Below, one piece after another: positions 1 to 64,000 of a stretch of 64,000 bases of DNA. This DNA comes from Aquificaceae bacterium (GTDB lineage Bacteria; Aquificota; Aquificia; Aquificales; Aquificaceae), in assembly GCA_027014155.1 (NCBI GenBank), contig JALWEG010000023.1, forward strand, positions 1-64,000, written 5' to 3'. How positions within the stretch are numbered: position 1 is the first letter of the stretch; the number at the start of each line of letters is the position of its first letter. The translations under genes were made by a program, and so were the position numbers. The notes beneath the pieces are model-generated. The model saw only the letters and a program-made list of their open reading frames with translations. It ran no database searches and was not told the origin of the DNA.

Positions 1-321
1 GAGGTAGAGGAGAAGATAAAGGAGTTGGAAGAGAAGCTGAGGGGAATGAGGAATGGAAACAGAAATGGGAACGTGTTTAGGGACAAGGTTTTGAGCAAGA
101 TATTTCATGCGGATTTGGTGGGAGCTTTGAACATTTTGAGGATAGGAGCTAAGCTCCTTAGACTTGGTTTTTACGAGGAGTTGAAGATACTTTTTATCAA
201 GCTCTGTAATCCTGTGAGGTTGAAGCTTGTGGAGTTTATCTACCAAGTATCTCCCGAGTCCTTGAGGATAGGGAGTAGTAGTTTAGCTTGGGTGGACGGA
301 AATACTGCGTCGGGTAGATAA
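1..321 (+). pseudogene. TnpB-related IS200/IS605 accessory protein, 3' end only
   Basis: The frame is open from the first base, so the gene starts outside the window. The visible part holds a charged helix and then FHADLVGALNI, which matches the last RuvC-type catalytic motif (Asp followed by a GAxNI-like run) of TnpB-related proteins. No CxxC zinc finger precedes it in the visible part, unlike the complete tnpB at 24.6 kb, so it belongs to a different branch. About 80 residues follow the motif, longer than usual. No right-end hairpin is seen after the stop. Whether the gene is whole or broken cannot be decided from this end. Confidence 0.6.
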
Positions 322-414
322 ATTTTGTGCCTGATAAGGTATTTCTACGTGCCTAACCTTCCGCAAACACCCGTGGTCAAACAGAGCGATAATAAAAGCG
401 TAAGGTGTATAAGC

Positions 415-1404
415 ATGGATAAAGGTGTCAGAGCTTTCGTGTGGAAAGGTGATTATCTGCTACTGTTGGAGCAAAGGGACTTGCCCCACAGGGAAACGTG
501 GCTTGAGTTAAGAAACCACAAAGAAGTGGCCAAGGCCATAAGGGACATGTCCGTCAGAGGTGCGCCCGCGATAGGGTGCGTGGCGGCCTACGGCTTCGTT
601 TTGGGTGTAAGGGAAGGCTACGAGCCGCAAGAGGTGTATGAGGAGCTTAAAAACACGAGGCCTACGGCCTTCAATCTGTTCTGGGCCTTAGATAGAATGA
701 TGGAGGCTCTGAAGTCCGGAAGGGACTTGGAGCGGGAAGCTATCCAGATAGAGGAGGAGGACTTTAGTGCCAATCTGAGCATGGGGAACCTGGGTAGCCA
801 ACTGATTCCCCACGGAGCTAAGGTGCTGACCCATTGCAATACCGGTGCGTTGGCAACCGCCGGCTGGGGAACGGCGCTGGGCGTTATAAGGAGCGCCCAC
901 AAAGAGGGTAAAGAGATAAGCGTTTGGGTTGACGAGACCAGACCCTACCTTCAGGGAGCGAGGTTGACGGCGTGGGAGCTTTTAAAGGAGGGAATTCCCC
1001 ACAGCATCATAACGGATTCAACCGCCGGGTATCTTATCGGTCGTGGCATGGTTGACTTGGTTATAGTGGGTGCCGACAGGATAACCGCAAAGGGCGACGT
1101 GGCCAACAAGATAGGCACCTACACGCTTTCCGTCCTGTGCAAAGAGCATGGCGTTCCCTTTTACGTAGCAGCCCCCAGCTCTACCTTTGACCTGAGCATA
1201 GAGAGCGGCGGAGAGATCCCCATAGAGGAGAGGTCTGCCCGAGAGGTAAAGGCCTTTGGAAAATGCGAGGTTGCTCCGGAAGATTCTCCCGCAACCCACA
1301 TAGCCTTTGATATAACTCCGGCGGAGAACATCACGGCCATCATAACGGAAAAGGGAATAGTCCGGCCCGTTTGCAAGGAGAGCATACTCAAGCTTTTGAG
1401 CTGA
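415..1404 (+). CDS. mtnA: Methylthioribose-1-phosphate isomerase
   Basis: Isomerises 5-methylthioribose-1-phosphate to methylthioribulose-1-phosphate in methionine salvage; it belongs to the eIF-2B alpha-like family. Seen: IRDMSVRGAPAIG near the N-terminus, CNTGALATAG with the family's catalytic Cys, and GADRITAKGDVANKIGTY with the catalytic Asp. The frame stays open upstream to 325, but the added residues do not resemble the family, so the ATG giving MDKGVRAFVW is chosen; the resulting 329 residues are close to the usual 340-350. No clear Shine-Dalgarno sequence precedes it. The 3' end overlaps the convergent phosphatase gene by 17 bp. It fits with speH in the window, since polyamine synthesis releases methylthioadenosine. 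Confidence 0.9.
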   Translation: MDKGVRAFVWKGDYLLLLEQRDLPHRETWLELRNHKEVAKAIRDMSVRGAPAIGCVAAYGFVLGVREGYEPQEVYEELKNTRPTAFNLFWALDRMMEALKSGRDLEREAIQIEEEDFSANLSMGNLGSQLIPHGAKVLTHCNTGALATAGWGTALGVIRSAHKEGKEISVWVDETRPYLQGARLTAWELLKEGIPHSIITDSTAGYLIGRGMVDLVIVGADRITAKGDVANKIGTYTLSVLCKEHGVPFYVAAPSSTFDLSIESGGEIPIEERSAREVKAFGKCEVAPEDSPATHIAFDITPAENITAIITEKGIVRPVCKESILKLLS

Positions 1405-2299
1405 GCAGAGCGGACACCAAAAGGCCGTGCTTCAGTCCCCAGTCGCTTACCTTGAGGGAGTCTTTGCCGTAAATCTCAAGTATCTTTATGAACATGGCTA
1501 TGCCTGCAACTATAACCTCCGCCCTTTTGTCCTCAACCTGCCTGTAGGTGCGACTCCTCTCCCTGTAGGGAAGCCTTGCCAAAGTATCAAACCACCTCTT
1601 TAAAGAGTCTAAAGAAAGCTCCCGTCCGTGAACGGCACGGGAGTCGTAGGGGTATACACCGTACTCTAAAGCCACCACCGTGGTGATGGTGCCCCCCAGC
1701 CCGACTATCTGGCTTACGTCTCTGCGAAGGGGCGTTATCTCCCTCTCCAAAAATTCGTAAAGTCTATCTATATCACCCCCCGAAGGGGGGTCGCTTTTTA
1801 TAAAGCTTTCCGTAAGGTTCACTATACCCATGGGTAGGGATACTATCTGCTTGACCTCAAAGCCTTTGCCGAATATAAACTCCGTTGAACCACCTCCTTG
1901 GTCCACAACCAAGCTCTCCTCTTTGAGGCCCAGGCCGTAGGCTGTGGCAAGGTAGGCAAGCCTACCTTCCTCCTGGGAACTTATGACCTTAATCTCTATA
2001 CCCGTCTCTTCCTTCACCTCCTTTATAAACTCCTCCGAGTTTTTAGCCCTTCTTAGGGCCTCAGTTCCGACTGCTAAAACTCGGCCAACCCCAATACGCT
2101 TTATGTCTTCAGAGTATTCCTTAAGAACTTCCAAGGTTTCCCGCATTCTGTCCCTTTGCAGGTATCCGGTTTCCTTCACACCGCTCCCGAGGGAGGTTAT
2201 ACGACCCTTTTCCAGTATAGGCCTTATCTCATTTCCATCTACATCGGCCACGGTCAGGCGGGTTGAGTAGGAACCTATATCTATGGCGGCTATTCTCAT
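1388..2299 (-). CDS. Ppx/GppA-family phosphatase
   Basis: Member of the ASKHA fold exopolyphosphatase/guanosine pentaphosphate phosphatase family, acting on polyphosphate or pppGpp in the cytoplasm. Seen: the phosphate-1 motif AAIDIGSYSTRLTVAD at the N-terminus and the phosphate-2 motif DQGGGSTEF near residue 137. At 303 residues it is the short form that lacks the C-terminal HD-like half of E. coli Ppx. Its start overlaps the stop of the nicotinamidase gene by 4 bp (ATGA), so the two are translationally coupled. The substrate (polyP or pppGpp) cannot be decided from sequence. Confidence 0.85.
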   Translation of the reverse strand: MRIAAIDIGSYSTRLTVADVDGNEIRPILEKGRITSLGSGVKETGYLQRDRMRETLEVLKEYSEDIKRIGVGRVLAVGTEALRRAKNSEEFIKEVKEETGIEIKVISSQEEGRLAYLATAYGLGLKEESLVVDQGGGSTEFIFGKGFEVKQIVSLPMGIVNLTESFIKSDPPSGGDIDRLYEFLEREITPLRRDVSQIVGLGGTITTVVALEYGVYPYDSRAVHGRELSLDSLKRWFDTLARLPYRERSRTYRQVEDKRAEVIVAGIAMFIKILEIYGKDSLKVSDWGLKHGLLVSALLSSKA

Positions 2300-2883
2300 A
2301 TCTTCAGGTCGCTCAACTCAAGGGCAATTGCACCCTTCTCAAGCATGAACTCTATCGCCTTCCGACTATCTCCGGGATTTACGTCAACGCCCTTAATAGC
2401 GTCCGTCAGCAGGAAGGCTTGAAAACCCAAATTCAAAGCTCCCAAGAGTGTGTTCTTGACGCAGTAATCGGTAGCCACGCCTCCTATGAAGACCCTTTTT
2501 ATACCCCTTTCTCTGAGGAGAGCTTCCAGAGGCGTGTCCTGAAATCCGGAGTAGGCGTCAAAGTCCCTTGAGGTTCCTTTGGAGATTATGAATTTGTTGT
2601 CCGCCGGAATCTCCAAGTCGTCGTGGAACGCGGCTCCCTCCGTATCCGCTACGCAGTGGGGGGGCCATATACCTCCGTGTCCTTTAAAGGATATGTGATT
2701 CTGGGGGTGCCAATCCCTCGTAAAGAATACAGGTAGACCGGACTCGGCAAAAAGCTTTATGTACTCGTTCAGTACCGGCACTATCCTGTCCCCTTCGGGC
2801 ACGGGCAAGGCACCTCCGGGCATGAAATCCTTCTGCATATCTACCACTATAAGGGCATCTCTGAGTCCCAGTCTTACCCTCAT
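2296..2883 (-). CDS. pncA: Nicotinamidase (isochorismatase-like hydrolase)
   Basis: Hydrolyses nicotinamide to nicotinate for NAD salvage. Seen: VVDMQKDFMPGGAL with the catalytic Asp, TRDWHPQNHISF with the DxH...H metal ligands typical of nicotinamidases rather than other isochorismatase-like enzymes, and GVATDYCVKNT with the nucleophilic Cys. Length of 195 residues fits the family. It sits in a leftward operon of glycosyltransferase, nicotinamidase and Ppx/GppA phosphatase, with 13 bp to the upstream gene and a 4 bp overlap with the downstream one. Confidence 0.85.
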   Translation of the reverse strand: MRVRLGLRDALIVVDMQKDFMPGGALPVPEGDRIVPVLNEYIKLFAESGLPVFFTRDWHPQNHISFKGHGGIWPPHCVADTEGAAFHDDLEIPADNKFIISKGTSRDFDAYSGFQDTPLEALLRERGIKRVFIGGVATDYCVKNTLLGALNLGFQAFLLTDAIKGVDVNPGDSRKAIEFMLEKGAIALELSDLKI

Positions 2884-2896
2884 GGCTCATACCTCC

Positions 2897-3598
2897 TCAA
2901 ATACCAAGGCGCAGCTTCCATACCATAAGCGCCGCCTCTTTGACTATCTCCTTGCTCATTTTGGAGCTTCCGCCCTCTCTCTCATAGAAGATAATGGGAA
3001 TCTCGGCTATCTTGAAGCCCTTTTTGTAGGCTCTGTAAAGCATCTCTATCTGAAAGGCGTAGCCGTTAGAGTTTATCTTATCAAGGCACACACCCTCAAG
3101 AACCTCCCTTCTGTAGCATCTAAAGCCCGAGGTTATGTCGGAGAAAGGCAGCCCTAAGATTTTGCTTGCGTATATGTTGGCAAACTTAGAGAGCAGCAAG
3201 CGCTTGAAGTCCCAGTTTACCACGTTCACCATTCCCTTCATATACCTTGAACCTACAACCACGTCGTAGCCTTCCTCCAGCTTTTCCATAAACTTGGGCA
3301 GGAACTCGCCTCTGTGAGAATGGTCTCCGTCCATCTCAAAGAAGACACCGTAATCCCTATCCAATCCCCACCTGAAGGCCGCAAGGTATGCGGTTCCAAG
3401 TCCCAACTTGGCCTTCCTCTGGAGGAGGAAAACCTTACCCGTTCTTTCGGACAGCTCCTTAACTATATCTACCGTCCCGTCGGTGGAGGCGTCGTCAACC
3501 ACCAAGACGTGGCAGTCCAGATTCTCCAGAACCTCCTCTATAACCCTCCCTATGGAAGCCGCCTCGTTGCAGGTAGGTATCGCTACAAGGATACGCAT
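2897..3598 (-). CDS. Family 2 glycosyltransferase, polyprenol-phosphate mannosyltransferase-like
   Basis: GT-A fold transferase that would move a sugar from a nucleotide donor to a polyprenyl phosphate at the inner membrane face. Seen: IPTCNEAASIGRVI at the start, VVDDASTDGT (donor binding), EMDGDHSH (the DxD metal site) and DVVVGSRYMKG, all standard for the DPM1-like branch. At 233 residues it lacks C-terminal membrane helices, as in short DPM1 proteins. First gene of the leftward three-gene operon. The exact sugar is not predictable. Confidence 0.8.
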   Translation of the reverse strand: MRILVAIPTCNEAASIGRVIEEVLENLDCHVLVVDDASTDGTVDIVKELSERTGKVFLLQRKAKLGLGTAYLAAFRWGLDRDYGVFFEMDGDHSHRGEFLPKFMEKLEEGYDVVVGSRYMKGMVNVVNWDFKRLLLSKFANIYASKILGLPFSDITSGFRCYRREVLEGVCLDKINSNGYAFQIEMLYRAYKKGFKIAEIPIIFYEREGGSSKMSKEIVKEAALMVWKLRLGI

Positions 3599-3691
3599 TT
3601 AATTTATATGCGATTAGCTTACAAGCTTCCGAGGAAAAAATCAAGCCTTTCGGGTTGCACATCTCAAAAGGATTACTGCGAATGTAAAAAC

Positions 3692-3700
3692 TGATAGAAT
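3692..3700 (+). promoter_or_regulatory. Extended -10 promoter element, possibly for a leaderless mRNA
   Basis: TGATAGAAT is a TGn-TAGAAT extended -10. Exactly seven bases separate it from the ATG of the ferritin-like gene and there is no Shine-Dalgarno sequence, so the transcript may begin at or next to the start codon. The -35 region is weak. Inference from spacing only. Confidence 0.4.
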
Positions 3701-3707
3701 CTTTGTT

Positions 3708-4586
3708 ATGACCAAAGGAGAGACCGTAGAGCTTCTGCTTCACGATGTCGCTCTTGAGCACTCGGCCATAGTCCAATACCTGTATCACATATTCCTCATA
3801 GGCAACAAGGAGTTGACCGAGGATATAGAGACCATAGTCCGTCAAGAGATGAGGCACATGAAGTGGTTCGCTCAGAAGGTAGTCCAGCTGGGGGGAGAGG
3901 TGGTTCTGGACAGGGTGGAGGAGGCCATAAAGGTAGGCGACTCCGTATCCGAGATGCTCCAAAGCGACGTGGACGCGGAGCAGCACGCCATAGAGGTTTA
4001 CTCCCAGCAGCTTGAGCTGGTGAAAGACGACTCCGTAAAGAGGCTCCTTGAGAGGGTGATAAACGACGAGAGCCAGCACAGAGAGGAATTTGCGGAGCTT
4101 CTGGAAGAGGCGAAGCATCTGAAAGAGGAGGAGGGTGAGAGCGTCGTTCCCGATGAGGACACCGTGAAGCTCTTAAACAAGATGCTCAAGGAGGAGTACA
4201 GGATAATCGTGGACTACCTTTACCAGTTCTTCCACTCAAAGGACTGCAATTACAAGGACATAATGCTGGATTTGGCCATAGAGAGCATGGTTCACATGGG
4301 TTGGTTGGGAGAGACCATAGGGGAGATGGGAGGTATGCCACAGATAGAGGCCGACCTATCGCCGCCTAAGAGAAGCTCCTTTGTTGAGAAGGTAAGCGAG
4401 GGCATAGCCTTTGAGGAGCGTTCAAAGGAAGCCTACCTCAAAGAGGCCAAAAGCATAAAGGACCCCAAGATAAGGAAGCTCTTAGAGTTTATAGAAAAGC
4501 AGGAAGATTACCACAAACAGAAGCTTTTAGAGTTCTTCAATACCATGAGGAGGTTGACCGTAGGAGACCTCAGAAAGGACAAGTAA
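3708..4586 (+). CDS. Tandem double ferritin-like di-iron protein
   Basis: Two ferritin/rubrerythrin-like four-helix domains in one chain of 292 residues. In the first half E17 (LEHSAIVQY), the RQEMRH pair, AEQHAIEVY and NDESQH give the expected E, ExxH, E, ExxH di-iron ligand set. In the second half KEEYRIIVDY, AIESMVHMGW, FEERSKEAY and KQEDYH repeat the pattern, so the protein is an internal duplication. No rubredoxin CxxC domain is present. Likely role is iron storage or peroxide handling in the cytoplasm; this is inference. No Shine-Dalgarno sequence precedes the ATG; a -10 element lies seven bases upstream. The outer-membrane protein gene follows after 9 bp. Confidence 0.75.
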   Translation: MTKGETVELLLHDVALEHSAIVQYLYHIFLIGNKELTEDIETIVRQEMRHMKWFAQKVVQLGGEVVLDRVEEAIKVGDSVSEMLQSDVDAEQHAIEVYSQQLELVKDDSVKRLLERVINDESQHREEFAELLEEAKHLKEEEGESVVPDEDTVKLLNKMLKEEYRIIVDYLYQFFHSKDCNYKDIMLDLAIESMVHMGWLGETIGEMGGMPQIEADLSPPKRSSFVEKVSEGIAFEERSKEAYLKEAKSIKDPKIRKLLEFIEKQEDYHKQKLLEFFNTMRRLTVGDLRKDK

Positions 4587-4595
4587 GCCTTCGTT

Positions 4596-7238
4596 ATGGC
4601 CTTAATCCTATTGGGTCTACTCCTTTGCACCCTCCTATCCTTCTCTCAGATAATCATAAAGAGCAATTATCCCCTCAGGAAGAACAACCTACTGACGGTG
4701 ATGAACGAGGAAAACTACCGGGACATACTTTACATGCTAAAGGGCGTTGAGGACATAAAGAAGGTACAGAGCTTCAGGGAAGGCAAAGATGTGGTGGTTT
4801 TGATAGAGAGGTATCCCCTGATTAAGGAGGTGGAGGTGAGGGGGAACATAGCTCTGTGGGAGGGACAGATAAAGTCCTTCCTGGGCATAAGGGAGGGGGA
4901 ACCTCTCAGGGAGGAGGAGCCAAAGGAGCTCGGCTACAGGCTTGAGGAGTTTTACAGAAGCAAGGGCTTCCTTGACGCCAGAGTTGAGGTAAGGCTTGAT
5001 ATAGACCAGGAGGGGTGGGCTCGCCTGCAGATAGACGTTGAGGAAGGAGACCTCTACTTCCTGGGAGATGCCGTATTTCACGGCCTAAAGAGCCTGCCAA
5101 AGGAAGAGCTGCTCTACAGCGGAGGCCTCAGATTGGGTGAGGTGTTCAGGGAGGGTAAGGTAAAGGACGCCGTGTTCAGCATAGAGAGCTTCCTAAAAAG
5201 GCGGGGGTTTGTGGAGAGCTTCGTATTCTTGAAGGAGGTCAAGAAGGGAAGCTCCGAGGGCAGGTTCTACAGGGTTCTCTTTCCCACGTCCGGAAGCGAG
5301 AGGGAGCGCTTCAGGGACAAGGTGTTTTCCTTCCTATTGGGGATAAACAACCTGATTACGCATCCCTTAGCCTCCTGGAAGGCAATATCCGGCAAGGGCA
5401 GCCTCGCAATTCCCCACTACACGCTGGTGGAGGGCAAGAGGTTTACCTTCTCGGTCAGCGGAAATAAAAGCTTTCCCCCCGAGAGGATAATGTCCCTGAT
5501 AGATTTAGAAAACATATTCAGCATTGATGTGTTCTCCATCGCACACATAAAAGAGAGCTTGCGGGAGTTTTATAAAAGCAAGGGCTTCTTTGATGTTCAG
5601 ATAGACATAACCCTGTCGGGCGATAGCGAGGTGGTCATAGAGATACACGAGGGCAAAAGATACCGACTGATATACACATCTCCGCAGCCGTTAGAGCTTC
5701 CCTCTTACTACGATAAGGAGCTCATAGCCAAGGCTGTAGAGGGCATAAAGGAGAGACTCCTGAAGGAAGGATACGCTTTCCCCTCCGTCAGCGTGAAAGA
5801 GGAGATAGACTCCGAGAGAAAAGCGGTGTATCTCAACCTTGAGATAAAGGAGGGCAAGAGGTTCGTCCTTGCGGATATAACCTTTAGGGGGAAGGACTCG
5901 GAAATTGAGCGCATCGTGGATAAATACAGGCGGGAGCTTCCCGCCGTTTACAACTCAAAGATTGTAGAGGGGATAAACAAGGAGATAGAAGCCTTGCTCA
6001 GAGACGAGGGATACCTTGATGGAAGGTATGACGCTGAAGTGCGCGTTGAGGTTTCCGGAGAAGAGGTTAGATACTTCTACACTTACTCCGTTGAGAGGGG
6101 CGAGAGGTACAGATACGGAGAGACTCTGATATACGGCAACGACAAGACCGTAAAGAGAGAAATCCACTACATGCTCGTGGGCAGGGACTACTACTCCGAA
6201 AGGGACGTTGACGAGAGCACCTGGAACCTGGTGCTGAGCGGAGTGTTTACCTCCGCCAAGATAGAGACCTTCGTGGACAGGAAGAGGAAGCTCGTTCACA
6301 GGCTCGTGGAGCTTAGGGAGGACGATAGGGGATACTTTGAGGGCGCTCTCTCCTACAACACCGAGGAGCTGTTCAAGCTGGAGCTGGAGCTGGGACTTAA
6401 AAACCTTTTCGGCGTAGGCCTGTCCTCTACCGCATCTTACTCCAAGAGTCAGAAGTATGAGACCTACCTTCTGAAGTTTGAGGACAGGTTCCTCTTCTCA
6501 AGGAAGTTCTTAGGGGACTTTAGCCTGCTCAAGGGCTTAGAGTTCCACAACAGCTACGATTTAATATCCCGCGGCTTTTCTCTGAACCTCGGCTACAGGT
6601 GGAAACCTCGTGCGGTTATGGGAATCTTTTTCAGCTCTTTAAGGAACGAGGTCGTAGGCCACGGAGCTGGCGACTACGATGTGAAGAAGTGGGGAGTGTT
6701 TCTGCTCTTTGATAGGAGAGACAACCTCCTCTCCCCCAAGAGGGTCTTTCACGCTCGCTTCAGGGCTTCCCTATCCACCGGTTCGCAAAACTATATGAAG
6801 TTTGAGATAGATTCCTTCGTACTCAGGCCATTGACCATTAAAAAGGGTAGCTCGCTGTCTATGCGCTTTGCCATGGGCGCCTCTTCCGGAGATGTTCCCA
6901 TCTTTGATAGGTTCTTCCTGGGAGGCATAAGGGACATGAGGGGCTACGGCTACGAGGCGATAGGTTTTCCGGAAGGGGGCAAGCTCTACGCTTTCTACAG
7001 GGGAGAGCTTATATTCCCCCTCTTTAAGGGGCTAAAGGGCATAGTGTTTACGGACATAGGTGCGGTGGGGAATAGACTCCCCGAGCTGACCAAATCCCTC
7101 AAGGAAGACGTTGGCCTCTCCGTCGCTCTTGATGTGCCGGTGGGACTGGTAAGGGTTGACGTGGCCAAGCCGTTTGACAAGCTCGCAAATCCCACCTCTA
7201 ACCTGAGGATATACCTCTCCATAGGCTTCGTTTACTGA
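4596..7238 (+). CDS. BamA/Omp85-family outer membrane protein with POTRA domains
   Basis: Outer-membrane beta-barrel protein of the Omp85 family, acting in assembly or export of outer-membrane proteins. The first ~18 residues (ALILLGLLLCTLLSFSQ) form a signal peptide. Several POTRA-like repeats follow over roughly residues 20-560 (for example the IEIHEGKRYRL and LEIKEGKRFVL segments). The C-terminal third carries the barrel, with the family's RGY-type motif in DMRGYGYEA and a terminal strand ending in aromatic FVY. At 880 residues it is longer than typical BamA (about 800), through extra POTRA material. It could also be a TamA-like paralogue; BamA versus TamA is not settled by this window. 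Confidence 0.75.
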   Translation: MALILLGLLLCTLLSFSQIIIKSNYPLRKNNLLTVMNEENYRDILYMLKGVEDIKKVQSFREGKDVVVLIERYPLIKEVEVRGNIALWEGQIKSFLGIREGEPLREEEPKELGYRLEEFYRSKGFLDARVEVRLDIDQEGWARLQIDVEEGDLYFLGDAVFHGLKSLPKEELLYSGGLRLGEVFREGKVKDAVFSIESFLKRRGFVESFVFLKEVKKGSSEGRFYRVLFPTSGSERERFRDKVFSFLLGINNLITHPLASWKAISGKGSLAIPHYTLVEGKRFTFSVSGNKSFPPERIMSLIDLENIFSIDVFSIAHIKESLREFYKSKGFFDVQIDITLSGDSEVVIEIHEGKRYRLIYTSPQPLELPSYYDKELIAKAVEGIKERLLKEGYAFPSVSVKEEIDSERKAVYLNLEIKEGKRFVLADITFRGKDSEIERIVDKYRRELPAVYNSKIVEGINKEIEALLRDEGYLDGRYDAEVRVEVSGEEVRYFYTYSVERGERYRYGETLIYGNDKTVKREIHYMLVGRDYYSERDVDESTWNLVLSGVFTSAKIETFVDRKRKLVHRLVELREDDRGYFEGALSYNTEELFKLELELGLKNLFGVGLSSTASYSKSQKYETYLLKFEDRFLFSRKFLGDFSLLKGLEFHNSYDLISRGFSLNLGYRWKPRAVMGIFFSSLRNEVVGHGAGDYDVKKWGVFLLFDRRDNLLSPKRVFHARFRASLSTGSQNYMKFEIDSFVLRPLTIKKGSSLSMRFAMGASSGDVPIFDRFFLGGIRDMRGYGYEAIGFPEGGKLYAFYRGELIFPLFKGLKGIVFTDIGAVGNRLPELTKSLKEDVGLSVALDVPVGLVRVDVAKPFDKLANPTSNLRIYLSIGFVY

Positions 7239-7241
7239 GGC

Positions 7242-7730
7242 TCAGCTGGTCTCTCCGCCTATCTCAAAGTCGTCAGGCTTTATGTTCTCCAGCCACTCCC
7301 TTAACTCCTTCTTCTCGGCGTCCTCCTCCGATTCCGGAACCTTGGACTTTTCAAGAACCTCCTCGGATACGTATATGGGTGCATCAAACCTCAGAGCAAG
7401 GTTTATGGCATCGCTGGGTCTTGAGTCCACCACCAGTCGGTTGTTCCCTTGGGTTATGTGCACCTGGGCGTAGTAGGTGTTATCCTTGAGGTCGTTTATG
7501 TATATGCTCTCTACGTAAGCTCCCATCTCCGTGAGTATGTTCTTTATAAGCTCGTAGGTCATAGGCCGGGGAGGTTCAACCCCCTGAAGTCTCATGGCTA
7601 TACCGTTGGCCTCGTAGGCTCCTATCCATATGGGCAGTATGGTCTCCTCTCCGTCCTTGGACTTTAAAACCACTATGGGCACCTGAGACACGGGGTCAAG
7701 GGATATTCCATGAACGCTCATCTCAATCAT
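7242..7730 (-). CDS. Bifunctional nuclease family protein (DUF151)
   Basis: Member of the DUF151/bifunctional nuclease family, small soluble proteins of about 160 residues. Seen: the characteristic LPIWIGAYEANGIA followed by RPMTYELI and the SRPSDAINLALR motif, and an acidic C-terminal tail. The start gives an ATGA overlap with the stop of miaB, so it is translated as a coupled second gene. Plant and Thermotoga members have nuclease activity or known structure; the physiological role in bacteria is not established. Confidence 0.8.
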   Translation of the reverse strand: MIEMSVHGISLDPVSQVPIVVLKSKDGEETILPIWIGAYEANGIAMRLQGVEPPRPMTYELIKNILTEMGAYVESIYINDLKDNTYYAQVHITQGNNRLVVDSRPSDAINLALRFDAPIYVSEEVLEKSKVPESEEDAEKKELREWLENIKPDDFEIGGETS

Positions 7731-9049
7731 CGCACCACCTCCATCAGCTCTCCTTCAAGGTTGAAGGGGGAAGCCTTAGAAATCCTAACCCTCACTATCT
7801 TCCCGAGGAGTCCCCTATCACCCTCAAAGGATACCCACTTATTGGTGGTAGTTCTACCGATTAACTTTCCACCCTTATCTTCTTCCACGAGAACCTCCTG
7901 GAGGGAGTTCTCATACCTCGCACTGAGCTTGCTCATTATGGACTTCTGCAGGTTAAGCAATCTGCTCATCCTTTGGGTCTTCACCTCGTCGGGAATCTGG
8001 TCTTCCATCTGGAGCGCCGGCGTTCCCGGTCTGGGAGAGAACTTAAAGGAGAAAATCTGTTCAAACTCAACCTGCCTTACCACGTCAAGGGTGTGCTCAA
8101 AGTCCTCGTCCGTTTCCGTGGGAAATCCCACTATTATGTCCGTTGAGAGGGCTATGTCTGGAACGGCCTCTTTGAGCCGGTGTATCCTCTCAAGGTAAAA
8201 CTCCTTGGTGTATCCCCTGTCCATCAGACGCAGAATCCTATCCGAGCCGGCCTGGAAAGGCAGGTGCAGAGCGTTGCAGACCTGGGGTATATCCGCCATG
8301 GCCTCCACTATATCATCGCTCAGGTCTGTGGGATGTCCGGTGGTGAAGCGGATTCTTTCCACCCCATCAATCTCGGACACCCGATAAAGAAGCTCCGAAA
8401 AGGGCATGGGCCTGTCCAAGTCTTTACCCCACGCAGTTACGTTCTGTCCAAGTAGGTGAATCTCCCTTACTCCGTCGTCAGCCAACCGCCGTACCTCTTC
8501 CAGTATGCTGCCGAGGGTCCTTGAACGCTCCTTACCCCTCGTCCGGGGCACGACACAGTAGGTACAGTTCTTATCGCAACCCTTTATAACCGTCACGTAG
8601 GCACAGTATGGGTTGTCCCTTTCGGTGGGAAACTCCCAAATCCTATCCTCGTCCTGCGGTGGGGCATCAAGTATGGCTATGGCCTTATAACCCGCCTGCG
8701 CCTGATTTATAAGCTCGGGTAAGTGATGCATATTGAAGGAAGAGAACATCAGGTCTATGGAAGGAGCCTTCTGCACCAGCTCCCACCCGGCTCTTTGAGC
8801 GAGACAGCCGCTCACGGCTATCAAGGCCTGGGGATTCCTCTCCTTGACCTTTCTATACTCCCCTATGTGGGAGAGAACCTTTTGGTCGGGCTTCTCCCTT
8901 ATGGTGCAGGTGTTCAGAAGTATGAGGTCGGCCTCCTCCCAGTTGTCGGTAGGCTCGTATCCCATACCCCTTAGCATACCCTTTATCCTTTCAGAGTCGT
9001 TAAAGTTCATCTGACAGCCGAAGGTTTTTATGAAGAACTTTTTACCCAT
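7727..9049 (-). CDS. miaB: tRNA-2-methylthio-N6-dimethylallyladenosine synthase
   Basis: Radical-SAM methylthiotransferase that adds a 2-methylthio group to i6A37 of tRNAs. Seen: KTFGCQMNFNDSERI with the N-terminal cluster Cys, two further conserved Cys (LNTCTIRE, VSGCLAQR), the radical-SAM motif GCDKNCTYCVVP (CxxxCxxC), and a C-terminal TRAM domain ending in FEGDRGLLGKIVRVRI. The 440-residue length and the QMN signature point to MiaB rather than MtaB or RimO. First gene of a leftward pair with the DUF151 gene. Confidence 0.93.
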   Translation of the reverse strand: MGKKFFIKTFGCQMNFNDSERIKGMLRGMGYEPTDNWEEADLILLNTCTIREKPDQKVLSHIGEYRKVKERNPQALIAVSGCLAQRAGWELVQKAPSIDLMFSSFNMHHLPELINQAQAGYKAIAILDAPPQDEDRIWEFPTERDNPYCAYVTVIKGCDKNCTYCVVPRTRGKERSRTLGSILEEVRRLADDGVREIHLLGQNVTAWGKDLDRPMPFSELLYRVSEIDGVERIRFTTGHPTDLSDDIVEAMADIPQVCNALHLPFQAGSDRILRLMDRGYTKEFYLERIHRLKEAVPDIALSTDIIVGFPTETDEDFEHTLDVVRQVEFEQIFSFKFSPRPGTPALQMEDQIPDEVKTQRMSRLLNLQKSIMSKLSARYENSLQEVLVEEDKGGKLIGRTTTNKWVSFEGDRGLLGKIVRVRISKASPFNLEGELMEVVR

Positions 9050-9123
9050 AACTATAATTTTGGAGCTTCAGAACTCATAAGGCAAGAGGGATAGCATTCC
9101 GCAAAGGCTTTTAGATTAGGAGT

Positions 9124-9723
9124 TCACTCCCGCTTCTCAATTACCCTGTCTATGACCCCGTAGTCTTTTGCCTCTTGGGCCGACATAAAGTAGTCCCTCT
9201 CCACGTCTTTCTCTATCTTCTCCAACTTCTGACCTGTGTGCTTTGCCAGTATCTCGTTCAGCATCTTCTTTATGCGCTTTATCTCTTCGGCGTGGATTAT
9301 TATGTCCGTAGCCTGTCCCTGAATGCCACCCAGAGGCTGATGAATCATTATGCGGGCGTGGGGGAGAGCGTATCTCTTACCCTTGGCTCCGGCGGCCAAC
9401 AGAACGGCTCCCATTGAGGCTGCTTGACCTATACATATAGTCACCACATCGGGCTTTATGTATTGCATGGTGTCGTATATGGCCATTCCCGCCGTAACGG
9501 AACCACCGGGGGAATTTATGTAAAGGTATATATCTTTATCGGGGTCCTGGGATTCCAGAAACAGGAGTTGAGCGACTATCAAGTTAGCCACATGGTCGTC
9601 TACAGGAAAACCCAGCAGGACTATTCTATCCTGGAGTAGCCTTGAGTATATATCATAGGCCCTTTCACCCCTGGGCGTTTGCTCAACCACTATAGGAACC
9701 AATTGGTCTTGTATCTCTACCAT
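9124..9723 (-). CDS. clpP: ATP-dependent Clp protease proteolytic subunit
   Basis: Serine peptidase subunit of the Clp protease, forming tetradecamers with ClpX or ClpA-type unfoldases. Seen: catalytic S103 in [11 protein letters not shown]128 in [10 protein letters not shown] and a C-terminal Asp near residue 177, together with [18 protein letters not shown]. Length of 199 residues is standard. A strong Shine-Dalgarno sequence (GGAGGA) lies about six bases upstream of the ATG. No unfoldase gene is adjacent. Confidence 0.95.
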
Positions 9724-9833
9724 TTCAATCCTCCGTAATCTTTTACTCCATTATACTCCCCTTATTGGATAAGCGACAGGGGCTTCAATCATATTAGAAT
9801 ATTACAAAATCCTAAAAAGGAGGTAAGGTAGGC

Positions 9834-10208
9834 ATGGAGCAGCAGGCTGCCGATTTGGTGATAATACTTATAACCGGTCCAGAAAACCCTAAGAGGCTTC
9901 CTTCGGCATTTTTCTTGGCCTCAACTGCCGCTGCGGCAGAGATGAACGTGGTGGTTTACTTCACGGGACCGGCCACCCAGCTTCTGAAAAAGGGAGTGGC
10001 CGAGGAAATATACCCCATGGAAGGTGGAAACAGCATAAAGAACTTCATGGAGCTTGCCCTTGACAACGGTGTTCAATTTATCGGCTGTCTTCAGTCCCTT
10101 GAGCTGAACGGCATGAGCAAGGAAGACCTCGGTTTTGATATACCCCTCCTCACTCCCAGCCAAGCTCTGCCTTCCCTCGGAAGCGCGGGTAGAGTGTTGA
10201 CCTGGTAA
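9834..10208 (+). CDS. DsrE/DsrF-like sulfur-relay family protein
   Basis: Small 124-residue Rossmann-like protein resembling the DsrE/DsrF/peroxiredoxin-like family, whose members carry persulfide on a conserved Cys. Seen: an N-terminal strand ADLVIILITG, FFLASTAAAAEMNVVVYFTG, and FIGCLQSLELNGM with a single Cys in the position of the family's reactive Cys. A strong Shine-Dalgarno sequence (AGGAGG) precedes the ATG and a hairpin terminator follows 7 bases after the stop, so it is probably a single-gene unit. A role in sulfur trafficking would fit a sulfur oxidiser but is inferred. Confidence 0.65.
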   Translation: MEQQAADLVIILITGPENPKRLPSAFFLASTAAAAEMNVVVYFTGPATQLLKKGVAEEIYPMEGGNSIKNFMELALDNGVQFIGCLQSLELNGMSKEDLGFDIPLLTPSQALPSLGSAGRVLTW

Positions 10209-10215
10209 TTCCCTA

Positions 10216-10246
10216 ACCCCGCCTTCGGCGGGGTGTGTTTTCTTTT
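10216..10246 (+). terminator. Rho-independent terminator after the DsrE-like gene
   Basis: An 8 bp perfect stem (ACCCCGCC / GGCGGGGT) with a three-base loop, followed by a T-rich run. It ends only about 17 bases before the glmS start codon, so glmS must be transcribed from a promoter overlapping the T-rich stretch; TAAAAT at 10246-10251 is the only -10 candidate there. Confidence 0.8.
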
Positions 10247-10262
10247 AAAATCATTCTTTACG

Positions 10263-12041
10263 ATGTGTGGAATCATAGGATACACGGGGAAAGATATTGC
10301 CGTTCCCATTCTGCTGGGAGGGTTAGAGAGATTAGAATACAGGGGTTATGACTCCGCCGGAGTGGCTCTCCTGGAAGGCGACAAGCTCTTTATTAAGAAG
10401 CGGGCCGGCAAAATCAGAGAGCTGGTTAGAAGCCTTTGGGGTAAACCCCTTAAGGGAAAGACGGGGATAGGCCACGTGAGGTGGGCAACCCACGGAGAGC
10501 CAACCGAGGATAACGCACACCCCCACACGGACTCAAAGGGAGAGTTTGCAGTAGTCCACAACGGAATAATAGAAAACTATCTGGAAATAAGAAAAGAGCT
10601 TGAAGAGGAAGGTATAAAGCTCAGCTCTGACACGGATACCGAGGTGATAGCCCATTTGATAAGCAAGTTCTATAAGGGTGACCTTCTTGAGGCCGTCTTA
10701 GAGGCCGTTAAAAGGCTTTCCGGAGCCTTTGCCTTTGCGGTGATAAGTTCCAAAGAGCCCGGCAGAATTGTGGGCGTAAAGGAAGGCAGTCCGCTCATAG
10801 TAGGTATAGGTGAAGGTGAAAACTTCTTGGCCTCGGACATTCCGGCCATACTGCCCTACACGAAGAAGATAATTCCCCTGAACGATGGCGAGGTTGCAGA
10901 CGTATCCCCGGAAGGTGTGAACATATACGATTTCTCGGGCAATCCTATCACCAAGGAGATAATGATAGTTCCTTGGGACTTGATTTCAGCGGAGAAGGGT
11001 GGTTTCAAGCACTTCATGCTGAAAGAGATTTACGAACAACCCAAGGCAGTAGGTGATACACTGAAAGGCTTTGTATCCAAGGAAAGCGTTCTGCCGATAG
11101 ACCTTAGAGAGTTCAGACGATTGATTATCGTGGCCTGCGGAACCTCGTACCACGCTGCCCTTATAGGCAAAGTGTGGATAGAGAGGTTTGTAAACATACC
11201 CGTTGAGGTAATATACGCTTCGGAGTTCAAATACGGACACACACCTTTGTCTCCTGACGACATAGTTATGGGCATATCCCAGTCGGGAGAGACGGCGGAT
11301 ACCAAGTTCTCTCTCCAGAGCGTAAAGGAGAAGGGAGTTAAGACAATAGCCTTGGTCAACGTGGTGGGCAGCTCCATAGATAGGGAATCAGACTTTTCCA
11401 TATACACCCACGCGGGCCCGGAGATAGGCGTTGCCGCAACCAAAACCTTCAGCGCTCAGCTGGCCGCCCTTTACAGCTTAGCCGCCTTTTACTCCATGGA
11501 GAGGGAGGCTCTTTTTAAAAAGGTATCTTCCGTTCCTATGAAGATAGAGAAAGCTCTTGAGGGTGCGGAACACATAGAGGTTATATCAGAAAAGTATATG
11601 AAGGCCAAGGATTTCCTATATCTGGGCAGATACCTCAACTACCCCGTAGCCCTTGAGGGCGCACTCAAGTTAAAGGAGATTTCTTATATACATGCGGAAG
11701 GCTACCCTGCCGGAGAGATGAAGCACGGCCCTATAGCTCTAATTGATGAAAACATGCCGGTGGTGTGTGTAGCTCCCAAGGACAGGGTTTACGAAAAGAT
11801 GCTCTCAAACATAGAGGAAGTCCGGGCGAGAAAGGGAAAGGTAATATCTATCGGATTCGAGGGAGATGGAACCCTAAAGGAGCTTTCCACCGAGTTTATA
11901 GAAGTGCCCTCCGTTGAAGAGGAGCTAACACCTTTCACTACCACCTTGCCTACTCAGCTAATCGCTTACTTCATAGCCAGTAAGTTGGGTTTAGACGTTG
12001 ACCAGCCCAGAAACCTTGCCAAGACAGTTACCGTTGAATGA
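10263..12041 (+). CDS. glmS: Glutamine--fructose-6-phosphate aminotransferase (isomerizing)
   Basis: Makes glucosamine-6-phosphate from fructose-6-phosphate and glutamine, first step of UDP-GlcNAc synthesis for peptidoglycan and LPS. The start giving MCGIIGYTG is chosen because Cys2 becomes the N-terminal nucleophile of the class II glutaminase domain. Seen: the glutaminase domain (RWATHGEPT, HNGIIENY), two SIS domains (CGTSYHAAL, ISQSGETADT) and the C-terminal DQPRNLAKTVTVE. At 592 residues it is close to the usual 600-610. No Shine-Dalgarno sequence is seen. No glmS ribozyme is visible upstream, since only a few bases separate the terminator and the start. Confidence 0.95.
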   Translation: MCGIIGYTGKDIAVPILLGGLERLEYRGYDSAGVALLEGDKLFIKKRAGKIRELVRSLWGKPLKGKTGIGHVRWATHGEPTEDNAHPHTDSKGEFAVVHNGIIENYLEIRKELEEEGIKLSSDTDTEVIAHLISKFYKGDLLEAVLEAVKRLSGAFAFAVISSKEPGRIVGVKEGSPLIVGIGEGENFLASDIPAILPYTKKIIPLNDGEVADVSPEGVNIYDFSGNPITKEIMIVPWDLISAEKGGFKHFMLKEIYEQPKAVGDTLKGFVSKESVLPIDLREFRRLIIVACGTSYHAALIGKVWIERFVNIPVEVIYASEFKYGHTPLSPDDIVMGISQSGETADTKFSLQSVKEKGVKTIALVNVVGSSIDRESDFSIYTHAGPEIGVAATKTFSAQLAALYSLAAFYSMEREALFKKVSSVPMKIEKALEGAEHIEVISEKYMKAKDFLYLGRYLNYPVALEGALKLKEISYIHAEGYPAGEMKHGPIALIDENMPVVCVAPKDRVYEKMLSNIEEVRARKGKVISIGFEGDGTLKELSTEFIEVPSVEEELTPFTTTLPTQLIAYFIASKLGLDVDQPRNLAKTVTVE

Positions 12042-12049
12042 GATATAAT
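12021..12049 (+). promoter_or_regulatory. Probable promoter of tRNA-Val
   Basis: AAGACA, a 17-base spacer and a perfect TATAAT -10, lying across the 3' end of glmS. The mature tRNA begins 17 bases after the -10, which leaves a short leader for RNase P removal. Confidence 0.5.
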
Positions 12050-12065
12050 TATACGTTGCCTGATA

Positions 12066-12141
12066 AGGCGGGTAGCTCAGTTGGGAGAGCGCAGCCCTTA
12101 CAAGGCTGAGGTCACGGGTTCGAGCCCCGTCCCGCCTACCA
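12066..12141 (+). tRNA. tRNA-Val (anticodon TAC)
   Basis: Complete cloverleaf: acceptor AGGCGGG pairs with CCCGCCT, D arm GCTC...GAGC, anticodon stem CAGCC/GGCTG around loop CTTACAA (anticodon TAC), T arm ACGGG-TTCGAGC-CCCGT. The 3' CCA is encoded. Its 3' end faces the phage-derived island. Confidence 0.97.
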
Positions 12142-12357
12142 TAAATCCTTGAAAATCAACCACTTCCAAAACTTTCTCTCTCAAAGCTTTGATAATCAAG
12201 CTCTTTAGATAGGCGGCTTCTATAGTCATTATCCCCCAATACTTAGAAATGGCCGGAATATTACAGGCCGCTACAGGAAAACACAAAAAATCAGTACCAT
12301 TTTTTAACCTATCTTTAACCACTCCGAGCTTAGAGCCTCAATAGGTAGATAAGGTTT

Positions 12358-12712
12358 TCAACCCACTCTATAATACTCCTCCCTGTATATCTTCCTCAAA
12401 TGCTCGGGCAGTTTGTCTATGGGATACTCCCCCTTGGCAATCTTGTTCAAGTGCCACCACCACTTCTCAAGAGGTTGGCTCTCGTCGTCCTGTATCTTAA
12501 AGCCGTGCCACTCGGGGGGAGTTTTCTATAAAGTAGCCGAGGTCAAGAAGTAAAAATTTATCCGCTCTCTTAGTTATTTCATCATTCTCCACACCATACT
12601 CGTATATAAGCTCCCTCTGCTTTTGCAGGTCAAAGGGGACGTTCTCAAATTCCAGTACCATGGTTTGGTAATCAGGTGCTAAAGCTTCTTTAGAATATGT
12701 TTTAACCGCCAT
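12358..12712 (-). pseudogene. Unknown island protein broken by a frameshift in a G6 run
   Basis: Starts MAVKTYSKEALAP and reads well for about 66 residues, then stops after FIENSPRVARL. If one base is removed from the six-G run at 12514-12519 the frame continues as SPEWHGFKIQDDESQPLEK and runs in a protein-like sequence to a stop at 12358-12360, giving about 117 residues. The total length is not a multiple of three, as expected for a one-base insertion. The protein is acidic and soluble-looking; I do not recognise the family. The upstream fragment ends 14 bases before it, so both were once one leftward operon. A sequencing error in the homopolymer is an alternative. Confidence 0.55.
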
Positions 12713-12726
12713 AGTTTAATTATGTG

Positions 12727-12811
12727 TCAATTCTTCACAACCGGGTAAAAGAACTCTGCCTTAGCGTAGGCGTATAGCTCGTTTATTTCCTCTTGCGTCT
12801 TAGGATTGCCT
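12727..12811 (-). pseudogene. 3' end of a lost island gene
   Basis: A short in-frame tail reading GNPKTQEEINELYAYAKAEF and ending FYPVVKN before a stop, in the same direction as the gene that follows 14 bases later. Upstream it is cut off at the junction with the IS256 scrap. The family is not recognised. Confidence 0.4.
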
Positions 12812-13087
12812 TTCTATAGCAACCACAAAACTGTCTATGAACACTAAGGCGTATACTGGCTCTAAAGGTCTTGAGAGCCATGCTCTTATTTCAGGCATTA
12901 TCCTGTCTGTGAGCCTTGAGATGGTAGAGGGGCTGAGTTCTACACCGTATATGTCTTTTAGGACAGCCTGTATGTCTCTGGTGGAGAGGCCTTTGGAGTA
13001 AAGGAGCATAAGCTTGTTTTGCAGGTCTTCAACAAGGGATAAGGAGCCTTTAGGGACGAGCTTTGGATTGAACTCAGAAAGTCTGTC
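12800..13087 (-). pseudogene. IS256-family transposase, internal fragment
   Basis: In-frame fragment of about 95 codons. It contains KGLSTRDIQAVLKDIYGVEL, then SPSTISRLTDRIMPEIRAW and YALVFID, the N-terminal helix-turn-helix and the start of the DDE domain of IS256/Mutator-type transposases. It is preceded by FNPKLVPKGSLSL and has no start codon of its own upstream. The match ends at FID, where the first catalytic Asp sits; the rest of the roughly 400-residue protein is missing, so it cannot be active. It sits exactly between the leftward and rightward phage genes and probably marks an old deletion. Confidence 0.8.
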
Positions 13088-13089
13088 TC

Positions 13090-13194
13090 ACCGTGAACGG
13101 GCAAGAGGTGCTTGAGATAGACATACCCAACTACATACTGAGGGTAAACGGCGAAGACGCTTACGCGGACGTAAGAGCAGCGCTCGGAATATAA
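13090..13194 (+). pseudogene. Phage major tail tube protein, C-terminal fragment
   Basis: The frame reads TVNGQEVLEIDIPNYILRV and ends NGEDAYADVRAALGI, which matches the C-terminus of the Mu gpM/P2 FII-type tube family (DIPNY...RVNG...RAALG). The 5' part is missing at the junction with the IS256 scrap. It is followed after 10 bases by the tail assembly gene, the standard order of Mu-like tail operons. Confidence 0.65.
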
Positions 13195-13204
13195 GGAGTA
13201 AGAG

Positions 13205-13504
13205 ATGGTGGAGGTAAAGCTCTCAAACGGAAGCACGGCAGTCATAAGAAAGGGTAAAGGCTCTGACCTCTTCAAGGCTCAGATGGCTGCAAACAACCCG
13301 GCGGAGGTGACCAAGTACCTAATCGCCATGCTCACAGAGATAGACGGCAAACCCGTAACCATAGACACCCTTGAGGAGCTTCCCCTTGAGGACGTCATGA
13401 ACCTCATGACCGCCTTCGGAGAACTGCACCCTTTGTCCCAGACAGCCTCACCCTCGCAGCCCTCATCAAAGAAGGACTCAGATACTCAGAACTCAAAGAA
13501 ATGA
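13205..13504 (+). CDS. Phage tail assembly chaperone, short (zero-frame) form
   Basis: Small protein of the Mu gp41-like tail assembly family, which binds the tape measure protein during tail building. Seen: VKLSNGSTAVIRKGKGSDLF followed by KYLIAMLTEIDGKPVTIDTL and LPLEDVMNLMTAFGE, the conserved core. After residue 77 the zero-frame sequence becomes Ser/Lys-rich and unlike the family, while the -1 frame carries a good protein sequence; see the slippery site. A clear Shine-Dalgarno sequence (AGGAG) lies seven bases upstream of the ATG. Confidence 0.75.
   Translation: MVEVKLSNGSTAVIRKGKGSDLFKAQMAANNPAEVTKYLIAMLTEIDGKPVTIDTLEELPLEDVMNLMTAFGELHPLSQTASPSQPSSKKDSDTQNSKK
13429..13435 (+). other. 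-1 ribosomal slippery heptamer in the tail assembly gene
   Basis: C-CCT-TTG in the reading frame of the gene is a correct X-XXY-YYZ heptamer. A -1 slip here joins the core domain to the -1 frame extension that follows. Programmed -1 or -2 shifts at this place are known in tail assembly chaperones of lambda- and Mu-like phages. Confidence 0.6.
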
Positions 13505-13584
13505 GCGTGGAGGAAATAGGTTGGTGGGCAGAAAGGTTCAGTCTCCTGAACGAAAAGCTTTCACAAAAGGCTCAAGAACCATAG
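13436..13584 (+). CDS. -1 frame extension of the tail assembly chaperone
   Basis: In the -1 frame the sequence runs VPDSLTLAALIKEGLRYSEL, then KEMSVEEIGWWAERF to a TAG. This is typical of the C-terminal part of Mu-like tail assembly proteins (the T part of a G/GT pair). It has no start codon or ribosome site of its own, so it would only be made as a fusion of about 126 residues through the slippery site. A decayed frameshift mutation is the alternative. Confidence 0.6.
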
Positions 13585-13753
13585 CGATAAGTGAGAGGAC
13601 AAACAGACCCACTCCCACGGCAGCGACCAAAGAGCCGAGAATCTTGTATCCCGCCTCATCAAGCAAAGCTGCCGGAACTATAAAGAGAACCAAAAGAACT
13701 ACCGCCCCGGCAAACATCTGTGCTTGGCGTAGGAAAACCCTCACAATCCCCAT
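13538..13753 (-). CDS. Small membrane protein of unknown function
   Basis: A 71-residue frame with two convincing hydrophobic segments (AGAVVLLVLFIVPAALL and ILGSLVAAVGVGLFVLSLI) and a charged C-terminus, filling the otherwise empty gap between the tail assembly gene and the tape measure gene but on the opposite strand. Its end overlaps the -1 frame extension by 47 bp. Shine-Dalgarno signal is weak. The opposite frame over the same stretch has an unlikely Thr/Arg/Lys composition, so this strand is favoured. It might be a holin-like remnant; no family is recognised. Confidence 0.4.
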   Translation of the reverse strand: MGIVRVFLRQAQMFAGAVVLLVLFIVPAALLDEAGYKILGSLVAAVGVGLFVLSLIAMVLEPFVKAFRSGD

Positions 13754-13767
13754 AAGGGTAATTTAAC

Positions 13768-14907
13768 ATGGAAAACCTGTTTACGATAGGGATAGTTCTC
13801 AAGACCATAGACAGGGCGACCAGACCCATCACCGAGGTCTCACACTCTATGAACGAGCTCTCTAAACGAACGGAGAAAACCTTATCCAAGTTTGAGCGAT
13901 TCAAAAGCAAGCTCAAAGAGGTAGGGACATCTCTGCAAAACTTCGCCAACACTATGATAGGGGTGGGGGCGTTTCATACTATTACCTCCGCCTTCTCCGA
14001 CCTTGAGGATGCCTCCACCATGCTCAAGTCCACATTTATGGAAGCGGGAGGCAAAATACCGGAGGTCTTCTACGCCATAGACAAAGAAGCCAAAAAGCTC
14101 GGGACAGAACTTCCCGGCACCACAGCAGACTTCTACCGGCTCGCCGCAACGATGAAACAGCTCGGAGTGCAAGGAGAAGTCCTTGCAAAAGGAGGACTGC
14201 GAGCCGCCTCATACCTCGCCGTTGCTCTCAGGATTCCTTACCAAGAGGCGGGAGAATCCGTCGCCAAGTTCTCACAAGCTTTGGGCATCGCCGGTAAAGA
14301 CCTCGTAAAGTTCATGGACGTGGTTCAAAGGCTCGGACATTTAGGCGTTCAGACCGGACAGCTCAGCTACGCCTTCTCAAGGCTGTCAGGAACGCTCAGA
14401 CTGATAGGCTGGCAAGGGCTTGAGTCTGCGAAACAGCTCTCTCCCCTCCTGGGAAGACTCATACAGCTTGGCTATACCGGGGAGACGGTAGGAACGAACC
14501 TCGCCAACATGTTTGATGCAATGATGAAAACGGACAAGGTCAATAAAGTTAACAAGTCCCTGAGTGGTTTCGGTGTTCAGCTTGAGTTTATAGACAAAGC
14601 TACCGGCAAACTGAAAGCTCCGGAGAAGATAGTTGCAGAACTCTCAAAAATAGGGGACTTAGTCAAAAAGGGAGTGATGACTCGCTCTCAGGCTCTGGCA
14701 CTCTTTGAAAATCTTTTCGGCGAGGGAGAAGCTGCTTCCTTTGCCATAACCTTCGCCCTTGAAGGTGTAGAGGGCTACAAGTATATGCAGGAGCGAATGC
14801 AAAAACAGTTCAGTCTCACTTTATCCTGTTTTTCACAAAAGGTGGTCGGGGCGACAGGACTTGAACCTGCGACCTCCGGTTCCCGAAACCGGCGCTCTAC
14901 CACCTGA
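13768..14907 (+). pseudogene. Phage tail tape measure protein, truncated
   Basis: N-terminal ~350 residues of a TP901/Mu-type tape measure protein: FTIGIVLKTIDRATRPITEV at the start, a helical segment, then the conserved region with TADFYRLAATMKQLGVQGEV, GLRAASYLAVALRI and SLLGRL-like repeats. Tape measure proteins are normally 700 residues or more. Homology ends near base 14820 and the frame then runs through the antisense of tRNA-Pro before stopping, so the last 25 or so residues (VVGATGLEPATSG and after) are not part of the original protein. The break coincides with the tRNA 3' end. Confidence 0.8.
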
Positions 14908-14918
14908 GCTACGCCCCG
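14843..14918 (-). tRNA. tRNA-Pro (anticodon CGG)
   Basis: Complete cloverleaf on the minus strand: acceptor CGGGGCG with CGCCCCG, anticodon stem CCGGT/ACCGG around loop TTCGGGA (anticodon CGG), encoded CCA. The C1-G72 pair is the expected bacterial tRNA-Pro feature. Its 3' end abuts the truncated tape measure gene. Confidence 0.97.
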
Positions 14919-14932
14919 TGTGGGAATAAATA

Positions 14933-14940
14933 ATTATAAT
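14933..14940 (+). promoter_or_regulatory. Overlapping divergent -10 elements for hemH and tRNA-Pro
   Basis: The sequence ATTATAAT reads as TATAAT on both strands, shifted by two bases. On the plus strand it is seven bases from the hemH ATG, which has no Shine-Dalgarno sequence; on the minus strand it is 14 bases from the tRNA-Pro 5' end. Neither has a good -35. Confidence 0.4.
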
Positions 14941-14947
14941 TTCTACC

Positions 14948-15928
14948 ATGAAAAAAGGAGTTATCCTCGTAAACTTGGGAGGGCCCGACAGCCTTAAGGC
15001 GATACAACCTTTCCTATACAACCTCTTTTCAGACCCCTACATAATAGAACTCCCCAAACTTCTGCAGAAACCCTTAGCTCTTTTAATATCAAAGCTCAGA
15101 GCCAAAAAGACCCGCAAGTACTACGAGGTAATGGGAGACAAGTCCCCGCAGCTGGAGCAAACACAGAGGCAGGCAGAAGCTCTGCAGAGGGAGTTGGGCG
15201 AAGGCTACTCGGTGAAGGTTGGAATGAGATACTGGAAACCCTTTATAGAGGACGCCTTTAAGGCCTTAACCGAAGAGGGCATAAGGGATATAATCCTGCT
15301 TCCTCTCTACCCCCAATACAGCATCACCACCACGGGCTCATCGGTGGCACAGCTGGAAAAGGTTATAAAGAGTTCAGGACTGAAAGGGCTAAAGGTTCGG
15401 GTGATTAAAGACTTTCACGATTACGAGCCTTATATAGACGCCTTCGTTTATAAGATAAAGACCTCCCTTCGGGAGGTGGATTTGGAAAGCTGCCACTTCC
15501 TCTTCTCGGCTCACAGCTTGCCTCAGAAGGTTATAGAGCGCGGAGACCCCTACAAAGAGCAAACGGAGGAGACCGTAAGGCTGATAATGGAACACTTTCC
15601 GGACACTCCCTACACCCTCGCGTACCAGAGCAAGGTAGGTTTCGCCAAGTGGCTTGAGCCTTCTACCGACAGCGCCATAAGGGAGTTGGCCGCACGAGGG
15701 ATAAAGAAGCTGGTGGTCATACCCGTCTCCTTCGTATCCGAGCACTCGGAGACCCTTTACGAGCTTGACGTTCAATATAAAGAGCTGGCGGAGAGCTTGG
15801 GGATAGAGAGCTTTATCAGAGTTCCCACCCTTCAAGACGAACCCGAGTTTATACGCGCATTAGCAAGTCTTATCAGGGAAGTTGACATTAATCAGAACAC
15901 GGAAGTGCTACGGATAGGAGAATATTAA
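14948..15928 (+). CDS. hemH: Ferrochelatase
   Basis: Inserts Fe2+ into porphyrin in heme synthesis, as needed by the many cytochromes of such an organism. Seen: VNLGGPDSLKAIQPFLYNLF at the N-terminus, GMRYWKPFIEDA, LPLYPQYSITTTGSS, FSAHSLPQKVI with the catalytic His, and VSEHSETLYELD with the conserved Glu. The 326-residue length is normal. The ATG has no Shine-Dalgarno sequence; a TATAAT lies seven bases upstream. The propeller/ATPase gene begins 4 bases after the stop and is probably cotranscribed. Confidence 0.93.
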   Translation: MKKGVILVNLGGPDSLKAIQPFLYNLFSDPYIIELPKLLQKPLALLISKLRAKKTRKYYEVMGDKSPQLEQTQRQAEALQRELGEGYSVKVGMRYWKPFIEDAFKALTEEGIRDIILLPLYPQYSITTTGSSVAQLEKVIKSSGLKGLKVRVIKDFHDYEPYIDAFVYKIKTSLREVDLESCHFLFSAHSLPQKVIERGDPYKEQTEETVRLIMEHFPDTPYTLAYQSKVGFAKWLEPSTDSAIRELAARGIKKLVVIPVSFVSEHSETLYELDVQYKELAESLGIESFIRVPTLQDEPEFIRALASLIREVDINQNTEVLRIGEY

Positions 15929-15932
15929 GCTC

Positions 15933-18740
15933 ATGGGACTGCTTGATAAGTTCATAAAGAAGGAAGAGAGCGTATCCGACAGCTATAGCTTCGGGGAGCT
16001 TGAGCTTCACCGGGCGGACTACCTTGAGACGGACCCGGACGCCAAGATAGAGGATTACTGGATAGAGAGTATAGACTGCTCCGATGACGGCTACTGGGCT
16101 CTGATAGGAAGGAGGCACGGAGTATTCCAGCTCTACGACTGGGCCGGCAAGCTCCACAGACTTCCCGCAAGACCGCCTTCCCAGAGCGTTACGGATATAG
16201 TGTTCAGCGGAAGGTATTTGGGAATAGTCGCCTCACCTTACCTTGCCATATACTACCTAAACGACCCTCGGGATACCTCCAAGTGGAAGAGCGTGAGGAT
16301 ATCTCAGGAGGGACTCAGACCCACCGGAGGACTTGACATAAAAGGCGGAACCCTCGCCTTCTCTGCGGTGGGGGAGAAGCTCTATCTCATAGACCTCGCC
16401 GGAGACCTGTCCCAGGAGACGGTGGAGTTCAAGAGCACATTCCTATACTCGGAAGCCAAAATCGGCGACCTGAAGACCATAAAAATCTTAGACAACGGAG
16501 CCGTATTCCTCGCCGGCACGCAGGCGAGCGCGGTTTACTCTCCCGCCGGAAACATGCTCCACAGGTTGGAGGTCTCACCCGCAAAGGCCGTGGCATATCT
16601 GGAAAACAAGCTCTATTTAGCGGACAACTCCCGGGGCAAGGTGCTGGTTTACGACCCGGTAAGGGACATAACTTTGGAAGAGCTTGAGCTGAGCCACAGG
16701 ATAAGCCATCTGGACGTGTCCCCCGACGGAGGCTTCCTGTTTACGGCCGACGAGGAGGAGAACAGGCTCGGCATCTACGACCTCAGGAGCGGCCGGTTCT
16801 TAGGTTTCTTGGAGGGCTACGGCTACAGCATCGTTAAGGTGTCCCCCGACGGGAGCATATACACCTCAAGGTACGAAGAAGGTGAGGAGGGCAGACTCTA
16901 CCACCTTGAAAAGTTTGAAACCAACCTTATTGACTTCCTGTACCCCAAAGAGAGACAGAAGCAGATAGTAAAGAACGCAGAGAAGCTCTACAAGAGCTTA
17001 AAGAAGGCTCTCAAGAAAGAGGAGAACGAGGAGGAGCTTGAGAAAATCAAAGATTTCCAGGAACTCTACTCCATAGACATACCCATAAAGAGAGTCAGAC
17101 AGCTCATAAGCTCCGCACAGGAGGCCATAAGGGAGAGGGCCTACGAGATTTTCGTAGATTCCATTAAGAAGAAGTTAAGGGACAAATCCCTAACCGGTAA
17201 GGAGTTCAGAGAGCTAAAGGGCAGGATAGAGACGAGCGAGGGCAAGTGGAAGGAGACCCTATCGGAGCTTCTGCAAGAGGCGGAGGAGTTCTTTAAGGCG
17301 GAGCTTAAGAGTAAGCTAAACGAGGTCAGGCGCTCTTTAAGAGAGACCGCCTCCACGGATATAAGAGACCTTGAGGCCTTAAGAGAGGTAAAGGAGGCGA
17401 GGGAGTTTATCTCCAAGCTCCCCAAGGAGATGTACGAGGAGGCCATAGGTGGACTCACCAAAACTCTGCAGGAGAAGATAATAGAGGACAGACTCGGAAG
17501 GTTCTCAATAAGGCACGATAAGGATAGAGTTATCTTCGGCGCGGAGGATATAGAGAAGTTTTACGCGGAACCCCTAAAGCTGAAATGGCACATAGAGGTG
17601 GAAGAGAAGATTCTCCAAAATGGAGAGACCTACGGGAAGCTGATATTCACGAGGGAGGACGGAAGAATAGCGGAACCCAAGAGGTACAACAACATACTCA
17701 AGAATGAGGAGCTCAAGCACTTTCCCAAGTGGGTGAACAGGTATCTGAAACACCTGAACGGCCTGTGCTCCAAAGAGGGCTACAGAGTTCCCGACTTCGT
17801 CTCCTACGAGGAGACCCCCTGGTTCGTGCAGAACTTAGAGAGGTTTACCGCCTTGGTCAAGGAGCAGCTGGAGTACGAGGAGGGGATACTGATACTTGAG
17901 GGAGACGCGGGCGTAGGTAAGAACTTCCTCGTGGAGGTGTTCTCCGCTCTGACCAACCGACCGCTGTTTATCGTTCCCTGCAACTCTAAGATGGAGAAGG
18001 AAGACATAACCTTTATGTACGAATTTGACCCCCGCAGGGGAACCAAGAGAGTCTATTCGGACATAGTTAAGGCTCTCAAGACTCCGGGAGCGGTCATATA
18101 CCTTGACGAGATAAACACCCTGCCACCCTCGCTGGTGAAGATATTTAACCCTCTCTTTGATTACAGGAGATACCTCGTTCTATCCTACGGCGAGGTGGTA
18201 AAGGCTCGTCCCGATGTGGTCATAGTGGGGGGAATGAATCCCCAGAACTATCTGGGCGTATCCGAGCTACCGCAGGACATAAAATCCAGAGCCGACGTCC
18301 TCTTCATAGACTACCCTCCTTTCCAAGACGAGCAGGGCTTTTACTACCCGGACGAGGCTCTAATCCTGAAGGACTACATGCAAGAGGTCTCTTCTTTAAA
18401 CAACAGGGAATTCACTTACCTGTGGTATTACGTGGTAAACGAGGTGTCCACACAGCTGGGAAGGGAGGTGCACACGGATGCGCGGGCAAAGGAGGTCAGG
18501 GAGCTGTTCAAGCTGCTGAAGATTGCCAACGAGATAAGACACGCCTACAGAGCCTACCAAATGCAGCAATCGGAGGAACCGGTGGAGTTCGTGTTCTCCA
18601 TAAGGGACACAATCAGGTGCGCCAGGAGGCTGAAGAAGTATCCCGGTGCCAAAGATGTGGTCATAGACACCATAATCCCCAAAATCAGCTCCCCCTTGGA
18701 GAAGGAGATAGTTAGAAGCATCATAGAGAGGAGCGTGTAA
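15933..18740 (+). CDS. Beta-propeller / MoxR-type AAA ATPase fusion, function unknown
   Basis: Large cytoplasmic protein of 935 residues. Residues ~1-330 have repeating WD/YVTN-like blades (for example LDVSPDGGFLFTADEEENRL, VKVSPDGSIYTSRY). Residues ~340-520 are a Lys/Glu-rich helical segment. The C-terminal third is an AAA+ domain of the MoxR/CbbQ kind: Walker A GDAGVGKN at 657-664, Walker B VIYLDEIN, sensor-1 GGMNPQNY, and IKSRADVLF. The residue after the Walker A Lys is Asn instead of Ser/Thr. MoxR ATPases usually work with VWA-domain proteins in metal insertion or complex assembly, but no VWA gene is nearby. Linked to hemH by a 4 bp gap. Confidence 0.6.
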   Translation: MGLLDKFIKKEESVSDSYSFGELELHRADYLETDPDAKIEDYWIESIDCSDDGYWALIGRRHGVFQLYDWAGKLHRLPARPPSQSVTDIVFSGRYLGIVASPYLAIYYLNDPRDTSKWKSVRISQEGLRPTGGLDIKGGTLAFSAVGEKLYLIDLAGDLSQETVEFKSTFLYSEAKIGDLKTIKILDNGAVFLAGTQASAVYSPAGNMLHRLEVSPAKAVAYLENKLYLADNSRGKVLVYDPVRDITLEELELSHRISHLDVSPDGGFLFTADEEENRLGIYDLRSGRFLGFLEGYGYSIVKVSPDGSIYTSRYEEGEEGRLYHLEKFETNLIDFLYPKERQKQIVKNAEKLYKSLKKALKKEENEEELEKIKDFQELYSIDIPIKRVRQLISSAQEAIRERAYEIFVDSIKKKLRDKSLTGKEFRELKGRIETSEGKWKETLSELLQEAEEFFKAELKSKLNEVRRSLRETASTDIRDLEALREVKEAREFISKLPKEMYEEAIGGLTKTLQEKIIEDRLGRFSIRHDKDRVIFGAEDIEKFYAEPLKLKWHIEVEEKILQNGETYGKLIFTREDGRIAEPKRYNNILKNEELKHFPKWVNRYLKHLNGLCSKEGYRVPDFVSYEETPWFVQNLERFTALVKEQLEYEEGILILEGDAGVGKNFLVEVFSALTNRPLFIVPCNSKMEKEDITFMYEFDPRRGTKRVYSDIVKALKTPGAVIYLDEINTLPPSLVKIFNPLFDYRRYLVLSYGEVVKARPDVVIVGGMNPQNYLGVSELPQDIKSRADVLFIDYPPFQDEQGFYYPDEALILKDYMQEVSSLNNREFTYLWYYVVNEVSTQLGREVHTDARAKEVRELFKLLKIANEIRHAYRAYQMQQSEEPVEFVFSIRDTIRCARRLKKYPGAKDVVIDTIIPKISSPLEKEIVRSIIERSV

Positions 18741-18799
18741 GTCCCTGCCAGTTAAAAAATATCCTAAATCCGTGTGATTCTTCTCATAGAAATATTCGT

Positions 18800-18819
18800 A
18801 TATAAGAATAATCTTATAT
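18800..18819. promoter_or_regulatory. Inverted repeat upstream of the ABM-like gene
   Basis: Perfect 8 bp arms ATATAAGA and TCTTATAT around ATAA, 24 bases before the start codon. It looks like an operator in an AT-rich promoter region. Thirteen of its bases recur upstream of trpB2 at 28281-28293. Confidence 0.35.
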
Positions 18820-18843
18820 TCAAAACTGTGGAGGTGCGCAGGT

Positions 18844-19299
18844 ATGCTCATAAAAGAGTTTCCTTACGATGGTGTGGTTACCATAAATAGGGTCATCTTA
18901 AAACCCCAATACACGGTGGAAGACCTTGAGGAGAGAGTAGCAGAGCTTTGTGAACATGTCAAGACCTTCCACTCCATAGACGGGTTTATCGGCGGATTTG
19001 TGCTCATGAACGCCGGCATGATTTCTAAGGAGGGTTCCACCGTAGAGGACAAAGAGGTATCTCCTCTCAAGGACAGGGAGGCACTCATAGTCACCTTCTG
19101 GACTTCCTTTGAGCAACATGAGAAGTCCCACCAGAGTCCGGAGTTTCAGAGGCTCTTTGAGAGGGTTCTTGAGCTGTGCGAGAACGGCAACGAGGAGATA
19201 GCCTACACTATGCTCTGGCAGGGTAAAGCTTACGATAAGGATACGGCCAAGAAGGCCATAGAGGCTAAACACCAGTTTTCCGGCTGCCAAGCCTGCTAA
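18844..19299 (+). CDS. Uncharacterised protein, possible dimeric alpha/beta-barrel (ABM-like)
   Basis: A 151-residue soluble protein. The alternation of strands and helices, with VVTINRVILKP, GFIGGFVLMNAG, REALIVTFWTSFEQHEKSHQ and SPEFQRLFERV, resembles the antibiotic-biosynthesis-monooxygenase/dimeric alpha-beta barrel fold, in which a strand ending in a W...SxExHxxH-like stretch is common. It ends in CQAC, a possible metal or redox pair. The gene has a good Shine-Dalgarno sequence (GGAGGT) and its own intergenic region with an inverted repeat. Function is unknown and the fold call is tentative. Confidence 0.4.
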   Translation: MLIKEFPYDGVVTINRVILKPQYTVEDLEERVAELCEHVKTFHSIDGFIGGFVLMNAGMISKEGSTVEDKEVSPLKDREALIVTFWTSFEQHEKSHQSPEFQRLFERVLELCENGNEEIAYTMLWQGKAYDKDTAKKAIEAKHQFSGCQAC

Positions 19300-19359
19300 A
19301 CCCAACTACCTCCCCCCTTCCCTCCCTTCTCCTTTCTCCTTTTTTGTAAGATAATATCT

Positions 19360-20286
19360 ATGAAAAGGGATTTTATAGACCTGTGGAACCTTGAGCCAGA
19401 CGAGGCTTGGGAGGTAATCGGAGAAACCTTGCACATAAAAAACGGCACAAAGCGAGTGGGGGAAGTTCTAAAGGGCAAAACGCTGGCTCTTCTCTTTACC
19501 AAGCCTTCAACGAGGACGAGGGTCTCCTTTGAAGTCGCCATAAATCAGATGGGTGGCAGCAGCATGTTTATGCAGGAGGGGCAGCTTCAGCTCTCAAGGG
19601 GAGAGGACGTCAAAGATACGGCAAGGACGCTGTCAAGGTATTTAGACGGAGTCATAGTCAGGAATCACTCCCACAGGTGGCTTGAGGAGTTTTCCAAGTG
19701 GGCGAGCGTTCCCGTTATAAACGCTCTCACGGAAAAGTCCCACCCCTGTCAGATACTCAGCGACGTGTTCACCCTCTACGAACGCTTCGGAGAGGATATA
19801 AAAAGGCTGAAGATAGCTTACGTGGGGGACGGCAATAACGTATGCAACACCTGGTTGGTGGGTGCGGGACTCTTCGGACTTAACCTCTTTGTAGCTACGC
19901 CCGAGGGATTTGAGCCAAACAGCTACTACTTCCAGGCGGGTGAGGACCTGGCAAAGATGACCGACGGGAACGTGTACCTTACCAATAACCCCCTGGAAGC
20001 TGTCAAGGAGGCCGACGTGGTCTATACGGACGTTTGGGTAAGCATGGGAGAGGAGAAGGAGGAGGAAGTGATAGAGATGTTTAGACCCTTCCAGGTTAAC
20101 GGAGAGCTTCTGTCCAACGCCAAGGATTCCGTGCTGGTGATGCACTGCCTACCCGCCAAGAAGGGACAGGAGATAACGGAAGAGGTCTTTGAGAAGTTTG
20201 CCGATTTCATATTCACGCAGGCCGAAAACCGCTTGCATACCCAGAAGGGACTATTAGATTTCATCTACACGGCTCGGGAGGTATGA
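19360..20286 (+). CDS. argF: Ornithine carbamoyltransferase
   Basis: Forms citrulline from ornithine and carbamoyl phosphate in arginine synthesis. Seen: the carbamoyl-phosphate site FTKPSTRTRVSFEVA, the HPCQILSD motif, and MHCLPAKKGQEITEE with the HCLP ornithine-site motif. The 308-residue length is standard. No Shine-Dalgarno sequence is present; a TAAGAT lies seven bases before the ATG and a long pyrimidine tract precedes it. ilvD follows after 3 bases. Confidence 0.95.
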   Translation: MKRDFIDLWNLEPDEAWEVIGETLHIKNGTKRVGEVLKGKTLALLFTKPSTRTRVSFEVAINQMGGSSMFMQEGQLQLSRGEDVKDTARTLSRYLDGVIVRNHSHRWLEEFSKWASVPVINALTEKSHPCQILSDVFTLYERFGEDIKRLKIAYVGDGNNVCNTWLVGAGLFGLNLFVATPEGFEPNSYYFQAGEDLAKMTDGNVYLTNNPLEAVKEADVVYTDVWVSMGEEKEEEVIEMFRPFQVNGELLSNAKDSVLVMHCLPAKKGQEITEEVFEKFADFIFTQAENRLHTQKGLLDFIYTAREV

Positions 20287-20289
20287 GTT

Positions 20290-21960
20290 ATGAAGTATAG
20301 GAGCGATGTGATAAAGAAGGGGATAGAGAGGGCACCTCACAGGTCTCTGATGAGAGCCTGTGGCTTTGAGGAGGAGGACTTTGATAAACCTCTCATAGGC
20401 ATAGCCAACTCTTACATAGACATAATCCCGGGACACGTCCATCTGAGGGAGTTCGTCAAGCCCATAAAGGAGGAGGTCAGAAGAGCGGGCGGAGTTCCCA
20501 TAGAGTTTAACGTCATAGGTGTAGATGACGGCATAGCTATGGGGCACGAGGGCATGCATTACTCCCTTCCGTCAAGAGAACTGATAGCGGACTGCATAGA
20601 GACGGTGGTGAACGCCCACCAATTGGACGCACTGATATGCGTACCCAACTGCGACAAGATAGTTCCCGGCATGCTCATGGCTGCTATGAGACTCAACATA
20701 CCCACCATATTCGTAAGCGGTGGTCCCATGCTGGCGGGGGAGGTGGAAGGCAAGAAGGTAGACCTGATTTCCGTCTTTGAGGGCATAGGACAGCTCAAGA
20801 GCGGACAGATTACCGAAAAACAGCTCCAGGTGATAGAGCAGAACGCCTGTCCCACTTGCGGTAGCTGTGCCGGAATGTTCACCGCCAACTCAATGAACTG
20901 TCTGACGGAGGTGCTCGGTTTGGCTCTGCCGGGCAACGGAACGATTCTCGCCATAGACCCCAGAAGGGAGATGCTGGCACGTCAGGCCGCAAGGAGAGTT
21001 ATAGAGCTTCTGGAAGCGGGGATAAAAGCCAAGGACATTCTGACGGAAGAGGCTCTTGATGATGCCTTCACCGTGGACATAGCTATGGGTGGCTCTTCCA
21101 ATACGGTGCTTCACCTGCTTGCCATAGCGAGGGAGGCCGGAATTGATTACGACCTCTCCAAGATAAACGAAATCTCCAAAAGGACGCCAACGATATGTAA
21201 GATAGCTCCTGCCTCCTCCTACCACATAGAGGATTTAGAGAGGGTGGGCGGAATCCCCACCGTAATCAAGGAACTCCTAAGGAAGGAAGGTCTCCTGCAC
21301 GCCGACAGAAAGACGGTCAGCGGTAAGAGTCTTAGAGAGATAGCTCAGGAGGCTCCGGACGCGGACGGAGAAGTAATTAGAAGAATAGACTCACCTTACT
21401 CCGAAGACGGAGGATTGGCCATACTCTTCGGAAACCTGGCTCCGGAGGGAGCGGTTGTCAAGACGGCCGGGGTCGTGGAAAGCATGCTCAAGTTCAGAGG
21501 CAAGGCCATCTGCTTTGATTCTGAAGAAGAGGCCATAGAGGGCATATTGGGCGGTAAGGTAAAGGCGGGCCACGTGGTAGTCATAAGGTATGAAGGTCCC
21601 AAGGGCGGGCCCGGCATGAGGGAGATGCTCTCTCCAACTTCAGCGATAGTGGGTATGGGACTGGGAGACAAGGTGGCTCTGATAACGGACGGAAGGTTCT
21701 CGGGGGGCACTAGGGGTGCCTGCATAGGACACGTATCCCCCGAGGCAGCGGCCGGCGGAGTGATAGGAGTGGTTAAAGACGGGGACGAAATTCTCATAGA
21801 CATACCCCAGAGGAAGCTGGAACTGCTTGTGCCTCAGGAAGAGCTAAAGGAGCGCCTGGATAACTTCAAACCCAAGCAAAAGCCCATATCCAGTCCTTGG
21901 CTGAGGAGGTATGCAAAGCTGGTTGCCTCAGCGTCCAAAGGAGCGGTTCTTGAGGCTTAG
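20290..21960 (+). CDS. ilvD: Dihydroxy-acid dehydratase
   Basis: Fe-S dehydratase of valine, isoleucine and leucine synthesis. Seen: the cluster Cys in [11 protein letters not shown] and [19 protein letters not shown], the LALPGNG motif, and [20 protein letters not shown] near the C-terminus. Length of 556 residues is standard. Probably cotranscribed with argF (3 bp gap). Its stop overlaps the convergent uvrC stop by 4 bp. Confidence 0.95.
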
Positions 21961-23639
21961 AGGATATACCTTTTTACCTCTTGCTTGAGGGAGGTCGGCA
22001 GTCCCAACCTCTTGAGTTCCTCGTCCTCGGCCTCTATGAACTCGTAGAGGCTCTCAAAGTTTCTGTATATTATCCGCTTCCTGGCCTCCCCCACACCCTT
22101 TACCTTAGAGAGGACATCCTCAAGGGCCCTCTTTTCTCTCAGCTTGCGGTTGAAGGTCAAAGCAAACCTGTGGGCTTCGTCCCTGATTTCTCCGAACACC
22201 CTGTAAAGCAAGTGGTTCTCTTTGAGGGGCAGGGCATCTCCCTTATCCGTGAAGAGAATCTCCTCCTCCTTTGCCAGAGAGAAGACCCTAAAACTGAGCC
22301 TGAACCTCTCTCTAACCTCAAGAGCCACGTTGAGCTGTCCCACACCTCCGTCTATGAGCCACGCGTCCGGCATAGGTTCGGTTTTGGCCTTCAGCCTCTT
22401 GGCACGTCTCGTGAGCACCTCCCTGAGGGCGCCGTAATCGTCTATTCCGTTCAGGCTCTTTATCTTATACCTTCTGTATCTCTTTTTATTCATCTTGCCT
22501 CCCTCCCAAACCACGCAGGAACCTACGGTATCCTCCCCGTAGAAGTGGGATATATCAAAGCCTTCTATTACCTTGGGCATATCCATGCCGAGCTTCTGAA
22601 GGAACTCCCTTTCTAAGGCCTCAAGGTTAACGCTGTCCTTGAGATTCTCATCCGCCAGCTCTAACAGCTCTTTCGGAGCCTCCTCCACAAAGCGGAGGCT
22701 CGTCTTGGCCTTTGAGCTTATCCACCTCTTTACCTCATCGCTCAGGGTGAAGTTGGTTATTATCAGAGATGGGACGTAGTTGGAGTAGTAGTATCCAAGA
22801 ACGAACTCCTCCACCTCCTCCTCTTTCTCAAAGTCATAAACCCTCTTGCTTATCAGCTTCCTACCCCTTATCAGGAACATACCTACCCTAAGCCCCAGTC
22901 TGTATATGAAGTCCGCCTCCTCAAAGGGTAGAGCGGATACACCCTGTCCCTTGGATATGTTCTCCAATGCCTTTATCTGGTCTCTTATGACCGCACACTT
23001 CTCAAACATCAGCTCCCTTGAGAACTCCTCCAGCCTTGAGTATAGCTCCGGCAGAACCTCTCCTACCTTTCCGGAAAGGAGGGCCTTGGCGGACTCAAGG
23101 TTGAGGTTGTATTCCTTTTTGGTGGCGTATCCACAGCAGGGGGCGCAGCACAGACCCAAGTGGTAGTCCATGCAGGGCTCCTTCCTCACGGGCATCGGGT
23201 CGCAGGTTCTTAGGCGAAAGAGCTTGTGAATCAACCTCTTGACCTGGTTAGCCTTCTTAGCCTGCAGGAAGGGTCCGTAGAGCAAGCCCTCGTGCTGGGT
23301 CCCCCTGACCACCTTCACGGTGGGGTAGCTGTCTTGAGTTATCAAGAGCATAGGATAACCGCTCCCGTACTTGTGCAGGACGTTGAACCTGGGCTTGTAG
23401 CTCTGAATCAGGTCTATCTCAAGCACCAGAGCCTCATACTCGTTGCGGGTTATTATCCACTCAAGGCCTACGGCGCTGTTGATAATCATCGCCTCCTTGG
23501 GGTCTTTCTGGGCAAGCTTTAGGTGCTGTTGCAACCTCTTTTTCAGGTTCTTGGCCTTGCCTATGTAAACGGGCTTTCTCTTTCCCTTAAAGATGTAAAC
23601 TCCACACTTTTGAGGAGCCTTTTCTATAAGCTCTTCCAT
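21957..23639 (-). CDS. uvrC: Excinuclease ABC subunit C
   Basis: Makes both incisions in nucleotide excision repair with UvrAB. Seen: the GIY-YIG nuclease domain ([20 protein letters not shown]), a UVR-type central region, the RNase H-like C-terminal nuclease domain ([20 protein letters not shown] and [11 protein letters not shown]), and a terminal helix-hairpin-helix ([16 protein letters not shown]). The 560 residues are somewhat shorter than the usual ~600. The start overlaps the end of arsA by 16 bp, so the two genes form a leftward pair. Confidence 0.95.
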
Positions 23640-24547
23640 GATTCCTCCAGCACCCGTGCCACCTTATTTAGCATACCAAGTCCCCTAACGTCTTCCTCCA
23701 TGAGGGGAATAAATATCTTATCCAAGTCCGGGAAGAGCTCTTCTATCTGATTCAAGTACATGTCTTCCACCGCCTTCCTCCTCTTGAAAAACTCCTCTTC
23801 GGGAACCCTATCCATCACCTTGTTCACCACGAGCACGTTTACGCCAAGTCCCATGGTCTTCAGTTTATCTACCGCTCGCCGGGTCTCAAGTATGGGAAGC
23901 CTTTCGGGGTTAAGTATCGGAAGGAAGGTTGTGTCCTTTGAAAACACCTTCTCCCTGAAGGCTTCAAGCCTGACTCTCCTATCCCTGAGAGCCCGGAGCA
24001 ACTCATCGTCTTCTTTCCCCTTGCCGGCCGCCTCTTTCAGCCTTTGGGACTTTTGCCTGTTCTTTATCAGTTCCTCTATCCAACTGCCTATCCTTGACAC
24101 CGTGCCGAGCATCTGGAGGGTGTGGCCCGTGGGTGCGGTGTCCACCACCAACGCATCGTAATCTGTTTCCAGAACCGTGCGAGAGAGCCTCTCCGTGAGC
24201 GCGGCCTCAAGCAGTCCGGGAGAGTCTTCCAAGAGGTGAAACATGTCCTTGACCTTGCTGAAGGTATCGGGATTCACCAGAGCTTCTATCCTTTTTAGAG
24301 CCTCGCTCAGGTAGCTCTCGGCTTCCCTGATGGGGTCTATCTCAAGGGCAGCAAAGTTCTTCTTGACGCTCTTTACCTCAGAACCCACCTTCACACCCAG
24401 CACGTCCGAGAGGGAGTGGGCGGGGTCTGTGGATAGCAGGAGGGTATTTATACCCCTTTCCGAAAGCATCAGGGCAAAGGCTGAGGATACGCTGGTCTTG
24501 CCGACACCGCCTTTGCCTACGAAGAAAAATAGCCTTGAGCCGTCCAT
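23624..24547 (-). CDS. arsA: ArsA-family ATPase
   Basis: Single-domain deviant-Walker ATPase of the ArsA/GET3 family. Seen: FFFVGKGGVGKTSVSSAFAL (P-loop with the signature Lys), LLSTDPAHSLSDVLG (switch region) and DTAPTGHTLQ (switch II), and FIPLMEEDVRGL at the end. The start is set at the ATG giving MDGSRLFFFVGKGG; the frame extends further up but through the element end and without a family match. No arsB or arsR is nearby, so a role in arsenite export is not supported; a GET3-like or other targeting role is possible. Confidence 0.8.
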   Translation of the reverse strand: MDGSRLFFFVGKGGVGKTSVSSAFALMLSERGINTLLLSTDPAHSLSDVLGVKVGSEVKSVKKNFAALEIDPIREAESYLSEALKRIEALVNPDTFSKVKDMFHLLEDSPGLLEAALTERLSRTVLETDYDALVVDTAPTGHTLQMLGTVSRIGSWIEELIKNRQKSQRLKEAAGKGKEDDELLRALRDRRVRLEAFREKVFSKDTTFLPILNPERLPILETRRAVDKLKTMGLGVNVLVVNKVMDRVPEEEFFKRRKAVEDMYLNQIEELFPDLDKIFIPLMEEDVRGLGMLNKVARVLEESWKSL

Positions 24548-24607
24548 TCTGGTTTTAGGATAAAATTTGCGTCTAATCCTCTCCTTTTCAAAGGAGAAGT
24601 GCAAAAC

Positions 24608-24624
24608 ATGGTGCGAAGCACCAT
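24608..24624 (+). repeat. Left-end hairpin of the tnpB element
   Basis: Seven-base arms ATGGTGC and GCACCAT around a GAA loop, directly followed by a TATAAT at 24625-24630 that probably drives tnpB, and an AAGGAG ribosome site six bases before the ATG. A second hairpin with 8 bp arms lies just left at 24580-24597. Confidence 0.5.
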
Positions 24625-24648
24625 TATAATAGCTATTAAGGAGTAATC

Positions 24649-25815
24649 ATGCACTACGTTTACAGGTTCAGACTCTATCCCACCAAAGAGCAAGAGAAGT
24701 TTCTCAACAAACAAATAGGACACTGCAGGTTTGTTTACAACAAACTCCTTGAGATGGCAAAAAGAGAATGCGAGCAAGAAGGTAAAAAGTGGAACTATTA
24801 CGAATACAAAAAGCTCCTACCAAAGCTCAAGAAGGAATTTTCATTCCTCACAGAAGCTAACAGCCAATCCCTGCAAGAAGCGGTCAAGTGGCTGGACAGA
24901 GCTTTCAAAAACTTCTTCAAGGGACTGTCTGGATTTCCCAAATTCAAAAGCAGAAAGAAAACCAACAGCGTATCAATTCCCCAGCACTTTAAGATAGAAG
25001 GCAATAAGGTGAGAATACCAAAGCTCAAAGTTCCCATCAGGTTCATAAAGCATAGGGAGATAGAGGGGAATATAAAGAGTATCTCCATTACAAAAACACC
25101 GACAGGGAAGTTTTACCTGAACGTTCTTGTTGAGAGGGAGATAGAGCCTTTGCCTAAAACAGAGAAGGTAGTAGCAATAGATGTAGGACTTACGCACTTT
25201 TGCACACTCTCTACGGGGAAGAAGGTAGAAAACCCTAAGCACCTGATAAAGACAGAACAAAGGATAAAGAAGCTCCAGAAACAGCTTTCAAGGAAGAAGA
25301 AGGGAAGCAGTAGATACAAAACACTTGCAAAGAGGATAGCAAAGCTCCACGAAAAGGTAAAAAATCAAAGGAGAGATTTTCTGCATAAGTTAAGCAAGCA
25401 AATAATCGGCGATAACCAAGCCGTTATTGTAGAAGACCTGAACGTCAAGGGACTCGTCCAGAATACGAGCCTCTCTAAGCACATAGCGGATGCGAGCTGG
25501 AGTAGGTTCGTTCAGTTCCTTGAATACAAGGCAAAGCTCTACGGAAGAGTTCTAATCAAGGTGGATACCTTTTTTCCCTCCTCTAAGCTTTGTAGCGTGT
25601 GTGGGTTCAAGAAAGAGGATTTGAAGCTCTCAGAGAGGGAATGGGAGTGTCCTGTATGCAAGACTAAGCATGATAGGGACTACAACGCAACGTTAAACCT
25701 GCTAAGAGAAGGTCTCACCTACCTTAAAAGGGTGGTAGGGGTGGACTGCTCCGAGCTAATGCCCGTGGAGGGGACATTCGTTCCCTGTGAAGCGGGAAGC
25801 CCCTCAATTCATTGA
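24649..25815 (+). CDS. tnpB: RNA-guided endonuclease TnpB
   Basis: IS605 OrfB-type nuclease of 388 residues. Seen: N-terminal helix-turn-helix (RFRLYPTKEQEKFLNKQIGH), and a complete RuvC-like triad: D178 in VAIDVGLTHF, E262 in VVEDLNVKGL and the Asp of HDRDYNAT at 342-344. The zinc-ribbon pairs CSVC and CPVC lie between the last two. All catalytic residues are intact, so it may be active. In this family the protein is guided by an RNA made from the 3' end of the element; here the stop codon lies inside the right-end hairpin, so guide RNA and coding sequence overlap. Base use is more A-rich than its neighbours. Confidence 0.9.
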   Translation: MHYVYRFRLYPTKEQEKFLNKQIGHCRFVYNKLLEMAKRECEQEGKKWNYYEYKKLLPKLKKEFSFLTEANSQSLQEAVKWLDRAFKNFFKGLSGFPKFKSRKKTNSVSIPQHFKIEGNKVRIPKLKVPIRFIKHREIEGNIKSISITKTPTGKFYLNVLVEREIEPLPKTEKVVAIDVGLTHFCTLSTGKKVENPKHLIKTEQRIKKLQKQLSRKKKGSSRYKTLAKRIAKLHEKVKNQRRDFLHKLSKQIIGDNQAVIVEDLNVKGLVQNTSLSKHIADASWSRFVQFLEYKAKLYGRVLIKVDTFFPSSKLCSVCGFKKEDLKLSEREWECPVCKTKHDRDYNATLNLLREGLTYLKRVVGVDCSELMPVEGTFVPCEAGSPSIH

Positions 25816-25819
25816 GGGG
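25800..25819 (+). repeat. Right-end hairpin of the tnpB element
   Basis: Perfect 9-base arms CCCCTCAAT and ATTGAGGGG with a two-base centre. The tnpB stop codon sits in the right arm. This is the position expected for the scaffold end of the element's guide RNA. Confidence 0.65.
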
Positions 25820-25842
25820 AGGAGGTCACTATATATCTGGCT

Positions 25843-26889
25843 ATGAGGCTGGTGGTGGCGGGCGAGTGGCTCGGCAGAGAGGGGTTATGCAACCTTAAGA
25901 TTAAGAACATTTCCGTAGCGGAAGATATAGAGGCTCTGGAAGGCTTTAGCGGTTTTGTTCTCCTCTCCTACTCTCTCAGCTCTAAGCTTTTGAACTTAAA
26001 CCTCAAAAAGAAAGGGATTCTGCCACCTGTGGTGATGGTGGAGCTTGAAGACTGGGAACCTCGGCCTTTGGACCAACTTAACCCCCGTCCCTATAAACTC
26101 AACCTTAAAGACGTGTCCCTCGGACCCGAAGACTACAAAAGGGCGGTGCTCAAGGTCAAGGAGCACATAGAGGCGGGCGATATATATCAGCTTAACTTGA
26201 CCAGCAGGTTTACCTTTGAGGGTGAAGGAGAGCACCAGAAGCTGTTTCTGCACTTCTACCGCGCCCAACCCGTCCCTTACGCCTTCTTCCTTGATACCGG
26301 AGATTTCTGCCTGATATCGGGTTCCATGGAGCTTTTCCTTGAGAAGAGGGATAAGCTTTTGGTCAGCAAGCCTATAAAGGGAACCGCCCGCAACAGGGAA
26401 GAACTCGCCTCAAGCCGGAAGGATAGGGCGGAGAACCTGATGATAACGGACATGGTTAGAAACGACATAGGTAGGGTGGCAGAGACGGGAAGCGTTAGAG
26501 TCAGAGAGCTTTTCAAGATAGAGGGTTTCAGAACCCTGTATCAGATGCACTCTCGCGTTGAGTGCAGGTCTTGTGCAAGCTCGGTGGAGATTCTTAGGGC
26601 CACCTTCCCTCCGGCGTCGGTCACGGGCGCGCCCAAAAGGAAGGCCGTGGAGATTATAGACGGCCTTGAACCCCATGCGAGGGAGTACTACTGCGGTTGT
26701 GGAGGATTCCTGTTCCCGAACGGGGACTTTAGGCTCAGCGTCCTCATAAGAACCGCCGTAGCTAAAGGTTCGAGGATAGACTACTACGCCGGCTGTGGGA
26801 TAGTCTGGGACTCAAGCCCCGAAGGGGAGCTTGAGGAGCTCCTCCTGAAGGTTAAAGCCTTTTACAAAAGGGTAAAGGAGGAGCTTTAG
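25843..26889 (+). CDS. pabB: Aminodeoxychorismate synthase component I
   Basis: Chorismate-using enzyme of the anthranilate synthase I/PabB family; with a PabA glutaminase it makes 4-amino-4-deoxychorismate for folate. Seen: [54 protein letters not shown] and YCGCGGF, all family motifs. PIKGT with Lys-containing context favours PabB over TrpE. At 348 residues it is short, lacking part of the usual N-terminal region. The insertion element ends about 16 bases before the ATG; TATATA seven bases upstream could be its -10. The 3' end overlaps trpB2 by 4 bp. Confidence 0.8.
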
Positions 26890-28187
26890 GAGTCCTCCAG
26901 CTCACCCCTGAGATACTTATCGTAGGCCGAAAGGTCAAAGTATCCGTGTCCGGAGAGATTGAAGAGGATTACCTTCTCTTCTCCCGTCTCTTTGCACTTG
27001 AGGGCCTCATCTATGGCCTTCTTTATGGCGTGGGAGGACTCGGGTGCGGGAACTATGCCCTCGGTTCTCGCAAAGGTGAGTGCCGCCTCAAAGACCTCCG
27101 TCTGTTTGTAGGCCACCGCCTTTATGTGTCCCAAATCGTAGAGTTTACAGACCAAAGGTGCATCCCCGTGATACCTCAGCCCTCCAGCGTGTATGGGGGG
27201 AGGAACGAAGTCGTGTCCGAGCGTGTGCATCTTTATCAGAGGTGTAAGACCCACGGTGTCCCCGAAATCGTACCTGTATTCCCCCTTAGTTAAGGTAGGG
27301 CAGGCTTCGGGTTCTACAGCCACCACCTCCAGGTCAGGCCTGTCGCCGGTAAGCCTATCCTTTATAAAGGGAAAAGAGAGCCCGGCAAAGTTACTACCAC
27401 CCCCTACTGCTCCTATGACTACGTCTGGATAATCGCCCACCATTTCCAGCTGTTTCTTGGCTTCAAGTCCTATAACCGTCTGGTGTAAGAGAACGTGGTT
27501 CAGAACACTGCCCAAGGAGTACTTGGTATCTTCCCTAGTGGCCGCCTCCTCTATGGCCTCACTTATGGCTATACCCAGGCTACCGGGGTGTTCCGGATTC
27601 TCATCGTAGAACTTCTTGCCGGAGTTGGTGTTGGGACTTGGAGAAGGTATAACCTCACCGCCCCAGGTCTCCATCAGCACCCTCCTGTAGGGCTTTTGAT
27701 TGTAGCTGACCCTGACCATGTAAACCCTGCACTCTATACCGAAGTATTGGGTGGCGAAGGAGAGGGCGCTTCCCCACTGGCCGGCTCCCGTTTCCGTGGT
27801 CAGCCTTTTAACTCCGGAAATCTTGTTGTAGTATGCCTGCGCCACAGCGGTGTTAGGCTTGTGGGAACCCGGCGGGGATACGCTCTCGTTCTTGTAGTAA
27901 ATCCTGGCGGGCGTTCCCAAGTACTCCTCCAGGTTCTTTGCTCTGTGCAGGGGCGTAGGCCTCCAAAGGGAGTATATATCAAGGATTTCCTGCGGTATGT
28001 CTATCCACTCCTTGTCCGATACCTCCTGCTCTATGAGCGGTTCGGGGAAAATCACCGAGAGCTTGTCGGGACTCATGGGCTCTTTCGTTTCAGGGTCAAG
28101 CGGCGGCTCAAGGGGTTCGGGCAAAAAGGGTATTATGTTTAGCCACCTTTTGGGTATCTCCCTCTCGTCTAAGACTATCTTTTTCAA
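26886..28187 (-). CDS. trpB2: TrpB2-type tryptophan synthase beta chain
   Basis: PLP enzyme forming tryptophan from indole and serine, of the TrpB2 class common in archaea and thermophilic bacteria. Seen: [20 protein letters not shown], the PLP-lysine motif [40 protein letters not shown] and [13 protein letters not shown]. The longer N-terminal segment (433 residues in all) is typical of TrpB2. The start is TTG, supported by GGAGGT seven bases upstream. No trpA is adjacent. An AT-rich leader of about 230 bases separates it from the cytochrome gene. Confidence 0.9.
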
Positions 28188-28421
28188 CTTTCCACCTCCA
28201 GAATTGGTTTCTGTAAATTTTAACTGAATTTACGTAAACTACCCGTTCAAGTGAGTTTTGATTGAAGAAGATAATCAAAAATAAGAATAATCTAATAATT
28301 GAAAATACTTCCCAAAGCCGAAGGAAGGGGTTATAATTAAGAACACCGTTGTATAAAAAAAAGGGGGAAAAGGAGAGGGGCAAAGGGGGGAGAAGTTGGG
28401 AGACTGGGTTGGGGTTTTGTC

Positions 28422-29165
28422 TTAGGGCGGATTACCCTCCTCTTTCCCTTTTACGGACTTTATCAGCTTTTTAAGTTCCGGTGGAAGGTTTTCCTCTGGA
28501 GGATTGTATATCCAACTCATCATAGGCACGAAGGTGTAAGCCGGTGCCAGGTCGTTCTTAAAGTGTCCGAAAGCTCTTATATAATTGGGGGTCTGGTTTT
28601 CAATCCTGAAAGCCGGGTCGTTCAAGGAAAACTCACCGGCTCCGGCCTCCTCGTTCATAGATGAGAATAGCCTGATTTCATTCCTTCCGGCTATGCCGTA
28701 AAACTTCAGGTCCGCTTTGGACTGGTGGCAAACGGCACAGAACTTACCCACCTGGGAACCTTTGTTGGTCGCCACCCTCAGATACTTCCAGTTGGGATTT
28801 GAGGGGTGGGGGTCGTGGCAGCTTACGCATTGGAGCATGTTATCCCTCAGTAGCTTCTCCGGGACGTTGGCAATTTTCGGGTTGGGCTGAACGTTTACCG
28901 GGTGAGTCATGTGGAGGAATATGGGCCTGACGTTGGCTCCGCCGAACTTGGTGAGGTTATGACACCCTAAACAGAGGGCCGATATGCCGTCTATGTTCTT
29001 GCCAGTTCTCGGGTTCGGGTACACGTCGTTCTTTACCTTGAATATCTTTTGGGCCTTGGCGTAGTGAGGGTCGTGGCAACCTAAGCAGTCTAAACCCTCG
29101 TGGGGCCCGAAGGCGAAGCTTACGCTCACAATCATACCGCTAATGCCAAGTAGCAACCTGTACAT
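28422..29165 (-). CDS. Periplasmic tetraheme cytochrome c
   Basis: Secreted electron carrier: an N-terminal signal peptide (LLLGISGMIVSVSFAFG) is followed by four heme-binding CxxCH sites (CLGCH twice, CVSCH, CAVCH), most followed by DPH or N, in the style of NapC/doubled-CxxCH cytochromes. The C-terminal 100 residues have no heme site. It has a good Shine-Dalgarno sequence and shares a 165-base AT-rich intergenic region with the divergent hemerythrin gene; a dyad at 29185-29198 there may control both. Partner and redox reaction are unknown. Confidence 0.75.
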   Translation of the reverse strand: MYRLLLGISGMIVSVSFAFGPHEGLDCLGCHDPHYAKAQKIFKVKNDVYPNPRTGKNIDGISALCLGCHNLTKFGGANVRPIFLHMTHPVNVQPNPKIANVPEKLLRDNMLQCVSCHDPHPSNPNWKYLRVATNKGSQVGKFCAVCHQSKADLKFYGIAGRNEIRLFSSMNEEAGAGEFSLNDPAFRIENQTPNYIRAFGHFKNDLAPAYTFVPMMSWIYNPPEENLPPELKKLIKSVKGKEEGNPP

Positions 29166-29184
29166 TACCTAACCCTCCCTAATT

Positions 29185-29198
29185 ATGATGTTAATCAT
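29185..29198. promoter_or_regulatory. FNR/CRP-like dyad between the cytochrome and hemerythrin genes
   Basis: ATGAT-GTTA-ATCAT is a perfect dyad with the half-site spacing of FNR-family boxes (TTGAT-N4-ATCAA), one base per half from consensus. It lies 20 bases upstream of the cytochrome start. Oxygen or redox control would suit both neighbours; this is inference. Confidence 0.35.
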
Positions 29199-29270
29199 TA
29201 TAACAACTCTCGTTAAGTTTGTCAAGATATTTTTATATATCTTTATTTTTAAATGATAATATATTCATAC

Positions 29271-29299
29271 TTGCAATTTGCTTTTAATATATATATATT
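29271..29299 (+). promoter_or_regulatory. Probable promoter of the hemerythrin gene
   Basis: TTGCAA, a 17-base spacer and TATATT, 31 bases before the ATG, with a strong ribosome site between. The spacer is nearly all A and T. Confidence 0.4.
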
Positions 29300-29330
29300 A
29301 GAAACTAAAAATCTAAGGGAGGAGGTCAAG

Positions 29331-29735
29331 ATGCCCGTAGTGGAATGGTCGGACGAACTGAGCACCGGTGTGGTAGGTATGGACGAACAACATAAGGTTC
29401 TGGTTGATATGATCAACTACATTTATAAACTCTTAGAGGAGGGTAAACGCACCGAGGCTATGGAGTTCTTCTCAGACACCCTGGTGGAGTACGTGAACAT
29501 GCACTTTTCCGAGGAGGAGAAGATGTTGGAAAGGGTGGGATACCCAGACCTGGAGAACCACAAAAAGATTCACGAGCAGTTCAAGAAGCTTATGATGGAC
29601 AGCGTTCCCAAGATAAAAGAGGGGAACGAGCACGAGTTTAAGACTGCTCTGGCCTTGGTGTGGGGCTGGTTGTACTCCCACATACTCAAGGTGGATAAGA
29701 GATACGGAGAGTATATATCCTCTAAGGAATCCTGA
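29331..29735 (+). CDS. Bacteriohemerythrin
   Basis: Single-domain oxygen-binding di-iron protein of 134 residues. Seen: WSDELSTGVVGMDEQHKVLV, HFSEEEKML, HKKIHEQF and YSHILKVDKRYG, which supply the H, HxxxE, HxxxH and HxxxxD ligands of hemerythrin. The start MPVVEWSDE is chosen because GGGAGGAGG lies about seven bases before it; the longer upstream frame is AT-rich and not protein-like. Such proteins store or scavenge O2, useful to a microaerophile with O2-sensitive enzymes. Confidence 0.9.
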   Translation: MPVVEWSDELSTGVVGMDEQHKVLVDMINYIYKLLEEGKRTEAMEFFSDTLVEYVNMHFSEEEKMLERVGYPDLENHKKIHEQFKKLMMDSVPKIKEGNEHEFKTALALVWGWLYSHILKVDKRYGEYISSKES

Positions 29736-29746
29736 AAACAAGCTGG

Positions 29747-29752
29747 TATAGT
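29747..29752 (+). promoter_or_regulatory. -10 element next to the MlaE-type gene start
   Basis: TATAGT preceded by TGG (extended -10), six bases from the ATG, with no Shine-Dalgarno sequence. Start of transcription would fall on the start codon. Confidence 0.35.
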
Positions 29753-29758
29753 ATTTCT

Positions 29759-30505
29759 ATGCAACCCCTTTTGGGACTGTTCAGAGAGGTCGGCAGAGCC
29801 TCTCTTTTGACCCTGCAGGCTATTTTTTTCTTGATAAAGGCACCGCCAAAGCTGAGACACTTTATAAATCAGTTCGTTTACATAGCTGCCGAAACCGCTC
29901 CGGTGGTAATAATAACCTCTCTTTTTACCGGTGGCGTCATAGCTCTGCAGACGTATTCCACCTTTCACAGGTTCAACGCCGAGTATTTGATAGGAGCTGT
30001 GGTGGCAATATCCGTAGGCAGAGAGTTGGGACCCGTGCTAACGGCTCTCATGGTGGTTGCAAGGGTAGGTTCCGCGATGACGGCAAGCATCGGCACCATG
30101 CGGATAACCCAACAGATAGATGCACTGGAGGTTATGGCGGTAAATCCCGTCAGGTATCTGATTACGCCCCGTCTGTTTGCCGCCACTTTGGGACTGCCTA
30201 TGCTGACATTACTCTCCAACGTGGCGGGCATCTTCGGAGGGTGGTTCGTGGCAACCAAGCTCTTTAGGGTTAACGACTACCTCTACTGGCAAAAGATGAT
30301 AGATTTAACGGAGTTCTACGACATACTCGGTGGGCTTTACAAGGCTCTCTTCTTCGGATTCATACTGGCGGCGGTCAGTTGCTATTATGGCTTTTATACC
30401 TCCGGGGGAACGGAAGGCGTGGGCAGAGCCACCACCAACTCGGTGGTAACCTCCTCCATGTTAATCCTGATATCCGACTACTTCTTAACGGCTCTCATAT
30501 TCTGA
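29759..30505 (+). CDS. mlaE: MlaE/YrbE-family ABC transporter permease
   Basis: Integral membrane subunit of an MCE-type transporter for phospholipid or lipid movement between the membranes. Seen: VIITSLFTGGVIALQTYSTF, SVGRELGPVLTALMVVARVG, the family hallmark, and several hydrophobic helices over 248 residues. No mlaF ATPase or mlaD gene is next to it here, so partners must be elsewhere. The 3' end overlaps the convergent signalling gene by 11 bp. Confidence 0.85.
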   Translation: MQPLLGLFREVGRASLLTLQAIFFLIKAPPKLRHFINQFVYIAAETAPVVIITSLFTGGVIALQTYSTFHRFNAEYLIGAVVAISVGRELGPVLTALMVVARVGSAMTASIGTMRITQQIDALEVMAVNPVRYLITPRLFAATLGLPMLTLLSNVAGIFGGWFVATKLFRVNDYLYWQKMIDLTEFYDILGGLYKALFFGFILAAVSCYYGFYTSGGTEGVGRATTNSVVTSSMLILISDYFLTALIF

Positions 30506-33065
30506 GCTTGGGTGGCTCTGTGCACATCTCCCTGGAGGGCCTGCCCACAAAGTAGCCCTGCGCAAAGTCTATCCCTATATCCTTAATAGCCTTAAGTATC
30601 TCTTCGTCCTCCACGTACTCGGCAACCGTGCTTATGTTGAGTGCCTTTGCCATGTAAACGGCGCTCTCCACAAAGGTTCTATCTATCTTGCTCTCCAACA
30701 CAGACCTGACAAAGTCCCCCTCAATCTTGACTATATCAACGGGCAGGAGCTTCAGGTAGGTGAAGGAAGCAAAACCTGACCCGAAGTCGTCTATGGCAAA
30801 CTTAAAGCCTTCAAGCTTTAAATTCTCCAAAAACCTCTTTAAAGCTCCTATATTGCTCACAGTTTCCCTTTCCGTAAGCTCAAAGACAACCTTATCGTGC
30901 CTATAACCAAATTTATCTATAAGCTTTTTTATCTGGGTCATGAACTCGGAAAGGACCATGGTTTTGGGTGATAGGTTAAAAAAGAGCATAGGTTCGCATT
31001 TCTCCCTATTAACTTCCTCCAAAGCTTTCTCTATGAGAATGTAGTCCATACCTTGCACCACGCCTATGCTCTCCGCCACGTCTATGAAGTCCTCAGCCCT
31101 TATAATCTGACCCTCCTTCTCTATTCCCATCAGAACCTCGTAAGCCTCTATCTCCCAGGTTTTCAGGTTCAGTATGGGCTGAAATAGAGGAACGAGACTT
31201 TTCTTTTCCAAGGCTTCAAGAACCAGAAAGCTTTTCTGGGCTTTCTCTTTCTCTACATCGTAGAGGTGCTCATCGTTGACTATCTTGTACCTGTTCTTAC
31301 CCTCCTTCTTTACCTCGTACATGGTATCGTCCGCGAGCAGAAATAGGGTTTTGGGGTCCTCCGCGTGGTCGGGGAAGATGGATATCCCTATGGATAGGGT
31401 AGCCTTTACCCTCTTCCCGTCCGGGGCGAGTTTGGAAAACTTCTCAAAGGCGGACATTAGCCTCTTTGCCACCGCTTCTGCCTCCTTTGCTCCCGTATAG
31501 GGCAGTATGGCGGCGAACTCGTCCCCTCCGTATCGGGCGATTATATCCTCTCTCCTGAACACCTCTCTGAGGATACCGGCTATGTCTATGAGAAACTCGT
31601 CTCCGAACCCGTGGCCGTAGGTATCGTTGATGAACTTGAAGTTGTCCACATCTACCACAAAGAGGGAAAACTTGTAGCCGTGCCTCTTGGCTCTGTTTAC
31701 CTCGTATCCCAACAGCTCCCAGAAAACACGCTGGTTGTAAAGGTTAGTGAGAGGGTCTCTGGTAGCGTAATACTCCAGCTTTTCCGTGTATTTATTTATA
31801 GCCTTTATAGAACCCACTATGTTCAGTATGGTCGCCAGCAGTCCCTCTATGGCCAACTTCTTGATTTCATTCTCCGCGTCGTGTACGTTTACACCCAAAC
31901 CTACCGCACCCCCAACCAAGGGCTTTTCCAGTATCAGCTCCTTGGAGAGAATCCTTATGCTGTCTATGGAACAGTCCTCCGAGTCCTGGAGAATGTTCAG
32001 CTCTATGTGTTCAAACTCAATCTTTGCACCCTCGCTGTATATCTCCGTATGCCTGAGCTTCTTTGTAAGCTCTTTGACAAAGAGCCTTTTACATTCCTCC
32101 TTTTCTTTAGGCAGAAAGTTCCAAAATATGTAGGTATAATACGAGTTCTCATCTTCCCTGAAAATTACGTAAAAACACATATACCTTAACATTCTGGAAA
32201 CGTCTCCGAGTATGTCCTTTAGAAAGTCTTTCCAGTCGGTTATGGCCTCCGAGGTGATTATGAACTTCTCCAGAAGCTTTATCTCAAACTCAAGTATGTC
32301 CTTGTCCACAGCTATCTGGTTCATTCTGTTGATTAGCTTCTCAAGGCTTTCCTTTACCTTGTTTATCTCTTTAAACCCCAAATCCAACTCCTTTAGGTTT
32401 ATGTCTCTCAAGTCGGATACCCTGTTTACCTTCTCCACCGCCGAGTTGAGTTCCTCCAAGGACTCGTCAAGCCGACTCTTAATCATAAACACCACGAAGA
32501 AAGCTCCCAGAACCGGCAAAGGCAAGCTGAAAAGAACCAGCGATATCATATCGCTCTTTGCGTAGTCCATTACGGTGGACATGTTTTGCCTTACCTCTAT
32601 CACTCCCAGAACATCTCCCTCCTTGGCGTTTACATGGCACGAAAGGCACTCATTACCGGCCACCACAGGGTAGGCGTATATCAGTCGGTTTTCTATCTCT
32701 TTAACCACTTCTTTCTTGGAGCTAAAGGCTTCCTTAACCCATTCCTTCTTTTCCGGCTCCTCTATATCCCCGAACAGCTCGCTCACGAGATTACCTCTGT
32801 ATATGCTTACGGCCGTGTTAGTTTCCTTGTGAGCTTCCTCTATACCCTTGAGGAACTCTAAGAGTTCTTCCCTCTTCCACCCCCTCCTCATGACTTGATA
32901 CATGTCGCTGAAGGTCTGCCTCGCTATACCCTTGGCTTGCTCTATGGCATTTTTGCGCACCAGCTCGTGGACTCCACCGTAGAGGATAACGTAAATACTG
33001 CCGAATACCAGAAGGCTTACAAAGACAGCAACACCGAGAATGAACAGGTCTAACCTCTTGAACAT
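30495..33065 (-). CDS. Membrane heme-c sensor with GGDEF and EAL domains
   Basis: Two-TM protein of 856 residues for c-di-GMP turnover. After the first TM (residues ~8-30) a periplasmic part carries one heme-c site, CLSCH near residue 140, in the style of Tll0287/DUF3365 sensors; a second TM follows near 170-190. Then a long helical and GAF-like stretch, a GGDEF domain with intact YGGDEF, and an EAL domain. In EAL the signature reads EVL instead of EAL, but the Asn (FFNLSP), Glu (ELTERE), DDFGSG, VKIEGD and AEYVED residues are present, so phosphodiesterase activity is possible. A redox or gas input through the heme is inferred. Confidence 0.8.
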   Translation of the reverse strand: MFKRLDLFILGVAVFVSLLVFGSIYVILYGGVHELVRKNAIEQAKGIARQTFSDMYQVMRRGWKREELLEFLKGIEEAHKETNTAVSIYRGNLVSELFGDIEEPEKKEWVKEAFSSKKEVVKEIENRLIYAYPVVAGNECLSCHVNAKEGDVLGVIEVRQNMSTVMDYAKSDMISLVLFSLPLPVLGAFFVVFMIKSRLDESLEELNSAVEKVNRVSDLRDINLKELDLGFKEINKVKESLEKLINRMNQIAVDKDILEFEIKLLEKFIITSEAITDWKDFLKDILGDVSRMLRYMCFYVIFREDENSYYTYIFWNFLPKEKEECKRLFVKELTKKLRHTEIYSEGAKIEFEHIELNILQDSEDCSIDSIRILSKELILEKPLVGGAVGLGVNVHDAENEIKKLAIEGLLATILNIVGSIKAINKYTEKLEYYATRDPLTNLYNQRVFWELLGYEVNRAKRHGYKFSLFVVDVDNFKFINDTYGHGFGDEFLIDIAGILREVFRREDIIARYGGDEFAAILPYTGAKEAEAVAKRLMSAFEKFSKLAPDGKRVKATLSIGISIFPDHAEDPKTLFLLADDTMYEVKKEGKNRYKIVNDEHLYDVEKEKAQKSFLVLEALEKKSLVPLFQPILNLKTWEIEAYEVLMGIEKEGQIIRAEDFIDVAESIGVVQGMDYILIEKALEEVNREKCEPMLFFNLSPKTMVLSEFMTQIKKLIDKFGYRHDKVVFELTERETVSNIGALKRFLENLKLEGFKFAIDDFGSGFASFTYLKLLPVDIVKIEGDFVRSVLESKIDRTFVESAVYMAKALNISTVAEYVEDEEILKAIKDIGIDFAQGYFVGRPSREMCTEPPKLRI

Positions 33066-33142
33066 TCCCTATAAGCTCCCCTACGCTAAATATGATTTAG
33101 GTCAGATTAAGTTAAAAGTATATCATGTAATCTTAAACGGGA

Positions 33143-34060
33143 ATGGATAGACGCAAAAGCCTAAAGGTCTTACTGATAGGTCTCTTTCTCATATCTACCT
33201 TCGCCTTGATAGAGTTTGTGGGTGGCATCCTGACCAACAGCCTCGCCCTTCTCTCCGATGCGGGACACATGATAACCGACGCCACATCTCTCCTCATAGC
33301 GGTAGTAGCTCAGCTCCTCGTTCTAAAGGCTAAGGCTAAGAAGTCCACCTACGGCTTCTACAGGCTGGAGGTCTTTGCTGCAATGGTCAACAGCCTCTTC
33401 CTTTTCGCCTTGATAGGCTACATAGCTTACGAGGCTCTGCAGAGGTTTCTCAATCCCGAACCGGTAAAAGGGCTGCAGATGCTCTTGATAGCCACCGTGG
33501 GTCTGCTGATAAATCTGATAGTGGGTTATATGCTCTATAAAAGTGCCGAGGAGAATATAAACGTCAAAGCCGCCTTCCTTCACGTAATTACGGATACCCT
33601 GGGTTCTGTGGCGGCTATACTTTCCGGTCTGGCGATAGTCTTTCTCAACCTTTACATCGCCGACCCCATTTTGAGCGTGGCGATATGTCTCTTGATAGTG
33701 CCCAGCGCCTACTCGGTGCTTAAAAGCTCGGTGAGCATACTCCTGGAGATAGCTCCGGCACATCTGGACGTGGAGCAGATTAGCGAAGATATAAAGAGTA
33801 TAGAGGGTGTTAAAGGCGTTCACGACCTACACGTTTGGGCTATAACCCACGGGAACGTGGTTCTAACCGCCCACGTGGTAGTGGAAGACATAGGCTTTTG
33901 CAACGACATAATAGAAGAGGTAAACCGGGTGGCGGGCAGATACGGGATAAGCCACACCACCGTCCAACTGGAACGCGAAAACTCAAACTGCCCCGCGGTC
34001 TGCCCCTTGATGCTCAGTAAACCTGAAACCCACAAACATTCCCACGGACATTACCATTAG
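33143..34060 (+). CDS. Cation diffusion facilitator (Zn/Co/Cd efflux)
   Basis: Six-TM proton-driven exporter of divalent metals. Seen: the two HxxxD metal sites of helices II and V (SDAGHMITDATSL and HVITDTLGSVAA), a cytoplasmic C-terminal ferredoxin-like domain (VHDLHVWAITHGNVVLTAHV) and a His-rich tail HKHSHGHYH. At 305 residues it is a standard CzcD/ZitB-like protein. The lipoprotein gene follows after 5 bases, suggesting one transcript through to the kinase. Confidence 0.88.
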   Translation: MDRRKSLKVLLIGLFLISTFALIEFVGGILTNSLALLSDAGHMITDATSLLIAVVAQLLVLKAKAKKSTYGFYRLEVFAAMVNSLFLFALIGYIAYEALQRFLNPEPVKGLQMLLIATVGLLINLIVGYMLYKSAEENINVKAAFLHVITDTLGSVAAILSGLAIVFLNLYIADPILSVAICLLIVPSAYSVLKSSVSILLEIAPAHLDVEQISEDIKSIEGVKGVHDLHVWAITHGNVVLTAHVVVEDIGFCNDIIEEVNRVAGRYGISHTTVQLERENSNCPAVCPLMLSKPETHKHSHGHYH

Positions 34061-34065
34061 GCACC

Positions 34066-35031
34066 ATGAGGTTCCTTGTGCTCTTACTGATATCTGTCTT
34101 ACTAATCTCCTGCGGGCGAAAGGTTCAAGAAGAGAGCTACCGGATAGCCATATTCGTATCGGGCGAGGGCAGAGCTAAAAAGGTTGAAGGATTTCTTCAA
34201 GGGCTAAAGGACTTGGGACTTCACAACCTAAGGGTTGAAATCTATAAGGGGGATAACACCCTAAGGAGGATACGCAACCTGGCTGTGGAGCTGTTTCAGC
34301 GGCAGGAGGATTACCACCTTATAGCGGTGGGCGGTAGCCTTGAGGCCCACATGCTCAGGTCTAACGGCAAACTGAGCACCCCGGTGGTTATCTTGGGCGG
34401 AACCAGCATACTCGCCTGGAAGCTCACCAAGGAACTTTCCGCTCCCTCCGAGGGCATAACCGGAGTGGACAACCTAAACGCAGAGCTGATGGAGAAGCGT
34501 ATGGAGCTGTTCTCCCAGACTTTCCCCGACATCAAGAAGGTGCTGGTGTTCTGCACGCCCAAGTTTGAGGCCTCAAAGAGGGCAACGAAGATAACGGTGC
34601 GCTCGGGCAAGAAGTTTCATATCAAGGTCGTACCCGTTAGCGTGGCCGATGTTAAGGAGCTGGAGTACATAATAAGCAACATGAAGGAGGACGGCTTCGG
34701 AGCCATAATGTTGACACCCTGCTTTTACACGGAGAACTTTCTGACCTCTTACATACTGCATTACGCCAACTTCTACCAGATACCCGTCTTCTGCCACTCT
34801 CCCGAGCTGGTAAGGAAGGGCTGCCATGTAGCTTACGGAACACCCAGCTACGAGCAGGGCTATCAGGCTTCTCACATGGCGTATAGGATTCTTAAAGGTG
34901 CGCGGGTGGAGGACGTACCCTTTGAGAGAACCTACTACCCCAGGTTTGCCGTGAACGAGCGGGCCATAGAGGAGCTGTCTATAAGCTACAACAGACAGAT
35001 TTACTCCCTTGCGGACGAGGTGATAAGATGA
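34066..35031 (+). CDS. Solute-binding lipoprotein, ABC-type (PF04392-like)
   Basis: Periplasmic binding protein of 321 residues anchored by lipid: the N-terminus MRFLVLLLISVLLISCGRK has a lipobox with Cys at residue 16. The body shows the two-lobe pattern of the TrpX/PF04392 family (HLIAVGGSLEAHML, PVVILGGTSI, VLVFCTPKFEASKRA, VAYGTPSYEQGYQASHMAYR). No ABC permease or ATPase gene is adjacent; instead its stop overlaps the histidine kinase start (ATGA), which suggests the binding protein feeds a signal to that kinase. The ligand is unknown. Confidence 0.7.
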   Translation: MRFLVLLLISVLLISCGRKVQEESYRIAIFVSGEGRAKKVEGFLQGLKDLGLHNLRVEIYKGDNTLRRIRNLAVELFQRQEDYHLIAVGGSLEAHMLRSNGKLSTPVVILGGTSILAWKLTKELSAPSEGITGVDNLNAELMEKRMELFSQTFPDIKKVLVFCTPKFEASKRATKITVRSGKKFHIKVVPVSVADVKELEYIISNMKEDGFGAIMLTPCFYTENFLTSYILHYANFYQIPVFCHSPELVRKGCHVAYGTPSYEQGYQASHMAYRILKGARVEDVPFERTYYPRFAVNERAIEELSISYNRQIYSLADEVIR

Positions 35032-36992
35032 ACCTGTCCCTGAAGTTCAGGGTAATGGTCATTCTCGCCTTCATAACCCTAATTCCCACCGCCTTCTTCG
35101 TTTATCACTACTTTGCTATGAAAGAGTATCTGATAGAGGAGGCCAAAAAGAGGAACGCAACCTACGTAAGCTCTCTCCTGAACAGGTTCAAGCTCTTCTT
35201 TGAGGAAAACCTGTCCGAGATACAGGGTCTTGTGTCCCTTTACGAGGGCGTAGGGCTCTCCAGCGGACAGGTCATCTGGAGAATATCGGGACATATAAAG
35301 AGCATATTTGAGGGAGCCTACTACAGCTTTGACGGCTACCTGATAGAGGCGGTCAGCCGTGAGACTTCCGAGCCAGACTTTGAGAAGAAAGTGGAGCCTA
35401 AATACAAGGAGACCACCCTGCTGGGTGTAAGCTACACCGATTACGGCGAGCCTTTTTTGCGGATATACATTCCTACCTACAACGAAAGCGTGTTTTCCGG
35501 ATTCTACATCTTTTCCTTAGACATCTCCCTATTTTGGCAGGAGCTAATCTCAAGCCTTCCGTCAAAGGATACCTACCTGTTCTTAATTAACGATAAGGGT
35601 GAGGTGATAGCCTTCAGCGACCTGAGGTACTCAAGTCTGAAGCGGGTGGAGCTTAAAAAGGGCATATATACGTCTCCTATCCTCAAGGAGGAGGTAATAG
35701 GCGATTTTGGCACGTTGAAGGGAATGAACTGGTCTATCTTGGTGGAGAGTCCCCTGTCGGCCGTGCTCTTCCCCTTGAGGGATTTCCAGCTCAGAGCTTT
35801 GTTGGCGGAGCTGCTCATAACCTCTCTCGGCTCCCTTTTGGGACTCTTATTTATCTTTAAGGTCTTTAAACCCCTTGAGAGCCTGCGCGAGAGGGCGGTC
35901 TCCTTAGGCGGTAGGCTTGCGGGGGTTTCCATAAGTAGGGGAGACGAGGTTAAGGAGCTGTCTCAGGTGTTTGAGAGCTTAATCGGTAAGCTGGAGGAGG
36001 AAAAGAGGCTCTACATGAGCCTGTTTGAAAACTCCCTTGACGGGGTGATTCTCTTCAACGATGAGGGCAGAGTCATAGACGTAAACGATACCCTCGTGAA
36101 GAGGGTGGGTATAGAGAAAGATAGGCTTGTGGAGTTAAAGATGGAGGACTTCTCCGATGAGTTGCCCGAAGGGCAAGTTTATTTGCCCGAAAAGAACTTA
36201 AGGGTTCTTGATAAAACGCTCGTGTGCGAGCTGAGACAGAGCTACATAGCCGTGGGCAATAGAAGATATACCCTATGGCATCTCAGGGACATGTCCGAGG
36301 AGAAGGAGCTAAAAAGTCTTCTGGAAAAGACCGCTAAGCTCTCTTTGGCCGGTGAGATAGCCTGCTCCATAGCTCACCAGATAAACAATCCCCTCGCTTC
36401 CATACTGGGCTACTCTGAGAGCATACTCCTGCAGACCCGGGAGGAGAACACCAAGGAAAAGGCCAAGGTGGTTATAAAACAGACCAAGAAGTGTGCCGAG
36501 ACCGTCAAGAGGCTCCTTGACATGGGCAGGCCTTGGGACGGAAAACCCGAGTACGTTGACCCAGCTAAGCTTACCATAGAGGCCATAAACCTGCTCAGAA
36601 GTAAAGCCAAGAAGAAGGGCGTTCAGATAGAGTTCGTATCCCACAACGGAAACCTGCGGGTATTCACCTTCCCCTGGCAGCTGGAGCAGATACTCCTGAA
36701 CCTGATAGACAATGCCATAGATGCATCAAGGACCAAGGTAAACGTGCATCTTACCGAGGAGGGGGAATTAATCCTCTGGCGGATACTTGACGACGGAGAG
36801 GGAATCCCGGAAGGTGCAAAGGCTAAGGTGTTTGAACCCTTCTTCACCACAAAGGAAGAGGGAACCGGCTTGGGGCTGTCCTTGGCAAGGAGGTTCATAA
36901 AAAACTTGGGTGGAGATATAGAGATAGAGAGCACAAAAGGCTCCGGCACCGAAGTCAGGGTCTACTTGAGGGGATTGACAAAGAGTTTTTGA
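35028..36992 (+). CDS. Membrane sensor histidine kinase (Cache-like, HAMP, PAS)
   Basis: Two TM segments (residues ~10-28 and ~260-285) enclose a ~230-residue periplasmic Cache-like domain. HAMP-like and PAS regions follow (SLFENSLDGVILFNDEGRVI), then HisKA with the phospho-acceptor in GEIACSIAHQINNPLASIL and an ATPase domain with NLIDNAIDAS, DDGEGIPEG and GTGLGLSLARRF. 654 residues. No response regulator gene is adjacent, so the partner is elsewhere. Position between a binding-protein gene and feoAB suggests control of metal uptake; this is inference. Confidence 0.85.
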   Translation: MNLSLKFRVMVILAFITLIPTAFFVYHYFAMKEYLIEEAKKRNATYVSSLLNRFKLFFEENLSEIQGLVSLYEGVGLSSGQVIWRISGHIKSIFEGAYYSFDGYLIEAVSRETSEPDFEKKVEPKYKETTLLGVSYTDYGEPFLRIYIPTYNESVFSGFYIFSLDISLFWQELISSLPSKDTYLFLINDKGEVIAFSDLRYSSLKRVELKKGIYTSPILKEEVIGDFGTLKGMNWSILVESPLSAVLFPLRDFQLRALLAELLITSLGSLLGLLFIFKVFKPLESLRERAVSLGGRLAGVSISRGDEVKELSQVFESLIGKLEEEKRLYMSLFENSLDGVILFNDEGRVIDVNDTLVKRVGIEKDRLVELKMEDFSDELPEGQVYLPEKNLRVLDKTLVCELRQSYIAVGNRRYTLWHLRDMSEEKELKSLLEKTAKLSLAGEIACSIAHQINNPLASILGYSESILLQTREENTKEKAKVVIKQTKKCAETVKRLLDMGRPWDGKPEYVDPAKLTIEAINLLRSKAKKKGVQIEFVSHNGNLRVFTFPWQLEQILLNLIDNAIDASRTKVNVHLTEEGELILWRILDDGEGIPEGAKAKVFEPFFTTKEEGTGLGLSLARRFIKNLGGDIEIESTKGSGTEVRVYLRGLTKSF

Positions 36993-37037
36993 GATTGTAT
37001 CTTAATATTAAAATCTTTCCCCTCGGAGGTATAGGAG

Positions 37038-37256
37038 ATGAACATGGAGATGCTCAAGACCGGTGAAGAGTTCACGATAAGAGCTCTTAAAGAGAAGGAG
37101 AACCCCATGATAAACAAACTTTACGCTATGGGAGTGAAGGAAGGGGGAAAGGCTAAGCTCCTGCTCAAGAACGGTAGGGTGTATCTGATAAAGCTGGGCA
37201 ACTCAAGGGTGATTATAGACAGGGACCTGGCTAAGTTTATAGAGGTCGCTCATTAA
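37038..37256 (+). CDS. feoA: Ferrous iron transport protein A
   Basis: Small SH3-like cytoplasmic partner of FeoB, 72 residues. Seen: NKLYAMGVKEGGKAKLLLKN followed by VYLIKLGNSRVIIDRDLAKF, the standard FeoA pattern (MGV..G....V......L..G.....I....A). A good Shine-Dalgarno sequence (GGAGGT) precedes the ATG by seven bases. feoB begins 22 bases downstream. Confidence 0.88.
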   Translation: MNMEMLKTGEEFTIRALKEKENPMINKLYAMGVKEGGKAKLLLKNGRVYLIKLGNSRVIIDRDLAKFIEVAH

Positions 37257-37278
37257 TTGAGATTGAATTTCAAATCTA

Positions 37279-39345
37279 ATGAAGAAAACTTTGAAGGTTG
37301 CCATAGCGGGCAACCCCAATGTAGGTAAGACCAGTCTTCTAAACCACATCGCCGGCACCAGGCTAAAGGTTGGCAACTGGCCTGGGGTAACCGTTGAGAA
37401 GAAAGAGGCGGTGGTGGAGGTGGGGGACTACCGCATACACTTTATAGACCTACCCGGCATATACACCTTAGAGCCTATATCCGAGGACGAGAAGATAGCC
37501 GTAGAGTTCCTGCTCCAGGAAAGGCCCGACGTAATCCTGAACGTTATAGACAGCACCAACTTTGAGAGGAACCTGCTTCTGACCACCGAGCTCTTGGAGT
37601 TCGGCATTCCACTGGTCATGGCGCTCAATATGAGCGACGAGGCTCAGAGGCTGGGTATCAGGATAGATAAGAGTAAGCTCAAAGAGCTTTTGAACGTTCA
37701 GGTGGTTGAGACGGTCGGTAGAACCGGCAAGGGAACTAAGGAGGTGCTCAAGGCGATTATTGAGGCCGCCGATGATACGTCAAACCCCAGAGAGCCTGTC
37801 TATAGCGACAGTTTGGAAAGGGTTCTTGAGAAGCTAAAAGAAGAAAAAAGGGAGGAAAACAAGCACGAGCTGATACTTGAGCTGATAATGAGGGGAAGTA
37901 AGGAGCTGGAGAGCAGGGAGGGAAAGCCCATCAATCAGATAGTTAAAGATGAAAGGTTTGCCTTCGCCCACGGCCTGGCAAAGGAGGTTCTAAAGAGGGA
38001 GCTTATAAGCAGGAGGGATTTGACCGACAAGATAGATAGGGTAGTTCTACACCCTTTCCTGGGCTTGGTTATCCTTCTGAGCGTGATATATCTGGTATTT
38101 AAACTCTCCTTTGACCTGTCCGCACCCTTTATGGATTGGATAGATGGATTCATAAACGGCTTTCTATCTCCTTTGAGCTTGGAGCTTCTTAAGTCGCTGC
38201 ACTCCCCCGAATGGTTCATAAGGTTCTTCTCGGAGGCGGTGGTCGGTGGGGTGGGTTTCGTACTGACCTTCGTTCCACTGATAGGTGCCATTTACTTTTT
38301 CATAACCTTCCTTGAGATGTCGGGCTACATACCGCGGGTAGCCTTCCTCATGGACAACTTCATGCACAAGATGGGGCTTCACGGCAAGAGCGTAATACCT
38401 CTCGTAATGGGCTTTGGGTGCAACGTGCCCGCCATAATGGCCGCCAGAACGATGGAGAGCAAAAGAGACAAGTTCATAGTTATAGCCATGATACCCTTCA
38501 TGAGCTGCCCCGCCCGGTTGGTTGTCTTTGCCTTCTTTACCTCCATCTTCTTTAGGAAAAACCCGGCTCTGGTGATAACAGGCCTGTACCTGACCGGCAT
38601 ACTCATAGCTCTGTTTACCGCATTTCTATTCAAAAAGATAGAACTCAAAGGCAAGCTCTCCCACTTCGTTATGGAGCTTCCTCCCTACAGGCTCCCTTCT
38701 CTCAAATCCGTGTTGGTAATAGTCTGGGCGCACGTGAGGGAGTTCCTCTACAGAGCCGGCACCCTGATATTCGCCGCTTCCATAGCCATATGGCTGCTGC
38801 TGAACTTCCCGATTAACAAACCCGCCTCGGAGAGCTTGGCCGCGGGGATAGGTAAAGCTCTCGTACCCATCTTTGAACCCATAGGCATAGACGACTGGAG
38901 AGCTACCACCTCCATGATTCCCGCGTTCCTTGCGCGGGAGATAGTGATAAGCTCCATGGGAACCATATTCGCCGCTACCGAGGGTTTAGAGGAAGTTCAA
39001 ACTCAGGAGTTTAATCTTGCTGAAGAGATGAAGAACCAAGTGGTCGGTTTGGGGGAGGCCTTTGTCCTCGCACTGGGTTCTATGCTGAATCCCAAGGTGG
39101 AGGCCTTAAGCGTTGACGAAAGCGAGTATGAGGGTCTCAAGGAGATTATAGCCAAACACTTCTCTCAGCTCTCCGCCCTATCCTTCATGATATTCATACT
39201 GATATATACCTCCTGTTTGGGAACCTTTGCCGTTATGGTTCAGGAGGTAGGAAAGTTAAGAGGTACCCTGTTTTTAGGCTACAGCTTCGTGCTCGCGTGG
39301 CTCGTGGCCTTTCTGGTTTACAACGTAGGGAGGCTGATTTCGTGA
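37279..39345 (+). CDS. feoB: Ferrous iron transport protein B
   Basis: Fe2+ transporter with an N-terminal G domain and a membrane part. Seen: G1 GNPNVGKTSL (residues 11-18), WPGVTVEKK with the switch I Thr, G3 DLPGIYTL, G4 NMSD, then two Gate motifs in the membrane region (GFGCNVPAIMAARTMESKRD and ATTSMIPAFLAREIVISS) with the conserved Cys. 688 residues is standard. There is no clear Shine-Dalgarno sequence in the 22-base gap after feoA. Confidence 0.95.
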   Translation: MKKTLKVAIAGNPNVGKTSLLNHIAGTRLKVGNWPGVTVEKKEAVVEVGDYRIHFIDLPGIYTLEPISEDEKIAVEFLLQERPDVILNVIDSTNFERNLLLTTELLEFGIPLVMALNMSDEAQRLGIRIDKSKLKELLNVQVVETVGRTGKGTKEVLKAIIEAADDTSNPREPVYSDSLERVLEKLKEEKREENKHELILELIMRGSKELESREGKPINQIVKDERFAFAHGLAKEVLKRELISRRDLTDKIDRVVLHPFLGLVILLSVIYLVFKLSFDLSAPFMDWIDGFINGFLSPLSLELLKSLHSPEWFIRFFSEAVVGGVGFVLTFVPLIGAIYFFITFLEMSGYIPRVAFLMDNFMHKMGLHGKSVIPLVMGFGCNVPAIMAARTMESKRDKFIVIAMIPFMSCPARLVVFAFFTSIFFRKNPALVITGLYLTGILIALFTAFLFKKIELKGKLSHFVMELPPYRLPSLKSVLVIVWAHVREFLYRAGTLIFAASIAIWLLLNFPINKPASESLAAGIGKALVPIFEPIGIDDWRATTSMIPAFLAREIVISSMGTIFAATEGLEEVQTQEFNLAEEMKNQVVGLGEAFVLALGSMLNPKVEALSVDESEYEGLKEIIAKHFSQLSALSFMIFILIYTSCLGTFAVMVQEVGKLRGTLFLGYSFVLAWLVAFLVYNVGRLIS

Positions 39346-39443
39346 TAGACGTTCTACTGCTAGTTCTGCTTTTGGGGGTTGCCGCCTTCGTAATCTACAA
39401 CCACGTGAGGAAGAGAGGTAAAAGCTCCTGCTGTGAAACCTAA
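39342..39443 (+). CDS. FeoB-associated Cys-rich membrane protein
   Basis: A 33-residue protein starting at a GTG that overlaps the feoB stop (GTGA). It has one N-terminal TM helix (VLLLVLLLGVAAFVIY), a basic segment HVRKRGK and a tail ending SSCCET with a Cys pair. This matches the FeoB-associated Cys-rich protein family found after feoB in many bacteria, thought to act as a small accessory of the transporter. The stop overlaps the convergent regulator stop by 4 bp. Confidence 0.75.
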   Translation: MIDVLLLVLLLGVAAFVIYNHVRKRGKSSCCET

Positions 39444-42403
39444 CAGGTAAGCCTTTGGATAGCGGTATCCCTCATCTGCCTGACAGATTCTAAATCGGGA
39501 TAGACGTTCAGTATCTTATCGGCGTATATCACTACCGAGTGCCAGTCTTCTCGCTTGAGCAGTTCGGAAATCAATTTCTCACCGTAATCTATGAAAGCCT
39601 CCCTGAAGGATTTTCTGAAGGGTTCTATCCACGGCTCGGAACATGAGGGCAGCAGCTCCCCTCTGTAAAGTTCTACAAAGCTCTTTATAGCTTCCGTCTC
39701 TCTGACCGAGTCCCCGGAGAGAGCGTAATTCTTTATATGCTCCAATGCTTGATAGGCGTCCATAACGTCGCACCAGGCTATCTCCGTGTTCAGAGACATC
39801 TGTCCACTCTTCCTGAAAATGGCCGTTTCCTGCAGACCTTTGCTTTCAAAGAACTTCCTTATGCGTCTTAGGTTAAACTCAAGGTTCTTTAAAAACTTGC
39901 CCGTGCTGGAGCTTTCCCAAAGCATATCCTTGAAAGAGCCTTCTTGAACGCTTTGCCCTCCCAAGGCCAGCAGGGCGTAAAGCAGGTTCAAGGGTTTCTT
40001 CCCGCCCAAGTCCTGCGGTGAGATATCGCGTCCCTCCACCCTAATTCTGAACCCACCGAAGCACTCTATCCTCAACTTCCAAGGCCAGTGTTTCCTCAAT
40101 TTCGGGTCCGAAGGCGGAGGCAGGTCGTAGAACTTTATAAGCTCCTTAACGAACTCCGGCTCTATATTCTCTTCCAAGGCGTGGGCGTAAATGTCCGATG
40201 CTAAGCGGGGATATATATTGTAAAAGCTTTTTATGTTGTTCTCCCCGGAAAGCCTCAATGCCTCTTCAAGGTAAGTTTTAGCCCTGTGGGGGTTATCACC
40301 CCTTTCAAGGTAGGACAGGTAAAAGAGAGCGGTTATCCTCTGCATGGTGGCCCCATCTCTCTTAGCATCGGCGGCTATGACCTCAAGCGTTCTCTTGGCT
40401 TCTGAGGGATTGCCGGCAAGTCCCTTTATAAAGGCGTTCAGGCCCTTAGTCCTGCGGTAAAAGATGTAAGCGCTCAGGCTCTCAAGCAGTCCCAAAGCTC
40501 TTTCTGAGTTCAGCAAAGCCTGGGGAAGCTTACCCTCCATCAAACATTTTTGAGCCAAAAGCTGATAGAAGATGCCTTTGGAGAAGGTATTCCACGAGCC
40601 CACTGCAGGTGAAAGCGACTCTACCAGTCTATCGGCCTTCCGAAGGTATCCCTTGCCCAGGTAAGCCTCAAGGAGTTTATAGGACAGGTGGCTCACCTGC
40701 ACGTTCAAGCCCCAGGATTTGGCATACTCTATCGCCCTCTCCAACCTCTCTATGGCGGTGTCAAACCTCCCCAAGAATATGTTGTGGAACGAGGCAAAGA
40801 ACTCGTACATGGCGTTGCCGGCCGGGTTCTCCGGAGCCTCTTTGTATATCTCTTCGGCCTTTAAATAAAACTCCTCCGCCTCCATGGGTTTACCGCTGGA
40901 GTTTAGAGCCACCGCGAGGTATATGTAGAGATAGGAGAGGAGTTGGGAGTATCGTCTGTCCGTCTTGAGACTACTCACACCTTTCTTTAGAAGCTCCGCA
41001 GCCTTCTTTGATTCCCCTCTGGCCAGCATGTAAAGGATACCGGCGTAGGATACGAGAAGTATGTCCACCATGGAATTTAGCTCTATGTCCATCTTCTCCA
41101 CTTCCTCTAAGTGCCTCGCCACCCTGCCGAAGTCTTCCCCGTGATACTGGATTGCGTTGAAAAGGTTTGCCAAGGCCAGCTTTGCACCCTCGTGATCCCC
41201 TCCTCTCTTGAGACTGTAATAAGCGTCTTCAAGTAGGTCTATGGCTTCGGACGGCCTGAGGAGCTTTATACAGGCACCCTTAAAGCATTTGAACCAGGGG
41301 TCTTCCGAGTAAAAGGGCTCCAGCCTGTCCAGGAAGGACATCACAGATAGATACCTCTCTGAGAAAAAGAGCTTTAAGAACTCCGCCTTCAGAAGCTCAA
41401 AGGCTTCCCTGAACTCCCCCGCCTCAAGGAGGTAGTATATAGCCTCCTCTGTCCTGCCTATCCGGGCAAGCTTGTTGGCCATGGAGCTTAAAGTTCTTGA
41501 GTAATCGTCGCCGAGCACCTCTCTGGCATTCTGCTTTACGAAACTCCTCAAGAGGTCGTGGAGTATGTATCCCCCTCCGTGTCGGTTAACCAACAAACGC
41601 TTATCTGCAAGCCTTTCCAATAGACCGATAAGCTCTTTTCTATCCTCCTCATCTACGAGTTCCGGACTCAAGTTCCTGATGTAGGCATACTTGGCCAAAA
41701 CCCTCATCTCTTGGGGTAAGAAAAGCTTTTTAAGCTCGTATACCTGTTCTCCCCTCCTCCTTCTCCTCAGCTCTGCACCTATTTTCAGCTGCGCTATCAC
41801 GCCGCCGCTTGAGAGGTATATGTCTTTTATCTCTTCCTTGGTTAGATTCGGGTAGAGCGTTTTTAAAATCTCCTCCGCTTCCTCCTCCCTTACTCCCATG
41901 TGGTCAAAGGTAAGCCTGAGGACTCTTTTCTCTACGCTCCACTCGGAAGGTGTCGGCATAGGCCTCCTTGATATCAGCAGGAGCCTCTCGTAGAGCTCGG
42001 CTCTCATTAGGTATCCCAGCACCTTCCAGGTGGGTGAGCCTTCCCTTAGGGTGTGTCCGTCGTCAAAGACTATATTGAACTTGCCTACGTGGCGGGATAA
42101 CGCTTCAAAGAGCTTGGCCGTGTAAGAGAGCAAAGCCTCTGCAGGTAGGTAGCTGGTGTTAAAGGGTGGAAAGCTAAAACCTTCGGCAAACCCTTGCAGG
42201 TTTCGGAGTAGGGAGTTGAAAAACACAACCGGGTCCGAGTCGGCCTCCTGAAGGTCATACCACAGACAGGGAAGCTCTTTCCTGCTCAGGTAATCCTTTA
42301 CCAAGAGAGTTTTGCCACTGCCGGAGGGGGAAATCAGGATAACTATGTCCCTATCCTTTTCTGAACTCTCAAGAAGGGAGATGAGTCTGCTTCTGTGAAA
42401 CAT
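39440..42403 (-). CDS. MalT-like STAND ATPase with C-terminal BTAD activator domain
   Basis: Large signal-integrating regulator of 987 residues. N-terminal ATPase: ISPSGSGKTLLVKDYL (P-loop), NIVFDDGHTL (Walker B-like) and a MalT-type winged helix region; then ~500 residues of TPR-like helices (for example AIYYLLEAGEFREAFELLKA). Near residue 770 a sharp border leads to an OmpR/SARP-like winged helix (LRIECFGGFRIRVEGRDISP, LNLLYALLALGG) and a BTAD bundle. It lacks a LuxR HTH, so DNA binding would be through the winged helix. It faces away from the cupin/AcuC operon, which has direct repeats upstream, and converges on feo. The target is unknown. Confidence 0.75.
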   Translation of the reverse strand: MFHRSRLISLLESSEKDRDIVILISPSGSGKTLLVKDYLSRKELPCLWYDLQEADSDPVVFFNSLLRNLQGFAEGFSFPPFNTSYLPAEALLSYTAKLFEALSRHVGKFNIVFDDGHTLREGSPTWKVLGYLMRAELYERLLLISRRPMPTPSEWSVEKRVLRLTFDHMGVREEEAEEILKTLYPNLTKEEIKDIYLSSGGVIAQLKIGAELRRRRRGEQVYELKKLFLPQEMRVLAKYAYIRNLSPELVDEEDRKELIGLLERLADKRLLVNRHGGGYILHDLLRSFVKQNAREVLGDDYSRTLSSMANKLARIGRTEEAIYYLLEAGEFREAFELLKAEFLKLFFSERYLSVMSFLDRLEPFYSEDPWFKCFKGACIKLLRPSEAIDLLEDAYYSLKRGGDHEGAKLALANLFNAIQYHGEDFGRVARHLEEVEKMDIELNSMVDILLVSYAGILYMLARGESKKAAELLKKGVSSLKTDRRYSQLLSYLYIYLAVALNSSGKPMEAEEFYLKAEEIYKEAPENPAGNAMYEFFASFHNIFLGRFDTAIERLERAIEYAKSWGLNVQVSHLSYKLLEAYLGKGYLRKADRLVESLSPAVGSWNTFSKGIFYQLLAQKCLMEGKLPQALLNSERALGLLESLSAYIFYRRTKGLNAFIKGLAGNPSEAKRTLEVIAADAKRDGATMQRITALFYLSYLERGDNPHRAKTYLEEALRLSGENNIKSFYNIYPRLASDIYAHALEENIEPEFVKELIKFYDLPPPSDPKLRKHWPWKLRIECFGGFRIRVEGRDISPQDLGGKKPLNLLYALLALGGQSVQEGSFKDMLWESSSTGKFLKNLEFNLRRIRKFFESKGLQETAIFRKSGQMSLNTEIAWCDVMDAYQALEHIKNYALSGDSVRETEAIKSFVELYRGELLPSCSEPWIEPFRKSFREAFIDYGEKLISELLKREDWHSVVIYADKILNVYPDLESVRQMRDTAIQRLTC

Positions 42404-42530
42404 AATCTATCCCTTATCAAATAAAAATATAACTCTAACGAACTTACGAAAACACCTATTGTGGTGGAACCGTGAGCGCAAAACTTCAAAGAACGGGAAA
42501 ATGTTAAGAATCAACGGTTGCATACAGCAG

Positions 42531-42561
42531 AGTAAAGAGCTACAATGTGAAGTAAAGAGCT
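42531..42561 (+). repeat. Direct repeat AGTAAAGAGCT, two copies, 20-base period
   Basis: Two exact 11-base copies two helical turns apart, 34 to 64 bases before the likely -10 of the cupin operon and in the intergenic region it shares with the MalT/BTAD-type regulator. Direct repeats at this spacing are usual for activators that bind as side-by-side monomers. Confidence 0.45.
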
Positions 42562-42604
42562 GAGCAGAGGTGTAAGGCCAGCCTTCGTTTTGGGTACAAT
42601 TACC

Positions 42605-42970
42605 ATGAAGGTGATAACCCCCTCGGAGCTGAAGGAGATAGAAGGGCTTATAGAGTCCGTGGGTAGTGGCGTTCAGGAGATAGAGGTAGTGAAGCTGAAC
42701 GAGACCGAGCACATAACCCAGCTCTTGGCCTTTATCAGAACTGCGGAAGTTCCCCACTACCATGCGGAGCACGACCTAACCTTCACACTCCTTAAAGGAA
42801 AGGGAGAGCTGTATCTTGAAGGTGAGAGTTTTGAGATGCATGAGGGAGACATCGCCTTCATACCCAAAGGAGCGGTTCACTTCTACACCAACACGTCCGA
42901 TTTATCGGTTCTGCTGGCCAACTTCTGTCCCAACTACGACGGCAAAGACTCGGTTAAGGTAGAGCTTTGA
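42605..42970 (+). CDS. Cupin-domain protein
   Basis: Small beta-barrel protein of 121 residues. Seen: VPHYHAEHDLTFTLLKGKGE and EGDIAFIPKGAVHFYTN, the two cupin motifs with HxHxxxE and the later His as metal ligands. The ATG giving MKVITPSELKEI is chosen; TACAAT lies four bases upstream and no Shine-Dalgarno sequence is seen. The AcuC-like gene starts one base after its stop. Function unknown. Confidence 0.8.
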   Translation: MKVITPSELKEIEGLIESVGSGVQEIEVVKLNETEHITQLLAFIRTAEVPHYHAEHDLTFTLLKGKGELYLEGESFEMHEGDIAFIPKGAVHFYTNTSDLSVLLANFCPNYDGKDSVKVEL

Positions 42971-42971
42971 G

Positions 42972-44099
42972 GTGAACCCTAAGGCCAAGCTCATTGCCAG
43001 CTTCAAGTACAAAAAGCTGCGCTACACCAAGAATCACCCCTTGCGCATACCGAGGGTCTCTCTCCTGCTGGACTTTCTGCTTGCCATGAACCTGATAAGT
43101 CCCAAAGAGATAGTGGAGAGCCGTGAGGCTACGAGGGAGGAGTTGCTCCTGTTTCACGAACCCGGATACATAGACACTCTGATAGAGGCCGACAGATGCC
43201 AGTGTGTTCCCAAAGGGGCGCGCCAAAGGCACAACATCGGGAGCTACGAGAACCCCGTATCGCCTGCCATGTATAAGGGTTCCTGTCTCGCTACCGGCTC
43301 TTCCCTGCAGGCGGCCGAAAGCTTCCTGTCCGGCGTTCCGGCTTTCAATCCCGCCGGCGGTATGCATCACGCATTCAGGGACAAGGCCAACGGCTTCTGC
43401 TTCATAAACGACCCCGTGATAACTCTGGAATTCTTAAGAAAAAGGGGCTTTAAGAGACTTCTGTACATAGACTTAGACGCACACCACTGCGATGGAGTTC
43501 AGGAGGCCTACTACGGGAGTGATGAGGTCTTCGTCCTCTCTCTGCATCAGTCTCCCGATTACGCCTTTCCCTTTAAGAGGGGCTTTATGGAAGAGAGGGG
43601 AGAGGGCAGAGGCAGGGGATTCAACCTTAACGTCCCCCTACCTAAGGGCGTAAACGACACCGAGTTCCTGTACGCTCTTGAGTTCTCTCTGGACTACGTC
43701 CTTGAGAGGTTCAAGCCGGAGGTTTACGTGCTCCAGTTAGGAACGGACGCTCTGCTGGAGGACCCCCTCTCCAAGTTTAAGCTCTCCAACTTGGGCTTCC
43801 TTGAAGCCTTCAGGCTCATAAGAAGCAGACTGGGAGAGGGTGTATACCTGGGCGGGGGCGGCTATCACCCAGTAGCTCTGGCGCGTGCGTGGGCCCTAAT
43901 CTGGTGTGAGCTTTCAGGCAGGGAGGCTCCGGTGGAGATAAACGAGGAGGGAAGAAAGGTTTTAGAGGCCGTAGAGTACGAAGAGCTGGACGAGGAAGAG
44001 GACAGGAGCTACCTCTACAGAAAGCTTTTAGACGAGTCCAGAGGAGGGCACATTAGGAAAGAGGTTAAGGAAATTCTAAGGAACCTCAGAAAAATCTGA
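42972..44099 (+). CDS. AcuC-like histone deacetylase family protein
   Basis: Zinc amidohydrolase of the class I HDAC/AcuC family, removing acetyl groups from lysines (AcuC acts on acetyl-CoA synthetase) or from polyamines. Seen: NPAGGMHHAFRDKANGFCF (catalytic His pair), YIDLDAHHCDGVQ (Asp and His zinc ligands) and LGTDALLEDPLSKF (third ligand Asp), then LGGGGYHP. 375 residues, standard. GTG start, one base after the cupin stop. With speH nearby, acetylpolyamine amidohydrolase is an alternative. Confidence 0.82.
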   Translation: MNPKAKLIASFKYKKLRYTKNHPLRIPRVSLLLDFLLAMNLISPKEIVESREATREELLLFHEPGYIDTLIEADRCQCVPKGARQRHNIGSYENPVSPAMYKGSCLATGSSLQAAESFLSGVPAFNPAGGMHHAFRDKANGFCFINDPVITLEFLRKRGFKRLLYIDLDAHHCDGVQEAYYGSDEVFVLSLHQSPDYAFPFKRGFMEERGEGRGRGFNLNVPLPKGVNDTEFLYALEFSLDYVLERFKPEVYVLQLGTDALLEDPLSKFKLSNLGFLEAFRLIRSRLGEGVYLGGGGYHPVALARAWALIWCELSGREAPVEINEEGRKVLEAVEYEELDEEEDRSYLYRKLLDESRGGHIRKEVKEILRNLRKI

Positions 44100-44163
44100 G
44101 CTTATTGGTTATATTAATTTATGAGATGGCTCGTTTAAAATACACGGCAGGGGGGTGTCGCAA

Positions 44164-45465
44164 ATGAAAGGAATCATTTGCAAAGATGTCATAGAGGAGC
44201 TTGGCAAGGCCAAGGGAGAAGTTGAGGAGATAAGGGAGAAGTTCCACAACTTGGAAAAGGAGGCAACCTCGGGAGCCAGCTACGGCATGTACGCCTCCTC
44301 TTTAGTGGGCGCCCACGTCTTTAAGCTCCTAAACAGAATGAACGTTTTCAGCGACCAGCTGGACAGCATAGTTCTCTCCGTGGGTGAGTTCAACGTATCC
44401 ATCAACGACCTGGCCAAGTCCACCATGGAGATAAAGAAGTTTCAGGCCGAGATTTCCGAAAGGGTAAGCAAGGGCCAGGACAGCATATCCTCCTCCATAG
44501 AGAGCACTCAGATACTTGACTCCGTTTACAAGGACCTCAGGGGCTCGGTTCAAAAGCTTAAGAAACAGGTTCAGGCGGTAGAGGGCATCTTGGGCACCAT
44601 ACTGGACATAATGGAGCAGACGAACCTGCTGGCTCTTAACGCGGCCATAGAGGCGGCCAGAGCCGGAGAGGCGGGTAGGGGTTTTGCCGTGGTGGCCGAA
44701 GAGGTGAGAAAGCTGGCGGAGAAGACCTCCCAGAGCGCGAACCAGATAAAGGAGACCATAGAGACCATAGTCAGGGACATGGAGGACGCCTTTGCCAAGA
44801 CGGAGAAGATGAACGACGTGGTGGAGGCCATAGACAAGTGTTCGGTTCACGTAAACGAGGTCTTTAGCGATATAAAGAGCATGGTGGACGGCCTTTCGGA
44901 CATGATAGCCAACCAGACCACCGCCATGGAGGAGCAGTCTCAGGTGCTCAACACCATAAACGATAACGTTAATGTGCTAAAGGACGGCTTCAACGATGTA
45001 AAGGACGTAGGCGAAGACTTGAGATTTATAGCCCACAAAAACATAGAGGTCAGCAAAAACACCTGGAATACCTTCAAAAAGTTCTTTGACAGCATGGGTG
45101 CAACCCTGTTGCAGAGGGTCGTTGACCACGCCGTATTCATGGACAACGTCACGGAGGTTCTTGCCGGCAATCTGGACTGGACTCCTCCGCCTCATACTCA
45201 GTGTGCGCTGGGTAAGTGGTATTACTCCACGGGCCTGCAGGACGTAGAGAAGCTAAGTCCGGAAGCGGTTCAGATATTCAAGGAGATAGAGGAACCTCAC
45301 AGGAGGTATCACGAGCTCGGTATAGCGGCCATAAACGCTCATAAAGATGGCAGGGACGAGGAGGCTTACAAGCTCGCCTCTCAGATGATAGATACCTCTA
45401 AGGAGATAATAGACAAGCTCATGAGGCTGGCCAAGATAGCCTTTGACCAGGAGCTTAATGGCTAA
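44164..45465 (+). CDS. Soluble methyl-accepting chemotaxis protein with CZB domain
   Basis: Chemoreceptor of about 433 residues without TM segments, so cytoplasmic. An N-terminal helical region leads to the kinase-contact hairpin ([39 protein letters not shown]). The C-terminal 130 residues are a chemoreceptor zinc-binding domain: [10 protein letters not shown], the hallmark [11 protein letters not shown] (HxxCxxGxWY), and a later PHRRYHE. CZB domains sense zinc or oxidants such as hypochlorite. The ATG is chosen because a G-rich ribosome site is correctly spaced. Its stop overlaps the SDR start by 8 bp. No other che gene is in the window. Confidence 0.87.
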
Positions 45466-46192
45466 GACCGCGATAATAACGGGCGTAAGGAGGATAGGAG
45501 GGGAGGTGGCTCGTGCTCTCTTAGAGGAGGGCTACAACCTCGTTGTCGTTTACAGAACCGAGAGCACTCCCGTTAAGGCCTTAGAGAAGGAGGGCAAGGG
45601 GAGGGTCTTGGGAGTAAGGGCAGACCTGTCGCTGGAGGAGTCCTATCAAGAGGTGGTGGATAAGACTTTGGGGGAGTTCGGCAGGGTTGATGCCTTCGTG
45701 CATTTGGCCTCCCCTTACGTCAAGCTTCCTTTGCAAGAGACGGGGATAGAAGAGTTAGAGCACCACATAAGGCCTATAGCCTACGCCTTCTTCGTGATTT
45801 CCAAAAGGCTCTTTGATGTTATGCAAAGGAACGAGGGACGGGTAAAGGGTAGAATCGTGGCCTTCGGAGATTGGGCCGTGGAGAGAACTCCCTACAGGAA
45901 TTACTCGGCTTACTTCATAGCCAAGGGGGCCTTGCATACGGCGGTCAGGGTTCTGGCGAAGGAATTTGCACCTTCCGTTCTTGTCAATTGCATAGCCTTG
46001 GGTCCCGTCCTGATTCCCGAAGGTATGGACGAGGGCAAGTGGGAAGAGATACTGAGAAGGACACCGTTGAGGCGTCAGGTGTCCCTTAAGGACGTGGTGG
46101 AGCTTACGCTCCTGTTGCTGAGAACGGAGAGCATGACGGGGGAGATAATACACTTGGACGGGGGAAGGCACCTTGCAGGCTCAGGGGTTTAA
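45458..46192 (+). CDS. Short-chain dehydrogenase/reductase
   Basis: NAD(P)-dependent Rossmann oxidoreductase of 244 residues. Seen: [20 protein letters not shown] (the glycine motif in its TGxRRIG form, as in pteridine reductase and similar enzymes), RADLSLEES, a YFIAK active site (YxxxK) in [13 protein letters not shown], and CIALGPV. The catalytic Ser is not obvious; the stretch before it reads FGDWAVERT. Start MAKTAIITG lies inside the chemoreceptor stop. Substrate unknown, with a pterin being one option. Confidence 0.8.
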
Positions 46193-46618
46193 GCTCTCCC
46201 TGAGGAAGTCCAGAAGTTCCAGGGAGAGTTTGTCAAGGGCGTCCTCAAAGGCTTCCCTTCTGGGCATCTCTCCCTTCAGGCCGCTCTCCTGCTCGTAGGG
46301 CACGCTCCAGAAGAACTCCCTCTCTTTGCCGGGAAGAGAGACCGATATTACCACCTCAAGGTTGTAGCTGGTGATTCTCTGCCGGGGTGAGTAGGCCAAG
46401 GGCACGTCGGTTATCCTCTTTATGGACACCTGGAGGGGGACACTTCCTTTGCCGCAGTCTATCCTCTGACCGGTTTCTAAGAGGGCCTCTTCCACCTTTT
46501 TGAGGAGTACGTAGTTCAGATAGGGGTCCGTACCGGGGTTTTCTACCTTTCTTACACAGACACCGCCGAAGGCGGTAGTTATATTAAAAATGAAAATTAT
46601 CAGAACTAACCACCGCAC
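46181..46618 (-). CDS. Secreted protein of unknown function, LptE-like pattern
   Basis: 145 residues with a signal peptide (MRWLVLIIFIFNITTAFGG). The mature part has an alpha/beta pattern with LKKVEEALLETGQ, ITSYNLEVVISVSLPGKERE and DALDKLSLELLDFL, the shape of small LPS-assembly lipoproteins such as LptE; there is a Cys near the cleavage site (GGVCVRK) but no clean lipobox. The LptE call is a guess from pattern. It is the last gene of a leftward run rsmD-coaD, overlapping coaD by 13 bp, and overlaps the convergent SDR by 12 bp. Confidence 0.45.
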   Translation of the reverse strand: MRWLVLIIFIFNITTAFGGVCVRKVENPGTDPYLNYVLLKKVEEALLETGQRIDCGKGSVPLQVSIKRITDVPLAYSPRQRITSYNLEVVISVSLPGKEREFFWSVPYEQESGLKGEMPRREAFEDALDKLSLELLDFLRESLNP

Positions 46619-47106
46619 GAGAACCTCTCCCTGAGCTTCTTCTCCACGTAAGGGTGAACGAGGCCTTTGAGCTTTCCACAGTAGGAGGCCACGTCTCTGA
46701 CTATGGAGGAGCTTATGTGTATATACTCTTGCGAGGGCATCATGAATATGGTCTCCACCTGCGCCAGGTTGTAGTTGGTGAGGGAAATCTGCAGCTCGTA
46801 CTCAAAGTCGGTAAAGAGTCTCACTCCTCTGACGGCCACCTTTATGCCTTCCTTTTTCATGAACTCAACTAAGAGGGAGTCAAAGCTCTTTACGACCACC
46901 TTGTCCCCGAAGGGCTCGGTCATGGCTCTGAACATGTCAAGTCTCTCCTCTATATCAAAGAGGAGCTTCTTGCCTCCGGGGGACTTGGCCACAGCCACTA
47001 CCACCTGCTCAAATATGGCGGCACTCCTCTTGATTATGTCTAAGTGTCCTAAGTGGGGCGGGTCAAAGGTTCCGGGGTAAACCACCTTCAGCACTCTTTT
47101 ATCCAT
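46606..47106 (-). CDS. coaD: Phosphopantetheine adenylyltransferase
   Basis: Fourth step enzyme of coenzyme A synthesis. Seen: VVYPGTFDPPHLGHLDIIKR with the nucleotidyltransferase TxxH motif, AVRGVRLFTDFEYE, and the ISSSIVRDVA motif. 166 residues is standard. Overlaps rsmD by 19 bp and the secreted-protein gene by 13 bp; rsmD-coaD is a common bacterial pair. Confidence 0.95.
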   Translation of the reverse strand: MDKRVLKVVYPGTFDPPHLGHLDIIKRSAAIFEQVVVAVAKSPGGKKLLFDIEERLDMFRAMTEPFGDKVVVKSFDSLLVEFMKKEGIKVAVRGVRLFTDFEYELQISLTNYNLAQVETIFMMPSQEYIHISSSIVRDVASYCGKLKGLVHPYVEKKLRERFSCGG

Positions 47107-47543
47107 AGGGAGAGCCTCGTGTCTCCGTATCTGCGCACCTGTTTAGCACCGAACTCCTTCCTCTTGTCGTGCTCAAGTATAAATATACCTCCGCAGGAGA
47201 GGACGCTCAGCGCTTTGTTTATGAGCTGCGGGTAGGACTGGTAGCTGTAGGGCGGGTCGGCGAACACGATGTCGGCCTCTCCTATCCTGCCGAGAGCCTT
47301 CAGTGCGTCGCCGGTTATGACCTTAGCTTGGGTTTTCTCCTTTATCTCCCGTGCGAGCCTGGGGTTCTTCTCTACGAATACGACCTTTGCTCCCCTCCTG
47401 AGCGCCTCCATGCCTATCTGTCCCGTGCCGGCGAAGAGGTCTATAAACCTCAGACCTTCAATGTCTCCGAGAATGTTGAAGAGGGCGTTTTTTACCAAGG
47501 AGGAGGTGGGTCTCAGGAGTTGGCTTTTTCTTGTTTTCTTCAC
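47088..47543 (-). CDS. rsmD: 16S rRNA (guanine(966)-N2)-methyltransferase
   Basis: SAM-dependent methyltransferase for G966 of 16S rRNA. Seen: RPTSSLVKNALFNIL, the SAM site FIDLFAGTGQIGMEALRRG, and the DPPY catalytic motif in IVFADPPYSYQ. 151 residues, on the short side of the family (about 180), mostly through a shorter N-terminus. Starts with GTG. First gene of the leftward rsmD-coaD operon. Confidence 0.88.
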   Translation of the reverse strand: MKKTRKSQLLRPTSSLVKNALFNILGDIEGLRFIDLFAGTGQIGMEALRRGAKVVFVEKNPRLAREIKEKTQAKVITGDALKALGRIGEADIVFADPPYSYQSYPQLINKALSVLSCGGIFILEHDKRKEFGAKQVRRYGDTRLSLWIKEC

Positions 47544-47595
47544 AGCTTGGGATTATACTTTATATTTGCTCTGAAGGAGCAAGGAGGTTTCTGTT

Positions 47596-47682
47596 ATGTT
47601 CTGGCAACTTATGTCCAGGCTCTACCAAAACTTTTCACGGGAGGATAGGAAATGGCAAAAACCCTCGGACTGCATATCTTAG
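47596..47682 (+). CDS. Possible 28-residue leader peptide overlapping speH
   Basis: ATG preceded by AAGGAGG at a distance of eight bases, a better ribosome site than most genes here, coding MFWQLMSRLYQNFSREDRKW and eight more residues, and stopping 31 bases inside speH in another frame. Translation of it would compete with or couple to speH initiation. It could be a chance frame; no family is recognised. Confidence 0.35.
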   Translation: MFWQLMSRLYQNFSREDRKWQKPSDCIS

Positions 47683-48047
47683 CGGACCTTTACGGAGTTG
47701 AGGCGGAGCGCATAGACCGCGTGGAGGACATAAGGAGCCTCCTTGAGACGGCCGTTAAGGTTGCAGACCTTACCAAGATTTCCTCTCACTACTTCCAGTT
47801 TCAACCCCACGGGGCAACGGGAGTTGTCCTCTTGGCAGAATCCCACATATCTATCCACACCTGGCCTGAACACAGACTTGCCACGGTGGACGTTTACACC
47901 TGTGGAGACCCCTCTAAGGCTTACAGAGCTATAGACTACATAGTCAGCACCCTTGAGCCTACGAGGGTTGATAAGCAGGTTCACGAGAGGGGAATACTTG
48001 AGGTCCCAAGGGAGTCCGAGCTGCAACAGGTGTTCCTTAAAATCTAA
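47652..48047 (+). CDS. speH: S-adenosylmethionine decarboxylase proenzyme
   Basis: Pyruvoyl enzyme giving decarboxylated SAM for spermidine and longer polyamines. Seen: LGLHILADLYGVE at the start and LAESHISIHTWPEH, where the chain is cut between E63 and S64 and Ser becomes the pyruvoyl group; Cys in VDVYTCGDP is the proton donor. 131 residues, the short class 1B form found in thermophiles and Bacillus. Own ribosome site GGGAGG. Links with mtnA through methylthioadenosine recycling. Confidence 0.93.
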   Translation: MAKTLGLHILADLYGVEAERIDRVEDIRSLLETAVKVADLTKISSHYFQFQPHGATGVVLLAESHISIHTWPEHRLATVDVYTCGDPSKAYRAIDYIVSTLEPTRVDKQVHERGILEVPRESELQQVFLKI

Positions 48048-48061
48048 ATCCTTTTGAGGCA

Positions 48062-48152
48062 GGAGGGGTGGCCGAGCGGCCGAAGGCGGGTGATTTGAAA
48101 TCACTTGTGGGTTAACAGCCCACCGGGGGTTCGAATCCCTCCCCCTCCGCCA
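48062..48152 (+). tRNA. tRNA-Ser (anticodon TGA)
   Basis: Class II tRNA with a long variable arm: acceptor GGAGGGG/CCCCTCC, anticodon stem GGTGA/TCACT around TTTGAAA (anticodon TGA), a long variable stem, T loop TTCGAAT, discriminator G and an encoded CCA. Confidence 0.96.
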
Positions 48153-48162
48153 AAGGTTTGAG

Positions 48163-48372
48163 ATGCTAAAGATAAAGGTGAACGGAGAAGAGAAGGCTTT
48201 GGAGAAAGAGGTAAACGTTATGGAGCTTTTAAGGCTCCTTGATGTAGAGTTCAGGGAGGTGGGGCTTGCCGTAGCCATAAACGGCGAGGTGGTTCCCAAA
48301 TCCCAATACCGCCAGACTTTGGTAAAGGACGGCGACAGCGTAGAGATAGTCCAATTGGTGGGAGGCGGCTGA
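48163..48372 (+). CDS. thiS: Sulfur carrier protein ThiS
   Basis: Ubiquitin-fold sulfur carrier for the thiazole of thiamine. 69 residues: LKIKVNGEEKALEKEVNVME at the start, LAVAINGEVVPKSQY in the middle and a C-terminal VGGG whose last Gly is adenylated and thiocarboxylated. It lies alone between tRNA-Ser and der; thiG and thiF are not in the window. No Shine-Dalgarno sequence. Confidence 0.9.
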   Translation: MLKIKVNGEEKALEKEVNVMELLRLLDVEFREVGLAVAINGEVVPKSQYRQTLVKDGDSVEIVQLVGGG

Positions 48373-48379
48373 TAGCTCT

Positions 48380-49675
48380 ATGAACAGGGTTCTCATAGTT
48401 GGCAGGCCCAACGTGGGCAAGTCAACCCTCTTTAATAGGATAGTTAAGAGAAGGAAGAGCATAGTCCTTGACATGCCCGGAACCACCAGAGACACCATAG
48501 AGCTACCGGCGGAGTGGAGCGGTAAAGAGTTCTTGTTGGTGGATACGGGCGGTCTTCTCACAGGAGAGGAAGAGGAAATCGCCTCCCTGATAAGGGAGAG
48601 CATAGAGAGGGAATTGCCTAAGGCCGATGTGATACTCTTCGTAGTTGACTCAAAGAGCCTTACTCCCTTGGACGAAGAAATCGCAAGAATGCTTTACCCT
48701 TACAAGGACAAAACCCTCCTCGTGGTGAACAAGGTGGATTCCATCAGGGACGAGGACAGGGTGTACGAGTTTTACTCCTTGGGATTTGATAAGCTGTTCC
48801 CCGTTTCCGCTCAGCACGGTAAGGGAACGGGAGAGCTTCTGGACGAGGTGGTGAGCAGGCTCCGGGAAGAGTCCCTGCCTAAAGGGTCTTCAACCAAGAT
48901 AAGTTTCGTCGGAAGACCCAACGTGGGAAAATCCTCCCTCATAAACGCGCTACTTAAGCAGGATAGGGTTATCGTCTCTCCCGTGGCGGGCACCACGAGG
49001 GACTCCGTAGAGGTTCCCTTTGAGTTTGACGGAAAGCTTTATACCCTCACCGATACGGCAGGAGTAAGGAGGCCCTCCAACGTGAATTACGGGATTGAGT
49101 TTTTCTCGGTTGGCAGAACCTTAGAGGCCGTAGATGAATCGGACGTGGTCTGCCTCGTGCTTGATATGGGTGAGGGGATAACCCGTCAGGATAAGAGGCT
49201 GGGGGGACTCATAGAGAGAAGGTTCAAGGGCTGTGTGATAGTGGCCAACAAGATAGACCTCTCGGGAATGAGCCGTGAGGATATGGAAAGCTACATAAGG
49301 AAGGAACTCTTCTTTCTGGATTTCGCACCCGTAGTCTATACCGTGGCCACCCAAGGCGTGGGAGTGGAAGAGATAATGCCGGCGGTGCAGAAGGTGGAAG
49401 AGGACTACCTAAAGGTGTTCAAAACCTCCTTCATAAACAGAGCGATTCAAAGGATTCTTGAGGAAAAGAGACCCCCCTCCGGCAAGAGGGGCAAAGAGGT
49501 GAAGGTGTATTACGCCTTTGAAGAGAAGAACAGACCCCCCACGATTGTGGTGATAACCAACAGACCCGAAGACTGGCCCGATAGCTACACCAGGTTCTTC
49601 AAAAGAAGGCTCAGGGAGCACCTGAACCTGAGACACTCACCACTGAAGCTGATTTTGAAAGGGAGGGAAGGGTGA
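48380..49675 (+). CDS. der: Ribosome biogenesis GTPase Der (EngA)
   Basis: Double-GTPase needed for 50S assembly. Seen: two G domains with GRPNVGKSTLFNRIV and GRPNVGKSSLINALL as P-loops, DTGGLLTGEEEE and DTAGVRRPS as G3, NKVDS and NKIDLS as G4, and a C-terminal KH-like domain ending HSPLKLILKGREG. 431 residues, standard. Starts seven bases after thiS. Confidence 0.96.
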   Translation: MNRVLIVGRPNVGKSTLFNRIVKRRKSIVLDMPGTTRDTIELPAEWSGKEFLLVDTGGLLTGEEEEIASLIRESIERELPKADVILFVVDSKSLTPLDEEIARMLYPYKDKTLLVVNKVDSIRDEDRVYEFYSLGFDKLFPVSAQHGKGTGELLDEVVSRLREESLPKGSSTKISFVGRPNVGKSSLINALLKQDRVIVSPVAGTTRDSVEVPFEFDGKLYTLTDTAGVRRPSNVNYGIEFFSVGRTLEAVDESDVVCLVLDMGEGITRQDKRLGGLIERRFKGCVIVANKIDLSGMSREDMESYIRKELFFLDFAPVVYTVATQGVGVEEIMPAVQKVEEDYLKVFKTSFINRAIQRILEEKRPPSGKRGKEVKVYYAFEEKNRPPTIVVITNRPEDWPDSYTRFFKRRLREHLNLRHSPLKLILKGREG

Positions 49676-49679
49676 TAAA

Positions 49680-49752
49680 AGCCGGCGGCGGGACTTGAAC
49701 CCGCGACCTAGGCATTACGAGTGCCTCGCTCTACCGACTGAGCTACGCCGGC
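49680..49752 (-). tRNA. tRNA-Thr (anticodon CGT)
   Basis: Minus-strand cloverleaf: acceptor GCCGGCG/CGCCGGC, anticodon stem AGGCA/TGCCT around CTCGTAA (anticodon CGT), T loop TTCAAGT. The 3' CCA is not encoded, unlike the other three tRNA genes here, and must be added. Confidence 0.95.
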
Positions 49753-49763
49753 TAAATCTTTTA

Positions 49764-51353
<1,590 letters not shown>

Positions 51354-51367
51354 TTATAAACCGAAGG

Positions 51368-52264
51368 TTATTTAAGTAAGTCCATGACCTTCTTTATGCT
51401 CACCCTCATGCGCTCAAAGGCCTTTCCGAGCTGGCCTATCTCGTCGTCCGACTGGATTGGAATCTCGTCGTCTATCTCACCACGGCTAATCTTATCCGCA
51501 TGCTCCCTTAAAACCTCAACGGGCTTGAAAACGTATCTGTTCAGAAGCACGAGAATTACTCCGACTATAAGTATATTTACCACAAAGGCCACCAATCCCT
51601 TGATTATCCCCTGAATCTGTGCTTTGAGAAGTATCGTCTCAAAGGGAACATAGACGAATATACCTCCCTGAACGTTGCCCACCTTCCACTGAGGGTCCCT
51701 TGAGGGTTTGTAAATCTCCTTGACCGAAGCGGGCATCGCGCTCAGGGTTCCGTGGCATCTCAGGCACTTGGCCTTAACCTTGACGGCGGAGGCCTTTATA
51801 AAGAACCTTTGGTTGTTTAAGGTCTCTATACCTTCGTAGCTGTCGCTTTTGGTCTGCCTGAAGTAGTTTATTATCTTCTTCTCCATCTGGTTGGGTGTGT
51901 TTTTCGGATTCAGGGGTGAAAAGGCCACCTGCCTGAGTCTGAAGTCCGGCATCTCCTCTCCCACCGCCCGGAATATGTTTCCGGCGAAGAAAGAAGAAGA
52001 TTGCGCCTCAAGTATGAAGTCTTCCTGTATGCAGCTGTAGCGTGAGATAAGCTGGTCTATCCTCGGCCTTAAAACACTTCTGACATAGCCCCTCGCCGCC
52101 TTGGTAAAGGCTAAGGCGGTCTGAATCCGTTCCCTGGTTCTCTCTACGGCGCTCTCCACCTCTTCCTTGTAGGTCATGTAAGCGACGGCAAGACCTTCGG
52201 CTATACCTATGATGAGTATAAAGATGGCTATCTTCCACTTTATGCTGTGGGGCAATAACCTCAT
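51368..52264 (-). CDS. Membrane heme-c sensor (Tll0287/DUF3365-like) with HAMP, no output domain
   Basis: 298 residues. A TM at ~9-29 and another at ~215-240 enclose a periplasmic DUF3365/Tll0287-like domain with one heme-c site CLRCH near residue 167 and the typical region before it (KASAVKVKAKCLRCHG). A HAMP domain follows (RYVFKPVEVLREHADKIS, DDEIGQLGKAFERM) and the chain ends there, with no kinase, cyclase or methyl-accepting domain. It is the last gene of the leftward roadblock/GTPase operon (4 bp overlap with the gene before), so signal output probably goes through the GTPase system. Confidence 0.75.
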   Translation of the reverse strand: MRLLPHSIKWKIAIFILIIGIAEGLAVAYMTYKEEVESAVERTRERIQTALAFTKAARGYVRSVLRPRIDQLISRYSCIQEDFILEAQSSSFFAGNIFRAVGEEMPDFRLRQVAFSPLNPKNTPNQMEKKIINYFRQTKSDSYEGIETLNNQRFFIKASAVKVKAKCLRCHGTLSAMPASVKEIYKPSRDPQWKVGNVQGGIFVYVPFETILLKAQIQGIIKGLVAFVVNILIVGVILVLLNRYVFKPVEVLREHADKISRGEIDDEIPIQSDDEIGQLGKAFERMRVSIKKVMDLLK

Positions 52265-53349
52265 TCTAAAGACCTCCTTACCTTATTTAAGAAGGCTTCC
52301 GAGTGTTTACCGTCTGGAATTTCGGAAGCCAGTTTCTCCAACAGTTTATCTATCATGCTTTTGGGAATTATATCCTCTTTGACGCCCAAATCCCGTAAGA
52401 TTCTGTTCCACAGTACAGGTCCTACGGGCCCTATCTCTTCAACGAAGGAGTCCCTTACCTTATGAACGATTTCCGGGGGTATCATCTCCACCTCAGTTTT
52501 ATCAAAGGATATCTCCAGGGGCGTGGGCGTGTTTATCAGGCTTATGGTCCACACGGAGACGGGACTCTCCAGCTCAAAGTTCGTGTATTCCACCTCCCCC
52601 AAGTCTAAGCTGTAGCTAAATATGGAGCTTCCCTTGTATATGAAACTAAACCTGCCACCCTTTCCGGATACCTCCTCGTATATGCCCGCATCAATCTCCT
52701 GCGGAGAGAAGAAGGTTTCCTTCTTTACCCCTATCCTCAGAGAGTTGGCCATGAGCGCTATCTCGGGCTCAAGGGTGTGTATGTGAATAAAGGTATCGTC
52801 TCCAAGCTTGCCGGCTATAAGGGATTGAGCCTCCATATCCCACACTTTGCCGGTGTTTAAGGCTATGGGAACGCCGTCGTAGAGAATGCAGACACCTACC
52901 ACCTCTATGGGATTGACCCATGCTATATAGCCCGTAAAGTGTCCCCTTTTGAAGGAGAGCAGAGCGTTGTCAAGGTTAAAGAGGGAAAACTTTATAGGGT
53001 CGGTTATCTCTTCCCCTATACCGGCGATTATGAGTGCCCTTACCTCCTCCAAGGAGTAATTCGGTCTGAATACGTTTGCGAGAGTTAAAGGGTCGGTTTC
53101 CACCACGTCTATAGCCCTGCCCCTGTCTATCCATACATAGTCTCCCATCTTCAGTTCCTCTTTGCTTCCGTCCTCCTTTACCGACACCACCTTCATAGGG
53201 TTGCCTTCCCAGAAGCCGATAAAGTCCTCGTAATCCCAGCCCTTATTTCTGATGTATCCGGTGAACTCTCTGTGCCGGAGTTCCTTTAGAAGTCCCCCTA
53301 AGTTGATTACCCCAAGCTCTAAGTTTTTATACAGAACCCTTCTCTGCAT
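52261..53349 (-). CDS. Unknown protein with two PATAN-like repeats, GTPase-linked
   Basis: 362-residue soluble protein. Two segments resemble each other and the PATAN/DUF4388-type fold: EFTGYIRNKG...GFWEGNP (about 28-51) and HFTGYIAWVN...ILYDGVP (about 137-161). The C-terminal 70 residues are helical (EIVHKVRDSFVEEIGPVGPV, MIDKLLEKLASEI). PATAN-type domains occur with roadblock proteins and small GTPases in several bacteria, which suits its place directly after the GTPase gene (23 bp overlap) and before the HAMP sensor. It may be the effector or adaptor of the module. The domain call is by eye only. Confidence 0.45.
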   Translation of the reverse strand: MQRRVLYKNLELGVINLGGLLKELRHREFTGYIRNKGWDYEDFIGFWEGNPMKVVSVKEDGSKEELKMGDYVWIDRGRAIDVVETDPLTLANVFRPNYSLEEVRALIIAGIGEEITDPIKFSLFNLDNALLSFKRGHFTGYIAWVNPIEVVGVCILYDGVPIALNTGKVWDMEAQSLIAGKLGDDTFIHIHTLEPEIALMANSLRIGVKKETFFSPQEIDAGIYEEVSGKGGRFSFIYKGSSIFSYSLDLGEVEYTNFELESPVSVWTISLINTPTPLEISFDKTEVEMIPPEIVHKVRDSFVEEIGPVGPVLWNRILRDLGVKEDIIPKSMIDKLLEKLASEIPDGKHSEAFLNKVRRSLE

Positions 53350-53896
53350 ACCTGTTTAGTACCTTTTTAACTATGGAAGAGAAGGTCTCAAGAACCCCTA
53401 TCCCCTCCGTAGCTACGCTTTCCACGTATTTGGTGCCCCAAGGATTGCAGACGGGCTCAAGCTCGTCTATGGGCAAAGCGTTGGGTAGGTCCCTCTTGTT
53501 GTACTGAACCACCACGGGGAGTTTGTAGAGGTCAAAGCCCTGCTCCTTGAGAACCGCCGCCGTCTCCCTCATCACGAGGAAGTTTATCTTCTCCCTGTCC
53601 GGGTGAGAATCAACTACGAATACCAGACCGTCAACACCCTGCACTATGGCCTTTCTGAGGGGGTGAAGCCTGAACTGGCCGGGCGTGGTCAGAATCTTCA
53701 TCTCAAAGGTCTCCCCCTCTATCTCTATGGAGCTGAGAAACATCTCCACGAACAGGGTTCTCTTTTCATCGGTTTCCATACTGACGAAATCGCCCTTGGC
53801 TATCCCCTTTTCCTTCAATATCTCATAAAGCTTTTTGACGGTGGTGCTCTTACCCGCCAGGCTTGCCCCGAAGTAAACTATCTTTAATTTCATCAT
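53327..53896 (-). CDS. Ras-like small GTPase (MglA/Arf-like)
   Basis: Single G domain of 189 residues. Seen: G1 GASLAGKSTT (10-19), a G3 region LTTPGQ (69-74) where the usual DTPG Asp is replaced by Thr, as in MglA-type proteins, and G4 YNKRDLP (132-138). It lacks membrane anchors. Its start overlaps the roadblock gene by 4 bp; roadblock proteins act as GAPs or partners of MglA-like GTPases, so the pair is a MglA/MglB-like switch. Function in this organism (polarity, motility or redox signalling) is unknown. Confidence 0.8.
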   Translation of the reverse strand: MMKLKIVYFGASLAGKSTTVKKLYEILKEKGIAKGDFVSMETDEKRTLFVEMFLSSIEIEGETFEMKILTTPGQFRLHPLRKAIVQGVDGLVFVVDSHPDREKINFLVMRETAAVLKEQGFDLYKLPVVVQYNKRDLPNALPIDELEPVCNPWGTKYVESVATEGIGVLETFSSIVKKVLNRYAEKGSV

Positions 53897-54381
53897 TGTC
53901 CGAGTATAGAGTTAAGCTTCTCCTCTATCATGTCGGGAGTAAGTTTAACAAGTTTGGAGGGCGTGAGCTTGATTTCTTTAAAATGTTTGCAAAGCTCATC
54001 AACCAGGTCCCTTATAAACAGCCTCACACTCCCTATGGCCACCCCCTTGGGACATATCACACCTATCAAAAACTTCTCGGACACGGCCTTAACTATCACG
54101 CTTTGATTTCTGGTTTCATACTGAATGGTATCCATCTCGTCCGAGTCGGATATGAACTTGGCCATCTCGGAAGCCGCACCGAAGAGGCCGCTTATTATGC
54201 TGGCTATGAACTCCACCGTAACCTCGTCCAAGTTCTTGCCGTAGAAGGATATGGTTCGCCCAGCCTTGTCGGCAAGCAGTATGAAGTCTGCCCCGCTCTT
54301 GTCTATAAACTTTTTCAAAGTCCTCCCCAACTTCTGCTCCGTCTCTTTGTCTATCTCATACTGAATTACATCAAGTTCCAT
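53893..54381 (-). CDS. Roadblock/LC7-domain protein (MglB-like)
   Basis: 162 residues with the roadblock fold: GADFILLADKAGRTISFYGK, EFIASIISGLFGAASEMAKF and VIVKAVSEKFLIGVICPKGV are the strand-helix-strand blocks of the family. About 40 extra residues at the C-terminus (KHFKEIKLTPSKLVKLTPDM) have no match to the basic domain. First gene of the four-gene operon, coupled to the GTPase by ATGA. It would be the GAP or dimer scaffold for the GTPase. Confidence 0.78.
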   Translation of the reverse strand: MELDVIQYEIDKETEQKLGRTLKKFIDKSGADFILLADKAGRTISFYGKNLDEVTVEFIASIISGLFGAASEMAKFISDSDEMDTIQYETRNQSVIVKAVSEKFLIGVICPKGVAIGSVRLFIRDLVDELCKHFKEIKLTPSKLVKLTPDMIEEKLNSILGQ

Positions 54382-54452
54382 CTATCCCCACCACCGCTTT
54401 GGTTTTAAGTTTAATTTAATTTTAATTCCTAAAGTTTACAATAATGTTTGTC

Positions 54453-57245
54453 ATGAACATACCCCAAGATTGGCTAAAGGTTGCCAAAAGCAACATCTAC
54501 GACCTTGACACCTCCCTCTCTTATTTCCAACAGCTGCTAAGCAAACATCCAAACCCCGACTCCCTTATATCTTACCTGAACGACAGAAGGTTTGCCCTCC
54601 TTCTTAGCCTCTTAGAGCAGTCCGAGTGCATAAGGAGGTTCCTACTCAATCACCCTACCGAGTTTGAGAAGACCATACCCAACCTCTGGTACGTGTCCAA
54701 AGAAAGGGAAGACTATCTTAAGGAGATAGAGTCCCTTCTGAGAGAAGACATGGAAGATTCTGAGCTTTCCCAAGTCCTCGCATTTTACAGGCACAGGGAG
54801 CTGATGAGGATAATGTCCAAGGAAATCCTCGGTGTGTGCGGCGTTGAAGACCTGGTCAGGGAGTACTCGTACCTACCGGACGCCATGCTTGAGGTCTGCT
54901 ACCGCAGAGCGCTGAAAGAGGCGGTTGAGAAGTTCGGCCAGCCCGTAGACGAGGAGGGCAACCCCGTAAAGGGCACCATTCTGGGACTGGGGAAGCTGGG
55001 AAGCGAAGAGTTGAACTACTACTCGGACATAGACCTGATATTTATCCACTCCTCGGACAAGGGCGGTGCCGGCAGGCTATCCGTAAACGAGTTCTTCTCT
55101 AAGGTCTTTCAGAAGGTATTCTCCCTCATGAACGCTCAGACTCTGGAGGGAAGACCTTACATAACCGACTTAGACCTTAGACCCTTTGGCAAGACGGGAC
55201 CCATATCCATGTCAGTCAGGAGTGCGGAGCTCTACTACGAGTCCTACGGCAGAGCCTGGGAGAGGTTTGCGCTTCTAAGGGCGAGGTACTGCGCCGGTGA
55301 TAGGGAGCTGGCCAACACCTTCCTTAAGGAGGTTGTGGAGCCTTTCGTCTTCTCCGGGGTGGACTACAGACTCATAGACGAGATAAAGAGCATGAAGAGG
55401 AAGATAGAGGCTCAGGCGAGCAAAAGGCTGTCCAAAGGTTTCAACGTCAAAACCGGGAGCGGAGGCATAAGGGAGGTTGAGTTTACCGTTCAATCTCTTA
55501 TAATCCTGCTGGGGAGCAAGCACAGGATTCTAAGGGAGTCCAACACCTTCAGAGGTATATGGAAGCTCGCCCAGTGGAACGTATTTTCCGAGGAGGAGGC
55601 ACACTTCCTTGAGAGAGCCTACTCTTTCCTACGCAAACTTGAGCACAAGGTTCAGATGCAGGGATGTATCCAGACGCAGGTCTTAAAAGAGCAGCAACAG
55701 GATAGGATAGCGAGGTTCATGGGCTACTCCTCCCAGGAGGAGTTTTTGAAGGATTTAAATTACTACGCCGAAGGCGTCAGGGAAATATTCAATAACTTAA
55801 TTCCCGAAAAGAGAAAGAGGGAGCTTGAACCTATTCAGGTGGCGGTGGTCAGCGAGGATACAGAATACGGGGAGTGGGTCCTAAAAGAGAAAGGCTTCAA
55901 GAGTCCGAGACAGAGCTTTAACCTGCTCACCACCTACTTCTCCGGCAGGCAGGGGTTGACCTTATCGGAGAAGGAGAAGGATATCCTGCTGGAGCTGCTT
56001 CCCCGTATAGTGGAGCTGGCGTCAAGGTGCTCCGAACCCGACGAGGTCATAAGGAACTTTGATAAGTTCTTCTCCAACCCCACCGGCAGGAAAGTGATAC
56101 TGAGCGAGGCGAAGGAGGACTTCCTTGAGGGACTCTTTACCGTGTTCTCCCTCTCCTCCTACCTCTCAAGCCTCATAAGCAAGAACCCAGACCTGGTGGA
56201 GGACGTGCTCACCCTCTACAGGGACTTTCCTTCCTTAGAGAACTTGGAGGAAGAGTTCACCAAGTATAAACAGACCCTTGAGCTGTCCAAGGAAAACCTC
56301 TTCAGGAGGTTCAAGAAGGTTTGGGAGATACGGATAGGCCTCGTCTTTCTGATGAAGGAGGAGGTTATGGAGCTAAAGCTCCGTTCCCTCTTTACCTCCC
56401 TGAGCATGCTTGCGGACTTTCTAATGAAAAAGCTTTGGGAAGAGGTGGGGTTGAAAGAGGAGAGAGCCTGCATGTTCGCCTTAGGTAAGCTGGGAAGCGG
56501 GGAGCTCAACTTCATGTCCGACCTTGACATGGTCTTTTGCGCCGACGGCTCGGACAGGTCGGAGGTTCACAGGAGGGTTCAGCGCCTGGTCAGGTTCATA
56601 ACCTCGCACACCTCGGAGGGCTACCTCTACGAGGTGGACTTCAGGCTCCGTCCCATGGGCACCAAAGGGGAGCTGGTGCCGGACTTGAGCTTCTACCGCA
56701 CCTACTTCCAGAAAGAGGCGAGGACGTGGGAGAGGCTCGCCTGGGTCAGAGCAAGGTACGTGGCCGGCAACGAAGAGGTGGCGGACGCTCTGGAAAAGGA
56801 GGTAAGGAAGTTCCTCTTTGAGCTTCCTTGGGGCGAGAGGGAGAGGAGAGAAGTCCTTCAGATGCGTAAGATGCTTGAGCAGAACGCCAAGGTGGGCAGG
56901 GGCATCTACGACCTGAAGCTGGGCTACGGAGGACTCGTGGACGCAGAGTTTCTGGTTCAATACCTGCTCATAAGGGAGAAGATTAGGGAGACCTCTATCT
57001 TGGAAGGCTTTAAAAGCCTAATGGAAAAATACCCCCTTAGGGAGGCTTACAAGAGCTATATATTCCTCAGAGCCGTGGAGACGGTGCTCAGGCTCTCCAA
57101 GGAAACGGGAAGCTCCGCTCTGAGGGATAAGGACTTTCCAAGGATAAGCAGGTTTCTAAGTATGGACGAGGAGGAGTTTTCCCAACAGCTCAGGAGAAAT
57201 AGGCAGATTTTGAGGGAGACATTCCTTGAGTTTTTGGGGGAGTGA
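54453..57245 (+). CDS. glnE: Bifunctional glutamine synthetase adenylyltransferase/deadenylase
   Basis: Switches glutamine synthetase by adenylylation and de-adenylylation in response to PII. Two nucleotidyltransferase domains are seen, each with the GxGxLGS...DxD motif: LGKLGSEELNYYSDIDLIFI in the first half and LGKLGSGELNFMSDLDMVF in the second, each followed by a helical domain. About 930 residues, standard. The frame has ATG at 54444 and 54453; the second, MNIPQDWLK, is preferred because TACAAT at 54437-54442 would otherwise touch the start. No glnB or glnA is nearby. Confidence 0.92.
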   Translation: MNIPQDWLKVAKSNIYDLDTSLSYFQQLLSKHPNPDSLISYLNDRRFALLLSLLEQSECIRRFLLNHPTEFEKTIPNLWYVSKEREDYLKEIESLLREDMEDSELSQVLAFYRHRELMRIMSKEILGVCGVEDLVREYSYLPDAMLEVCYRRALKEAVEKFGQPVDEEGNPVKGTILGLGKLGSEELNYYSDIDLIFIHSSDKGGAGRLSVNEFFSKVFQKVFSLMNAQTLEGRPYITDLDLRPFGKTGPISMSVRSAELYYESYGRAWERFALLRARYCAGDRELANTFLKEVVEPFVFSGVDYRLIDEIKSMKRKIEAQASKRLSKGFNVKTGSGGIREVEFTVQSLIILLGSKHRILRESNTFRGIWKLAQWNVFSEEEAHFLERAYSFLRKLEHKVQMQGCIQTQVLKEQQQDRIARFMGYSSQEEFLKDLNYYAEGVREIFNNLIPEKRKRELEPIQVAVVSEDTEYGEWVLKEKGFKSPRQSFNLLTTYFSGRQGLTLSEKEKDILLELLPRIVELASRCSEPDEVIRNFDKFFSNPTGRKVILSEAKEDFLEGLFTVFSLSSYLSSLISKNPDLVEDVLTLYRDFPSLENLEEEFTKYKQTLELSKENLFRRFKKVWEIRIGLVFLMKEEVMELKLRSLFTSLSMLADFLMKKLWEEVGLKEERACMFALGKLGSGELNFMSDLDMVFCADGSDRSEVHRRVQRLVRFITSHTSEGYLYEVDFRLRPMGTKGELVPDLSFYRTYFQKEARTWERLAWVRARYVAGNEEVADALEKEVRKFLFELPWGERERREVLQMRKMLEQNAKVGRGIYDLKLGYGGLVDAEFLVQYLLIREKIRETSILEGFKSLMEKYPLREAYKSYIFLRAVETVLRLSKETGSSALRDKDFPRISRFLSMDEEEFSQQLRRNRQILRETFLEFLGE

Positions 57246-57246
57246 G

Positions 57247-58344
57247 ATGATAGACTTAGAGGTTCTTAAAGAGGCGGTAAGGAAGAGAAAGGCACGCTCC
57301 GAAACCTACGGAGACCTGGAATTCCTAAGATTCTCCGACGACTTTCAAGATGTGCCCAGAGGAACGGTGGTTTTCAAGGAGGAGGTAATCTGGGGTTATC
57401 CTCACATAGGCAGGATATTTATGTTAGAGAAGGGACTGCGTGAGCAGTTTACCTCCCCCTTCTGGGTGGAGGAAAAGATAGACGGCTACAACGTCAGGGT
57501 GTTTAAGAACGAAAAGGGCGTATTTGCCCTCAGCAGGGGAGGGTATATCTGTCCCTTTACCACCGACAGGTTGGCTGACCTGATAAACCTGCGCTTCTTT
57601 GAAGATAATCCAGACCTCGTGCTCTGCATGGAGGTGGCGGGCCCGGAGAACCCGTACATAGAGGAAAGTCCTCCCTTCGTTCATGAGGATGTAGCCGCGT
57701 TCGTGTTTGATATCGCTTTTAAGAACTCGCGGAAGTTCCTGCCGGTTGAACAGAAGATAGAGCTTTTGGAGAGGTACGGGCTGCCGGGGGTCAACGTCTT
57801 CGGAAGATTCACCCACGGAGACATACCCAAGATAAAGGAGATTCTCCTTCGCTTGGATAGGGAGGGCAGGGAAGGCATAGTTATAAAGGAGGACTCACCC
57901 TCAGACAGGAGAGCCAAGTACATAACCAGATACGCTAATCTGAACGACATAAGGATAACCTCCAAAAATATGCTCCAGCTGCCCCCGGAGTATTACACCA
58001 ACAGGATACTCCGCCTCGTGCTCTTTATGGAGGAGGAGGGTCTGAAGGAGGATACAGAACTTCACAGGGAGTTGGGAAAGGCCTTCCTTCACGGCCTATT
58101 TGAGGCACTGGAGGAATTCAAGAAGGATAGAAAGGTTTCAACTTCCTACAGGTGTAGGTTCAGAACCAAGGAGAACGCACTCCTATTCATGGAACAGATG
58201 CGCAGACGCTCCAAACATATACAGATAATACAAAGGAGCCTGGAAAAGGAAGGGGAGTTTTACCTTTTAGAGTTTGAAAAGGTGTTCATGAACATGACGG
58301 GGCTCTTAGGCCATCTACTAAGTGGAGGCCTTGTGTTTGATTAA
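57247..58344 (+). CDS. ATP-dependent RNA ligase, Pab1020/Rnl3 family
   Basis: Homodimeric archaeal-type RNA ligase found in archaea and Aquificales. Seen: nucleotidyl lysine K77 in [13 protein letters not shown] (KxDG), then motif-like blocks [40 protein letters not shown] and RAKYITRY. 365 residues from the ATG giving MIDLEVLKE, one base after the glnE stop. Members join 5'-phosphate and 3'-OH ends and can circularise RNA in vitro; the role in the cell is not settled. The convergent gene on the other strand is its known family partner, overlapping by 27 bp. Confidence 0.88.
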
Positions 58345-58908
58345 GCCTTCCATTATCCCTCTTAGGTTCTTAGGATTTATGAGCTTTATCCCTACCTTGT
58401 CAGCCCACTTTCTGAGTCCGTCGTCTCCGGAAACGAGGACGGCATCAAGCTCGTAGGCGAGCAGCAGAACGTCCACGTCCTCCTTGCTATCAATTATGCC
58501 CTGTCTGAGAGCTTCCCTGTACTTCTCCCGGAGCTTACTCACGAGCTTGCCTACGCTTTCCCCGCTTACCTTGCCCGCTTCCTTCGTATGCTCTTCGGCG
58601 ATTCTCAATCCCTTGTTTATCCTATGTCTAATCTCCTCTATGAGTTCGTAAAGCAGCTCGCTGGGAATCTTCAGGTTGAACTTTCTGGGAGAGCGAATCT
58701 TAACCACCAACTCAAACTCCGGAGCCAGATGCTTTAGCTCCACCATCTTCAGGAACTCCGAATATACGGAAGAAGGCATGTAGAACTCTGCATTCGTGTG
58801 CAGGGCCAGATGAATGAAGTTCTCTATAGCACCCTCTCTGTCCTTCTGGAACTGCTGGTACACGTCCGGATTTGTGAAAACGCTGGTATCAAGAACGAAA
58901 CTCTCCAT
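58318..58908 (-). CDS. RNA ligase partner protein (PIN-like)
   Basis: 196-residue PIN-domain protein of the MJ_1548 family that accompanies Pab1020-type RNA ligases. Seen: [12 protein letters not shown] with the first Asp, [11 protein letters not shown] with the Glu, [20 protein letters not shown] and [16 protein letters not shown] with the further acidic residues of a PIN nuclease active site, all intact. PIN domains are Mg-dependent RNases, so nuclease and ligase together could form a cut-and-seal pair. The two genes are convergent instead of in an operon. Confidence 0.82.
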
Positions 58909-58941
58909 AAGCTTTATTTTAGTCCCTAAAAGAAGCTCTTA

Positions 58942-58976
58942 TTGCAATACGTTTTCTTCGGTGTCAAAATTGACAC
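58942..58976 (+). promoter_or_regulatory. Promoter and overlapping operator of the sigma-54 activator gene
   Basis: TTGCAA, a 17-base spacer and CAAAAT give a housekeeping-type promoter whose -10 is six bases from the ATG. The -10 is buried in a perfect 16-base dyad, GTGTCAA-AA-TTGACAC, that ends at the base before the start codon. The core TGTCA-N4-TGACA is the same as the boxes upstream of the sulfide operon, so the activator probably represses its own gene here. Confidence 0.55.
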
Positions 58977-60344
58977 ATGGGAGGAATACTACTCGTTGAG
59001 GACGACAAGAATCTAAGGGAGCTTTTAAAGAAAAAAATAATAGCCACGGGTCGTCCTACGGAGGCTGTCGGCACCGGGGAAGAGGCCAGAGCCTTGATAG
59101 AGAACAAGAGCTTTGACGTGGTGGTTATAGACGTAAGGCTACCCGATGTTGACGGTATAGAGATTGTTCGGGAGTTCTCCGAGAAGTTCGGCACCAAGTT
59201 CATAGTCATAACGGGATACGGAGACGTAAACACGGCCGTAAAAGCTATGAAGAACGGGGCTTACGACTTTATTCAAAAGCCCTTCAGCTTTGAGATACTT
59301 GAGGTTAGCATAGAGAAGGCTTTAAAGGAGAAGAGATTGGAGGACGAGAACAAAACCCTTAAAAAGATACTAAAAGGGAAAGGGGAGGAATTCATGCTTG
59401 AGACCAGGAGCAGGAGGTTCAAGGAGTTGCTGGCCACCGCTGAGAGGGTGGCTAAAACGGACGCCAACGTCCTCATAAGGGGAGAGACGGGCACCGGTAA
59501 AGAGGTACTTGCCCGCTACCTGCACGACATATCTCCCAGGAGAGAAAAACCCTTCGTCATAGTAGATTGCACATCTATTCCGGAACATCTATTTGAAAGT
59601 GAACTCTTCGGCTACGAGAAGGGAGCCTTCACCGGCGCAACCCAGAAGAAGCTGGGGCTTGTGGAGATAGCCGACGGAGGGACCATCTTCTTGGACGAAA
59701 TAGGAGAGCTTCCCCTCCCGATTCAGGCCAAGCTATTGAGGTTCGTGGAGAGCAGGAGGTTCAGGAGGGTAGGAGGACTCAGGGAGATAGAGGTTGACGT
59801 AAGGATAGTGTCCGCCACAAACAGAGACCTGTACACCATGGCGGCGGCCGGGGAGTTCAGAGAAGACCTGCTTTACAGGCTCAACACCATAGAGCTTGAA
59901 GTTCCTCCTCTGAGAGAGAGAAAAGAAGACATTCCTCTCTTGGTTATGCACTTTCTCAAGAGGTTCAAGAAAAAGGTTAAGGAAGAGACTCTGAACAAGA
60001 TGATGAGTATGAACTGGAGAGGTAATATCAGAGAGTTGAGGAACACCTTAGAGCGTGCGGCTCTCCTTTCCAAAGACGAGTACATAGACGAATCTTTGTG
60101 CCTTAGCCTGCCGCCGAGCGGTGGCTGCATAGAAAACGTGTTTGAGGAGCTACCTGACCTCAGAGAGCTGGAAGGCAAATACATAGAGTTCCTATACAAA
60201 AAGTTTGATGGGGACATAGACAGGATAGCTACCGTATTGGGGTGTAGCAGGAGAACCGTTTTCAGGAAACTAAGAGAGCTCCGTAAAAGGCACGCTGACG
60301 ATAAAGACGCTGCCCTTCCCGGGAGCGCTGTCAACGTGGATTGA
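58977..60344 (+). CDS. NtrC-family sigma-54-dependent response regulator
   Basis: 455 residues in three domains: receiver (ILLVEDDKN at the start, phospho-acceptor D52 in VIDVRLPDVDG), AAA+ sigma-54 interaction domain (GETGTGKEVLARYLH; the GAFTGA loop in EKGAFTGATQKK; GGTIFLDEIGELPL) and a Fis-type HTH (IDRIATVLGCSRRTVFRKLR). All motifs for activating sigma-54 polymerase are intact. Its cognate kinase is the convergent gene downstream, which overlaps it by 75 bp, and a sigma-54 promoter lies just beyond at the sulfide operon. Confidence 0.93.
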   Translation: MGGILLVEDDKNLRELLKKKIIATGRPTEAVGTGEEARALIENKSFDVVVIDVRLPDVDGIEIVREFSEKFGTKFIVITGYGDVNTAVKAMKNGAYDFIQKPFSFEILEVSIEKALKEKRLEDENKTLKKILKGKGEEFMLETRSRRFKELLATAERVAKTDANVLIRGETGTGKEVLARYLHDISPRREKPFVIVDCTSIPEHLFESELFGYEKGAFTGATQKKLGLVEIADGGTIFLDEIGELPLPIQAKLLRFVESRRFRRVGGLREIEVDVRIVSATNRDLYTMAAAGEFREDLLYRLNTIELEVPPLRERKEDIPLLVMHFLKRFKKKVKEETLNKMMSMNWRGNIRELRNTLERAALLSKDEYIDESLCLSLPPSGGCIENVFEELPDLRELEGKYIEFLYKKFDGDIDRIATVLGCSRRTVFRKLRELRKRHADDKDAALPGSAVNVD

Positions 60345-61307
60345 ACCACCGTACTCCTTCACTATGCTGTCCACTATGGCGAGACCTATGCCGGTACCGT
60401 CGCACTTATTGCGTCCCTGGTAAAAGGGTATGAATATCTTTCTCAGCTCCTCGGGACTTATTCCCTCCCCTTCGTCCTTAACGGACAAAGTCCACTCCTT
60501 GTCCGTTGAGCTTAGCTCCACCAGAACCTCTTTACCGGCAGGAGAGGCTTGAATGGCGTTAAGGATTAGATTGAGAGCCAAGTGTCTTACGTCGCTCTCG
60601 TCCCCTACGAAGTAGCCTTCCCAGGAAGATGAGTACTTGAGAACCACTCCCCTTTCCCTCGCATACACGTTCAGAATGTCTATCACGTCCCTTACAGCCT
60701 TGTCCACGCTCATTATGTCCTTCTTAGAACGCCTCTTTATGAATAGGAACATCTTATCTATGTAATCCTTGCAGGTCTGAATAGCGCTCTTTATGGTCTC
60801 TATCTCCTCGCTGTCTCCCAGCTTGGACTCTAAATCCTCAAGAGCTATGAGAGCCGTGTTTAGGGGCGTGTTCAATTGGTGGGCTATGCCCATCGCTAAG
60901 AACCCAACGGAGCTGAGCTTCTGGGACATGCTAAAGAGCCAGAACTTCTCCTTGTCGCTCTTTATGTTCCTTATTATCTGAACCGTAAGCTCTCCCCCCC
61001 TTATGGGAAAGGCGCATATCTCAACGGGAAACTCCTTGTTATCGTGGGTGTAATGGGTGTGAACCACGTTAACGGAGTGTCCCACCTTCTCTATCTCCCT
61101 GAGGGGACAGGGATGGCAGCTGTCTTCACACGGCTCGTCCTGGTTGTGCGATACCTTATAGCAGAAGTGTCCCAGAACCTCTTCTTTAGACTTGCGTCCT
61201 ACGTCCTCTATATACCTTCTATTGGCATACACTATCCTGTAGTTTCTGTCTATTACCACAACCTCGTCGCTGAATTCTTCAAATATGGAAAAGTCAAACC
61301 TGTCCAT
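60270..61307 (-). CDS. Cytoplasmic PAS-domain histidine kinase with Cys/His-rich sensor
   Basis: 345 residues without TM segments. The PAS domain (residues ~5-115) contains an unusual cluster C49, H54, C60, C64, H65, C67 (HFCYKVSHNQDEPCED, SCHPCPLR), a possible metal, Fe-S, heme or thiol-redox site. HisKA has H143 in MGIAHQLNTPLN, and the ATPase domain has LNAIQASPAG, DEGEGISPEE and GTGIGLAIVDSI. Probable partner of the activator encoded convergently; the two genes share 75 bp at their ends. Transcribed away from the sulfide operon and sharing its 177-base upstream region. Confidence 0.85.
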   Translation of the reverse strand: MDRFDFSIFEEFSDEVVVIDRNYRIVYANRRYIEDVGRKSKEEVLGHFCYKVSHNQDEPCEDSCHPCPLREIEKVGHSVNVVHTHYTHDNKEFPVEICAFPIRGGELTVQIIRNIKSDKEKFWLFSMSQKLSSVGFLAMGIAHQLNTPLNTALIALEDLESKLGDSEEIETIKSAIQTCKDYIDKMFLFIKRRSKKDIMSVDKAVRDVIDILNVYARERGVVLKYSSSWEGYFVGDESDVRHLALNLILNAIQASPAGKEVLVELSSTDKEWTLSVKDEGEGISPEELRKIFIPFYQGRNKCDGTGIGLAIVDSIVKEYGGSIHVDSAPGKGSVFIVSVPFTELS

Positions 61308-61344
61308 GGAACTTAAATTTACCCCATATTCACCCGCATATCTA

Positions 61345-61380
61345 TGTCATTTATGACACCTATGAATGTCATAAGTGTCA
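61345..61380 (+). promoter_or_regulatory. Two activator boxes upstream of the sulfide operon
   Basis: Box 1 at 61345-61358 is a perfect TGTCA-TTTA-TGACA. Box 2 at 61367-61380 is TGTCA-TAAG-TGTCA, one base from the same dyad. They start 22 bases apart, two helical turns, so both face the same side of the DNA, about 85-110 bases before the expected sigma-54 start site. This is the usual arrangement of NtrC-type enhancer sites. Confidence 0.6.
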
Positions 61381-61432
61381 TTGCAATTATCAAGGCGTTC
61401 AATTAAAGCGTTGTGTACCAAGAATCATAAGT

Positions 61433-61449
61433 TTGGCAAAGAAATTGCT
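61433..61449 (+). promoter_or_regulatory. Sigma-54 -24/-12 promoter of the sulfide operon
   Basis: TTGGCAAAGAAATTGCT matches TTGGCAN-N5-TTGCW, with GG and GC exactly ten bases apart. Transcription would start near 61460, followed by a strong AAGGAGG ribosome site and the FCSD start codon. Confidence 0.65.
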
Positions 61450-61484
61450 CATTAGAGAGTAAAAACCTTAAAGGAGGTAGGAGA

Positions 61485-62798
61485 ATGAGAATTAACAGAA
61501 GGGAGCTTTTCAAGGTAGCGGGCGTGGGAGCTGCGGCCGTGGGACTATCCGGAGTATCTGGTTCCTCCTTCGCGTTTGCTAAGAAGGTTGAAGAGATAAG
61601 CCTTCCCAAACCTTCCGCCAAATCTCAGAGGGTCGTGATAGTAGGCGGCGGGTGGTCCGGAGCTACACTGGCCAAGTATCTTAAGAAAGGGGACAAAAAC
61701 CTTGATGTTGTCTTGATTGAAAAGAGAGCCAACTTCTTCTCCTGTCCGGCAAGCAACCTGTGGTTGGTGGGACTAATCCCCCTTGAGTTCTTAGTTCATG
61801 ACCACCTGTACGCTGCAAGCAAATATGGTTATCACTTCGTCAACGCCACGGTTCACGGTATAGACAGAACTAAGAGATACGTATATACGGAGAAAGGTAA
61901 GATACACTACGATTACCTCGTTCTGGCTACCGGTATAGATTACGACTACTCCCAGTGGGTAGGGACGGACCCCAAGGACGTGGAGATAGCGAGAACCAAG
62001 TATCCGGCCGCCTTCGTTCCCGGTGGCGAACACCTCGCTCTAAAGAGGAAGATTGAAGAATTTGAAGAGGGTAATTTCGTGATAACCGTTCCTCCCGGCT
62101 TGGATTACAGATGTCTGCCGGGTCCATACGAAAGGGCCACCCTTATAGCCTGGTATTTCAAAAAGAATGACATTCCCGGAAAGGTTATACTCATAGACCC
62201 CCACAACGACCCACCCGTTAAAGCCGAAGGTTTCCACAAGGCCTGGGACGAGTATGTGAAGGGATACGTTGAGTATTACAGCAACGCTACCATAAAGGGT
62301 GTTGACTTTGGCAAGAAGGTGGTCTCTACCGAGGAGTACGGTGATGTGGAGTTTGAGGACCTCAACCTCTACCCGAGGTGTAAATCTACCGAACTGGTTT
62401 ACAATGCCGGCCTGGTTCCCAAGGGGGACAGATGGCCTAAGCTCAAGTGGCCTTACAACGTAGCGGCCGATGACCATAGAATCCTTTGCACGGGCGATGC
62501 GAGAAACCACCCCTTCTCCAAGAGCGGCAACACAGCCAACACGGAAGCTCACCACGTGGCCAAGCAAATTCTCGCGATGGTAAAGGGTAAGAGTGCGGAG
62601 TATATGGCACCGAGGACGCTGTGCTATTCGGCGGTAGATTCGGACAAGGCGGTGTGGGTTGACCTAACTTACAAGTACGACCCCAAGAAGAACAGCTTCG
62701 CCTTCCACAACGTCAAGATGGATAACACACCCTCCGGTAAGAACTACAAGGCCTATATAGAGTGGGCTAAGGCGATGTATAGGGACATGTTCGGTTAA
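61485..62798 (+). CDS. Flavocytochrome c sulfide dehydrogenase-type flavoprotein (SoxF/FccB-like)
   Basis: FAD enzyme oxidising sulfide in the periplasm. A Tat signal (NRRELFKVAG, then a hydrophobic stretch) leads to the FAD motif VVIVGGGWSGATLAKYL (54-59 GGGWSG). C87 in FFSCPASN and C210 in YRCLPGPYERA (the conserved FCSD redox Cys context) are present; the C-terminal TLCYSAVDSDKAVW matches the family's dimer/quinone-side motif. 437 residues, standard. No FccA cytochrome gene follows; a Rieske protein gene does. Preceded by a sigma-54 promoter and two activator boxes. Confidence 0.85.
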   Translation: MRINRRELFKVAGVGAAAVGLSGVSGSSFAFAKKVEEISLPKPSAKSQRVVIVGGGWSGATLAKYLKKGDKNLDVVLIEKRANFFSCPASNLWLVGLIPLEFLVHDHLYAASKYGYHFVNATVHGIDRTKRYVYTEKGKIHYDYLVLATGIDYDYSQWVGTDPKDVEIARTKYPAAFVPGGEHLALKRKIEEFEEGNFVITVPPGLDYRCLPGPYERATLIAWYFKKNDIPGKVILIDPHNDPPVKAEGFHKAWDEYVKGYVEYYSNATIKGVDFGKKVVSTEEYGDVEFEDLNLYPRCKSTELVYNAGLVPKGDRWPKLKWPYNVAADDHRILCTGDARNHPFSKSGNTANTEAHHVAKQILAMVKGKSAEYMAPRTLCYSAVDSDKAVWVDLTYKYDPKKNSFAFHNVKMDNTPSGKNYKAYIEWAKAMYRDMFG

Positions 62799-62824
62799 TC
62801 TCCCTTCTTCCAGTTCATACCTTT

Positions 62825-62847
62825 CGGGGGCCTGTGCCCCCGGTTTT
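62825..62847 (+). terminator. Terminator-like hairpin between the FCSD and Rieske genes
   Basis: Seven-base arms CGGGGGC and GCCCCCG around CTGT, then GTTTT. The T run is short, so partial termination that lowers expression of the downstream genes is more likely than full stop. Confidence 0.5.
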
Positions 62848-62873
62848 GCAAACTTGGTAAGAGGTTTGTGGTT

Positions 62874-63590
62874 ATGGACAGAAGAAACTTTTTAAAGCTT
62901 TGCTCAAGCATGGCGGTAGCTTCTATGTTAGACACTGGTGTGATAGGTAGAGCTCTCGCCTCTCAGGGAGGGGACTTTAAGAAGTACGAGAAAGCTCTGC
63001 TGGTGAAGGAAGACGGCACTCCCCTGAAGGTGGAAGACATAAAGCCGCACACGACCTATATCTTCTTCTATCCCTTCGTGTCAACTCCCGCATTCCTGCT
63101 GAATCTGGACAAGGAGGTCGGTCCTGTAGATTTGGAGCTTTCCGATGGCTCAAAGTATAAATGGCCCGGAGGAGTGGGACCGAAAAAGAGCTTGGTGGCC
63201 TACTCGGCTATATGCTCGCACCAGCTCAGCTATCCAACGAAAGACTACTCCTTCATAGATTATTACTCTCCAGAAAACCCCTCAAAGACTACAAAAAGGT
63301 CCGGGGTTATACAATGCTGTGCACACCTCTCCATATTTGACCCCTCTCAGGGAGGTAAAGTGTTAGATGGCCCTGCGGAGTTTCCCATATCCACGGTAGT
63401 CCTCAGCTACGAGGAAGGTAAGCTTTACGCCGTAGGGACCTTGGGAGTGGAGGTGTATCAGGACTTCTTTGACGTTTACAAAAGGGATTTGAGAAAGCAG
63501 TACGGCTCCTCCAGAAAGGCGAAAAAGAAATCTAAAGAGTGCAAAGTTATAGAGGTGAGCAAGTATGCAAAGGAAAGTATCAAGTGTTAA
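62874..63590 (+). CDS. Tat-exported Rieske iron-sulfur protein
   Basis: 238 residues. The N-terminus MDRRNFLKLCSSMAVASML is a Tat signal. Rieske boxes: AICSHQLSY (C114, H116) and IQCCAHLSIFDPSQGGKVLDG (C148, H151) supply the 2Cys/2His [2Fe-2S] ligands. The 31-residue gap between boxes is longer than in bc1 Rieske proteins, and box I has no disulfide Cys. It resembles the small subunit of arsenite oxidase-type enzymes more than bc1. The tail is very basic (SSRKAKKKSKE) and ends in Cys. Between two FCSD-type genes it may carry electrons from them. The ATG is preferred over the GTG two codons earlier for its ribosome-site spacing. Confidence 0.75.
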   Translation: MDRRNFLKLCSSMAVASMLDTGVIGRALASQGGDFKKYEKALLVKEDGTPLKVEDIKPHTTYIFFYPFVSTPAFLLNLDKEVGPVDLELSDGSKYKWPGGVGPKKSLVAYSAICSHQLSYPTKDYSFIDYYSPENPSKTTKRSGVIQCCAHLSIFDPSQGGKVLDGPAEFPISTVVLSYEEGKLYAVGTLGVEVYQDFFDVYKRDLRKQYGSSRKAKKKSKECKVIEVSKYAKESIKC

Positions 63591-64000
63591 CAGAAGGCAG
63601 TTTCTATTGGGTAGCGGTGGTTTAGCGGTAGCTTCCGTCTCGGCTTCAAGCTTTCCCGTGGTTGCCAAACCGGTTTCCAAAAGCTCCCTCATGCCTTCTC
63701 CCAAAGGCAACAGGGTGGTAATAGTGGGAGGAGGATGGGGAGGCATTACGGCGGCCAAGTATGTCAAAAAGGATAATCCCAACGCGGAGGTGATTCTTAT
63801 AGAGAAGAACCATATGTTCATATCTTGTCCCATGAGCAACCACTTTCTCTTCGGACTGCTGGACTACGAGAGCCTGTGCTACCCCTACAACACGCTGCGG
63901 GTAAAGCACGATGTAAAGGTGATAAACGACAGGGTTCTGGATATAGACCTGAGGAGTAAGAAGGTCGTTCTGCCCGAGGGCTTTATTGAGTGGGACTACC
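63565..64000 (+). CDS. Second FCSD-type flavoprotein, 5' part
   Basis: The frame is open to the window end. It begins MQRKVSSVNRRQFLLGSGG, a Tat signal, then RVVIVGGGWGGITAAKYVKK (FAD motif) and FISCPMSNHFLFGLLDYESL, matching the first FCSD-type protein in plan but differing in most residues, so it is an old paralogue. A GAGGTGA ribosome site seven bases upstream supports the ATG, which overlaps the Rieske gene by 26 bp, so the two are coupled. Full length and the later Cys motifs cannot be seen. Confidence 0.8.
   Translation, partial: MQRKVSSVNRRQFLLGSGGLAVASVSASSFPVVAKPVSKSSLMPSPKGNRVVIVGGGWGGITAAKYVKKDNPNAEVILIEKNHMFISCPMSNHFLFGLLDYESLCYPYNTLRVKHDVKVINDRVLDIDLRSKKVVLPEGFIEWDY

Follow-up and report, generated by a model that had tools for sequence, protein, structure and literature searches.

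The window analysed here, a stretch of 64,000 nucleotides from an Aquificaceae bacterium, very probably holds the fossil of a Mu-like phage with a contractile tail, in which the tail assembly chaperone gene carries a conserved programmed -1 frameshift. The zero-frame chaperone gene (G-type product, 99 amino acids, forward strand) runs from an ATG at 13205 to a TGA at 13502-13504 and was recognized by matches to PF10109 and phrog_21320. Within it, at 13429..13435 on the same strand, lies the slippery heptamer C CCT TTG, assigned on its phase and on its sequence class, CCCTTT[G/C/A], which occurs at 25 of 31 related loci. The -1 frame is open from upstream of the heptamer, and its T-type extension (13435..13584, forward strand) adds 49 codons past the shift before a TAG at 13582-13584, giving a fusion of 126 amino acids.

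An earlier note on this DNA, made from the letters alone, had put CCCTTTG in frame at 13429-13435 and at the end of the conserved domain. Reading of the sequence bears out both position and phase (C|CCT|TTG), and several kinds of evidence agree on the domain boundary: the PF10109 match covers residues 14-73, a profile from relatives (window copy excluded) stops at 13429, and an AlphaFold model (23 relatives in the alignment, mean pLDDT 84.5) loses its confidence at about residue 75, past which the chain is disordered, the disorder starting at the heptamer. Taken by itself, the heptamer in the window is weak, non-significant evidence because random reordering of the gene's own codons (20,000 shuffles) put one or more in-phase XXXYYYZ heptamers into the overlap in 17% of cases; on sequence comparison, it is conservation among the relatives that lifts the site above chance.

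Relatives and the -1 frame relation

A search with the window gene detected the G domain in 3 of 61 genomes, its own included; a relative's query found it in 8 of 136 genomes of the class, and a G-T profile had matches in 12 of 136 genomes of the phylum. Viral contigs scanned with the window protein alone yielded no relative, and scans with a relative's protein or alignments yielded 3 loci, 24 loci (some already found) and 3 more. Genome contigs added one locus, from a Sulfurihydrogenibium MAG and seemingly on the same contig as the locus of genome G110. The slip-site comparison comprises 31 loci. One of the viral contigs (IMGVR_UViG_3300009825_000002, 21.5 kb, L035) has a chaperone gene 99.7% identical to that of the prophage in genome G032 (L002), and this near-identity suggests a recently active phage.

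A profile of the -1 domains (T) of the relatives, with the window copy left out, matches the -1 frame of the window with E 9.8e-08, and the C-terminal domain that had been proposed up to the TAG at 13582-13584 does have related domains elsewhere; no related domain was found in the window's +1/-2 frame. When the T profile was run on six-frame translations of 24 loci, G and T matches stood in the -1 relation at every locus showing both, with weak matching (E 0.16) at L008 and L045, which seem to be one contig, and no T match at L011 or L042. Nine genomes have both parts on one contig (G000, G011, G032, G064, G090, G110, G114, G116 and G121), and the offset is -1 in 9/9; in G124 the G and T parts fall on separate contigs, and G055 and G123 show the T part only. 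The earlier note had named intact homologues with both parts in a single frame as the observation that would speak against it, and none was found among the recognizable viral loci or in the phylum genomes that the profile matched (12 of 136).

Conservation of the slip site

The same note had proposed intact homologues as the place to look for the heptamer and the overlap, and both are kept there, in the same phase. At 25 of the 31 loci, the G domain closes with CCCTTT plus G, C or A in this phase, and a related C-terminal domain comes next in the -1 frame. The other six comprise L042 (GGGTTTT), L044 (AAATTTT), L047 (AAATTTG) and three loci without a canonical heptamer (L043, L045 and L046); TTTTTTA is found among overlapping heptamers at the genome loci L010 and L011. 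After removal of near-identical genes (>97%), 21 of the 25 genes with CCCTTT[G/C/A] were kept as non-redundant, 14 with CCCTTTG, 4 with CCCTTTC and 3 with CCCTTTA.

Of the 78 codon columns in these 21 genes, just three have an unvarying third base, namely the two slip-site codons and a Trp column; over the remaining columns the mean majority of the wobble base is 0.61. The Pro codon is CCT in 21/21, and the codon before it is always nnC even though the residue may be Ser, Thr, Asn, Tyr or His. Since the G parts of the window and its relatives are identical at only 34-43 of 76-77 residues, this conservation of the slip site spans a deep split.

Alternatives to slippage at the heptamer

The main rival is that the -1 frame encodes a separate small protein, translated by termination and restart at an ATG near the zero-frame stop. 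The gene layout is consistent with this: at 27 of 31 loci the -1 frame has an ATG no more than 11 nt from the stop of the zero frame, and ATGA overlaps occur in the window (13501-13504) and at the G011, G032 and G110 loci. However, the other four loci have no -1 frame ATG within 30 nt, a ribosome-binding-like site of -4.5 kcal/mol or better precedes the restart ATG at only 5/31 loci, and the ATG of the window lies about 13 codons deeper into the T domain than those of its relatives. Moreover, the eight -1 codons from the heptamer to the ATG have a mean BLOSUM score of 2.31, against 1.20 in the zero frame and 1.09 in the third frame (20 aligned genes, excluding the window gene, which is one codon longer there), and the seventh of them always encodes Leu, written TTA, CTC, CTT or CTA. 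Conservation of the -1 frame at the protein level upstream of the ATG therefore means that this stretch behaves as -1 coding sequence, which restart does not need; nor would restart need the invariant wobble bases of the slip site. We consider restart at the nearby ATG disfavoured and improbable.

Less probable still is that the frame relation is real but arises by a slip elsewhere in the overlap or by transcriptional slippage, as might be supposed from the distant members L043, L045 and L046, where no canonical heptamer lies near the end of G; in the close group, however, the heptamer is the conserved element, and homopolymer runs of no more than three at the window site make polymerase slippage unlikely. 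A plain frameshift mutation in a decaying, once single-frame gene would suit a prophage whose tube and tape-measure genes are cut and whose host genome has no sheath or terminase match, but comparison with relatives, in which the -1 relation recurs in all nine one-contig genomes and all recognizable viral loci and no one-frame homologue appears, contradicts it and leaves it the least credible of all.

Proposed mechanism and candidate stimulators

Under programmed -1 slippage at the conserved heptamer, most ribosomes would read through to the TGA at 13502 and release the short chaperone (G), and some, carrying tRNA-Pro at CCT and tRNA-Leu at TTG, would slip back by one base onto CCC TTT and continue in the -1 frame to the TAG at 13582, which gives the long form, GT. 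If the products act as they do in lambda, G would coat the tape measure and T would recruit tube subunits, and only the intact relatives could still use slippage for making tails. We infer, rather than observe, the occurrence of slippage, its efficiency and the role of each product.

A possible stimulator is the Shine-Dalgarno-like CGGAGA at 13417..13422 (forward strand), which ends 6 nt before the heptamer and has a predicted duplex energy of -6.6 kcal/mol. Comparable sites (-5.8 kcal/mol or better, 18 nt upstream) occur in 15 of the 21 non-redundant genes, compared with 26% of 1141 background windows, but as the genes are related and not independent, this enrichment is no more than suggestive of a stimulator signal. 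RNAalifold predicts no downstream RNA structure among the members, and a scan of the window copy finds no downstream stem. A hairpin about 8 nt past the heptamer, seen in individual folds of several members, was rejected as unsupported, its covariation not exceeding that of shuffles (157/500).

Chaperone identity and the decayed prophage

PF10109 (Phage_TAC_7: E, 41 or 14) matches the window gene with 21.1 bits (E 3.3e-4), short of the curated cut-off of 25, and is matched at E 0.01 or better by 2 of 8 members of the chaperone group; we treat the gene as working like PF10109 and claim no formal membership of the family. The match to phrog_21320 is stronger (E 2e-17), and the gene is about 50% identical to its counterpart in intact relatives. 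In a fold search of the PDB, the chaperone model comes closest to 2ob9, a tail assembly chaperone of HK97 (probability 0.94, but E 0.13 and TM 0.49), and named chaperones are present among its weak fold matches in a viral structure library; solved structures searched by sequence with the chaperone gave no convincing match.

Upstream, at 13084..13194 (forward strand), lies the C-terminal remnant of an FII-type contractile-tail tube protein, its last 36 residues, which match PF04985 (E 9.4e-11, profile 132-165 of 165) and are 50% identical to the end of a relative's intact tube gene; the N-terminal part is lost. Downstream, at 13768..14907 (forward strand), lies the truncated N-terminal part of a tape-measure gene (PF10145, E 2.8e-23), which aligns to residues 3-315 of the 796-residue intact protein and whose homology to intact relatives stops near 14685, about 305 residues in. 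The order tube, chaperone, tape measure is thus seen in both the remnant and the intact relatives, and the name tail assembly chaperone, given in the earlier note, holds on this position and on the PF10109 and phrog matches.

The remnant is bounded by tRNA-Val (12066-12141) and, on the right, by tRNA-Pro (14843..14918, reverse strand, ARAGORN). In genome G001, of the same genus, tRNA-Pro precedes the same gene as in the window; the G001 contig begins at this tRNA, and an empty integration site is not readable there. A fragment of a Mutator-type transposase (12800..13009, reverse strand; PF00872, E 6e-18, profile 110-173 of 379) abuts the truncated tube gene. A further gene remnant, in two frames and oriented opposite to the tail genes, lies at 12385-12712 on the reverse strand, and its segment 12385-12519 shares 55% identity with the last part of a reading frame of the G032 prophage (L014 12483-12848). 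Neither the sheath nor the terminase of a relative had a match in the host's own genome, where the same method, run with a relative's tape measure, found only the copy in the window. With tube and tape measure cut and sheath and terminase unmatched, the host therefore carries a fossil, as the earlier note's phrase of a decayed prophage implied, and the frameshift belongs to the lineage of the phage; because the window copy is a relic, its slip site is ancestral and not of present use.

The affiliation with Mu, also anticipated in that note, comes from an intact relative, the prophage of G011, which has MuA-like and MuB-like genes (phrog_310, MuA-type transposase, E 1.3e-26; phrog_296, MuB-type ATPase, E 1.6e-9), a terminase, a portal, a capsid and a sheath and, judged on these predicted genes, is a Mu-like transposable prophage. 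Its MuA- and MuB-type genes gave no tblastn match in the window. The transposase region of the G011 prophage (L012 726-3724, forward strand) consists of two overlapping frames, one ParB-like with a helix-turn-helix and one MuA-like.

A small membrane-protein gene on the reverse strand (window 13538-13753; counterparts, all on the reverse strand, at L003 1855-2133, L031 2127-2345, L048 2524-2727 and L022 3358-3648) lies between the chaperone and the tape measure, where it overlaps the last part of the -1 frame. The copies of several relatives are alike (blastp without composition correction) and the window copy is unmatched (E 0.26 or more); many other loci lack this gene, and there the chaperone is immediately followed by the tape measure. 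It is possibly a moron gene that the lysogen expresses. A second copy in G011 (L013 5596-5832, reverse strand), 63% identical to that of the prophage, sits between metG and a repeat array resembling a CRISPR array and is adjoined by the apparent end of a G-T gene; this region is perhaps a second phage remnant.

Possible slip-site replacement and comparison with known systems

The chaperones of the G114/G121 group (L045 5247-5258; L046 4090-4101; L009) lack a canonical heptamer where the domain ends; their last codons are ACG GGG and a stop, TAG or TAA, and the T domain lies in the -1 frame. At such sites, slippage could involve just one tRNA, paired with GGG and moving back onto GGG, while the stop codon waits. 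A tentative reading, which we hold to be possible but doubtful, is that in the Mu-like phages of Aquificota and their kin the -1 relation is fixed and the slip sequence has been repeatedly replaced (CCCTTT[G/C/A], TTTTTTA, AAATTTT/AAATTTG, GGGTTTT, and ACG GGG plus stop), with the G114/L045, G121 and L046 sites being stop-codon-assisted. If true, thermophilic hosts would harbour a stop-codon-assisted -1 site, with the -2 site of Mu as its cousin.

The tail-chaperone frameshift, a known kind, is extended here to phages of deep-branching thermophiles, in a group in which the C CCU UUN slip site is kept at silent positions. Related genes with differing slip sequences and one frame relation, together with -2 Mu-like cousins, form a natural series in which to study how one slip site can take the place of another while the two-product output is kept. 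Ordinary gene callers do not join frames, so the long product would be missed.

According to one review, tailed phages use -1, -2 or +1 shifts in the tail chaperone gene, with -2 in Mu (PMC5009743). A report on the transposable phage KS10 states that its authors found no shift site (PMC2628397), and a study predicting chaperone shift sites describes many with motifs other than XXXYYYZ (PMC10885494). We found no account of this slip site, or of Aquificales phages with it, in the open part of the literature.

The closest parallels are P2, Mu, Bise and lambda. P2, a contractile-tailed phage with gpE and gpE+E', has the same order (tube FII, chaperone E, tape measure T) and an annotated -1 frameshift leading to a long form, and PF10109 is named after E; unlike the Aquificota genes, its sequence is matched by neither the G nor the T profile in the six-frame test. 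P2 uses a T-run heptamer as its slip site and is not known to be transposable. Mu is transposable and contractile-tailed, with gp41 between tube and tape measure and a frameshifted long form, but neither profile matches it in the same test, and the shift differs in kind. The earlier note had called a -1 site notable because Mu-like phages usually use -2: the Mu record does annotate a verified -2, so that -1 differs from Mu itself, but in the Aquificota phage group -1 is the rule. Among named phages, the nearest relative of the G domain is the chaperone of Pseudomonas phage Bise (36% over 67 residues), whose genes are arranged alike, down to a small reverse-strand gene ahead of the tape measure; its downstream domain, however, lies in the -2/+1 frame, as read by eye, and is unmatched by the T profile. 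Lambda differs in its non-contractile tail and its sequence family, and its slip site is GGGAAAG. Its gpG and gpGT, an early case, are nevertheless like the genes described here in that two chaperone forms arise by -1 slippage (PMC5009743).

Follow-up and report, generated by a model that had tools for sequence, protein, structure and literature searches.

We identified, in the window analysed here (64,000 nucleotides of contig JALWEG010000023.1 from an Aquificaceae bacterium, assembly GCA_027014155.1), a conserved four-gene operon that probably encodes a kinase-free signalling route leading from a membrane receptor through a STAC-domain adaptor to a roadblock/GTPase switch. The operon is composed of four minus-strand open reading frames coding, in this order, for an MglB-like roadblock protein, an MglA-like small GTPase, the adaptor P362 and the receptor SENS (Table 1), an order that is kept in many Aquificaceae. 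The coordinates agree with a preliminary description of this DNA, in which four head-to-tail genes overlapping by 4, 23 and 4 bp were noted. A scan for promoters and terminators yielded a number of sites not above that in shuffles.

Table 1. Features of the operon, with coordinates in the window and the evidence for each.
Feature	Position	Strand	Evidence
HAMP-terminal receptor SENS, 298 aa	51368..52264	-	Pfam, hydropathy, alignment of 20 homologues
C-terminal tail of SENS, ERMRVSIKKVMDLLK, residues 284-298, proposed STAC-docking helix	51371..51415	-	
HAMP domain, residues 240-291	51392..51547	-	PF00672 2.3e-13
sCache_heme domain (Tll0287-like, PF11845)	51644..52153	-	E 1.6e-29; second search E 4.1e-30
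CLRCH heme-c attachment motif, residues 167-171	51752..51766	-	alignment
Adaptor P362, 362 aa: beta-rich repeats, PATAN-like (weak), then C-terminal STAC	52261..53349	-	
STAC domain, residues ~285-362	52264..52497	-	profile match and Foldseek to AF1502
IGPVG, residues 306-310, counterpart of STAC LGPx(x)A motif	52420..52434	-	STAC alignment
MglA-like small GTPase, 189 aa	53327..53896	-	best PDB match MglA 2.6e-37
G3 motif TTPGQ, residues 70-74	53675..53689	-	alignment
R46-T47, intrinsic arginine finger position beside G2 threonine	53756..53761	-	alignment
MglB-like roadblock/LC7 protein, 162 aa, putative GAP	53893..54381	-	Robl_LC7 5.1e-11; PDB MglB 2e-7

Among 64 Aquificaceae genomes, the GTPase and P362 (STAC) genes occur together in 36 and are both missing in 25, the three discordant genomes all being fragmentary MAGs. 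In one complete, single-contig genome (G058) the operon is dispersed to three places, with all four genes retained. We further surveyed loci in genome contigs with the GTPase as query and inspected the neighbours. A STAC gene and a HAMP-terminal receptor gene were both present at 23 of the 28 loci of the GTPase ortholog clade; one further locus, at a contig edge, has the HAMP gene only, and at the other four the contig breaks off on the side where the missing genes would be expected. At the 52 MglA loci outside this clade neither gene was found. Conservation across Aquificaceae rules out chance or artefact as the origin of the four-gene set, and the genes for the sensor, the 362-residue protein, the GTPase and the roadblock protein indeed travel together as the module proposed from the single sequence. 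The reverse patterns, a sensor gene apart from the other three or beside a kinase or chemoreceptor gene, were not encountered in the Aquificaceae loci inspected, and the sensor was rejected as an ordinary two-component sensor because a kinase is absent both within and beside the operon.

SENS is built of a transmembrane segment, a periplasmic sCache_heme domain, a second transmembrane segment, HAMP and a short tail, without any enzymatic domain. The periplasmic domain is bounded by two hydrophobic segments in the hydropathy profile, the CxxCH motif is inserted in the Cache fold and C167, C170 and H171 are invariant among the 20 homologues; together with the PF11845 and HAMP matches, these features confirm the earlier reading of a two-TM periplasmic heme-c sensor ending after HAMP. 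The protein stops 7 residues past the HAMP model, and the corresponding tail measures 0-12 residues in all HAMP matches except one, an unrelated ORF in L186. AF1503 is the best PDB match of the SENS HAMP domain. The tail ERMRVSIKKVMDLLK is common to heme and dCache receptors and similar in the sister family f2 and in AF1503; in some species dCache_3-HAMP receptors with the tail unchanged stand beside the P362, roadblock and GTPase genes. Since these species use a dCache sensor and family f2 receptors consist of TM and HAMP only, the heme domain is dispensable for the module.

Regarding the ligand, sCache_heme proteins of the TM+HAMP type were shown to bind NO, stand-alone ones act as redox proteins, and the PF11845 domain is elsewhere often fused to kinases or MCPs (PMC12889525). 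SENS has the sequence features of the NO-binding type, namely TM and HAMP without the axial Cys, as the VC[SN]KKA of stand-alone homologues is replaced by ILEAQSS. C78, an additional Cys that is almost invariant and precedes the axial position by eight residues, may act as an alternative heme ligand. It is conceivable, if somewhat doubtful, that the sensor domain instead belongs to the electron transport chain as a redox protein and that the operon tunes energy metabolism in response to redox state, not NO; the role of the stand-alone homologues and the presence of C78 point that way, whereas the missing axial Cys and the TM+HAMP architecture point to NO. This alternative concerns only the ligand and leaves the coupling unaffected.

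The preliminary description passed over the C-terminus of P362, which is a STAC domain, a four-helix bundle homologous to AF1502. AF1502 was the sole significant match when the STAC profile (A12) was searched against PDB with hmmsearch (E 3.4e-5), and it was reached at E 0.12 with the whole-protein profile (A1). The AlphaFold2 model of P362 (pLDDT 90.1) has a four-helix bundle at the C-terminus, and Foldseek aligned it to AF1502 with prob 0.99, TM(target) 0.72, rmsd 3.1 and an E-value of 0.25, the weak E-value being expected for a helical domain of 70 residues. The LGPx(x)A motif joins STAC helices 1 and 2 (PMC4834066). Its counterpart reads [IVLM]GP[VILMF][GA] in nearly all members of the STAC alignment, with G and P invariant and a last position that is usually G in Aquificaceae and sometimes A. 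In the N-terminal part, both previously noted FTGYI repeats are present (F29TGYI, 29-33; F138TGYI, 138-142), whereas assignment of this part to PATAN is weakly supported: the PATAN (DUF4388) profile matches 1 of 22 family members at 0.007 and an Acidobacteriota relative at 0.009, hhalign gave a prob of 2, and true DUF4388 is carried by STAC proteins of another family (f5). The sliding clamps that Foldseek placed at ranks 1-10 for P362 (prob <=0.10, TM ~0.1) were attributed to chance, and a DUF3206 match (0.053) was dropped for missing the cut-off.

The first gene product and the GTPase were correctly described beforehand as an MglB-like roadblock protein and a Ras-like GTPase with a TTPGQ switch II region. 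The latter matches Pfam Ras (2e-10) and Arf (5e-9), and its P-loop, switch I Arg-Thr, TTPGQ and NKRD motifs are conserved. MglA Group 1 is defined by an intrinsic Arg beside the G2 Thr and by TVPGQ in G3 (PMC4316618). The R46-T47 pair, conserved across the 14 Aquificaceae module GTPases, agrees with the former, but all 14 carry TTPGQ in place of TVPGQ; judged by these motifs, the protein is therefore called no more than MglA-like, close to Group 1. The GTPases of family f2 carry GTPGQ.

In family f2, STAC is itself fused to an MglB-like roadblock (hhalign prob 93.8; PDB MglB E ~0.02; Foldseek MglB E 2.9e-6, prob 1.0) and adjoins a different MglA-type GTPase, which makes two distinct GTPase lineages paired with STAC; the fusion also occurs at L190. 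A MecA match of the f2 fusion protein (E 5e-4) lies in a low-complexity acidic linker and was rejected. In two f2 genomes (L154, L155), STAC is missing beside a receptor of the heme-HAMP-only type. When two other phyla were searched with STAC alone as query, independently of neighbours, a HAMP-terminal receptor was located within about 2 kb at 20 of 20 loci and directly adjacent at 17. Roadblock and PATAN genes are frequent beside STAC at these loci, and the N-terminal part of P362 is encoded there as a separate protein (E ~1e-12). STAC is the conserved HAMP partner. No adjacent GTPase was found at the other-phyla STAC loci or in family f5, despite their HAMP-only/STAC pairs, so that a GTPase output is not necessarily common to all such pairs; the initial view of the GTPase system as the only possible HAMP output in the operon was formed with STAC overlooked and does not extend to all of them.

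In the mechanism we favour, a periplasmic cue, at best guess NO or redox state, would be sensed by a receptor dimer via the heme-c Cache domain. The change would be relayed through the membrane by HAMP, from which a short C-terminal helix would act on the four-helix bundle that STAC forms in P362; the beta-rich part of P362 would then act on the MglB-like roadblock protein and the MglA-like GTPase. The latter would be shifted between GTP and GDP forms and serve as the output switch. In family f2 the route would be shorter because STAC is fused to the MglB-like roadblock. We strongly infer the receptor-to-GTPase coupling; that the cellular output might be motility or pili is a guess from MglA of Myxococcus. 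Alternatively, two modules could be merely co-expressed from one operon, with the roadblock and GTPase as a polarity switch and the receptor with P362-STAC regulating, for example, transport. This would suit the STAC/HAMP-only pairs that in f5 and other phyla have no GTPase gene next to them, and the ties of STAC to transporters in the literature (PMC4834066, PMC13022988), but is rendered unlikely by the roadblock-STAC fusion in f2 and L190, the pairing of STAC with two GTPase lineages, the all-or-none loss and the retention in G058 after operon break-up. In addition, the Aquificaceae loci inspected showed no transporter gene, unlike archaeal STAC operons. Kinases or MCPs are the usual outputs of HAMP domains, and PF11845 is often fused to them elsewhere, yet it is highly improbable that the HAMP-terminal receptor forms mixed dimers or arrays in trans with chemoreceptors or histidine kinases while STAC serves as assembly factor: the operons inspected have no kinase or chemoreceptor gene next to them, STAC with roadblock/PATAN recurs as the constant partner, and the tail is conserved over receptors with differing sensor domains.

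Af1503 reportedly gave the classic HAMP structures, and to our knowledge the output of receptors with HAMP as their only cytoplasmic part is so far not known. The receptor-STAC-GTPase pairing may hint where the signals of such "output-less" receptors go. Tentatively, and with rather less confidence than in the mechanism itself, HAMP-terminal receptors and STAC adaptors could form a general bacterial class of transmembrane signalling parallel to two-component systems and chemotaxis, with a roadblock/PATAN/MglA-type G-protein network on the cytoplasmic side and Af1503/Af1502 as archaeal relative. If the favoured mechanism is right, bacteria would have receptor-to-small-GTPase signalling that works without a kinase and is functionally nearer to eukaryotic receptor/G-protein pathways than two-component systems are. 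As the operon places all four partners, the G protein with its GAP-like protein, the STAC adaptor and the receptor, next to each other in thermophiles, with proteins expected to be stable, in vitro testing is feasible.

In archaea, STAC is known as a partner of HAMP-only receptors linked to transporters (PMC4834066). Like SENS, Af1503 of Archaeoglobus fulgidus stops after HAMP, the tails of the two being closely alike, and its STAC protein Af1502 is encoded by a neighbouring, translationally coupled gene; in contrast, that operon is archaeal and includes an MgtE-type transporter, roadblock, PATAN and GTPase are not reported (PMC4834066), and Af1502 is a stand-alone STAC, whereas the STAC domain of P362 forms part of a large beta-rich protein encoded beside MglAB. 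The Pseudomonas azotoformans NO-binding sCache_heme protein shares with SENS the sensor domain, two TM helices, HAMP only and the absent axial Cys; its output partner is not reported in PMC12889525, whereas STAC, roadblock and GTPase genes adjoin here. CbrA-type SLC5-STAC histidine kinases (PMC13022988) likewise place STAC between membrane input and cytoplasmic output, but fused to transporter and kinase and not in trans to a HAMP receptor. The MglA/MglB polarity module of Myxococcus and Thermus has the same GTPase and roadblock GAP families and arginine finger position, but TVPGQ and no membrane receptor gene beside mglBA. Finally, in the actinobacterial conservon/AGPS (CvnA-D) a HAMP sensor is coupled to MglB/MglA (PMC13343842, PMC4316618), which qualifies the earlier claim that GTPase coupling to a heme-c HAMP sensor is undescribed, although no paper joining STAC with a roadblock or GTPase was found in the literature searched. 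There the sensor, CvnA, carries the DHp and ATPase domains of a histidine kinase, CvnC is a DUF protein and not STAC, and the GTPase is MglA Group 2, whereas SENS ends after HAMP and a kinase domain is absent. In the host genome itself, the neighbour of a second mglA gene is not significantly similar to P362 by direct BLASTP, although its profile match reaches E 1.5e-7.

The four genes that the preliminary description had placed head to tail, with overlaps of 4, 23 and 4 bp, were borne out in the window, whose source genome (1.86 Mb) belongs to the family Aquificaceae. They encode, in order, a roadblock/LC7 protein, an MglA-like GTPase (closest relative 92% identical, in Aquificaceae MAGs), the 362-residue protein P362 and a receptor in which HAMP follows a Tll0287-like (heme c) domain; the receptor ends 7 residues beyond the HAMP model. 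P362 had no match above threshold in Pfam. Its AlphaFold2 model, built from 41 homologues (pLDDT 90), has three repeat units rich in beta structure, and residues ~292-361 form a four-helix bundle at the C-terminus. Against PDB, the P362 family profile found AF1502 as its sole chain (E 0.12), the profile of the helical part matched AF1502 at E 3.4e-5 with no other significant match, and Foldseek of the model returned AF1502 with a probability of 0.99 and TM of 0.72. AF1502 defines the STAC domain; archaeal STAC proteins are genomically coupled to receptors with HAMP as the sole cytoplasmic part, for example Af1503, and STAC is also a connector within SLC5-STAC-histidine kinases such as CbrA (PMC4834066). 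The best PDB HAMP match of the operon receptor was AF1503 (E 6e-11) and the HAMP tails align (DEIGILAKSIERLRRSLKVAMESL in AF1503, DEIGQLGKAFERMRVSIKKVMDLLK in the operon receptor). Thus the HAMP-only receptor and STAC are recognisably the Af1503/Af1502 pair, to which the operon adds a small GTPase and a roadblock protein.

The gene order roadblock-GTPase-P362-receptor recurs across Aquificaceae. Scanning the GTPase alignment against 84,980 genomes delimited a tight ortholog clade of 28 loci (58-92% identity), with the next MglA relatives at ~40% identity or below. The preliminary description had asked whether sensor and P362 always accompany the GTPase. Profile HMMs detected both STAC and a HAMP-terminal receptor in 23 of the 28 loci; a further locus shows the receptor at the edge of its contig, and in the remaining four the contig stops on the side where the missing genes would be expected. 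The same profiles found neither in 52 other MglA loci, including the second MglA of Aquificaceae. Among 64 Aquificaceae genomes, counted by reading the tables, GTPase ortholog and P362 were both present in 36 and both absent in 25, and the three discordant genomes are all fragmentary MAGs. Since presence and absence vary inside genera g2, g4, g7 and g9, the two genes appear to be gained or lost together. One complete genome (G058) retains all four genes although the operon is split: the receptor gene lies at 198 kb, the roadblock gene at 362 kb, and the P362 and GTPase genes share a third place at 659 kb.

Family f2, which belongs to the same order and is probably Hydrogenothermaceae, combines a STAC protein and a roadblock protein with a 129-aa TM-HAMP protein, a genuine PATAN protein (DUF4388, 1.6e-20) and a GTPase of a different group from that of the Aquificaceae module (GTPGQ, no Arg finger). 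The STAC protein of f2 also contains a fused MglB-like roadblock (hhalign probability 93.8, E 1.7e-7); the fusion matched MglB in PDB at E ~0.02, and its modelled N-domain matched MglB in Foldseek at E 2.9e-6 with a probability of 1.0. Such a fusion provides direct evidence of a joint function of STAC and roadblock regulators. A conserved multi-TM protein directly upstream of the f2 TM-HAMP gene could be its missing sensor partner. In another family, f5, the heme-HAMP receptor adjoins a DUF4388-STAC protein, and no GTPase gene was found near these loci; the TGA in one such receptor (L069) reflects either a pseudogene or a sequencing error.

Beyond Aquificota, STAC alone served as the query, so a HAMP receptor beside it is an independent observation. 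STAC was found in 24 of 297, 1 of 301 and 2 of 284 genomes of the phyla represented by an Acidobacteriota, a Chloroflexi and a Deltaproteobacteria genome, respectively. All 20 loci read in the first two groups have a HAMP-terminal receptor within ~2 kb of STAC, directly adjacent in 17 (three of them convergent). In several there is, in addition, a weak match to roadblock (Robl_LC7 1.5e-4), a PATAN-STAC protein (DUF4388 3.8e-24) and a homologue of the P362 N-terminal part (E ~1e-12). Because the latter and STAC are separate there, P362 appears to be the two proteins fused into one. In the third phylum, STAC lies three genes from a HAMP-terminal receptor at L189, and L190 holds a roadblock-STAC fusion without a receptor. 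Across 76 STAC-less loci (657 kb), the HAMP profile matched only loci fetched for or containing the receptor itself, and one unrelated ORF. PhnD-like binding proteins beside three HAMP-terminal receptors (at L189, L154 and L155) may present ligand to them.

Genus g3 carries a second P362 with a dCache_3 receptor upstream of roadblock-GTPase, alone or alongside the heme receptor. The two receptor types have no recognisable likeness outside the membrane and share the C-terminal tail RMR[VIL]SIKKVMDL[LM]; judged from these alignments, the conserved receptor element is the HAMP end, as would be expected if this is the output surface. The 228-aa STAC protein found in some g3 genomes (L171) aligns with roadblock-STAC fusions, and its cluster adjoins ribosomal protein genes, with no adjacent GTPase.

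Computation established what the domains are, how the genes are ordered, that they co-occur, that sensors are exchanged and that STAC is fused to roadblock. In the proposed mechanism, which is inferred, the receptor dimer would alter HAMP packing, the receptor tail helix would act on STAC and the adaptor P362 would in turn act on the roadblock protein, probably a GAP by homology to MglB, and the GTPase. The P362 repeats may bind the GTPase, since a P362-N-like protein also adjoins the second mglA gene of the genome (G000; 476 aa, profile E 1.5e-7 against the P362 N-terminal part); direct BLASTP gave no support for this likeness.

We file the operon among prokaryotic G-protein systems. MglA/MglB and sCache_heme are already known. 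So are PATAN genes near mglB (PMC4316618), and conservons combine HAMP histidine kinases with MglB/MglA (PMC13343842). The literature searched held neither STAC with a roadblock protein or GTPase nor a HAMP-terminal receptor with MglA/MglB, with an earlier mention possible in the original STAC paper or Makarova 2006.

As to the signal, a 2026 preprint shows the Tll0287 domain to be a heme-c Cache domain, with tight NO binding by a Pseudomonas azotoformans TM-HAMP protein lacking the axial Cys, and a stand-alone form with this Cys resembling a redox protein (PMC12889525). Where stand-alone Aquificota homologues have the axial Cys (VC[SN]KKA), the operon receptor reads ILEAQSS and is therefore, by analogy, predicted to be of the NO-sensing type. 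Redox sensing is a possible alternative, because C78, near-invariant in Aquificaceae and eight residues upstream of the lost axial position, could be another heme ligand or form a disulphide.

Positions of the operon and associated features (L, locus read around a match; G, genome; C, contig of that genome).
Location	Coordinates	Feature
Window, minus strand	51368-54381	Four-gene operon
Window	52031-52033	Receptor C78
Window, 5' of operon	57226-60344	Archaeal-type RNA ligase-like gene, PIN-like protein, NtrC-family response regulator (all putative, named by sequence reading)
L157 (G000:C4)	5007-7012	Second mglA-like gene, overlapping the gene of the 476-aa protein
L171 (g3)	1154-2613	Two HAMP-only proteins (125 and 131 aa), 228-aa STAC protein
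L066 (f2)	6155-6664	~170-aa multi-TM protein
L156 (f2)	4019-4534	~170-aa multi-TM protein
L163 (f2)	7222-7728	~170-aa multi-TM protein
L069 (G114:C5)	7840-8430	Heme-HAMP receptor shortened by in-frame TGA; adjacent DUF4388-STAC gene intact
L190	3172-7744	Roadblock-like ORF, roadblock-STAC fusion, PATAN-like protein, Ser/Thr protein kinase; no adjacent HAMP receptor
L189	6107-9532	PhnD-like periplasmic binding protein, HAMP-terminal receptor
L154	2651-4379	PhnD-like periplasmic binding protein, HAMP-terminal receptor
L155	1383-3099	PhnD-like periplasmic binding protein, HAMP-terminal receptor

Follow-up and report, generated by a model that had tools for sequence, protein, structure and literature searches.

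A Rieske protein gene linked to and co-inherited with FCSD flavoprotein genes in Aquificales and other bacteria

Genes at the locus and past the window edge

FCSD flavoproteins of well-studied bacteria pass their electrons to a partner cytochrome and are usually treated as flavocytochromes. The window, the whole 64,000-base stretch analysed here, comprises bases 1–64,000 of the 139,533-base contig C23 in a 1.86-Mb Aquificaceae genome. Open reading frames in the window contain FcsD1, a Rieske gene and, from 63565, the first part of FcsD2, and the operon runs in the order FcsD1, Rieske, FcsD2 and an OmpA-like lipoprotein gene.

61485–62798, + strand: FcsD1, a Tat-type FCSD flavoprotein of 437 amino acids (FAD-Cys C87, redox Cys C210 and C380)
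62868–63590, + strand: Tat-type Rieske protein, SoxL2/AioB-like, 238 amino acids counted from the preferred ATG at 62874
63565–64000, + strand: windowed part of FcsD2, a second Tat-type FCSD flavoprotein of 430 amino acids, the gene ending at C23:64857

An alignment of relatives makes ATG 62874 a likelier Rieske start than 62868, and the Rieske and fcsD2 genes overlap by 26 bp. All three proteins begin with an RRxF-type Tat motif, in agreement with the export predicted in a preliminary description of the window. That description left the rest of the operon beyond the window: FcsD2 is completed at 64857 and is followed, after 80 bp, by the OmpA-like lipoprotein gene (PF00691) and then by peptidase-like, argJ-like and coaE-like genes, the last three named from reading only. 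The order FCSD–Rieske–FCSD without a cytochrome gene, which it also reported, holds beyond the window edge. In C23 read to 77000, no cytochrome gene was found downstream of FcsD2, which rules out one hidden just past the edge, and the fccA- or soxE-like gene directly downstream that would have spoken against a role for the Rieske protein is absent. No CxxCH haem-motif protein is encoded among the neighbours on either side of the cluster, and the cytochrome subunit gene that stands beside the flavoprotein gene in FccAB flavocytochrome c is missing here.

Upstream of FcsD1 lie a two-component pair and two sequence elements.

58977–60344, + strand: NtrC-type sigma-54 response regulator, a neighbour in several relatives too
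60270–61307, − strand: PAS histidine kinase, overlapping the regulator gene tail to tail by 75 bp
61345–61358, no strand: perfect palindrome TGTCATTTATGACA, read by eye, with a near copy at 61367–61380
61434–61449, + strand: sigma-54-type promoter match TGGCAAAGAAATTGCT, lying some 50 bp upstream of FcsD1

Of 69 Rieske-linked FCSD genes, 15 have such a site upstream with a score of at least 10 of 12, versus 3 of 1,380 shuffled sequences; these sites occur mainly in Aquificaceae that also have a neighbouring NtrC-type two-component pair. In this lineage, the neighbouring two-component pair probably controls the operon together with the sigma-54 promoter, and the palindrome, judged from its sequence, is a candidate activator site. 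The convergent overlap of regulator and kinase (58977–61307) is seen again, at roughly 57–75 bp, in four other loci (L039, L048, L049 and L050).

Features of the flavoproteins and the Rieske protein

FcsD1 scores 76.8 bits against FCSD_central (PF21706) and 30.3 bits against FCSD-flav_bind (PF09242), both above cut-off, and FcsD2 scores 72.3 bits against PF21706; the two share 36% identity, and both match the solved FCSD flavoproteins 1FCD, 5N1T and 3VRD. The covalent FAD Cys and the redox-active Cys pair of FcsD1 correspond to residues 42, 161 and 337 in A. vinosum, FcsD2 has Cys in the matching motifs, and the FAD and disulfide positions are conserved as Cys. The score for sulfide:quinone reductase type III (NF049943), 94.6 bits, lies under the cut-off of 525. 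The flavoprotein is homologous over almost its full length to that of FccAB from Allochromatium vinosum (1FCD, E = 2.5e-40) and Thioalkalivibrio (5N1T, E = 9e-44), with which it shares the FAD-Cys, the redox Cys pair and the Tat motif; unlike FccAB, it has a Rieske gene in place of an adjoining FccA, and it groups apart from FccA-preceded FccB. The FCSD tree, whose root is arbitrary, contains a group of FccB preceded by a cytochrome gene (including the Hydrogenothermaceae FccA–FccB–Rieske–FcsD2 clusters), a well-supported FcsD2 group and a group with 83% support that holds nearly all remaining Rieske-linked FCSDs. The tree thus gives moderate support for a separation of most Rieske-linked FCSDs from cytochrome-linked FccB. 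A third FCSD gene of the same genome (5935–7320 of L153, G000:C7) adjoins neither a cytochrome nor a Rieske gene.

The Rieske protein has three further elements of interest, with codons counted from ATG 62874.

63213–63224, + strand: Rieske box I, C114-S-H116-Q
63315–63326, + strand: Rieske box II ligand segment, C148-C149-A-H151
63585–63587, + strand: codon of the C-terminal Cys238, a candidate for a disulfide with Cys149

C114, H116, C148 and H151 form the C-x-H ... C-x-x-H ligand pattern of the Rieske superfamily. The unusual spacing and the missing box I disulfide Cys of the preliminary description are both borne out: exactly 31 residues separate H116 from C148, and S119 and A150 occupy the two positions of the classical bc1-type disulfide, so that the box II partner is missing as well. 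The protein alone scores 20.1 bits against the Pfam Rieske model, just below the cut-off of 20.3, and 21.2 bits in a genome search that included neighbouring stretches. The nearest NCBIfam model, SoxL2 (TIGR03171), aligns in two pieces that cover most of the length, but at 105.7 bits is far from its cut-off of 582.1; the AioB model (TIGR02694) gives 41 bits versus a cut-off of 95.65, and no aioA gene adjoins. SoxF of the Sulfolobales (1jm1) is the top PDB sequence match. SoxL and SoxF are known as components of respiratory complexes of the cytochrome b type. In an AF2 model built with 48 sequences (mean pLDDT 89.5, last block 93), the protein is predicted to adopt a Rieske fold, for which Foldseek returned AioB and SoxF as the best PDB folds (probability 1.00; TM 0.84 by target length and rmsd 1.9 for AioB 4aay_B), and to continue from about residue 191 into an ordered additional C-terminal region.

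The very basic tail previously described is real, with a net charge of +9 over residues 200–238, but is peculiar to this lineage, the family median being +3, which rules it out as a family-wide functional feature. At the other end of the protein, the Tat motif is followed immediately by a Cys at residue 10 (62901–62903; RRxFxKxC), which 25 Aquificales sequences share without exception and which 108 of the 140 family sequences contain.

Across these 140 sequences, Cys149 is present where a Cys stands at or near the end and absent where none does; the handful of sequences that depart from this rule are truncated or broken, or carry the tail Cys several residues away from its usual place. The covariation of Cys149 and Cys238 ranks second among 18,739 pairs. 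This pattern suggests that the two residues could form a replacement for the classical disulfide; because a single change of Cys149 on the Rieske tree accounts for it, we treat that disulfide as hypothetical and do not take the covariation as proof. The terminal Cys is no by-product of the overlap with fcsD2, as it is kept in loci that have no FcsD2 (L028, L030, L031 and the L035–L038 group). The missing classical disulfide is in itself not extraordinary, since AioB of NT-26 likewise has none and its potential is +225 mV (PMC3758308).

Linkage and co-inheritance across genomes

FCSD, counted when above the Pfam cut-off, and the Rieske gene, identified by a family-specific search, occur in the same 34 of 61 Aquificales genomes; 26 have neither, in one (G015) both are degraded, and no intact FCSD without a Rieske gene was found among the 61 (Fisher p = 1.4e-17 for the 60 genomes other than G015, kinship being ignored). 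In G015, the FCSD and Rieske remnants lie side by side within 1 kb (L221, G015:C4:16000-23000), a natural joint loss. Both genes are missing from some genomes of genera g4 and g16, which otherwise have the pair, and both have decayed in g7; this is suggestive of repeated joint loss, with the caveat that some of the genomes concerned are incomplete.

FCSD adjoins the Rieske gene in 59 of the 61 testable loci that keep the ligand His, as determined by script, and by coordinates in one more (L173); the linked loci span Aquificota, Campylobacterota, three Burkholderiales and one Myxococcota-like MAG. FCSD–Rieske, with or without FcsD2, is found across Aquificaceae and in several Hydrogenothermaceae. 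As the pairing recurs across Aquificaceae, usually with FcsD2, and given the co-occurrence, a chance neighbourhood can be ruled out; the Rieske gene is thus conserved beside FCSD in relatives, where a lack of conservation would have weakened the preliminary proposal. The two paralogues that flank the Rieske gene at this locus are likewise real, but the conserved core is FCSD–Rieske and the second flavoprotein is optional. In some Hydrogenothermaceae (L223), FccA and FccB are present together with the Rieske gene, which is therefore additional to the cytochrome there rather than a substitute for it.

Outside Aquificota, the Rieske gene was found in 17 of 249 sampled Campylobacterota genomes; all 17 have FCSD, versus 3 of 15 sampled genomes without the gene. 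These Rieske genes mostly adjoin FCSD, although one Sulfuricurvum locus (L108) has no FCSD beside the Rieske gene, and the usual order is FCSD–Rieske–monohaem cytochrome, the last of about 135 amino acids and without a Pfam match in the two proteins tested. Two Campylobacterota MAG loci (L091 and L092) carry a Rieske protein of the Aquificota type, with CCAH and the tail Cys, possibly by horizontal transfer or binning error. FCSD–Rieske was also seen in three Burkholderiales and in one Myxococcota-like MAG labelled Deltaproteobacteria.

Most Burkholderiales members of the Rieske family stand alone. In a Burkholderiales branch of 48 sequences (the Burkholderiales loci among L093–L130, and L174–L203), Glu or Asp replaces the box II ligand His; box II mostly reads CC[SA][ED]H, and has no His at all in L194, L195, L197, L199 and L201. 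FCSD adjoins none of the 44 testable loci of this branch, versus nearly all His-bearing Rieske loci. As the branch is one clade, the loss of the ligand His and of FCSD linkage counts as a single event.

Proposed electron exit from FCSD

The order dhsU1–Rieske–dhsU2 was published in 2012 for a hot-spring Sulfurihydrogenibium (LSSB) with no role given to the Rieske protein, and DhsU1 from such a cluster is active in sulfide oxidation as a monomer, with no haem subunit present (PMC3504083). The LSSB cluster has the same flavoprotein–Rieske–flavoprotein order as ours, but is preceded by a cytochrome gene and followed by sox genes. Whereas FCSD, Rieske proteins and this order are already known, the strict co-occurrence, the spread across phyla, the possible Cys149–Cys238 disulfide and the Burkholderiales branch without FCSD linkage or ligand His are new. 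Among the open-access papers searched, none was found to assign this protein a function together with FCSD; PMC3504083 was the only relevant one.

The co-inheritance data are best read as indicating that FCSD donates its electrons to the Rieske protein. On this genomic evidence, we consider it likely that the Rieske protein serves a periplasmic sulfide (or sulfane) dehydrogenase as its dedicated partner for electron exit, relaying electrons to cytochrome c. FCSD would oxidize sulfide, or possibly sulfane or persulfide, by means of its redox-active Cys pair and FAD; the Rieske protein would draw single electrons from the flavin and hand them to cytochrome c, from which they would reach a terminal oxidase. 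FcsD2 would be an optional paralogue served by the same Rieske protein. The Rieske protein would then stand in for the haem subunit FccA and serve FCSD as AioB, in arsenite oxidase, serves the molybdenum subunit. AioB, besides being the best fold match, is an electron-exit subunit to cytochrome c; unlike AioB, to which it is 19–25% identical and whose partner is a molybdenum enzyme, the Rieske protein has a longer box spacing and about 47 more C-terminal residues. Because a cytochrome c gene is also present in Campylobacterota clusters and in some Hydrogenothermaceae clusters, the Rieske protein probably passes electrons on to cytochrome c and does not ultimately replace it. The earlier suggestion of a new electron acceptor for sulfide oxidation thus agrees with the best reading of the co-inheritance, but the gene order is not new and a relay is likelier than a substitute. 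That the loci encode a distinct class of sulfide or sulfane dehydrogenase found in several phyla, with an FCSD subfamily that lacks a haem subunit, an AioB-like Rieske protein as its electron exit and a Cys149–Cys238 disulfide in exchange for the classical one, is a more tentative proposal that we regard as possible but somewhat doubtful.

The substrate, left broad above, could be SoxYZ-bound sulfane, or persulfide, rather than free sulfide, with FCSD, the Rieske protein and cytochrome replacing SoxCD in the Sox cycle, a reading that overlaps with the preferred one. Some Campylobacterota have soxYZ inside the cluster, in the orders FCSD–SoxY–SoxZ–Rieske–cytochrome (L217), FCSD–SoxY–SoxZ–Rieske (L218) and Rieske–cytochrome–FCSD–SoxY–SoxZ (L219), the two proteins being identified by Pfam in L217 (SoxY 105 bits, SoxZ 81 bits) and L219 and by sequence similarity in L218; the cytochrome of L217 and L219 is a small monohaem protein of about 135 amino acids without a Pfam match. 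Furthermore, sox genes follow FcsD2 in Hydrogenothermaceae (L223; PMC3504083), and no soxCD was seen within the sox cluster of the genome analysed here. However, these sox genes sit on another contig, and neither thiosulfate, sulfite nor sulfur, in free form, was a substrate of recombinant DhsU1 (PMC3504083); we judge this reading unlikely.

FCSD could also reduce soluble cytochrome c directly, as monomeric DhsU1 does with horse cytochrome c in vitro (PMC3504083), and cytochrome c genes are abundant in this genome; the Rieske protein would then be a separate carrier, or an assembly or regulatory partner sharing the operon. A loose passenger, however, would not be expected to mirror the presence and absence of FCSD across 61 genomes or to recur next to it in three or four phyla, which makes this account improbable. 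Highly improbable is a sulfur carrier whose C-terminal Cys takes persulfide from FCSD in the manner of the SoxY terminal Cys: almost every member from Aquificota and Burkholderiales ends in Cys, also in loci free of the constraint of a gene overlap, but nearly all Campylobacterota members that have FCSD end in Tyr, the tail is predicted to be ordered, and the joint presence or absence of Cys149 and a Cys in the tail is more in keeping with a disulfide.

The inheritance of FCSD with a Rieske protein in related and unrelated bacteria suggests a second way of wiring sulfide oxidation into respiration. If the preferred reading, electron exit through the Rieske protein, is true, it would explain FCSD genes without fccA and add a second enzyme, after arsenite oxidase, in which an AioB-like Rieske protein serves as exit for an unrelated catalytic subunit; if widespread, it would change the annotation of sulfide oxidation and estimates of its energetics in hot-spring Aquificota and vent-type Campylobacterota. 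The same genome also has an aioB–aioA-like pair (5008–8233 of L155, G000:C3), in which an AioB-like Rieske gene precedes a molybdopterin-enzyme-like gene of 872 amino acids.
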